24,817 bases of DNA from a virus, in the IMG/VR virus record IMGVR_UViG_3300031224_000043, positions 1 through 24,817 of that record; one strand, given 5' to 3'. Shown here piece by piece: positions 1 to 24,817 of this stretch. Numbering within the stretch: position 1 is the first letter of the stretch; each line of letters opens with the position of its first letter. Both the position numbers and the translations under genes were made by a program. The notes below the pieces were generated by a model. It was not told where the DNA came from. It did no database searches and worked only from the letters and a program-made list of their open reading frames with translations.

Positions 1-194
1 GATTCTCCTATATCTGTTAATGATATAGTAATGTTTTCTGTGGCTACTCCAGTTAGCTTTGCTGTTAAATCAATAGCTTTACTAAAATCTTTATAGGTAT
101 TATCATTCCATAATCTAAGAAGTGTAGCTGCTGCTGCATTTTCTATTGTTAGTAATAAGTTACCATTATCTATATTAAATTGTGTAATCTGCAT
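1..194 (-). CDS. Hypothetical protein, N-terminal part only (runs off the left edge)
   Basis: Open frame of 64 codons starting at the ATG at 194 and still open at position 1. The visible N-terminus (MQITQFNIDNGNLLLTIENA...) is hydrophilic with no signal peptide. It lies downstream of the virion genes on the same strand, after a hairpin that may stop or attenuate transcription, so it is probably another virion or tail gene. I do not recognise the family, and the C-terminus is missing. Confidence 0.75.
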   Translation of the reverse strand, partial: MQITQFNIDNGNLLLTIENAAAATLLRLWNDNTYKDFSKAIDLTAKLTGVATENITISLTDIGE

Positions 195-198
195 ATGT

Positions 199-228
199 AC
201 TTAATTAAAGAGGGGATTACTCCCCTCT
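199..228 (-). terminator. Hairpin terminator or attenuator after the 334-residue virion gene
   Basis: A perfect 8-bp stem (AGAGGGGA at 209-216 with TCCCCTCT at 221-228, 4-nt loop) is followed on the minus strand by TTTAATTAA. The stem is strong but the T-tract is interrupted. It lies between the stop of the 251-1255 gene and the start of the next gene, so partial termination is more likely than full termination. Confidence 0.55.
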
Positions 229-250
229 ATAAGTTAAAAAATTATTGATA

Positions 251-1255
251 TTATGCTAAGTCCGCTATGGTCTTACCTGTTACAACCTCAAGGTCATTAA
301 TCAACGCATTAACTGCTGTAAAAACAGTTCCTGCTCCTGCACCATCTTGATCTTCATTAGCTACTGCTATTTGAAGCACTCTATACTGTCTTTCAACATT
401 TGTATATTTACGTGCTTGATAATAAGCAATATTAATCATATGATAAGTTTTACCTGGTTGTGCAAAATAAGGTGTATCAAAGTTATTAGGATATCCCATC
501 ATGCGATATCTATCTCCTTCTTCACCAGATCTACACCATTCAAGGTTAGCAACTTGGTTACCTGATCCAGTTCCTACATTACCAGCTTGTGTTACAACAA
601 TGCTTAGATCGTCATAACGAGTTGCTGATACAGTGTTATCACCACCGTTATCACGAACTGCTAATTGTAAGTCAAACTCTACTGGTCTACCATCTTTTTT
701 ACCTAATACAAAATCTCTAGTACCTGCTTCAACAGATAAAATACCTGCTCCAGTTGTTATAGTAAAGCTTGAATTAGCTTCTCTAGATAAAGATTTATCT
801 AGGCTACTTTTTAAACCTGCTAATACATCTGCGAATGTCAATGCTGATGCATCTTCAGGTGTTACATAAAAACCATTGATAAATCTAAAATTTTCAGGTG
901 ATAATGTACCACCATCATTCATAAGACGAATCATTACTTCATAAGTAACATTTCCTCTAACTGTTCCTGTAAAACCAGAAGCTGTAAGGATTCTATTTAC
1001 AGGCGCTTCATATGCAACCGCTGTGATATGCTCAATAGTATCTGGGTCAATCATTTCACTAAACTTAAATCCACCAGGGATATTGTTAGCTTTTTGAAAA
1101 ACTTTAAAAGGTCCAGCAACTAATGTAGTTGAATCTTTTGATACTAATTGTAGAGATTTATCTCCAGCATCACTAAAGTTGCTGAAATCAGGATCGCCAT
1201 TGTATGTTTCACCAATAAGAAGGTGACCTACTTGATTTACTCCTATTACACTCAT
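251..1255 (-). CDS. Virion structural protein, 334 aa (possible tail-tube or capsid-associated protein)
   Basis: The protein begins MSVIGVNQVGHLLIG and is rich in beta-type sequence. The C-terminal half contains NLEWCRSGEEGDRYRMMGYP and later YHMINIAYYQARK. From memory, this N-terminus and the 'EEGDxYRxMGxPN' stretch recur in a protein family found in the structural blocks of Bacteroidota phages; I could not check this. The gene is richer in G and C than most neighbours and uses codons like the capsid gene, which suggests high expression. It follows the connector-like gene at 1276-2025 by 20 bp and ends before a strong hairpin. A virion role is inferred from position and composition. The specific role (tube, decoration or adaptor) is not resolved. 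Confidence 0.7.
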   Translation of the reverse strand: MSVIGVNQVGHLLIGETYNGDPDFSNFSDAGDKSLQLVSKDSTTLVAGPFKVFQKANNIPGGFKFSEMIDPDTIEHITAVAYEAPVNRILTASGFTGTVRGNVTYEVMIRLMNDGGTLSPENFRFINGFYVTPEDASALTFADVLAGLKSSLDKSLSREANSSFTITTGAGILSVEAGTRDFVLGKKDGRPVEFDLQLAVRDNGGDNTVSATRYDDLSIVVTQAGNVGTGSGNQVANLEWCRSGEEGDRYRMMGYPNNFDTPYFAQPGKTYHMINIAYYQARKYTNVERQYRVLQIAVANEDQDGAGAGTVFTAVNALINDLEVVTGKTIADLA

Positions 1256-1275
1256 TTTAATTTAATTTTAAATTA

Positions 1276-2025
1276 TTATTCTTTTCTTTTATATAAATCT
1301 ACAAAATTTCCAAGTGAATCGTATTTATAAGATAATTTAGATAATTCTACAGCCAGTCTGACAATTTCAGAATGAATTTCTTTATTTAATTCTGACGTCT
1401 GTTCTAATGATTGACCATCAATACTTAAACCTGATGGTAAATTAGAAATTATAATTGGTTTTGGATACCTTAAATACCTCATTTGATACTCAAAGATTGA
1501 AAATTTAGATATTAATTCAACAATGTTCGTACCAGGTTCACTTGAATTGTAATCTAATCTCCAAACTTTTTTATCATTTGGTCTTTTAAATGGATTCTTT
1601 ATTTGAGTATTATACTCATCATGTGTTTTTGGTATTACTCCTACAGTCTTATAAACTATATTTTTTTGAATTTTACCAATAGAACATGGATCTATTATTT
1701 TAGCTGATTCTTGTTTTATTAAAAATACATTGTTTGGTATTTGAAATATTACAGAATTATCAGAAAGTTTATAATTTTGATTAGATAAAGAATTAGTTGT
1801 TCTAAAATTAGTTATTAACTCTTTTAAATCAACTCTTCTTTTATCAGAACCTTCAAAACCTTCTAATTTAATATTACTTTTTGGATCATTATAATTTTTA
1901 ATTAACTCTTCTTGAGCTAATGTTAATAATAAAGATAATTCATAATCATCAAAACCTGGACTAGCCATTGAATTAATATTATTATATAGTAAATTAAAAG
2001 ATTCTTTAAATTCTAATGTAGTCAT
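1276..2025 (-). CDS. Head-tail connector-like or structural protein, 249 aa
   Basis: The N-terminus (MTTLEFKESFNLLYNNINSM, then AQEELIKNY near residues 37-45) matches my memory of a family encoded just after the capsid genes of Bacteroidota phages, including crAss-like phages. The head is helical and the middle is predicted beta. There is no signal peptide or membrane segment. It starts 5 bp after the stop of the 286-residue gene, so the two are almost certainly co-transcribed. Position between the capsid genes and the 334-residue virion gene suggests a connector or ring protein at the portal. The function is inferred only. Confidence 0.6.
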   Translation of the reverse strand: MTTLEFKESFNLLYNNINSMASPGFDDYELSLLLTLAQEELIKNYNDPKSNIKLEGFEGSDKRRVDLKELITNFRTTNSLSNQNYKLSDNSVIFQIPNNVFLIKQESAKIIDPCSIGKIQKNIVYKTVGVIPKTHDEYNTQIKNPFKRPNDKKVWRLDYNSSEPGTNIVELISKFSIFEYQMRYLRYPKPIIISNLPSGLSIDGQSLEQTSELNKEIHSEIVRLAVELSKLSYKYDSLGNFVDLYKRKE

Positions 2026-2030
2026 TATTA

Positions 2031-2891
2031 TTATTTACTTTTTTTTACTTTTTTTGTTTTTGCTTCAATAATATCTACTATTTCTTGATTTAAAGGATTA
2101 GAAAGATATCTAACTGCATTTTCAAATGTTGCAATTTCTCCTTCTACGCAAAGATCTAAACCATCTGCTGTAGAATATCTACGATTTTTTCTAACTATTA
2201 CTTCAGCATCTTCTGCATTAGATATTAGTAATTTAATTTCATAATTTACATCTCTGAGAAGTGATACAAATTGTTCAGGTTTATTTTCTATGATAGATTC
2301 TACTTGTCCTTGTAACCAAAGAATATCTGCTGTTTTAGATATTGCTTTATTTTCTACAAGTTTAACAATACTACGTAATGTTTCTTGTGAATCTTCAATT
2401 TTTGAATATAATTTAAATGCTTCTTTTTTAGTTGAAAACTGATTTCTTTTAACTTTACCTTCTTCTCCTTGTTCTATAATTACAAAATTATAATTAAGAT
2501 CGTTATTAGCATTTTCTAATCCTACTACTATATGTTTAGTATTACTTAAAAGAATTTTATAATCAATATAATCAACTGGATTAGTTAAATCTAAGTAGTT
2601 ATCTCCTTTTCTTAAAGATACAGTTCTGGTTGCCCAAAAGTCAATATTTTTGTATACAGATAATTCAATACCCATTGTTTTTTCAAGGTATTCTTTTTCA
2701 TCGCTTGTAAGTACATTTTTAATTGTTTTTTGTCTTGTTAACGGTGTACAATACTTACGTGTTGATCCATTTAACATTCCACCTGATATAACGTGTTTAT
2801 CATCAACGTTACTTGCCATTCCTGTTTTTCTTCGTATATAACGAACAATTACTTTTTTTTCTGGCAATTTAAAATTTAATTCTTCACTCAT
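2031..2891 (-). CDS. Conserved phage structural-region protein, 286 aa
   Basis: A soluble, charged protein ending in a lysine-rich tail (TKKVKKSK). The N-terminal third contains VRYIRRKTGMA, then HVISGGMLNGS and a later LTSDEKEYLEKTMGIELSVYK. I remember this pattern from Bacteroidota phage capsid regions as a family without an assigned function. It is the first gene after the terminator-like hairpin that follows the capsid gene, so it may be expressed at a lower level. It could be a head-completion or minor capsid protein. No enzymatic motif is visible. Confidence 0.6.
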   Translation of the reverse strand: MSEELNFKLPEKKVIVRYIRRKTGMASNVDDKHVISGGMLNGSTRKYCTPLTRQKTIKNVLTSDEKEYLEKTMGIELSVYKNIDFWATRTVSLRKGDNYLDLTNPVDYIDYKILLSNTKHIVVGLENANNDLNYNFVIIEQGEEGKVKRNQFSTKKEAFKLYSKIEDSQETLRSIVKLVENKAISKTADILWLQGQVESIIENKPEQFVSLLRDVNYEIKLLISNAEDAEVIVRKNRRYSTADGLDLCVEGEIATFENAVRYLSNPLNQEIVDIIEAKTKKVKKSK

Positions 2892-2922
2892 GTCTTCTTC
2901 TTCTTTATTTTGTTTTTGTAAT

Positions 2923-2957
2923 TAATCAGAAAACTACAGGATTTATCACCCTGTAGT
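2923..2957 (-). terminator. Terminator-like hairpin just downstream of the major capsid gene
   Basis: On the minus strand ACTACAGG (2957-2950) pairs with CCTGTAGT (2940-2933) as an 8-bp stem, followed by TTTTC. It sits in the 80-bp gap between the capsid stop and the next gene. Such a site would make capsid mRNA more abundant than the genes beyond it. Confidence 0.65.
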
Positions 2958-2973
2958 CTGATCAAAATATATA

Positions 2974-4491
2974 TTATCCTAAAATATTAGGTAATAAACT
3001 TGCTGTTCTTGATGGGTCTAAAACCAAAGAACCTATTGTACACATTGCAGTAATAGTAGCAGAATCTTCCATTCTACTCATAGTACCACCTCTACGACCC
3101 GTAAACGGATCACGTATACCTGCTTGATAACCACGAAGCTCATCTTCTCCTTTAACCATACATTTCTGAATGTTAGGTTCTTGTGTAGATCCTATATAGA
3201 AAATGTCATATCTATAAGATTCAGCTACACCACCATTAGGGTGAAGAATTTTGTTACGGATTTTATCGTCATAAAAAGGATCTACGTCAATAGTTACTGT
3301 AACACCGTTTGGAGCTTTCCATTCAGTAAACTGAAATCCACCAGATAGTGAATTGTCATGAAGTTTAGAAGTTGTAGACTTAAGAACATTAACGTTAGTA
3401 TTGTCAAATCCAATGGAAGTCCATCCCATTGCTTCTTTAGTTACTGCTTCATGGAACTGAATAGCTCCACGTTCACCTGTTTTAATTACAAATTTACGTT
3501 CACCAAAATCAAGTTTACCTTCAGATAATTCAGATAACATATCAGTAAGTAAACGAAGACTAAACAAATTATAAAAACTTGTGTTAGATACTTCCATTTG
3601 CTCACGAATACCTGAACCAGCTTTAATAGTAATACTAGATTTACCAGTGTTTAGATAACGTCCGTTTTCATCACGGTTTGTTTTTCCGAAGAATTGTGTA
3701 CGTGATTTAATTTTAGCAATTGCTTGCTCAAATTGCCAATACACTTCTTGCATCCAAGTTTTAGATTCATGAATTTTACCAGTTTTACTATCCCGTGTTG
3801 GAATAGTAGCTGATACACCCATTGTACCTGTCAACTTTGTATCAATCATTTTACCAGAAACCTTGTGTTCCATACGAATGTATGAAAAAGAGTTTCTCAT
3901 TGTATAAGGAGTATTGAATTGAATACCAGCACCTTTAATAGATAACTCATCTTCAATCGGAGCTCCTTCAATGCTCCATCTAGTTTGCGGTACAAGTTCA
4001 GTACCTGGAATACCAGATAAAGAGCTTTCATCACCAAATACTTCTGCATCATACACAAAACGATTCGTTCCATCAGGACGAGCATCACTTGTTAATATTA
4101 CACGATAAGTATCTGGATTTTCACCAGCAATTTGCATTACATCTGTAAAGTAAGGCTCAGAGAATACTAATTGGAAAGGCAGTCTACCTGCACCAACACC
4201 AATGGTGCTTGCATCTACAATAATTCCTTCAAAAATAGCCTCTACAAGAGGAATATTTCTTTCAGAACTACCTGCTAATTTCCAAATGAAGTCATCATCT
4301 GTGTCAAAATACTTTACTGGGAACATGCTCAACATGGAGTCAATGTTTTTCATCCCTGACTGTTGCAAAAGTTGTGTAGTGATCTTAGTTGCCATTTGAG
4401 GAGCCTGATGCCAAATAGCACCAAGGTGATTCCTTGTTGTAAGACCAGTAAACGATTTTGCGTGAGTCATTACGAATTTTCCTACGCTCAT
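2974..4491 (-). CDS. Major capsid protein, 505 aa (candidate)
   Basis: The call rests on order and size. It is a 505-residue soluble protein, directly after a scaffold-like gene, with portal and terminase upstream on the same strand. That is the usual place for the capsid gene in tailed phages, and the length fits the roughly 500-residue capsid proteins of crAss-like and related Bacteroidota phages. It begins MSVGKFVMTHAKSFTGLTTR and has a mixed alpha/beta composition with no membrane segment. Codon choice is less AT-biased than in neighbouring genes (ACC, GGT and CGT are common), as expected for a highly made virion protein, and a hairpin terminator follows it. The start is the only ATG close to an A-rich leader. 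A fold comparison with HK97 would settle it. Confidence 0.75.
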   Translation of the reverse strand: MSVGKFVMTHAKSFTGLTTRNHLGAIWHQAPQMATKITTQLLQQSGMKNIDSMLSMFPVKYFDTDDDFIWKLAGSSERNIPLVEAIFEGIIVDASTIGVGAGRLPFQLVFSEPYFTDVMQIAGENPDTYRVILTSDARPDGTNRFVYDAEVFGDESSLSGIPGTELVPQTRWSIEGAPIEDELSIKGAGIQFNTPYTMRNSFSYIRMEHKVSGKMIDTKLTGTMGVSATIPTRDSKTGKIHESKTWMQEVYWQFEQAIAKIKSRTQFFGKTNRDENGRYLNTGKSSITIKAGSGIREQMEVSNTSFYNLFSLRLLTDMLSELSEGKLDFGERKFVIKTGERGAIQFHEAVTKEAMGWTSIGFDNTNVNVLKSTTSKLHDNSLSGGFQFTEWKAPNGVTVTIDVDPFYDDKIRNKILHPNGGVAESYRYDIFYIGSTQEPNIQKCMVKGEDELRGYQAGIRDPFTGRRGGTMSRMEDSATITAMCTIGSLVLDPSRTASLLPNILG

Positions 4492-4529
4492 AATTTAATC
4501 TTTTTTTCTTTAATTATTATTTATTTATA

Positions 4530-5642
4530 TTAATCAACAACAATTTCATCACCTTTCAAGTCTATAAAATAGCTATCTGGATCTTGTAAATATGCTGGTG
4601 AACCTGGGTCATTTATTTTAGTAGTGGAATTAAAAGCAGCTTCTAAATCTTGAATTGCTTTACTTTGTGTATCTTGTTTAATACTATCAAAGCTTTTAAA
4701 ACCATTAGTAATAGTAAATAGATAATATAGTTTTTTATCAAAATCAACTGGATTCTCTCTTTGAAATTTCATTAAAGAATTTTCTGGTTGATTGTTTGTA
4801 GGATTATCTCCAACAACATCAAACATGTTTTTTTTAATTTTATTCTTTATGTTTTCAGAAACTTCATAACCAGGAATGATTTCTTTAATTGAATCAATTT
4901 CTTTTTGAATTTTATTAATATTATCTTCTTTAATTTTTTCTTGATTTTTTAAACCTTCTTGAATTTCAAAATTTTCTTTTTCCATTCTTTGTTGAGTAAA
5001 CTCTCTAATAGATGCAATAGCTTCTTCAGCATCTTCAAAATCTACATCTAACTCTAAAGATCTTTGAACAAGTTTTGTTGCTTTTTCATCAGAGTAACCT
5101 CTGTTTACAAAATCCTGATATATAACTCTTTTTCTAAGTTCTGGATCAGATTCTAAAGCATCATTAGTAACTGTATTTAATTGATCTAATTGTCGTAAAT
5201 CTTTAGTTACTTTTTCATGAGGTATTCCCTCTCTGATTTGTTTTAAATAATTTTTTTGATTATCATCAAGATCTGAATACTCACTTTTTTCAATCTCTTT
5301 CTTAAAAAGTTCTACAAATGAATCTTCGTCTTCAACTTCAAAGTCTTCAGATGAGATTAATGCTTTTTCTTTAAGAAGAGCAGCGAGAGATTTAAATAAA
5401 TTTGATTTTGAAGAAGACGTATTATCATCTTCACTTTCTTCATCATTATCATCAATCTCATCTTGAAGATCTTGATCCTCGACTACTTTCTCTGGATCAA
5501 TATCTTGATCCTCATCTTGGTTATTATTATCACCATCAACTGGTGGGTTGTCATTGTCTATATCTTCATCTTCTATAAAAGGATTTATATCTCCTTCTAC
5601 GTCAATAAACATATCCATACTTAAATCGTTGTCTTCTTCCAT
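4530..5642 (-). CDS. Putative scaffolding or prohead core protein, 370 aa
   Basis: The first 75 or so residues are extremely acidic and low in complexity, with repeated Asp, Glu and Asn (for example DIDNDNPPVDGDNNNQDEDQ). The middle (about 100-260) is charged and predicted helical, with coiled-coil-like Lys/Glu/Ile spacing. No catalytic motif is visible. It lies between portal and capsid, where scaffolding proteins are normally encoded, and its length and charge fit that role. A fused protease is possible in principle, but I see no Ser-His-Asp arrangement. Its function is inferred from position and composition. Confidence 0.6.
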   Translation of the reverse strand: MEEDNDLSMDMFIDVEGDINPFIEDEDIDNDNPPVDGDNNNQDEDQDIDPEKVVEDQDLQDEIDDNDEESEDDNTSSSKSNLFKSLAALLKEKALISSEDFEVEDEDSFVELFKKEIEKSEYSDLDDNQKNYLKQIREGIPHEKVTKDLRQLDQLNTVTNDALESDPELRKRVIYQDFVNRGYSDEKATKLVQRSLELDVDFEDAEEAIASIREFTQQRMEKENFEIQEGLKNQEKIKEDNINKIQKEIDSIKEIIPGYEVSENIKNKIKKNMFDVVGDNPTNNQPENSLMKFQRENPVDFDKKLYYLFTITNGFKSFDSIKQDTQSKAIQDLEAAFNSTTKINDPGSPAYLQDPDSYFIDLKGDEIVVD

Positions 5643-5725
5643 TGTGTAAATATATTAATAAATTGTTATAAGTTCCAAACTTCTAATAGTATATCTTCAT
5701 TATACTGACGTTTGTTTAATAGCGT

Positions 5726-8107
5726 TTATTTACCTACGCTTTTTTGTTTAGATGCTGTAATTTTTTGTTTTTCAATTTCCATTTTATCTTTATGCATTAC
5801 CATGTTATTACCTATTTCTGTAAGTTTTATCATGATTTCATCTTTATGTTTTTGTATTTCAAGAGGATCAGTTATATCTTCTATACCATCATTATCAGAA
5901 TCTCTATCTAACATTTGATGAGTAGATTGTAACAATGCTTTTTTCATATCAACATCAGCTTTTGTATCTATTTCGTATTTTTTAAGATCACGGTCAGCTT
6001 GTTTATTTGCACTTTCTTGCTCCATTTGAGCTTGTTGCACTTTGTTTTGTTCTTGAGCTTGTTGTTGACTTCTTTCTTGAGCATCTTCTTCTGCTGATTC
6101 AATTCTTCTTCTCATATCAGCAAGTGATGGAGATAAGTATACATCCATTACAGTAGCAAAACTACCACCATTTTGCATAAATGATTGAGATAAGCCTTTA
6201 AGTGTTTCTTTAAGTTCTTTAGTTTTAAATGAGCTTGTTATAGCAATACCAAAATCTACTTCAGCAATATCATTAAAATCTAAATTTAATGTTTCTATAG
6301 ATTGATCATCTAATATATATTGTGCTTTTTTATTAGATCCTTTAAGTGCTATTTTAGCAGTATCAATAAAACATTGCATTACTCTACGTTTAACATCTTC
6401 ATGTTTCATAAACCACCATTCAGTAATATGACTTGATTGATTTACAGAACGTTCTACACCACCTACAGTTTCTCTGTTTGATATTTGACCTTGTCTTTGT
6501 TGAGATATACCCATTATCTCACCCATTTCCATTTTAATATATTCAAGTAAACTAATGTGTTGTTGTATATATCCACCAGTTTCCAAATCAAAATAACCTT
6601 TTGATTGTTGCATACTACCAGCAACTTTTCCTGTAGAACTTCCTTTACTGCTTTCTTTAAAACTATCTTTAACTGCAATACCGTTTACTACAGCAAAATG
6701 TAACCATTTTTCAATTTCCCAGTTATCCGGAACAGATGCTAAGTCTAATTCTAATATTTTACCATAATTTTTTTGTACTGATTTATTAAGTCTATCCCAA
6801 AGGATATCATACATGTATTGGTAATTTTTAGCTCTATCCATCATAGATACAGCGCGACCTTGATTAGTATTATATACTTCACCAATTATACCAGCGTGTG
6901 AATAAGAAGGATTATTTATTTTATTATACTGAACCGTTCTGGGTTTCATATTAATATAAATATCTTTACCTAACTTAGTACCTTCCCAGAATTCTTTAAC
7001 CCATAATACCTTAATTTCTTCACCTGCATTTTCATCAATAATATAGTTTTCATTCATCATCTTATATTGAACGTCACCATTTTCGTCATAAAATTTTACT
7101 TTTAATAACTTTTTAAGTGATGCCCAGTATACACGTAATACTCTTACATTACCTTGACTATCTGTATAATTAGGATTAAAACTATGACCATTTATTTCAG
7201 CAAGCCCAATGTAGTCATCTATAATGTCTCCATTAACATCTGTATCTCTAATAAATAAATGGTTATTATGATCATCAGTATAATCACCATTTGTATTACT
7301 TTGCCCTGAGCTATAATGCATTAGCTCATCAATTTGCTTAGGTTTTAATTCTTCATGATAAGCATCAACAATTCTACCTGGTGACCAATGATCTTCAAGT
7401 ATAACTAAATCTGAATCTTCTATTCTGGATGAATTACCGTTACGTACAGCATGAACTTTTAATGGATTTAATTTTTCCATTGTTGGCTCATTATTTTCTA
7501 TATCACATTGATATATTTCTTCTGCAAACAACAACGCATCTTTAAAACCTTCATTAAACTTTTTATCAAAAGATAGTTCTACTGAATAATGATTAAGTAA
7601 TCTATTTATTAACAGTTCTCTAGAGTCTTGCCATGATCTGACATCTCTACTTAACTGTTTCATTTGTTGTTCTAATTCTTTTTGATCTTTTGATTGCTCA
7701 ATTAATGAAGCTAAATTTTTTATTAAAAATTGTTTTTTCTTATCTTCTTTTTGAGAAATAGCATTGGGATTAGTAATTATTGCACTGAATTCTGTACGTC
7801 TATTTATTTCTTCACCTATAAGTAATTCTATTTTAGGAACTACTATTGGGTGATGAGGTATGTTATCAGGCACATATGATGCATCTAAACCAAAAGGATT
7901 TATAACTTTTTGAATATCTCTTCTGTCTACTATACCATTAAACAAGTGTAAGTTACTTACTTTGTTTTGTAAAGTAGATCTAACTATATCATTATGATAA
8001 AATGAATAGTTGTCACCATAGTCTACATTTTCCTTTCTCCAATTTTTACTTTTGGATTTATAAGAAAGTCGTTGTCTTGGTATTGATTTAAATGTAAATT
8101 TTCCCAT
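5726..8107 (-). CDS. Portal protein, 793 aa
   Basis: A large soluble protein encoded directly after the terminase large subunit, the standard portal position. The N-terminal third contains HLFNGIVDRRDIQKVINPFG followed by IPHHPIVVPKIELLIGEE (near residues 84-101), a pattern I associate with the roughly 800-residue portals of crAss-like and related phages. The centre contains a long helical stretch and ISQQRQGQISNRETVGGVER, which resembles the clip and wing region of portals. The last 130 or so residues are Gln/Glu/Lys-rich and coiled-coil-like, as in other long portals. The portal forms the dodecameric DNA entry ring at one capsid vertex and docks the terminase. A promoter-like site lies immediately upstream. 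Confidence 0.85.
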   Translation of the reverse strand: MGKFTFKSIPRQRLSYKSKSKNWRKENVDYGDNYSFYHNDIVRSTLQNKVSNLHLFNGIVDRRDIQKVINPFGLDASYVPDNIPHHPIVVPKIELLIGEEINRRTEFSAIITNPNAISQKEDKKKQFLIKNLASLIEQSKDQKELEQQMKQLSRDVRSWQDSRELLINRLLNHYSVELSFDKKFNEGFKDALLFAEEIYQCDIENNEPTMEKLNPLKVHAVRNGNSSRIEDSDLVILEDHWSPGRIVDAYHEELKPKQIDELMHYSSGQSNTNGDYTDDHNNHLFIRDTDVNGDIIDDYIGLAEINGHSFNPNYTDSQGNVRVLRVYWASLKKLLKVKFYDENGDVQYKMMNENYIIDENAGEEIKVLWVKEFWEGTKLGKDIYINMKPRTVQYNKINNPSYSHAGIIGEVYNTNQGRAVSMMDRAKNYQYMYDILWDRLNKSVQKNYGKILELDLASVPDNWEIEKWLHFAVVNGIAVKDSFKESSKGSSTGKVAGSMQQSKGYFDLETGGYIQQHISLLEYIKMEMGEIMGISQQRQGQISNRETVGGVERSVNQSSHITEWWFMKHEDVKRRVMQCFIDTAKIALKGSNKKAQYILDDQSIETLNLDFNDIAEVDFGIAITSSFKTKELKETLKGLSQSFMQNGGSFATVMDVYLSPSLADMRRRIESAEEDAQERSQQQAQEQNKVQQAQMEQESANKQADRDLKKYEIDTKADVDMKKALLQSTHQMLDRDSDNDGIEDITDPLEIQKHKDEIMIKLTEIGNNMVMHKDKMEIEKQKITASKQKSVGK

Positions 8108-8114
8108 ATCTGTA

Positions 8115-8144
8115 CAAATTTATAATATTTATTTTAATATACAA
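8115..8144 (-). promoter_or_regulatory. Promoter-like site directly before the portal gene
   Basis: The minus strand reads TTG (8144-8142), 19 nt, then TAAATTTG (8122-8115), matching the Bacteroidota consensus. The ATG of the portal gene begins only 7 nt after the TAAATTTG box, so a transcript would be leaderless or nearly so. The sequence is very AT-rich here, so a chance match is possible. Confidence 0.35.
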
Positions 8145-8192
8145 TGATTATATATCTTTATTTTATAATATTCACTATATAATTAATAGCAC

Positions 8193-10514
8193 TTAAAGAT
8201 TAAAGTGAATTTTGTTTTTTGTTAGTTTTTTGTTATATGCTGTAAATTTTTTAAAATCATAGTTTTTATTAAAGAATGAATCTTCTGATAAATTAGATAC
8301 TTTTGGTTTAGTAGAATCTTCTAATGAATATTTAATAGTTTTATATCTATCTTCTACTAATATAAGTAACATACCTAATGCCGAAATCCTATCAAAGTTA
8401 CCAGTTGGACTAAAAGCAATAAGTTCTCTTATTATACCAGGACTACGTAATAATTGTACTGGTGTAACACCTTCTCTATCATCTAATTCATCATCATCTA
8501 ACCACATTTCTATTAATTGTAAACCATAGTTGTTTACACCAACTGTTCCAGGTGTACCTTTTCTTGTATTACCTGTTTTACGTATAGTTGTGTTTGCTTC
8601 ATCTTTTAATGATTCTGGTGTATCTGCTAATCTATTTAATGATTTTTTCTTTTCATAATGCCAGAATAAACCTTTTTTATTATTTTCATAATTATTTAAA
8701 CCATTATAAAACATAGTAAGTTTTCTTGTTATTTCATAGAAATCTTTTGCGTTACGTCTACCTGTATATTCTGCAACAATACGTTTAGTCCAACCATCCA
8801 TTACTATAGATGAACCAAGTGAGTTAGTTGTACTTTCATCATCATCATATGTATCAGTACCTATAAAATATCTATTTGGAAATACTTCATCATCATTATT
8901 ACGTTTTGGCATTTCAAAAAATTCTATTATACCGGGATGTATTGAGTTATCAAGTATAGGATAATTATGTACAACATCTTTTTTATCTTTAGGTGTAAAC
9001 CTTAATTCACCCTTAGAGTTAAAAGTAAGATCTCCGTACCAATGTTTATCTGCATATTCTTTAGGATTTTGTTGTAAATTTTTCATTTGATTTTTTAAAT
9101 CAGCAATTGGAAATCTATTACCTGTTTTATTAAGAAACATTTCTGATGGAACTAAAGGATAATTCATCATTTCTAAATCTAATGCAGAGTTAGATTTAGC
9201 TTTTTTAGCTTTAGATCTTTCTTCTAACTTATAATCATACGCTTGTGCAAAGTTGGTGTTACCGTTTTTATCTTTAAAACTATTAATACCATATATTGCT
9301 GGTACAAACCAACCTATTTTACCTGTTCCTTCCCATACATCTTCAAATTCAAGGAATTGAAATGCTTTTGGATCTCTAAATATAATTTCAGATTCAATAA
9401 TTTTTTCCATGTTACCACCAGTACCTAAATATACAGAAGAACCAAATTTCCAGTTACCTTCCATTTGACATGCTATGTTGGATCCATGTGCTGTAAGTAC
9501 ATTAGACATAAGACCTACTTCTTCTATAACCATTACACCAGGTCTTGTACCTGCAGCTGCTTCTGGATTTTCTGTAGTGTATATACCATGTTTTATATTA
9601 CTACCAGTACCTAGCTTAATCCAAGTACCACCTATATTTTTTTCATACTCGTGTCTCCATGGGTTTTTCATGTTGTTTGGACCTAATGAACCTGCCATTG
9701 ATTTAGTTAACGGAGAAGGATAATATTTACCGTTGGAATCAATATAATTACCCGGTAAGTGATCCATTGCTTCTCTTGTTTTACTAAGTATATCAGCTGA
9801 TTTAGAAGATATTGCTGCTCCTGCAAATATTTCTACCTTATATGGGTTTTCTATTGTATAGCTATTGTATTCTTTAGCTCCATCAAATAACAACTCATAT
9901 AAAATAACACCTACACCAACCATAAAAGATTTACCAAAACCCCTAGCACCAAGCATAAATAGATTTCTAGCTTCATTATCATAAAGAGGTTTACCTTGAG
10001 GTTTATCTCTTAACATTCTTATATATGTTGCTGTTTCTATATACTTAAGATCTTTAAGATGCTCAGGTAAGTCTTCATGTTTATATGTTACAAGTCTTCT
10101 GTCACAACTAAATTCTTTATCATCTGCAAATCCAGAAAAACCACGAGCCTCTAACCAGTTATAAAAAAACCCCCATTCAATATCTCTAAGGTATGGACGC
10201 ATTTTCATTTTAGGTGCTGATTTAGGACCCTTTTCGTCTTGGTGTAATATTGTACCAAAGTTTACATAAAAGTATAGGTTACCTGGCATATAGCGCCAGT
10301 TGTTAGACTCTATTGTGTAATCTATATCATTATCTATATTTACCTTAATACCTTTTTCATCTAATCCCCAAAAACCTTCAATACATCTTTTTTTATGTAA
10401 CTTCCAATACCTAAGATACCCAATGCTACTGGGATGTAGCTTGGGCACTCTAGAAATCAAAAAGTTTGATCTATTATTTATAAAAGGAATAGATGGGCTT
10501 TTAATTATGTTCAT
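8193..10514 (-). CDS. terL: Terminase large subunit (packaging ATPase and nuclease), 773 aa
   Basis: This is the DNA-packaging motor. It docks on the portal, pumps DNA with its ATPase domain and cuts concatemers with its nuclease domain. Visible motifs are a Walker A-like GARGFGKS at residues 189-196, a Walker B VMVIEE at 327-332, and a GTGG coupling-like motif at 364-367. The C-terminal nuclease domain has GTDTYDDDE at 552-560, with a further candidate metal-binding Asp at 708 (FDRISALGML). An N-terminal extension of about 180 residues precedes the ATPase, so the protein is longer than the usual 450-600 residues; long forms are known in Bacteroidota phages. Its start overlaps the previous small gene by 14 nt. 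An 85-bp gap with promoter-like sequence separates it from the portal. Confidence 0.9.
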   Translation of the reverse strand: MNIIKSPSIPFINNRSNFLISRVPKLHPSSIGYLRYWKLHKKRCIEGFWGLDEKGIKVNIDNDIDYTIESNNWRYMPGNLYFYVNFGTILHQDEKGPKSAPKMKMRPYLRDIEWGFFYNWLEARGFSGFADDKEFSCDRRLVTYKHEDLPEHLKDLKYIETATYIRMLRDKPQGKPLYDNEARNLFMLGARGFGKSFMVGVGVILYELLFDGAKEYNSYTIENPYKVEIFAGAAISSKSADILSKTREAMDHLPGNYIDSNGKYYPSPLTKSMAGSLGPNNMKNPWRHEYEKNIGGTWIKLGTGSNIKHGIYTTENPEAAAGTRPGVMVIEEVGLMSNVLTAHGSNIACQMEGNWKFGSSVYLGTGGNMEKIIESEIIFRDPKAFQFLEFEDVWEGTGKIGWFVPAIYGINSFKDKNGNTNFAQAYDYKLEERSKAKKAKSNSALDLEMMNYPLVPSEMFLNKTGNRFPIADLKNQMKNLQQNPKEYADKHWYGDLTFNSKGELRFTPKDKKDVVHNYPILDNSIHPGIIEFFEMPKRNNDDEVFPNRYFIGTDTYDDDESTTNSLGSSIVMDGWTKRIVAEYTGRRNAKDFYEITRKLTMFYNGLNNYENNKKGLFWHYEKKKSLNRLADTPESLKDEANTTIRKTGNTRKGTPGTVGVNNYGLQLIEMWLDDDELDDREGVTPVQLLRSPGIIRELIAFSPTGNFDRISALGMLLILVEDRYKTIKYSLEDSTKPKVSNLSEDSFFNKNYDFKKFTAYNKKLTKNKIHFNL

Positions 10515-10722
10515 TAGATTTTTTTATTATATTTTTTATAGCTTTATCAAAAGCTTTTCTAGCATTAGGTCCTCCTGAAGAAGAATCTTGATAAATAATA
10601 TTATATTTACTATATTTAAAATCTAAATCTTTTAATATATTTTTTAAATTTTCTAATGTAAATTTAGAGTAGTCCTTGTTCTGCTGCTGATTCTTGCATT
10701 CCTCCTTTTGTTTTTCCTCCAT
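10501..10722 (-). CDS. Small hypothetical protein next to terminase, 73 aa
   Basis: A basic, Lys/Asn-rich, probably helical protein (MEEKQKEECKNQQQNKDYSK at the start). It overlaps the 190-residue gene by 59 nt and the terminase start by 14 nt, which implies translational coupling. No in-frame ATG exists further in, so the long overlap appears real. Its position just before terL makes a packaging or small-terminase role conceivable, but no helix-turn-helix is evident and the family is not recognised. Confidence 0.6.
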   Translation of the reverse strand: MEEKQKEECKNQQQNKDYSKFTLENLKNILKDLDFKYSKYNIIYQDSSSGGPNARKAFDKAIKNIIKKSNEHN

Positions 10723-11236
10723 CTGTTTTTTCTTTATCTACCATTTGTTGAACACTATCTAAGTATTCATATATTTTTTTAGTTTCAACTACCATCTTAT
10801 CAAGTTGTGCAGCTGTACCTTTTGTCAGTTTTGATCTACCACCTACTTCTTCGTATTCATCAAGACTATATTCTGTATTTTTTATAAATTTAGAACGCTC
10901 ATTCATTTTTTCTATTATGTCAAACAAGTTACGTTCTCCTGGTGTAAGACATCTATTGTAATATTCTTCAATTAAGTCTTCATGATTATCCCATTCTACT
11001 TTACAGTAGTCTGTTACAATTAAATTACGTTTATCTTGGTCAGCTAAGTTCTTCCATGGATTATCAGTGTGTGGATCTACCAAAAAAGCAATAGCCCACA
11101 TGATTTGTGAGCTAGTGTTTTTGTTTTTAGACTTATCTGATTTATTGAACTCTCTAAACTTCTTAATTGTAAGAAATGAAGGGTTTACCAACCAAAAGTT
11201 TTCATTAGTATCAAATGTTCTAACTATTGTTGTCAT
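10664..11236 (-). CDS. Conserved phage protein upstream of terminase, 190 aa (small-terminase candidate)
   Basis: The N-terminus (NENFWLVNPSFLTIKKFREF) and the stretch SSQIMWAIAFLVDP are recognisable, from memory, as a family encoded just before terL in Bacteroidota phages. The middle is predicted helical, with LTPGERNLFDIIEKMNER. The C-terminal 50 residues are likely coiled coil followed by a Gly/Gln-rich tail. The start overlaps the GroES-like stop by 1 nt (TAATG type). Position and helical content fit a small terminase or packaging accessory, but no DNA-binding motif is clear, so this is an inference. Confidence 0.6.
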   Translation of the reverse strand: MTTIVRTFDTNENFWLVNPSFLTIKKFREFNKSDKSKNKNTSSQIMWAIAFLVDPHTDNPWKNLADQDKRNLIVTDYCKVEWDNHEDLIEEYYNRCLTPGERNLFDIIEKMNERSKFIKNTEYSLDEYEEVGGRSKLTKGTAAQLDKMVVETKKIYEYLDSVQQMVDKEKTDGGKTKGGMQESAAEQGLL

Positions 11237-11589
11237 TATACTGTAAATTTACCTTTAACAAACCTACGTGAATCATCAACTAATATATACATATTATCAT
11301 CAATTTCCATGCTTTTAAATTCAAGTGTTGACAATACCTCATTTGTATTAGTTGGATTTTTTTTATGTACAACAAATTCTTCAAGGTCTAATCTAATTTG
11401 ATCACCTACTTTAAAATGACAACCTTCTCCTGCTGCTACAATAAATTGATTTTCATCAAATATAGGTTCTTGACTATCTGAAAAGTCTAAATCATTTGTT
11501 GCAAAGTATTTATTAGTTGTTACTAAATATGTTGATCTATGTGGTTCAAAGTTTATTTCCAAATCTGTAATGTCTTTTGCTTTAATCAT
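11236..11589 (-). CDS. GroES-like co-chaperonin, 117 aa (tentative)
   Basis: GroES caps the GroEL folding chamber. Residues 49-67 (FIVAAGEGCHFKVGDQIRL) match the GroES pattern 'V.AVGPG...VKVGD.V', and residues 94-107 (MEIDDNMYILVDDS) match its C-terminal 'I.GEEYLI..ESDI'. The N-terminal 45 residues do not obviously match, and the canonical mobile loop is not recognisable, so it is as divergent as known phage co-chaperonins such as T4 gp31. The length is a little above the usual 95-105 residues. A GroEL-like gene lies 2.4 kb upstream in the same block, which supports the call. An unrelated small beta-barrel protein remains possible. Confidence 0.55.
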   Translation of the reverse strand: MIKAKDITDLEINFEPHRSTYLVTTNKYFATNDLDFSDSQEPIFDENQFIVAAGEGCHFKVGDQIRLDLEEFVVHKKNPTNTNEVLSTLEFKSMEIDDNMYILVDDSRRFVKGKFTV

Positions 11590-11803
11590 TTTTCTTATTT
11601 AATTTATTTATTCGTTTGTAAATTTTTTTATTAAAATAAAACTTACCTAAGTGTTGATGAAAAAAGTTAGTTTTCTCATCGTTTTCTAAATCTTTTTTTT
11701 CTATTTTAGATACCATAAATTCATACACACTATCTACTACTTGTTTTATTTCTATATCTCTTCTACTAACTAGTAATCCTATTTTGTGTATAATTTTATC
11801 CAT
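11582..11803 (-). CDS. Small HU/IHF-like DNA-binding protein, 73 aa (tentative)
   Basis: The arrangement (HKIGLLVSRRDIEIKQVVDS, a helical stretch, then HLGKFYFNKKIYKRINKLNK) resembles the N-terminal helices and the 'G.F' turn of HU/IHF proteins. Short relatives are common in Bacteroidota phages. The DNA-embracing arm is missing or very short, because HU is usually 90 residues. The start overlaps the previous gene by 8 nt (ATGG within the stop region), consistent with one operon. The role could be DNA bending for replication or packaging; the evidence is a weak pattern match. Confidence 0.5.
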   Translation of the reverse strand: MDKIIHKIGLLVSRRDIEIKQVVDSVYEFMVSKIEKKDLENDEKTNFFHQHLGKFYFNKKIYKRINKLNKKND

Positions 11804-12164
11804 CTATAATAAATTCAAATTTTAATTCGTATTTACCATTTTTAACATCTGGTATAAATTTATCTTTTATTTTTCTTTTTTCTATTATACCGGCTTTTCT
11901 TAATATAGTAAGACTATTTTGTATAATGTGATCTTCTATGTTTAAATCATTTCTTATTTTTAGTTTTGTTTCATAATCAAATACTGCTTTCCATAAATCG
12001 TCTTCATTATTATAGTCATTTTTTAGCATATCATGATGATATAATAACTCTGTTAAAATAGAAACTTGTCTTTTCTTTATTTTATGAAATGGTTGAGTTA
12101 TTAATAACCATCTTTTAAAAAAATTTCTTTTATTACATGGTATTTTAAATTTTCCATTATTCAT
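11796..12164 (-). CDS. Putative winged-helix DNA-binding protein, 122 aa
   Basis: The N-terminal motif NKRNFFKRWLLITQPFHKIKKRQ is followed by helices and a basic segment with LTILRKAGIIEKRKIKDKFI (residues about 86-105) ending in beta strands, the usual order of a winged helix. I recall a similar protein family from crAss-like and other Bacteroidota phages. It overlaps its neighbours by 8 nt on both sides. A regulator of replication or late transcription is plausible, but the binding site and the partner are unknown. Confidence 0.55.
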   Translation of the reverse strand: MNNGKFKIPCNKRNFFKRWLLITQPFHKIKKRQVSILTELLYHHDMLKNDYNNEDDLWKAVFDYETKLKIRNDLNIEDHIIQNSLTILRKAGIIEKRKIKDKFIPDVKNGKYELKFEFIIDG

Positions 12165-12810
12165 CTCTTATTATATTTAATACTTTTTCTACAGCAGGAT
12201 GTCTGTGATTTTTAGTAAGTTCTGCAACATAACAATATTCAGGTACTTGTTTTAGTTTATTAAGTAATGTTATACAGCTAGAAAGTTTTTGTTTTAAGTC
12301 TACTTGTTGTCTACTACCTGAAAATATTAATTTAGATGTTTTACCTAATCTACCTATAATCATTTCCATTTGACTTTTTGTACAGTTTTGAAACTCATCT
12401 ACTATAACAATAGCATTATCATAACTTACACCCCTAGTAAACGCAATTGGTAATATTCTAATTTCTTCTTTTTCAATATGCTTACTTATTTTATTCTTTT
12501 TTACATCTGTTGTTCCATATACGTTTCTTATATTTTCATATATTGGTTGTAAAAAAGGATCTAATTTTTCTGAAATACCACCTGGTAAATAACCAAAATC
12601 TTCTGTGGTTACGGTTGGTCTTGTTATAATTATTTGTTTGTAATGTGTATCTTTTCTAAAAAATAAATCAAGTGCAATGTTTACAGCAAGCATTGTTTTA
12701 CCAGTACCTTCTTTACCTATAATAAAATTTAAAGGCATTTTTAATACAGTATTTTTAATTTCTTTTTGTTCTTGTGTGAGCTTAATATTAAAATTTATTT
12801 CTTTTGACAT
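12157..12810 (-). CDS. phoH: PhoH-like P-loop ATPase, 217 aa
   Basis: Walker A GKEGTGKT lies at residues 32-39 and Walker B IVIVDEFQN at 134-142. The family signature RPTVTTEDFGYLPG at 64-77 and a sensor-like FSGSRQQVDL at 163-172 are also present. The C-terminal TKNHRHPAVEKVL is typical of PhoH. PhoH-like proteins are widespread in marine and large phages. Related proteins have ATPase and, in some cases, RNA helicase or RNase-associated activity, but the role during infection is not established. The length is close to that of other phage PhoH proteins. It is part of the overlapping leftward operon, and no phosphate-response element is visible nearby. Confidence 0.88.
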   Translation of the reverse strand: MSKEINFNIKLTQEQKEIKNTVLKMPLNFIIGKEGTGKTMLAVNIALDLFFRKDTHYKQIIITRPTVTTEDFGYLPGGISEKLDPFLQPIYENIRNVYGTTDVKKNKISKHIEKEEIRILPIAFTRGVSYDNAIVIVDEFQNCTKSQMEMIIGRLGKTSKLIFSGSRQQVDLKQKLSSCITLLNKLKQVPEYCYVAELTKNHRHPAVEKVLNIIRDE

Positions 12811-13079
12811 TAGTATCCTATTTTTTTTATAACTGTAAACAGTCTTTTATTTTCGTTTATGAAATTACCTACTATATCATACATTTTATCTTTATCAGTT
12901 GTTAACGTTGATACATTTTTAAAAAGTTTTCCATTTAATCCAACTTTAGCATGTAATTCTTCTATAGTGTGTGAATGTATTTTAGTTGGTAAATATACTG
13001 TTCTATATCCTATTGGTTCTTCATCCGTATCATTATTATATAAAGGTATATTTACTATTTTAATAACTGTACTATCCAT
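12810..13079 (-). CDS. Hypothetical protein, 89 aa
   Basis: A small soluble protein, beta-rich at the N-terminus (VIKIVNIPLY, then YRTVYLPTKI) and helical at the C-terminus. The start overlaps the stop of the 69-residue gene by 8 nt and its own stop overlaps the PhoH start by 1 nt, so it is translated with them. No motif or family was recognised. Confidence 0.6.
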   Translation of the reverse strand: MDSTVIKIVNIPLYNNDTDEEPIGYRTVYLPTKIHSHTIEELHAKVGLNGKLFKNVSTLTTDKDKMYDIVGNFINENKRLFTVIKKIGY

Positions 13080-13281
13080 CTATGGCTTTAAAACCATGTT
13101 TTTCAAAATATACATATATAGTAGGTAAAGTTGATGTATGGTTTAAGCTATCACAATCACCGCACCATACATTACTTTTGTTATCTTCTATTATATATAA
13201 ACTTTTACATGCATTGCAAAACTCTACTTGTTCATCGTCGTAATTCATTATTTTGTGTTTATTACTAGTTTTAGGTTCCAT
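13072..13281 (-). CDS. Small zinc-ribbon protein, 69 aa
   Basis: Two CxxC pairs (Cys22/Cys25 and Cys40/Cys43) separated by 14 residues with aromatic and acidic residues between them form a rubredoxin-type zinc ribbon. A C-terminal beta segment follows. Small zinc ribbons are common in phage operons and often bind nucleic acid or RNA polymerase, but the partner is unknown. It overlaps the gene downstream by 8 nt and the 58-residue gene upstream by 34 nt. Confidence 0.65.
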   Translation of the reverse strand: MEPKTSNKHKIMNYDDEQVEFCNACKSLYIIEDNKSNVWCGDCDSLNHTSTLPTIYVYFEKHGFKAIDG

Positions 13282-13424
13282 AAATTTTTGTTTCTATATA
13301 TAGTAATATCAGAAGTTCTTTTTGTGTTTTTTGTATTCATTTTATGGTTTTCAGCTAATGTTAAAGTAAGTATTTTATCTAATTCTTTAAATGTTTTATA
13401 TTTGTATATGTATTGCATTTTCAT
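13248..13424 (-). CDS. Small basic protein, 58 aa
   Basis: This open frame fills an otherwise empty 114-bp gap. It starts at ATG 13424 (MKMQYIYKYKTFKELDKILT) and stops at TAA 13248. The protein is rich in Lys, Asn and Thr. It overlaps the 98-residue gene by 29 nt and the zinc-ribbon gene by 34 nt, which fits the overlap style of this operon. A start three codons in (ATG 13418) is equally possible. No family is recognised. The call rests on gap filling and the intact frame. Confidence 0.5.
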   Translation of the reverse strand: MKMQYIYKYKTFKELDKILTLTLAENHKMNTKNTKRTSDITIYRNKNLWNLKLVINTK

Positions 13425-13692
13425 TTTTATAATTTTTCCATTCTTGTTTTTCCATTAAATCAGGAAATCTATTACCATCATTACAACTTTCTTTTAAATG
13501 ACTTTTCTTTCTTGGTGGACATCCGCAATATATACATTCATTAGTAATAAGACAATCATCTTTACAAAGATTTAATCTATACAGTACTTGTTCTTTAATA
13601 TACTTAGGTCTTCCAAATAATTCATTTATATAATATAAAATATTACCTTTAATAAAAGCTCTTACGTTTTTAAATGTTATTTCTTTATTCAT
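13396..13692 (-). CDS. Cysteine-rich protein, 98 aa (putative zinc finger)
   Basis: After a helical N-terminus the centre contains six cysteines (residues 43, 47, 53, 56, 58 and 70) in the pattern CxxxC...CxxCxC, followed by GNRFPDLM. I recall similar 'C..CGC' proteins with a terminal RFP/RWP motif from Bacteroidota phages. The cysteine spacing suggests one or two bound metal ions. The function is unknown. It overlaps the 100-residue gene upstream by 8 nt. Confidence 0.6.
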   Translation of the reverse strand: MNKEITFKNVRAFIKGNILYYINELFGRPKYIKEQVLYRLNLCKDDCLITNECIYCGCPPRKKSHLKESCNDGNRFPDLMEKQEWKNYKNENAIHIQI

Positions 13693-13987
13693 CGTTTGTA
13701 ATTTTTAACATTATAGCTTGTTCATATTCGTCAAACATATTTTCTTTATCAAATTGTCTAACTGTTTTACCAAAGTTGTCAAGAGTTAATTTTAAACCTT
13801 CTTTTTTGATTTCATTAGCAAGTTTTACTACGTATTTAATACGCTTTGTAAGTTCACTTGTATGAAATTGCATATCAACTTGAGTTTGTCTACCTTTAGT
13901 TCTTTTACTATTATTAAAAAGTCTTTTAGGTATTTTATTACCGTTTTCATCTATTTTACCTCTACGTTGTTGTCTAGCTATCCCCAT
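13685..13987 (-). CDS. Hypothetical basic protein, 100 aa
   Basis: The N-terminal 35 residues are strongly basic (MGIARQQRRGKIDENGNKIP, then KRTKGRQTQ). The rest is predicted helical and amphipathic. The basic tail suggests nucleic-acid or membrane-surface contact. The start overlaps the chaperonin stop by 14 nt. Family not recognised. Confidence 0.6.
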   Translation of the reverse strand: MGIARQQRRGKIDENGNKIPKRLFNNSKRTKGRQTQVDMQFHTSELTKRIKYVVKLANEIKKEGLKLTLDNFGKTVRQFDKENMFDEYEQAIMLKITNDE

Positions 13988-15389
13988 TTATAATAATTGT
14001 ATTAGTTGTTAATATTGTTCCAGCTACTGCTATGGCATTTGTAATTGCACACTTAAGTACTAGTGATGGATCGTATATTTTATTTTTAATTATTTCTTCT
14101 TTATCATAACAATTTAATATAGACCATGGATCATTAAGTGCTTTGATTAATATTTTGTTATCAATTTTATCAGCTATTTCCATTGCTGTAATACCACCAC
14201 CTAATATTATACCATCTAGTAAAGCTGACTTACATGCGTTTACTGCATCTTCTAACTTGTCATGTAATTCTCTATATTCTATTTCTGAACCTGCTCCTAT
14301 GTTAATTATACTAATACCGCATTTAAATTTACTAAGTAATGATAATAGTTGTTCTATTTCATAACCATCAGTAGATTTATCTAATTTAAATTTTAAAAAT
14401 TTAATTCTTTGGTTTAATTCTTTATTTTCTATATTATCGTTATGGAATATTAACCTATTATTTTTACCACTAAATGTTTTTACAAATCCATAATCTAAAC
14501 CTTTGTAAAACTGTGTTGTATTTAATACTTTAGTAGCTCCTGTATAAGCTCTAATATTTTCAAGTGTTTCTAATCTACCAGATGAATAACCTGGAGATTT
14601 AATAAGTTTAATGTTCCAATGTTGTCTATTACTATATATTATCTTTTGAATGTCATTAGAAAATTCTTCTGCTATAATAATTATATTTTCATTTACATTT
14701 TTTATTTCTTGTAAGAAAACACTCATGGATCTTACGTTGTCAATTTTACCATCTATTGTATAAACTCTAGAATATGATAAAGTATCTTCTGTATAATCAT
14801 ACTGAGAATTAAATACATTACCATCTGTTGAATAACCTTCAATAAATTCTGTTGTAGTTACTTTATCTTTTGATTGGTCAAACAATACATCAGCGTCAAT
14901 ATTACTACTAAAAACTTTTAGTATTAGTTCTGATACATTTTTATCACCATTTGTTGATACCATTGCAATATCATAAATGTCATCTATTGTACATTCTCTT
15001 TTATATTTATTTATATGATCTATTATTTGAGGTAAACAATCTTCTAGTTCTCTTTTAAGTATAATACCATTAGTATTAGATTTAAATCCTTCTTCTATAA
15101 TAGTTCTTGCAAACAACATTGAAGTAGTTGTACCATCACCAGCTTGTGTGTTAGTAAGAAGACACGCTTCTTTTAACATTTGTATAGCTTCATTTTCAAA
15201 CCTATCTTTTGAACTAATTTCTTTTGCTACTGATACACCATCTTTAGTAATAAATCTACTACCATCCGGTTGACTAATAATTACATTATGACCATTTGGA
15301 CCGTATGTACTAAGAACAGCGTCTGCTATTTTTTTTGTACCTATTAGTAATTTTTCTCTAGCTTCTACGTTGCTTAATATTTTACTCAT
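13974..15389 (-). CDS. groL: Phage GroEL-like chaperonin (Cpn60), 471 aa
   Basis: An ATP-driven folding chamber protein. It has GPNGHNVII at residues 30-38 (nucleotide-binding GPKGRNV), TKDGVSVAKEI at 48-58, GDGTTT at 84-89 with the catalytic-type Asp, GAGSEIEYRE at 365-374, LEDAVNA at 379-385 containing the Asp equivalent to E. coli Asp398, and a GGG at 397-399. The equatorial domains are intact. The apical and intermediate region (about 135-355) is divergent and shortened, and the C-terminal GGM tail is absent. E. coli GroEL is 548 residues. I chose ATG 15389; four codons further upstream the frame begins only with TTG. That ATG overlaps the preceding stop (ATGAGTAA). A GroES-like gene lies downstream, so the pair probably folds phage structural proteins. 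Confidence 0.9.
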   Translation of the reverse strand: MSKILSNVEAREKLLIGTKKIADAVLSTYGPNGHNVIISQPDGSRFITKDGVSVAKEISSKDRFENEAIQMLKEACLLTNTQAGDGTTTSMLFARTIIEEGFKSNTNGIILKRELEDCLPQIIDHINKYKRECTIDDIYDIAMVSTNGDKNVSELILKVFSSNIDADVLFDQSKDKVTTTEFIEGYSTDGNVFNSQYDYTEDTLSYSRVYTIDGKIDNVRSMSVFLQEIKNVNENIIIIAEEFSNDIQKIIYSNRQHWNIKLIKSPGYSSGRLETLENIRAYTGATKVLNTTQFYKGLDYGFVKTFSGKNNRLIFHNDNIENKELNQRIKFLKFKLDKSTDGYEIEQLLSLLSKFKCGISIINIGAGSEIEYRELHDKLEDAVNACKSALLDGIILGGGITAMEIADKIDNKILIKALNDPWSILNCYDKEEIIKNKIYDPSLVLKCAITNAIAVAGTILTTNTIIINGDS

Positions 15390-15648
15390 CTTCTTTTCCA
15401 AATATGTCTTCTGTTAGTTCTATAGATATTGTTACTTCTAAATCATTATTACTATACGTATAAATCCCATTGCAAACAATATTTCTAAACTCTTGATCTG
15501 ATATAAGACCTTCTTTTAATTCACTTCCCATTTCCCTGCCAAGAAAGTCTTCAAAAACTTCCTCAGCTTTTTCACGGGAAGTTACATTTTTAAAGTCTTC
15601 AACGGTATCCCAACCATCACTTTTATAATATGTAACTGTATAATTCAT
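15382..15648 (-). CDS. Hypothetical acidic protein, 88 aa
   Basis: Begins MNYTVTYYKSDGWDTVEDFK, a beta hairpin-like start followed by an acidic helix (SREKAEEVFEDFL). No cysteine motif, signal peptide or membrane segment is present. The stop overlaps the chaperonin start by 8 nt and its start overlaps the membrane-protein stop by 1 nt. This suggests co-expression with the chaperonin, but no function is recognised. Confidence 0.6.
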   Translation of the reverse strand: MNYTVTYYKSDGWDTVEDFKNVTSREKAEEVFEDFLGREMGSELKEGLISDQEFRNIVCNGIYTYSNNDLEVTISIELTEDIFGKEDE

Positions 15649-16037
15649 TATTCTGTTTTTTTACGTTTAGTGTAATTACGTTTTTTGTTTTTAGGTGCTT
15701 TCACAATTTCAACATCTACAACTTCTGTTTCTTTAGATTTTTGTTCTTTTTCAAACTTATCATTCTTTTCTTGAAACGATTTAAACAATTCTCTAAGTTG
15801 TTTATTTTCTGATTCAATAATGTTTGCAGTTTTTACAATTTGATTTGCTTCTGTAATTACTGCTTGTTTAACAAAAAACTGATAAAGTCCAAATACTGAT
15901 GAACTAATAGGTACAAGTGAAGCTAGAAATACTTCAAACCCAATTGAATCTGTGAATACTAATGCTAAACTTCCTAAACTTAATAGTGTTGCTATACCAA
16001 TAAAAATTGCTTTAGGTTGTTTTAAAAATTCTTTCAT
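15648..16037 (-). CDS. Two-helix membrane protein, 129 aa (possible holin)
   Basis: Two hydrophobic segments (about residues 9-28 and 34-56) are joined by a short turn. A coiled-coil-like charged region (about 60-105) and a very basic tail (KNKKRNYTKRKKTE) follow. Two membrane helices plus a charged C-terminus is the layout of class II holins, but no endolysin gene is visible in this window, so a holin role is only one option. Others are a membrane anchor for replication or a superinfection protein. It has its own promoter (16077-16107) with a leader of about 33 nt. Confidence 0.65.
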   Translation of the reverse strand: MKEFLKQPKAIFIGIATLLSLGSLALVFTDSIGFEVFLASLVPISSSVFGLYQFFVKQAVITEANQIVKTANIIESENKQLRELFKSFQEKNDKFEKEQKSKETEVVDVEIVKAPKNKKRNYTKRKKTE

Positions 16038-16076
16038 TTTTTTTAATTTTAAATTATGTTGTTTTTAATTATAGTA

Positions 16077-16107
16077 CAAAGGTACGATGGATATTTTTAA
16101 TATGCAA
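16077..16107 (-). promoter_or_regulatory. Promoter of the membrane-protein and chaperonin operon
   Basis: On the minus strand TTG (16107-16105), exactly 20 nt, then TACCTTTG (16084-16077). This matches the Bacteroidota housekeeping consensus (TTG, about 19-20 nt, TAnnTTTG). The start codon at 16037 follows after an A/T-rich leader. The -33 box is embedded in TTACTTGC or a close relative, as in the neighbouring promoter at 16566-16596. Confidence 0.7.
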
Positions 16108-16119
16108 GTAAAATCGTAT

Positions 16120-16536
16120 TTATTTTATATTTAGTTGTTTTAATAGTTTGATTAACTCTGATTTATTTTTAATTTCTCCAAGATATAACCTCTTATTTCT
16201 TAATTCATCTAATATGGTATATTCAAAAACAGTACTATATTCATCTCTGTAATAACTAAATACATAATGTTTTAATTTAAATACTTCTATTACTCCATTT
16301 GGAAAAGTTGAATATGAGTTATCTTTCCAACCTAAACTTTCTATATCTTCTTTATCTAGGTATTTAACTTTTTCTAATGACATATTAAGTTCATCTAATT
16401 TACTATTTCCTCTTTGATCTAACATTGTTTCATAAAAACATGGTAACCAACTATCACATTCTTTATTTAAATGTTCATATTCAAATCCTACATAAAACTC
16501 CTCTATACTTGGTGTGTAATATTCACTTTCTTTCAT
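16120..16536 (-). CDS. Hypothetical protein, 138 aa (conserved in Bacteroidota phages)
   Basis: Begins MKESEYYTPSIEEFYVGFEYE; the 'YTPxIEEFxVGFEYE' start is, from memory, shared with many small proteins in Bacteroidota phages and prophages. The rest is mixed alpha/beta with GWKDNSYSTFPNGVIEVFKL and a Leu/Lys-rich C-terminal helix. It is the first gene of the leftward block, separated from the next by a promoter, so it may be monocistronic. The function is unknown. Confidence 0.65.
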   Translation of the reverse strand: MKESEYYTPSIEEFYVGFEYEHLNKECDSWLPCFYETMLDQRGNSKLDELNMSLEKVKYLDKEDIESLGWKDNSYSTFPNGVIEVFKLKHYVFSYYRDEYSTVFEYTILDELRNKRLYLGEIKNKSELIKLLKQLNIK

Positions 16537-16565
16537 TTTATATTATTTAAGTTTTGTTATTTTTA

Positions 16566-16596
16566 CAAAGTTAGTCATAATATTTGACAATAGCAA
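16566..16596 (-). promoter_or_regulatory. Promoter of the first leftward gene
   Basis: On the minus strand TTG (16596-16594), 20 nt, then TAACTTTG (16573-16566), in perfect agreement with TTG-N20-TAnnTTTG. Between the boxes lies a 14-nt sequence (16591-16578) that recurs, at the same distance from the TAnCTTTG box, near 20.09 kb. It could be an operator or just an extended promoter. Confidence 0.7.
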
Positions 16597-16726
16597 GTAA
16601 ATCTAAGTATATTTTAAAACTTTAACATAATTTGTTATATATACATAGCACTAATAGTTAAATAGGTGATAAATTTTTTTATTTTTTATATTTAGAAAAT
16701 TATTTATGGAATAGAGATATAGGACT

Positions 16727-16773
16727 AACAAACAAACCACCCCCATTCTTTTTAACAAAAGGGATATACCCCC
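16727..16773 (+). promoter_or_regulatory. Conserved leader element, copy A
   Basis: About 46 bp that is largely repeated at 17664-17707. The shared parts are AACAAACAAA, then CCATTCTTTTTAA, then AGGGAT with a facing CCC that can form a small hairpin. It lies 27 bp before the ATG at 16800. It may be a phage-specific promoter, an mRNA leader control site or a protein-binding site. No TAnnTTTG box was seen on this strand here. Confidence 0.55.
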
Positions 16774-16799
16774 TAGTAACTTTATAACATTGTAAACAT

Positions 16800-17057
16800 A
16801 TGAAAACTTTATTCGTATTATTACTGCTAGCAATAGCAGTACTATATCCAACGACTGAAGATCTAACGATCGTGAAGTCAGAGATAACCACAAACAAACC
16901 GTTTGCTGGAACTATTAACAATAACCTTGTGGGTATTGACATCTCATGTGCATACTGGCTAAAACCAGACAGCATAGATGAAGTTACTACCTACAGGGTG
17001 ACATCACCATTGCTACTTAAGTGGCTTGGTGCAATATATTCAACAGAGGTGCTATAA
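16800..17057 (+). CDS. Small secreted or membrane-anchored protein, 85 aa
   Basis: The N-terminal 16 residues (MKTLFVLLLLAIAVLY) form a signal peptide or a membrane anchor without a clear cleavage site. The rest is polar and beta-rich (EDLTIVKSEITTNKPFAGTI) with one cysteine. It is the first rightward gene after the divergent intergenic region. The upstream leader element is shared with the SSB-like gene, so the two may be controlled together. An envelope-directed role early in infection, such as superinfection exclusion, is conceivable but not shown. Confidence 0.6.
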   Translation: MKTLFVLLLLAIAVLYPTTEDLTIVKSEITTNKPFAGTINNNLVGIDISCAYWLKPDSIDEVTTYRVTSPLLLKWLGAIYSTEVL

Positions 17058-17087
17058 GGCATCTCTGAACCACTAAACAACAAAATT

Positions 17088-17393
17088 ATGATTGTAAATA
17101 TAACTGAGGTGTCTTACGATAACCTCAAAATGAAAGGTAATAGTTGTGTAACTTTTAACAATGATAGTGGTGTTCAACGTAAGTTGTCATCTTACTCTCA
17201 TGGTATATCAGGTATCATAACTGTTGAAATGAATGGTGTAACTTATGTTGCTAAGTTTAATTTCTCATGTATTGGAAATGATGGCTCTATTGAGTATATA
17301 ACTGATACTCATATTAGTATGAGATTAAGATTAGATTCTTTTATGAAGCTTCAGATTACGTCTTATGCTTTGATTAAAAACATGGCATTATAA
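17088..17393 (+). CDS. Hypothetical beta-rich protein, 101 aa
   Basis: No signal peptide or membrane segment. The protein alternates polar and hydrophobic residues (SGIITVEMNGVTYVAKFNFS), suggesting an all-beta fold, and ends in a helical tail. The codons are less AT-rich than in the tiny genes further right. It starts 30 bp after the previous stop and is followed by a hairpin at 17397-17415. Family not recognised. Confidence 0.6.
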   Translation: MIVNITEVSYDNLKMKGNSCVTFNNDSGVQRKLSSYSHGISGIITVEMNGVTYVAKFNFSCIGNDGSIEYITDTHISMRLRLDSFMKLQITSYALIKNMAL

Positions 17394-17396
17394 TAT

Positions 17397-17420
17397 AAGG
17401 GGGAAAATCCTCCTTATTTT
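17397..17420 (+). terminator. G/C hairpin followed by ATTTT, possible terminator or mRNA leader element
   Basis: AAGGGGG (17397-17403) pairs with CCTCCTT (17409-17415) across a 5-nt loop, with one G-U pair, and is followed by ATTTT. The T-tract is short. It lies 26 bp before the next start codon, so it could instead protect the mRNA or control translation. Confidence 0.4.
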
Positions 17421-17440
17421 AATTATTAAAACAAGCAATT

Positions 17441-17515
17441 ATGTGTAACGAAGACTATGAGAACTCACTCTATGAGCGTACTGAGGACATCTATGAAAAG
17501 ATGTGTAATGATTAA
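17441..17515 (+). CDS. Tiny acidic protein, 24 aa
   Basis: Reads MCNEDYENSLYERTEDIYEK followed by four residues and TAA. The spaced Tyr, Glu and Asp residues and a cysteine near each end look designed rather than random. Its stop overlaps the next start (ATGATTAA), a classical coupling arrangement, which supports translation. A leader peptide that controls the next gene is an alternative. A chance frame cannot be excluded at this length. Confidence 0.45.
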   Translation: MCNEDYENSLYERTEDIYEKMCND

Positions 17516-17648
17516 GACAGCATTCAACCTCAACCTAGCACTTATTACATTCTTTGTTGTAAGTGCTTACATCTTTGACCTAACAGCACTGTACGCATGT
17601 GCATGTGTATTCCTAATCATACTACCTGCTTGCTCACGCAAGGGGTAG
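17508..17648 (+). CDS. Small membrane protein, 46 aa
   Basis: The frame stays open further upstream to 17457, but the ATG at 17508 overlaps the stop of the 24-residue frame and gives a compact protein with two hydrophobic segments (residues about 6-20 and 22-38, including AYIFDLTALYACACVFLIIL) and a short basic end (CSRKG). It is probably an inner-membrane protein. No family is recognised. Phage proteins of this size often modulate host membrane functions, but nothing here shows which. Confidence 0.5.
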   Translation: MIKTAFNLNLALITFFVVSAYIFDLTALYACACVFLIILPACSRKG

Positions 17649-17663
17649 TAGCTTTACGTAAAG

Positions 17664-17707
17664 AACAAACAAATCAAACCATTCTTTTTAATATCAGGGA
17701 TTTTCCC
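17664..17707 (+). promoter_or_regulatory. Conserved leader element, copy B
   Basis: Second copy of the element at 16727-16773, 84 bp before the SSB-like start codon. It shares AACAAACAAA, CCATTCTTTTTAA and AGGGAT...CCC, with a hairpin AGGGA/TCCCT. The adjacent sequences are not conserved, so selection on this block is likely. Confidence 0.55.
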
Positions 17708-17791
17708 TTTACTTCATTGTTCTAGCCAATGTAGTTATAAAACACATATAAGTGACGATACTAGATAGTCACAACACTAAATCACAGTATC

Positions 17792-18277
17792 ATGAGTAAA
17801 TTAATTGAAATGAAAGCGAGTATCAACATTAACCCTGTTAATGGTGAGAAAACAAAGCAGTTTGTAGGAGAAGGTCGTCTTGTAGGTTCTATCGGAACTA
17901 AAGATATGGTTTACACCAATTCAAAAGGTGTTGAGAAAAGCTATCGTCTTGCAACAGCTAAGGTCAACATCAAAGGCTTGGGAGAACGTGCACTATTGTT
18001 GCAAGTACACCAATCTAACATTGAAAAAATGGAAGACGGTGTTGAGGGATTTGAATCAGGAGAAAACTACCTTACAACGGTACGTCTTGTAAAAAAGACA
18101 GACGGTACAGGTATGACGTTACTAGGTAACATCTCTCATTTAACTGGTTCTGGTTCTGATAACGACGTTAGCGATGATGAACTTGCTGCACTTGGTGAAA
18201 ACTTTGATGCAGATCAAGCTGAAGAACCTGTAGCAGCAGCAGCTGAAGCAGCACCATCAATTGGCGGTGTTAACTAG
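17792..18277 (+). CDS. Putative single-stranded DNA-binding protein, 161 aa (tentative)
   Basis: Residues about 1-118 are beta-rich with glycine turns (FVGEGRLVGSIGTKDMVYTN, later ALLLQVHQSNIEKM), as expected for an OB-type barrel. The C-terminal 40 residues are acidic and low in complexity (SDNDVSDDELAALGENFDAD, then an Ala/Glu-rich tail). This acidic tail is the hallmark of phage and bacterial SSBs, though it is not specific. Codon usage (CGT, GGT, AAC) is distinct from the AT-rich neighbours and implies high expression. The gene has its own leader element and a strong terminator, so it is a single-gene transcript, consistent with an abundant replication protein. Another abundant small protein is possible. 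Confidence 0.5.
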   Translation: MSKLIEMKASININPVNGEKTKQFVGEGRLVGSIGTKDMVYTNSKGVEKSYRLATAKVNIKGLGERALLLQVHQSNIEKMEDGVEGFESGENYLTTVRLVKKTDGTGMTLLGNISHLTGSGSDNDVSDDELAALGENFDADQAEEPVAAAAEAAPSIGGVN

Positions 18278-18297
18278 TCCACACTAGTACTATCAAG

Positions 18298-18321
18298 GCT
18301 ACCCTAACGGGTAGCTTTTTT
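18298..18321 (+). terminator. Intrinsic terminator after the SSB-like gene
   Basis: GCTACCC (18298-18304) and GGGTAGC (18309-18315) form a perfect 7-bp stem with a 4-nt loop, followed by TTTTTT. It is among the clearest terminators in the window. Confidence 0.92.
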
Positions 18322-18480
18322 ATTATGTAACACTCTCTGAATGAACAAACTATCTAATGTAGTATGTGAACAACCTGTAGCCTGATTAATCCAATACATG
18401 TTGATTTTACTAATACATAAATTAAAGGAATCCCAGAAATCCTAGAAAATAAAAGAAAGGGTAGTAATATATGAAATCAT

Positions 18481-18748
18481 CCGTAAGATAGATGACACAC
18501 TGTGAAAAGAGTTGTGCTGATATATTATGATAACAAACAGTAAATCTTTAGGAAGTAGCTTGAGTGTGCTGTATTTACTGATGTTTCAGTAATCATGGAC
18601 AGTCATGACATTGTTGACTTATAAAACAGACCTATATAAAGTCAATTTACACTCACTCAAGCAAAACCTATTGATTTAAATTACATAGCATTAATCCAAT
18701 TTAATTAAACACAAGATAACAAAACATCAAAGTTGATGTCTAGTTTTT
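18481..18748 (+). ncRNA. Candidate structured RNA with a possible pseudoknot and switch, ending in a terminator
   Basis: The 517-bp stretch 18322-18838 has no convincing ORF. Stem A pairs CAGTAAAT (18538-18545) with ATTTACTG (18573-18580). A 9-nt segment in its loop (GCTTGAGTG, 18558-18566) is complementary to CACTCAAGC (18654-18662), giving a possible pseudoknot. Stem B pairs TTGACTT (18614-18620) with AAGTCAA (18639-18645). TTACTGA (18575-18581) also pairs with TCAGTAA (18586-18592), which excludes stem A, so two states are possible. A hairpin ACATCAA/TTGATGT (18724-18739) followed by ctagTTTTT looks like a terminator. The 5' end is unknown. It could instead be the leader of the secreted-protein gene at 18839. 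Confidence 0.5.
18724..18748 (+). terminator. Terminator-like hairpin at the end of the structured RNA
   Basis: ACATCAA (18724-18730) and TTGATGT (18733-18739) form a 7-bp inverted repeat with a minimal loop, followed by CTAG and TTTTT at 18744-18748. The 4-nt gap before the T-run weakens the call. Confidence 0.5.
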
Positions 18749-18838
18749 AAATGGTTACACGAGCTAAAAAAAATTGCAGTGCAAAGTAGTGAAATACTAC
18801 GTTATATTATTATTAATTATTAATTTAAATTTTAACAA

Positions 18839-19264
18839 ATGAAAAAGTTATTTTTTATGTGCTTATTAATGTTTACATTTACTGTAGGTATGAATGCACA
18901 ACCTGTTTACGATTATAACAAATCTACAACATCGGATACCACAAAAGATGTGGTAAATAATACACCACTAGTATCAGTGGCTGATATTATTATTGATCAA
19001 TTATCATCTGTAGATGATACTAATACATTTATTACAAATAACATACAACAAGTTAGCTTAGTAGTAGCTAATGATGTTGGTAATATGTTACAACCAACAT
19101 TTAATGATCTATATCAAAGGTCATGTGTTGAATTTGGTAATATATATAATAGTAATTTACAACACATGAGTCCACTTATTACAAATACAAATACAAATAG
19201 TGGATTTATACAAGATTACTATCCTAGTATTAACAATTTAGTAATCATACGTAGTAATAGATAG
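18839..19264 (+). CDS. Secreted or periplasmic protein, 141 aa
   Basis: A clear signal peptide (MKKLFFMCLLMFTFTVGMNA, cleavage before Gln21) of the Bacteroidota style, where the mature protein begins with Gln. The mature part is rich in Asn, Thr, Ser and Asp with several Ile/Val strands, and has no further membrane segment and one cysteine. It is likely exported to the periplasm or outer membrane. A phage protein of this kind might block receptors or alter the envelope; this is speculation. It follows the structured RNA by about 90 bp. Confidence 0.7.
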   Translation: MKKLFFMCLLMFTFTVGMNAQPVYDYNKSTTSDTTKDVVNNTPLVSVADIIIDQLSSVDDTNTFITNNIQQVSLVVANDVGNMLQPTFNDLYQRSCVEFGNIYNSNLQHMSPLITNTNTNSGFIQDYYPSINNLVIIRSNR

Positions 19265-19279
19265 TAAAATATTAAATAA

Positions 19280-19314
19280 AAAATCGTCTTCTATTTAATA
19301 TGGAAAACGATTTT
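19280..19314 (+). terminator. Weak hairpin after the secreted-protein gene
   Basis: AAAATCGT (19280-19287) and ACGATTTT (19307-19314) form an 8-bp stem with a 19-nt loop. The second arm itself ends in TTTT but no T-run follows, so termination is doubtful. Confidence 0.3.
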
Positions 19315-19377
19315 AATGCAGCTATTAACAGTCACAAGCCTGTATAAATGCAGAGTGTTTAACAAATAATAACAATT

Positions 19378-19539
19378 ATGCAAAGAAAACCACCACAACC
19401 TTGCAAACCATTCACAGAATGTTGGTGTGAACAAAGACCTAATAATCCAAATTGTAGTGACGTTGGTACAGTACCAATAAATAACATATTATGGATATTC
19501 ATTTCAATAATAATAATATTAATCATTAAATACAAATAA
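19378..19539 (+). CDS. Small single-pass membrane protein with Cys/Pro-rich head, 53 aa
   Basis: Starts MQRKPPQPCKPFTECWCEQR, with four cysteines (residues 9, 15, 17 and 26) in a proline-rich N-terminal domain. A membrane helix follows (about 36-50, very Ile-rich) and it ends in KYK. It is 2 bp before the next gene. The cysteines could form disulfides if the head is outside the inner membrane. Family not recognised; the continuous frame and operon spacing support it being real. Confidence 0.6.
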   Translation: MQRKPPQPCKPFTECWCEQRPNNPNCSDVGTVPINNILWIFISIIIILIIKYK

Positions 19540-19541
19540 CC

Positions 19542-19763
19542 ATGAACACAATAATAATAACAATAAGTATCATACTATGGATTAGTTATGGTATATTTAC
19601 ATGCTATCAAAGAGTATTAGAAAGTATAGATGATAATGACGGTATAAATACTTTAGCTTTTAGTGATGTAGTAATAATATTAACATTAATAATAATAGCA
19701 CCTTTATCATTAATATACAGAATTATAATAGGTATATTTAAAATCCCTAGAAAATGGTATTAA
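19542..19763 (+). CDS. Small two-helix membrane protein, 73 aa
   Basis: Hydrophobic segments at about residues 3-19 and 42-68 flank an acidic middle (ESIDDNDGINTL), and the C-terminus is basic (KIPRKWY). It is the centre of a three-gene run of tiny membrane proteins: it starts 2 bp after the 53-residue gene, and its stop overlaps the next start by 10 nt. The function is unknown. Confidence 0.65.
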   Translation: MNTIIITISIILWISYGIFTCYQRVLESIDDNDGINTLAFSDVVIILTLIIIAPLSLIYRIIIGIFKIPRKWY

Positions 19764-19900
19764 TAGAAATTAGCGATAACGAACTATCAAAAGGATTAGA
19801 TCAAGTTGGTAGTTCATTAAATAGTTTATTCATAATATTAGTAATGATAATAATAATTATACTGATAATAAACTATATGATAGAAAAAAAAGAAAAATAA
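19754..19900 (+). CDS. Small single-pass membrane protein, 48 aa
   Basis: The acidic N-terminal half (MVLIEISDNELSKGLDQVGS) is followed by one membrane helix (about 24-40) and a lysine-rich end (EKKEK). It overlaps the previous gene by 10 nt. A bidirectional terminator follows at 19938. Family not recognised. Confidence 0.6.
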   Translation: MVLIEISDNELSKGLDQVGSSLNSLFIILVMIIIIILIINYMIEKKEK

Positions 19901-19937
19901 TAATAGATTATATTCATTTTGGTTGGTGGTTAATCAG

Positions 19938-19980
19938 AAAGGGCTAGTAAGAAACCGATTAAAGTTTCCCTAGCCCTTTT
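19938..19980 (+). terminator. Strong terminator, possibly bidirectional
   Basis: AAAGGGCTAG (19938-19947) pairs perfectly with CTAGCCCTTT (19970-19979). An inner stem GAAAC/GTTTC (19951-19955 with 19964-19968) extends the structure. On the plus strand the stem runs into TTTT; on the minus strand it runs into TTTCT, so leftward transcripts may also stop here. Confidence 0.8.
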
Positions 19981-20047
19981 ATAAATACCCCTTACCCTTC
20001 AAATATTATCTTATTAACAAAGACGAATGTAGAGGATGTCAACACTG

Positions 20048-20084
20048 TTGTAGCTTTTCGTTTTTATATTGCACAAAGCTACAA
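20048..20084. repeat. 10-bp inverted repeat at a minus-strand promoter
   Basis: TTGTAGCTTT (20048-20057) and AAAGCTACAA (20075-20084) are perfect inverted repeats 17 bp apart. The right arm overlaps the minus-strand TAGCTTTG box. It may be an operator for a dimeric regulator, or a hairpin in a plus-strand transcript. Confidence 0.55.
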
Positions 20085-20099
20085 TTAATATTTGACAAT
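20074..20099 (-). promoter_or_regulatory. Minus-strand promoter-like site with no gene behind it
   Basis: On the minus strand the TAGCTTTG box (20081-20074) is preceded, 4 nt away, by the same 14-nt sequence (20099-20086) as in the promoter at 16566. The expected TTG at 20 nt is TAG instead, so the -33 box is imperfect. Any transcript would run leftward towards the terminator at 19938-19980, giving an RNA of roughly 130 nt with no ORF. Confidence 0.4.
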
Positions 20100-20183
20100 T
20101 CCTAGTAATTAACAAACTATTTTATATTATTTAACCATAAAATATATGATATAATAATATAGAGTGTATTAAAAAACAATAGA

Positions 20184-20309
20184 ATGAAATCATATACAAT
20201 AAAAGAGATAGAAACAATGGTAGAAAACATGATGTCACACACTAATAATCTTGAAGATTTACGTGATCATTTAATGTTTGAAGGTGATTTTCCTGACTAT
20301 GCTAAATAA
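20184..20309 (+). CDS. Small acidic protein, 41 aa
   Basis: MKSYTIKEIETMVENMMSHT followed by an acidic helical stretch and FPDYAK. It is soluble and predicted helical. The codon pattern is normal and the leader is A-rich (AAAAAACAATAGA). It stands alone between the terminator at 19938 and the next tiny gene. No family is recognised. Confidence 0.55.
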   Translation: MKSYTIKEIETMVENMMSHTNNLEDLRDHLMFEGDFPDYAK

Positions 20310-20368
20310 TCTATCATAAAATAATAGAGTGTCTATTATTTAATCATAAACAATTAATAATCAACAAC

Positions 20369-20434
20369 ATGAAAATAATGTGGACACTAATAATATTAGG
20401 TATAATAATATTTGTACTATCAGATAGAGATTAA
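20369..20434 (+). CDS. Tiny membrane peptide, 21 aa
   Basis: MKIMWTLIILGIIIFVLSDR plus Asp. The peptide is a single hydrophobic helix with a charged end, preceded by an A-rich leader (TCAACAAC). It resembles the very small membrane peptides of phage early regions. At 21 codons, chance cannot be excluded. Confidence 0.4.
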   Translation: MKIMWTLIILGIIIFVLSDRD

Positions 20435-20516
20435 TATATTATTATATAATATACTCTATGATAAAAAAATATAGTAGTATATCTTAAAAAAATAGAATCA
20501 ATTAAATAATAATAGA

Positions 20517-20828
20517 ATGATAGATAAAAAAGAAAATCCAATAGTAATAATGGTATTAATTATTTTTACTTTAGTGCTTTTTATAGGTACCGTTACATCA
20601 TGTTCATCTAAAAAAGCATATTGTCCTAACTATAACTATAGTAAAATAGATAGATTTGTCTCTATAGACGAGTGTAAAGCAATAACATTTTCTAATGATA
20701 CATTATACAATGTAAATAAAAATGTAGCATCTAAGATAGTTATAGGTAAGGATTATATCATAGATATAAAAGTTAGACATGATACATATTGTAACATAGT
20801 TCAAAAAGATTTATTAAATATACATTAA
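20517..20828 (+). CDS. Putative lipoprotein, 103 aa
   Basis: A charged start (MIDKKENPIV) is followed by a hydrophobic stretch ending in TVTSCSS at residues 25-31, a plausible lipobox with Cys29 as the lipidated residue. The mature part contains three further cysteines and beta strands (YIIDIKVRHD). Phages encode lipoproteins for superinfection exclusion, but no specific family is recognised. It is followed 2 bp later by the next gene. If the lipobox is not used, the protein is a single-pass membrane protein. Confidence 0.6.
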   Translation: MIDKKENPIVIMVLIIFTLVLFIGTVTSCSSKKAYCPNYNYSKIDRFVSIDECKAITFSNDTLYNVNKNVASKIVIGKDYIIDIKVRHDTYCNIVQKDLLNIH

Positions 20829-20830
20829 TT

Positions 20831-21013
20831 ATGAAATTAATAATAGTTTCTTATTTTATATACAATGGTATATTTAGATGTTTTCCAGAAATAGTAAATT
20901 TAAATTTTGATGTAAAAACAAGAATTGATTCTTTTAATAAGAAAAATGAATCTTTTGCAGATAAATATAATTATATATCTAAATCTGCAAAAAACAAAAG
21001 AAACAAATACTAA
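20831..21013 (+). CDS. Hypothetical basic protein, 60 aa
   Basis: A hydrophobic start (MKLIIVSYFIYNGIFRCFPE) is followed by a Lys/Asn-rich hydrophilic tail (SAKNKRNKY at the end). It may be a weak membrane anchor. It is spaced 2 bp from the lipoprotein gene and ends where the RNA-rich region begins. Family not recognised. Confidence 0.55.
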   Translation: MKLIIVSYFIYNGIFRCFPEIVNLNFDVKTRIDSFNKKNESFADKYNYISKSAKNKRNKY

Positions 21014-21038
21014 AATAAAACGTTAAACCTATGACGTT

Positions 21039-21105
21039 GTGATTAAAAATTAAGGCTTTAACAATGTATGGTAGATTGCCGTATGAATTAGCTACCATTA
21101 ATCAC
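21039..21105 (+). other. Long-stem RNA structure at the start of the RNA island
   Basis: CTACCATTAATCAC (21092-21105) pairs with two upstream blocks: ATGGTAG (21068-21074) for the inner 7 bp and GTGATTA (21039-21045) for the outer 7 bp, with a 22-nt bulge between them. A small AACGT/ACGTT hairpin precedes it. It is followed by the 24-nt box, not a T-run, so it is unlikely to be a terminator. It could be an mRNA 3' end, a processing site or the first domain of the next RNA. Confidence 0.45.
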
Positions 21106-21111
21106 TAAATA

Positions 21112-21135
21112 AAGATAGAATATAAATTGTAAAAT
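21112..21135 (+). repeat. 24-nt box, copy 1
   Basis: Identical over 24 nt to 21454-21477; the core is AATATAAATTGTAAAAT. Each copy starts a non-coding region that ends in a terminator. It could be a promoter, an RNA processing site, or the 5' strand of a conserved helix. A looser relative occurs inside the tmRNA gene near 22360-22386. Confidence 0.8.
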
Positions 21136-21248
21136 TAAATATTACTCAGGAAGGGTGAGTCAATGGTTTCTCCTTAATTAATAAATTAAGTGATTCAAAA
21201 AGGGAAGTGACTTATATTTAAATTTTACATATTACATCTGTCAATTAC

Positions 21249-21285
21249 CTACATTCAACAGGTTGAAAAATGAGTGTAGTTTTTT
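21249..21285 (+). terminator. Terminator of structured RNA 1
   Basis: CTACATTCA (21249-21257) pairs with TGAGTGTAG (21271-21279), 9 bp with one G-U pair, followed immediately by TTTTTT. Confidence 0.85.
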
Positions 21286-21306
21286 ATTAACTTAAATTAT
21301 TGATAA

Positions 21307-21438
21307 ATGGAAATAAAATGGGATAACGAATGTAAAAGATGTAGTACGGGATGTACACATGATTATTGTCATGATTGTCAAATGTTAGGACATGACCCCA
21401 GTTTAAGTAATTATAACAAGAGAACTGAAACCGACTAG
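21307..21438 (+). CDS. Tiny cysteine- and histidine-rich protein, 43 aa
   Basis: MEIKWDNECKRCSTGCTHDY is followed by CHDCQMLGHD and a polar tail. Cysteines at residues 9, 12, 16, 21 and 24, plus histidines at 18, 22 and 29, form a compact potential zinc knuckle. It sits between the two structured RNAs, 21 bp after the first terminator. The density of metal ligands argues against a chance frame. An RNA- or DNA-binding role is an inference. Confidence 0.6.
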   Translation: MEIKWDNECKRCSTGCTHDYCHDCQMLGHDPSLSNYNKRTETD

Positions 21439-21453
21439 TTCTATAAATATTAG

Positions 21454-21477
21454 AAGATAGAATATAAATTGTAAAAT
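21454..21477 (+). repeat. 24-nt box, copy 2
   Basis: Identical to 21112-21135. A second shared box follows: 21516-21530 matches 21225-21239 at 14 of 15 positions. The middle is 113 nt (copy 1) or 62 nt (copy 2) from box start to box start. Confidence 0.8.
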
Positions 21478-21905
21478 CATTAATTGTTGTGGCTCATTAG
21501 TGGGCTTCCTTGAAATTACATATTAAATCTTATCAAGTGTACCAACTGTATTGTAATATGTTGGTTGTGTATAAAGAGACACTAGTGCGTCACATCACTT
21601 TACACTACACTTAGGAGTTTACAGCAAGAGATATTAACGTAATAAATTAGATTAGAATTTATAAAGCCTCTTAATACCTCGCGACCATTTATAATAGTGA
21701 AGACGGATGTCTTTTATGAGATTTACCTCTAGCAGCTATTATAGATGGTGCTAAACGCAAAGCGTGAAATCAGTAAAAATTGACTCATAGGTTTAATATA
21801 ATCCCTAAAGAGGTGTAGTAGTGACTAAATTTAGAATAATATGTACTAAAAAGAAACATACTAAAGGAAGAGCTGCAAGGGGATGAAACCTCGCTTATAA
21901 ACATT

Positions 21906-21928
21906 AACTAATGGGCAGTTAGTTTTTT
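21906..21928 (+). terminator. Terminator of structured RNA 2
   Basis: AACTAA (21906-21911) pairs with TTAGTT (21919-21924) across a 7-nt loop, and the second arm runs into TTTTTT (21923-21928). The stem is short but placed exactly before the tmRNA gene. Confidence 0.6.
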
Positions 21929-21995
21929 ATTAATTAAACAATTTTATATTATGAGTAAACAAGGAAAGATAGATTAACAAAATGTTAACATTAAC

Positions 21996-22444
21996 GGGGC
22001 TGACTGGTTTTGACCGCAATGTAAATATTAATAAACAGTAGTGAGTGATCACTTTAAATATTGTAGATGAAATTTCTAAACGGAAATAAAATGAGTACGC
22101 AGGAAACTGCACAGGAAATGGCTAACATGAGTGTTGTTCACAACATTCTTAACGGATCTGACGATCTAGTTGCACCAGTTGCAAAAGTTAAGTTAGCAAT
22201 GGCAGCATAATGCCAACGGTGAAAAAAGCATTGTAGTAGCCATTATGTAGTAACTTATCACAGAATGCTTGATATTCTGGTATGTCCAGATAGACCCGAA
22301 GTACATTAGTATAGTGAAGCTGTATGATAAGTTAATTTAATTTAGTATGAGTACCTAATGTAGAAGAAAACTATAAATTGAAAAACTGTATAATTTATTA
22401 ATAATCAAATTGTTGGGACAGGGGTTCGACTCCCCTCAGCTCCA
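21996..22444 (+). ncRNA. ssrA: tmRNA (transfer-messenger RNA), about 449 nt
   Basis: tmRNA rescues stalled ribosomes by acting first as tRNA-Ala and then as a short mRNA. The 5' end GGGGCTG (21996-22002) pairs with CAGCTCC (22437-22443) as the acceptor stem, and ACTGGTTTTGACC follows as the D-like loop. The T arm AGGGG-TTCGACT-CCCCT lies at 22420-22436. Helix 2 is visible: TATTAATAAA (22026-22035) pairs with TTTATTAATA (22394-22403) and CAAT (22017-22020) with ATTG (22409-22412). Downstream stems, including AACTTATCA/TGATAAGTT and AGAAT/ATTCT, fit the pseudoknot region. CCA is not encoded. At 449 nt it is longer than typical (about 350-400), mostly because of the tag region. tmRNAs are known in some phages, for example certain mycobacteriophages. 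Confidence 0.92.
22067..22210 (+). other. Unusually long tag reading frame inside the tmRNA
   Basis: The frame that ends in GCA ATG GCA GCA TAA (…LAMAA, stop at 22208-22210) matches the expected -LAA-type degradation tag, with the stop codon in the loop of hairpin TGGCA/TGCCA. Upstream the frame stays open back to 22067. It could be read as 47 codons from ATG 22067 or 39 codons from ATG 22091 (MSTQETAQEMANMSVVHNIL...). Known tags are about 8-35 residues. The resume codon cannot be placed from sequence alone, so this may be a long tag, a tag plus spacer, or a small gene set into the tmRNA. Confidence 0.55.
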
Positions 22445-22445
22445 C

Positions 22446-22553
22446 AGACTTCGCCGTCTAAAAAGCTGTGCCAGCAGGATATCTGGCAAATATAACATCA
22501 TCCAGAATTTTTAACACTTTTCTAGATTTGGGTAAGGTTATGTATAAAAGTGT
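22446..22553 (+). other. Structured trailer after the tmRNA
   Basis: Three hairpins in sequence: AGAC/GTCT (22446-22459), TGCCAG/CTGGCA (22469-22488) and a perfect 8-bp ACACTTTT/AAAAGTGT (22514-22521 with 22546-22553). No ORF. It lies between the tmRNA 3' end and its terminator, so it is probably transcribed with the tmRNA and then cut off or kept as a separate RNA. Confidence 0.45.
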
Positions 22554-22572
22554 ACTATATTGCAATTAAATA

Positions 22573-22604
22573 GAGTCTACAACTGTTTTGTAGGCTCTTA
22601 TTTT
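22573..22604 (+). terminator. Terminator of the tmRNA transcript
   Basis: GAGTCTACAA (22573-22582) pairs with TTGTAGGCTC (22588-22597), 10 bp with one G-U, followed by TTATTTT. Confidence 0.8.
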
Positions 22605-22619
22605 AAAACATAATATAAA

Positions 22620-22771
22620 TGCTTATTAGCTCAGTTAGGTAGAGCACTTGGAAAAGATAACGCTACAAAATATATAGTAAAGAACTTTTTTACTAAAGTT
22701 GTTAATCTTTATATTTGTATAGATAATTTCTAAAATTCAGGATGTCACTGGTTCAAATCCAGTATAAGCAT
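22620..22771 (+). tRNA. tRNA gene interrupted in the anticodon arm by about 80 nt
   Basis: The acceptor arms TGCTTAT (22620-22626) and ATAAGCA (22764-22770) pair fully, with T8 and A9 between the acceptor and D stems. The D arm is GCTC-AGTTAGGTA-GAGC and the T arm ACTGG-TTCAAAT-CCAGT. The anticodon-stem halves CTTGG (22647-22651) and TCAGG (22737-22741) pair with two G-U wobbles and are 85 nt apart instead of 7. The insert folds on itself: AAAGATAAC/GTTAATCTTT and TAGTAAA/TTTACTA. If the loop is the last 7 nt before TCAGG (CTAAAAT), the anticodon would be AAA, which is unusual, so I do not assign an amino acid. The insert is too small for a group I intron. It could be a degenerate intron, or a tRNA-like RNA rather than a working tRNA. 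CCA is not encoded. Confidence 0.6.
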
Positions 22772-22812
22772 TTTTATATTAAAAATTAATTATTAACTTA
22801 AATTTTATAACC

Positions 22813-23004
22813 ATGAATCAATCAAATGTAGCCATTCAGGCGTATCAAAGAAAAGAAAGAGTAATTCGAGTATTTAAAATGAAATACATAGGTGATAGAC
22901 CTACTTGTAAATCAGTAAGAGTTATTGCTAGCACATGTAGATTTAATAGATTAAATAACCGAATGAGAGCTGAATTAGTTTCTGATTTTGCTATATTTAA
23001 ATAA
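22813..23004 (+). CDS. Small basic protein, 63 aa
   Basis: MNQSNVAIQAYQRKERVIRV is followed by a second basic stretch (CRFNRLNNRMRAELVSDF) with two cysteines. High Arg and Lys content suggests nucleic-acid binding, for example to the RNAs encoded just upstream, but no motif is recognised. It starts 42 nt after the interrupted tRNA and may share its transcript. It is 10 bp before the next gene. Confidence 0.6.
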   Translation: MNQSNVAIQAYQRKERVIRVFKMKYIGDRPTCKSVRVIASTCRFNRLNNRMRAELVSDFAIFK

Positions 23005-23014
23005 ATTTAAAATC

Positions 23015-23332
23015 ATGTTAGAAATGTATATTATTGGAAGTTGTATAATAATAATAATGATATATAATATTTATTATTATAAAAAGTATATTATACAACC
23101 TAAATTAGAAGAAATATTAGCTGGTGGTATATATTCAGTAGTAAAAGTATCAGAAAATAAATATTGTATAGTTAAAAATTTTTCTAAATATCAAGATCAT
23201 ACTGTTGTATTAGGACTTGATAATTATGAATGGTTTAAATGTAAATCAAATATGCTTACGGTAAACACAACTTATGTAAATTATTATGAAGCATTTGATA
23301 AAGCAAAAATATTAAATATGAAAAACAAATAA
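23015..23332 (+). CDS. Single-pass membrane protein, 105 aa
   Basis: I chose ATG 23015; the frame extends upstream only to a TTG. The N-terminus (MLEMYIIGSCIIIIMIYNIY) is one membrane helix. The soluble part from residue 30 is beta-rich (GGIYSVVKVSENKYCIVKNF, then DHTVVLGLDNYEWFKCKSNM) and may be a small barrel. It is probably anchored in the inner membrane with the domain on one side. Family not recognised. Confidence 0.65.
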   Translation: MLEMYIIGSCIIIIMIYNIYYYKKYIIQPKLEEILAGGIYSVVKVSENKYCIVKNFSKYQDHTVVLGLDNYEWFKCKSNMLTVNTTYVNYYEAFDKAKILNMKNK

Positions 23333-23369
23333 ATAAAATTAAATAAACAAAATCTTTAATATCGTTTCA

Positions 23370-23539
23370 CTATGATAGAGACACGGTAGCTGTAACTACA
23401 ACTTATCATAGCTTAAAGTAGACTCTAACCTTTGGTCTTTAAAACAATTGGTAAAGTGACAATGCAAAACCATAATATCGGGATTTATCTATCTATCCCA
23501 CTTCTCTAAACAGGTACATACCTGAAAGGTATTATGGTT
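23370..23539 (+). other. Structured non-coding element with a three-way-junction fold
   Basis: The 229-bp gap 23333-23561 has no gene. CTATGAT/ATCATAG (23370-23376 with 23405-23411) forms one stem. Then AACCATAATA (23468-23477) pairs perfectly with TATTATGGTT (23530-23539) and encloses two hairpins, GGGAT/ATCCC (23480-23499) and CAGGT/ACCTG (23511-23524). The layout is riboswitch-like, but the conserved loops of purine riboswitches and the hammerhead core are absent. It precedes the 26-residue frame at 23562. Confidence 0.5.
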
Positions 23540-23561
23540 AAGTATTGTTAATAAGTTTCAG

Positions 23562-23642
23562 ATGGATATTTTAAAACAATTTGATGGTACTCATAAATGC
23601 TTTTACTCTGAACCATATACACAAAAAGAGTATTGTTTATAA
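23562..23642 (+). pseudogene. Truncated relative of the 90-residue gene at 24029
   Basis: A 26-codon frame whose last 20 residues (FDGTHKCFYSEPYTQKEYCL) match the end of the 90-residue protein (FDSTDKCFYSEPYTQKEYSL) at 17 of 20 positions; the DNA matches at 60 of 63. The first six codons (MDILKQ) are unrelated. It is probably a remnant of a second copy, cut by recombination. Expression as a 26-residue peptide is possible. Confidence 0.6.
23580..23642 (+). repeat. 63-bp direct repeat, copy 1
   Basis: Matches 24239-24301 at 60 of 63 positions. Each copy ends at the stop codon of its frame. The two copies are 659 bp apart. Confidence 0.9.
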
Positions 23643-23655
23643 CGGTTGGGCTATG
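23641..23655 (+). repeat. 15-bp boundary element, copy 1
   Basis: AACGGTTGGGCTATG starts inside the stop codon of the truncated frame. The other copy at 23924-23938 (AACGCTTGGGCTATG) differs at one position and lies 10 bp after the stop of the 70-residue gene. Confidence 0.7.
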
Positions 23656-23700
23656 TGTAGTGCCTTAAAAAAATACACTAACTTTTAAATAAAAACTAAA

Positions 23701-23913
23701 ATGAGTAAAGAGACACAAAACAACGAATTAAGTAATAACAAGGCATTACATATAGATAGTTTTAGCAACAGTACTCTCATTTACAATGCAATAAAAGAAC
23801 AGACTAAAAGGAAAGTAGCTATAAGAAAAGGATGCCCAAACCAACAATGCTTTTGCACTGGTAAATGCCAAGAGATAATTGGATGGCGTGATAAGTTGCC
23901 AAATGAGTATTAG
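23701..23913 (+). CDS. Small cysteine-rich protein, 70 aa
   Basis: A polar Asn/Ser-rich first half is followed by a basic stretch (KEQTKRKVAIRKG) and a cysteine cluster (CPNQQCFCTGKCQEIIGWRD; Cys at 45, 50, 52 and 56). The spacing could bind a metal ion. The gene sits between two copies of the boundary element, like a cassette. Codon use is less AT-biased than in the tiny membrane genes. Family not recognised. Confidence 0.65.
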   Translation: MSKETQNNELSNNKALHIDSFSNSTLIYNAIKEQTKRKVAIRKGCPNQQCFCTGKCQEIIGWRDKLPNEY

Positions 23914-23923
23914 TATTGTTGCT

Positions 23924-23938
23924 AACGCTTGGGCTATG
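23924..23938 (+). repeat. 15-bp boundary element, copy 2, within a larger imperfect inverted repeat
   Basis: The element lies inside TATTGTTG (23914-23921) ... CAACAATA (23970-23977), an 8-bp perfect inverted repeat, with an inner stem GGGCT/AGCCC (23931-23935 with 23945-23949). This 64-bp folded layout recalls recombination or cassette-boundary sites, but the integron core GTTRRRY is not clearly present. Confidence 0.6.
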
Positions 23939-24028
23939 AATTGAAGCCCTAAACACAAAGTTCGATTCACAACAATAACCTTGACAGGGCTTTTATTTAT
24001 AGCCTGTGTTATAAATTTTACGGAAATT

Positions 24029-24301
24029 ATGCGAGAAAGATTGCTAAACCCTAAAACATTGAACATAGAACTGGAAGCATTGCAAATCACAATTATAGAT
24101 GGTGTTTCTTATAGAATATTTACTAAAAAATATACTTCTATTGATAACGGTAGTTGCCAATGTTATAAAGATTGTAATTGCAGTAGTAAAAGAGGAACAA
24201 TAACAAATACAGAAATAACTTGGTATAGAAATATTAAATTTGATAGTACTGATAAATGCTTTTACTCTGAACCATATACACAAAAAGAGTATTCTTTATA
24301 A
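24029..24301 (+). CDS. Hypothetical protein, 90 aa
   Basis: I chose ATG 24029; the frame upstream opens only with TTG at 23981. The protein has GVSYRIFTKKYTSIDNGSCQ and four cysteines near the middle (residues 43, 45, 49 and 51, pattern CxCxxxCxC), then ITWYRNIKF and the duplicated C-terminus. The cysteine cluster may bind a metal ion. Its last 63 bp are duplicated at 23580. A hairpin (ACAGGGCT...AGCCTGT) lies just before the start. Family not recognised. Confidence 0.65.
   Translation: MRERLLNPKTLNIELEALQITIIDGVSYRIFTKKYTSIDNGSCQCYKDCNCSSKRGTITNTEITWYRNIKFDSTDKCFYSEPYTQKEYSL
24239..24301 (+). repeat. 63-bp direct repeat, copy 2
   Basis: Forms the intact end of the 90-residue gene. Three substitutions separate it from 23580-23642. 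Confidence 0.9.
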
Positions 24302-24349
24302 TGTAAAGTATAACAATAGTAAAGGATTAATAAACTAAAATTAAATATT

Positions 24350-24505
24350 ATGAAAGAAAGTGAGCCAATGAATTGGACTAAAAGACAAACACAGTATTAT
24401 GGTGGATTTTTGGCGGTGTTAGGATTGCTAATTGAAATATTTGGAACGACGATAGTTATTGATGTTATACAGTGTTATCAAATCGTTTTTTTATGTTTAG
24501 AATAA
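24350..24505 (+). CDS. Small membrane protein, 51 aa
   Basis: A polar start (MKESEPMNWTKRQTQYYGGF) leads into a long hydrophobic region (about residues 18-50) that may cross the membrane once or twice and contains two cysteines near the end. The leader is A/T-rich (AAATATT before ATG). It overlaps the next gene by 13 nt, which supports both being translated together. No function is recognised. Confidence 0.55.
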   Translation: MKESEPMNWTKRQTQYYGGFLAVLGLLIEIFGTTIVIDVIQCYQIVFLCLE

Positions 24506-24687
24506 CCAAAGTAGATAAAGGATGGATAGTTGAAATACTTGAATTTAAATACAATTTTTTAGGATTACATTTTTGCCAAGTTTGGAAACCTTATATTAAG
24601 ACTTCGGGAATGGATGAATGTTGGGGACACCTTACAAAGGACTACGCAATCATGAACCTTATAGACCAAGTTAAAAAAGACACTTAA
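24493..24687 (+). CDS. Hypothetical protein, 64 aa
   Basis: ATG 24493 is preferred over an upstream GTG at 24472. The protein has WIVEILEFKYNFLGLHFCQV followed by WKPYIKTSGMDECWGHLTKD and a helical end (MNLIDQVKKDT). The 'W.VE ... SG...W ... YA..NL' pattern resembles, from memory, a common small protein of Bacteroidota phages and hosts of unknown role. No membrane segment. Confidence 0.65.
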   Translation: MFRITKVDKGWIVEILEFKYNFLGLHFCQVWKPYIKTSGMDECWGHLTKDYAIMNLIDQVKKDT

Positions 24688-24729
24688 GGTATAAGGATTG
24701 ATTTTTAACCGATTAAACAAATAAATATT

Positions 24730-24817
24730 ATGACAACACAAGAAAAATTAAACAATGTATTAGGCTATTTAATAGCAATGTCTTTTGATAAGCCAGAATT
24801 AAGTAATGCCTTAGTAG
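24730..24817 (+). CDS. Hypothetical protein, N-terminal part only (runs off the right edge)
   Basis: 29 codons are visible (MTTQEKLNNVLGYLIAMSFD...), still open at the window end. The leader AAATATT before the ATG is the same as for the 51-residue gene. Too short to assign. Confidence 0.6.
   Translation, partial: MTTQEKLNNVLGYLIAMSFDKPELSNALV

Follow-up and report, generated by a model that had tools for sequence, protein, structure and literature searches.

The window analysed here, the whole 24,817-nucleotide stretch (24.8 kb) of an IMG/VR virus record, comes from a crAss-like phage, as identified by its major capsid protein (Pfam Crass_capsid, E 6.5e-181). A portal protein, PhoH, a GroEL-like chaperonin and a large terminase are also encoded in it. 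When positions 19700-23100 were searched against Rfam, only two chance-level matches were obtained beyond a tmRNA, even at E 5. The features of the locus are as follows.

21020 to 21285, plus strand: second copy of the 5' module, truncated, with H1 (21020-21037), H2 (21039-21044/21100-21105) and H3 (21114-21119/21236-21242)
21249 to 21285, plus strand: hairpin and U run closing this upstream copy
21307 to 21438, plus strand: putative Cys-rich ORF of 43 aa (five cysteines), separating the RNA copies and overlapping H1' with its stop codon
21422 to 21754, plus strand: conserved RNA unit (subtype A), from H1' to UGCUAA; matched by models R2 (21423-21754) and R1 (21533-21754)
21422 to 21441, plus strand: 5' hairpin H1', GAACU-GAAACCGACU-AGUUC, loop with AAACC, read directly
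21456 to 21534, plus strand: H3, GAUAGA (21456-21461) pairing with UCUUAUC (21528-21534), tip variable
within 21456 to 21534, plus strand: conserved internal loop of H3, AUAUAAAUU / CAUAUUAAA
21535 to 21612, plus strand: H5, AAGUGU (21535-21540) with ACACUU (21607-21612), enclosing H4 and a variable stem
21542 to 21564, plus strand: H4, hairpin CCAAC-loop-GUUGG; UGUAA of the loop (21552-21556) is one side of pseudoknot PK1
21613 to 21628, plus strand: conserved joining strand AGGAGUUUACAGCAAG, whose UUACA (21619-21623) forms the other side of PK1
21628 to 21680, plus strand: H6, GAGAUAUUAA (21628-21637) paired to UUAAUACCUC (21671-21680) with a single mismatch; tip variable; GCGACC comes next
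21685 to 21748, plus strand: H7, the long helix of the sequence-only reading, with a variable internal hairpin
21749 to 21754, plus strand: conserved 3' end UGCUAA, near-invariant in alignments A1, A2 and A3
21755 to 21928, plus strand: less conserved 3' extension, ending in a hairpin and U run (stem 21906-21911/21919-21924)
21996 to 22447, plus strand: neighbouring phage tmRNA (ARAGORN; Rfam RF00023, 53.8 bits)

The sequence-only reading had proposed a large structured RNA at 21454-21928. A structured RNA does lie there, but its boundaries have to be redrawn, as the conserved unit runs from about 21422 to 21754. The long helix described in that reading corresponds to H7 (CCAUUUAUAAUAG, 21685-21697, with CUAUUAUAGAUGG, 21736-21748); it has 13 bp, or 14 with the closing U-G, and encloses a further hairpin as claimed. 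The absence of a coding frame was borne out, with no ORF of at least 50 aa on either strand of 21454-21928, and so was the adjoining phage tmRNA, which starts at 21996. The proposed terminator at the end of the region is likewise present at 21928, although it was read directly from the sequence and a consensus terminator scan did not list it. The 3' extension is partly common to two other contigs, G023 and L192 (UUGACUCAUAG...CUAAAGAGG). Of note, the RNA gene is split in the window: after module A (21020-21285) come the 43-aa ORF and the main unit (21422-21754). The latter has a 5' hairpin that differs in sequence from that of module A, yet AAACC is present in its loop once more. One homologous contig (L163) has the same split, the same 5' module and the same terminator, and H1' recurs there and in L158, L146 and L187.

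On the other hand, the claim that the nested set of helices exceeds chance expectation fails on one sequence. The 475-nt region folds at -102.3 kcal/mol (z -1.41), and 8 of 100 shuffles were equally good. Folding energies of the homologues also lie near shuffled values (median z -0.9), and the upstream module region (21012-21292) gave a z of -2.55. Since folding energy is not significant for the 475-nt region or for most homologues, we relied on covariation instead.

About 90 contigs of IMG/VR hold homologues, as does Cellulophaga phage phi14:2. All homologues are in viral contigs, and they fall into two subtypes (A and B) with one architecture. Phage phi14:2 is kin to the window phage by its capsid (73% identity) and has, upstream of its own tmRNA, a non-coding stretch with the same motifs in an identical order. 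BLASTN in capsid-related records revealed further partial matches in colinear order, and a search of IMG/VR with two conserved words returned contigs carrying the whole architecture. A covariance model (R1) built on the 3' core and seeded from both subtypes matches the window at 21533-21754 (E 9.7e-11), the window being a seed member. R1 also recovers type-A members (such as L211, L209, L199, L193 and L187; E 1.6e-7 to 2.7e-5) that had been fetched only through an H3 16-mer absent from R1. The full-length subtype-A model (R2), whose seed does not include the window, matches it at 21423-21754 (70.7 bits, E 1.8e-15). For subtype B, that of phi14:2, a 24-base word is present in 65 IMG/VR contigs. 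The corresponding model (R3) matches every one of the 63 contigs searched, of which 48 had not been part of its seed, with E values down to 8.6e-27, as well as crAss-like records reached by capsid alone (G017 with 93 bits, G011 with 71 and G010 with 53). At E 0.01, R3 fails to match the window; what unites the subtypes is R1, which was seeded from both, together with their common motif order and their common pseudoknot. Other routes were unproductive: BLASTN of the window region against INPHARED returned only pieces of tmRNA, the neighbouring protein at 17792-18274 used as bait gave no relatives, and an exact motif search of genome contigs yielded 25 matches, none homologous by R1. An R2 match in crAss001 (24.5 bits) was discarded as chance because it lies inside an annotated coding sequence, and a match in PQ006092 was discarded likewise.

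From 5' to 3', the shared architecture comprises H1, H2, H3, H5 enclosing H4, the strand GAGUnnnnnGCAAG, H6, GUGACC, H7 and GUGCUAA. The conserved unit mostly spans 260-420 nt, reaching about 570 nt, and the tips of several stems vary in length. The H1 loop contains AAACC in subtype A and AAACA in subtype B, and the segment between H2 and H3 reads ACUAAA-AAAGAUA and ACAUAAAGAUA, respectively. The internal loop of H3 is conserved in subtype A. H4 has a second form (CCCUU...GAGGG) in L145, L147 and L103, the last of which also bears a tRNA-like insertion in the H3 region. The minus strand of L209 carries a tandem pair of RNA units (about 241-1167), joined at GUGCUAAUGAA, the first with the second form of H4 and the next with the common form. 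This is the only case that we read as a true tandem copy; adjacent pairs of R2 or R3 matches were considered as such, and mostly proved to be one long unit split by the search.

The sequence-only reading would have been refuted by homologues without covarying pairs, and we found that the helix it named covaries, as do most of the helices. In an alignment of 19 sequences from both subtypes (A1), 94.7% of cells are paired and 18 of 31 pairs change on both sides. These double changes amount to 51 cells, whereas shuffles gave 9.1 and slid controls no more than 12. Covariation affects 22 of 51 pairs in the subtype-A alignment (A2), including the outer helix and inner stem of H3, and 15 of 44 in the subtype-B alignment (A3). 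With 65 distinct subtype-B rows fitted to R3 (A4), the figure rises to 35 of 44 pairs, with 253 compensatory cells versus 63.3 in shuffles. A mutual-information ranking on A4 placed mostly the model's own pairs at the top, a result to be taken with caution, since the rows of A4 had been fitted to that very model and the seeds trimmed manually. H6 illustrates the pattern, as its sequence differs between subtypes (GAGAUAA/UUAUCUC versus GUAGUUA/UAACUAC) and pairing is kept. In a trimmed alignment (A5), all six pairs of H5 change on both sides.

Moreover, the pseudoknot PK1 covaries across both subtypes. The joining strand has five variable bases, which in each lineage pair with their counterparts in the H4 loop: in the window UUACA/UGUAA, in other variants UCACA/UGUGA, UGGCA/UGCCA and UCCAU/AUGGA, and in subtype B UCUCA/UGAGA. 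In A5, 97.6% of PK1 cells pair and four of the five pairs change on both sides. Since the loop segments of A5 were chosen by hand, a swap test is the fairer control; at least four contiguous pairs form with the sequence's own partner in 15 of 16 distinct combinations, compared with 25% when partners are swapped between sequences. Both structural features by which we define the family, covarying stems in a core of H5, H4, H6 and H7 and a pseudoknot linking the H4 loop with the joining strand, are present. Evidence for a second tertiary contact, from CC or CA in the H1 loop to GG or UG in the joining strand, is merely suggestive. It rests on essentially one change between subtypes and has exceptions, such as L211.

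The RNA unit is non-coding, as its internal ORFs are no longer than those in shuffles (median longest ORF in the homologues 28 aa, versus 32 aa), and no conserved protein, which would also have counted against the sequence-only reading, is encoded across homologues. The G+C content of the RNA exceeds that of its flanks in 73 of 79 loci. In the phi14:2 record (KC821624.1), where the RNA region lies at about 2910-3360, the annotation places three small antisense CDS (gp007-gp009; 3106-3431) within the RNA. The RefSeq copy of this record notes removed features in that region, and these genes are likely spurious.

To our knowledge, few large conserved RNAs of phages are known. Among them, GOLLD forms a closed 14-mer RNA cage and ROOL an octameric one, and the purpose of these RNA-only cages is unknown. 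The new RNA resembles both in being a large, complex structure encoded by phages, at some loci near tRNA-type genes, with unknown function. GOLLD occurs in phages and prophages, often near tRNA genes, and has a conserved 3' part, a variable 5' part and, in many cases, over 800 nt (PMC12286853). ROOL is phage-encoded near tRNA islands, has a complex secondary structure with pseudoknots and no known function (PMC12286853), and is an abundant RNA of Lactobacillus salivarius (PMC5643018). A diverged member of either family, missed by the Rfam models, would thus share the setting and, in the case of GOLLD (PMC12286853), the conserved 3' and looser 5' parts; pseudoknots would be shared with ROOL. 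Nevertheless, no Rfam 15 family covered the unit when the window and homologues of both subtypes were searched, and neither GOLLD nor ROOL matched either subtype at gathering thresholds or in three sensitive cmscan searches with E up to 5, albeit without a GOLLD or ROOL positive control. In addition, the units are shorter than GOLLD, are linked to tmRNA rather than to tRNA islands and have no match in 295 Bacteroidia genomes, which were searched under stricter filters. We therefore regard a diverged GOLLD or ROOL as most improbable. No earlier description was found in the open-access literature, preprints and subscription journals being outside the search. Hence, the class is not represented in Rfam 15 and looks undescribed, and an earlier description cannot be excluded.

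A degenerate intron or another mobile ribozyme element could also account for a pseudoknotted core with variable peripheral stems, for carriers that are apparently unrelated phages and for the tandem copies in L209. The conserved UGCUAA resembles part of some group I cores. However, covariance models of group I introns, group II introns and other ribozymes do not match the unit, and the RNA sits between genes, with no interrupted gene, no conserved exon flank and no recurring endonuclease ORF beside it. A group I intron was rejected, with no model match and no downstream core, and we consider mobile elements of this kind very unlikely in general.

Concerning the genomic context, 355 of 379 flanking ORFs lie on the strand of the RNA and 24 on the opposite one. 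This orientation between genes, together with copies ending a few tens of bases before an ORF, is what a cis-acting leader or attenuator of the downstream gene would produce. Against this, the genes downstream of the RNA at 67 loci represent 57 families, with a median gap of 262 nt to the next ORF, and the window RNA has its own 3' terminator hairpin, followed by the tmRNA. As the downstream genes differ between loci, the RNA is not a cis leader in our reading, and we leave this explanation only a slim chance.

Wherever a tmRNA is present (14 loci), it is preceded by the RNA on the same strand, and in 10 of these loci the two are within 300 nt, versus 0.27 expected. A tRNA or tmRNA is found within 1 kb in 23 of 80 loci compared with 13.4 expected, on the strand of the RNA in all 23; with an excess of this size, the link is strong only for tmRNA. 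The constant upstream position, often at 26-250 nt, would fit a 5' processing domain of the tmRNA precursor that aids maturation or folding of the phage tmRNA. Both are pseudoknotted RNAs encoded side by side; nevertheless, the new RNA is a separate gene without a tag frame and does not match RF00023. Furthermore, no tmRNA was found in the available DNA of 66 of the 80 loci, some of which may be cut short and need not truly lack one, and in many loci the RNA lies between protein genes. A role restricted to tmRNA precursors thus seems improbable to us.

The Crass_capsid domain was found in 19 of 48 carrier contigs, including nearly all of those of 75-125 kb. It was not detected in carriers of 123 (G081), 128, 147, 153, 170, 271 and 306 kb, which are probably other large phages, although the capsid gene of a contig may be missing or go unrecognised. 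Out of ten named phage records, phi14:2 carries the RNA; no credible match came from Flavobacterium phage FpV4 or from the eight crAss-like records of gut origin or with gut hosts. The RNA would thus be dispensable in part of the crAss-like order, as the gut crAss-like phages examined lack it.

Altogether, comparative analysis establishes a conserved, covarying and non-coding unit with a pseudoknot, present in many phages, linked to tmRNA and not tied to any neighbouring gene. Covariation, tmRNA linkage and the lack of an Rfam 15 match, including GOLLD and ROOL, support the earlier proposal of a large phage RNA near tRNA-type genes that may represent a new class. We consider it quite probable that this is a stand-alone gene for a large structured RNA acting in trans, a judgement that leaves function aside and in which expression and trans action are themselves inferred. 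The same holds for its being transcribed and freed as a separate molecule, and for any part that it plays near translation. The RNA may be transcribed together with neighbouring genes, released by terminators or by tRNA-like processing, and accumulate during infection as a compact folded molecule. Its unpaired conserved strands (the AAACC loop, CAGCAAG, GUGACC and GUGCUAA) might then provide tertiary or intermolecular contacts. The steady site just upstream of the phage tmRNA points to a role near translation. In this sense, we tentatively propose that the RNA acts on the host translation machinery together with phage tRNAs and tmRNA, either as a ligand of the ribosome or of a factor or as an RNA-only assembly of the GOLLD or ROOL sort; this inference is less than an even bet. 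Equally provisional, and not favoured by the balance of probability, is the fuller proposal of a new class unrelated to GOLLD and ROOL, present in crAss-like and other large phages, that would function in trans with tmRNA and tRNAs in host takeover, possibly as a homo-oligomeric particle. If true, a further class of large phage RNA would be carried by many environmental crAss-like phages and some larger phages. The novelty would lie in the RNA family itself, for which no homologue is known; in kind, the RNA resembles GOLLD and ROOL. Phage phi14:2 is an isolated, culturable carrier, which opens structure and function to direct testing.

Several minor observations were made in these loci. A Type-P1 twister ribozyme match was found in a crAss-like phage contig (L156, 2303-2357; 39.8 bits, E 2.5e-5), below the Rfam gathering score of 67.2 bits. 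In the window, positions 22619-22771 are tRNA-like, with recognisable D and T arms and an insert of about 80 nt around the anticodon arm. ARAGORN called no tRNA there, and this may possibly be an intron-bearing or remodelled tRNA. The tmRNAs of the window (22088-22210) and of L402, L411, L420, L423, L369, L374, L427, L413, L084, L087 and L089 seem to have unusually long, conserved tags. Examples are ANMNKVFSLLREEVAVAA, ANMSKVFSLINS... and ANMQVVHNILNG...; the window frame reads ANMSVVHNILNGSDDLVAPVAKVKLAMAA, longer than the AKVKLAMAA given by ARAGORN. Finally, a small hairpin with the loop UGUACCUUAAACA recurs 3' of the RNA in L146, L118/G023, L091/G031 and L177, where it adjoins a U run or sits just before the tmRNA.
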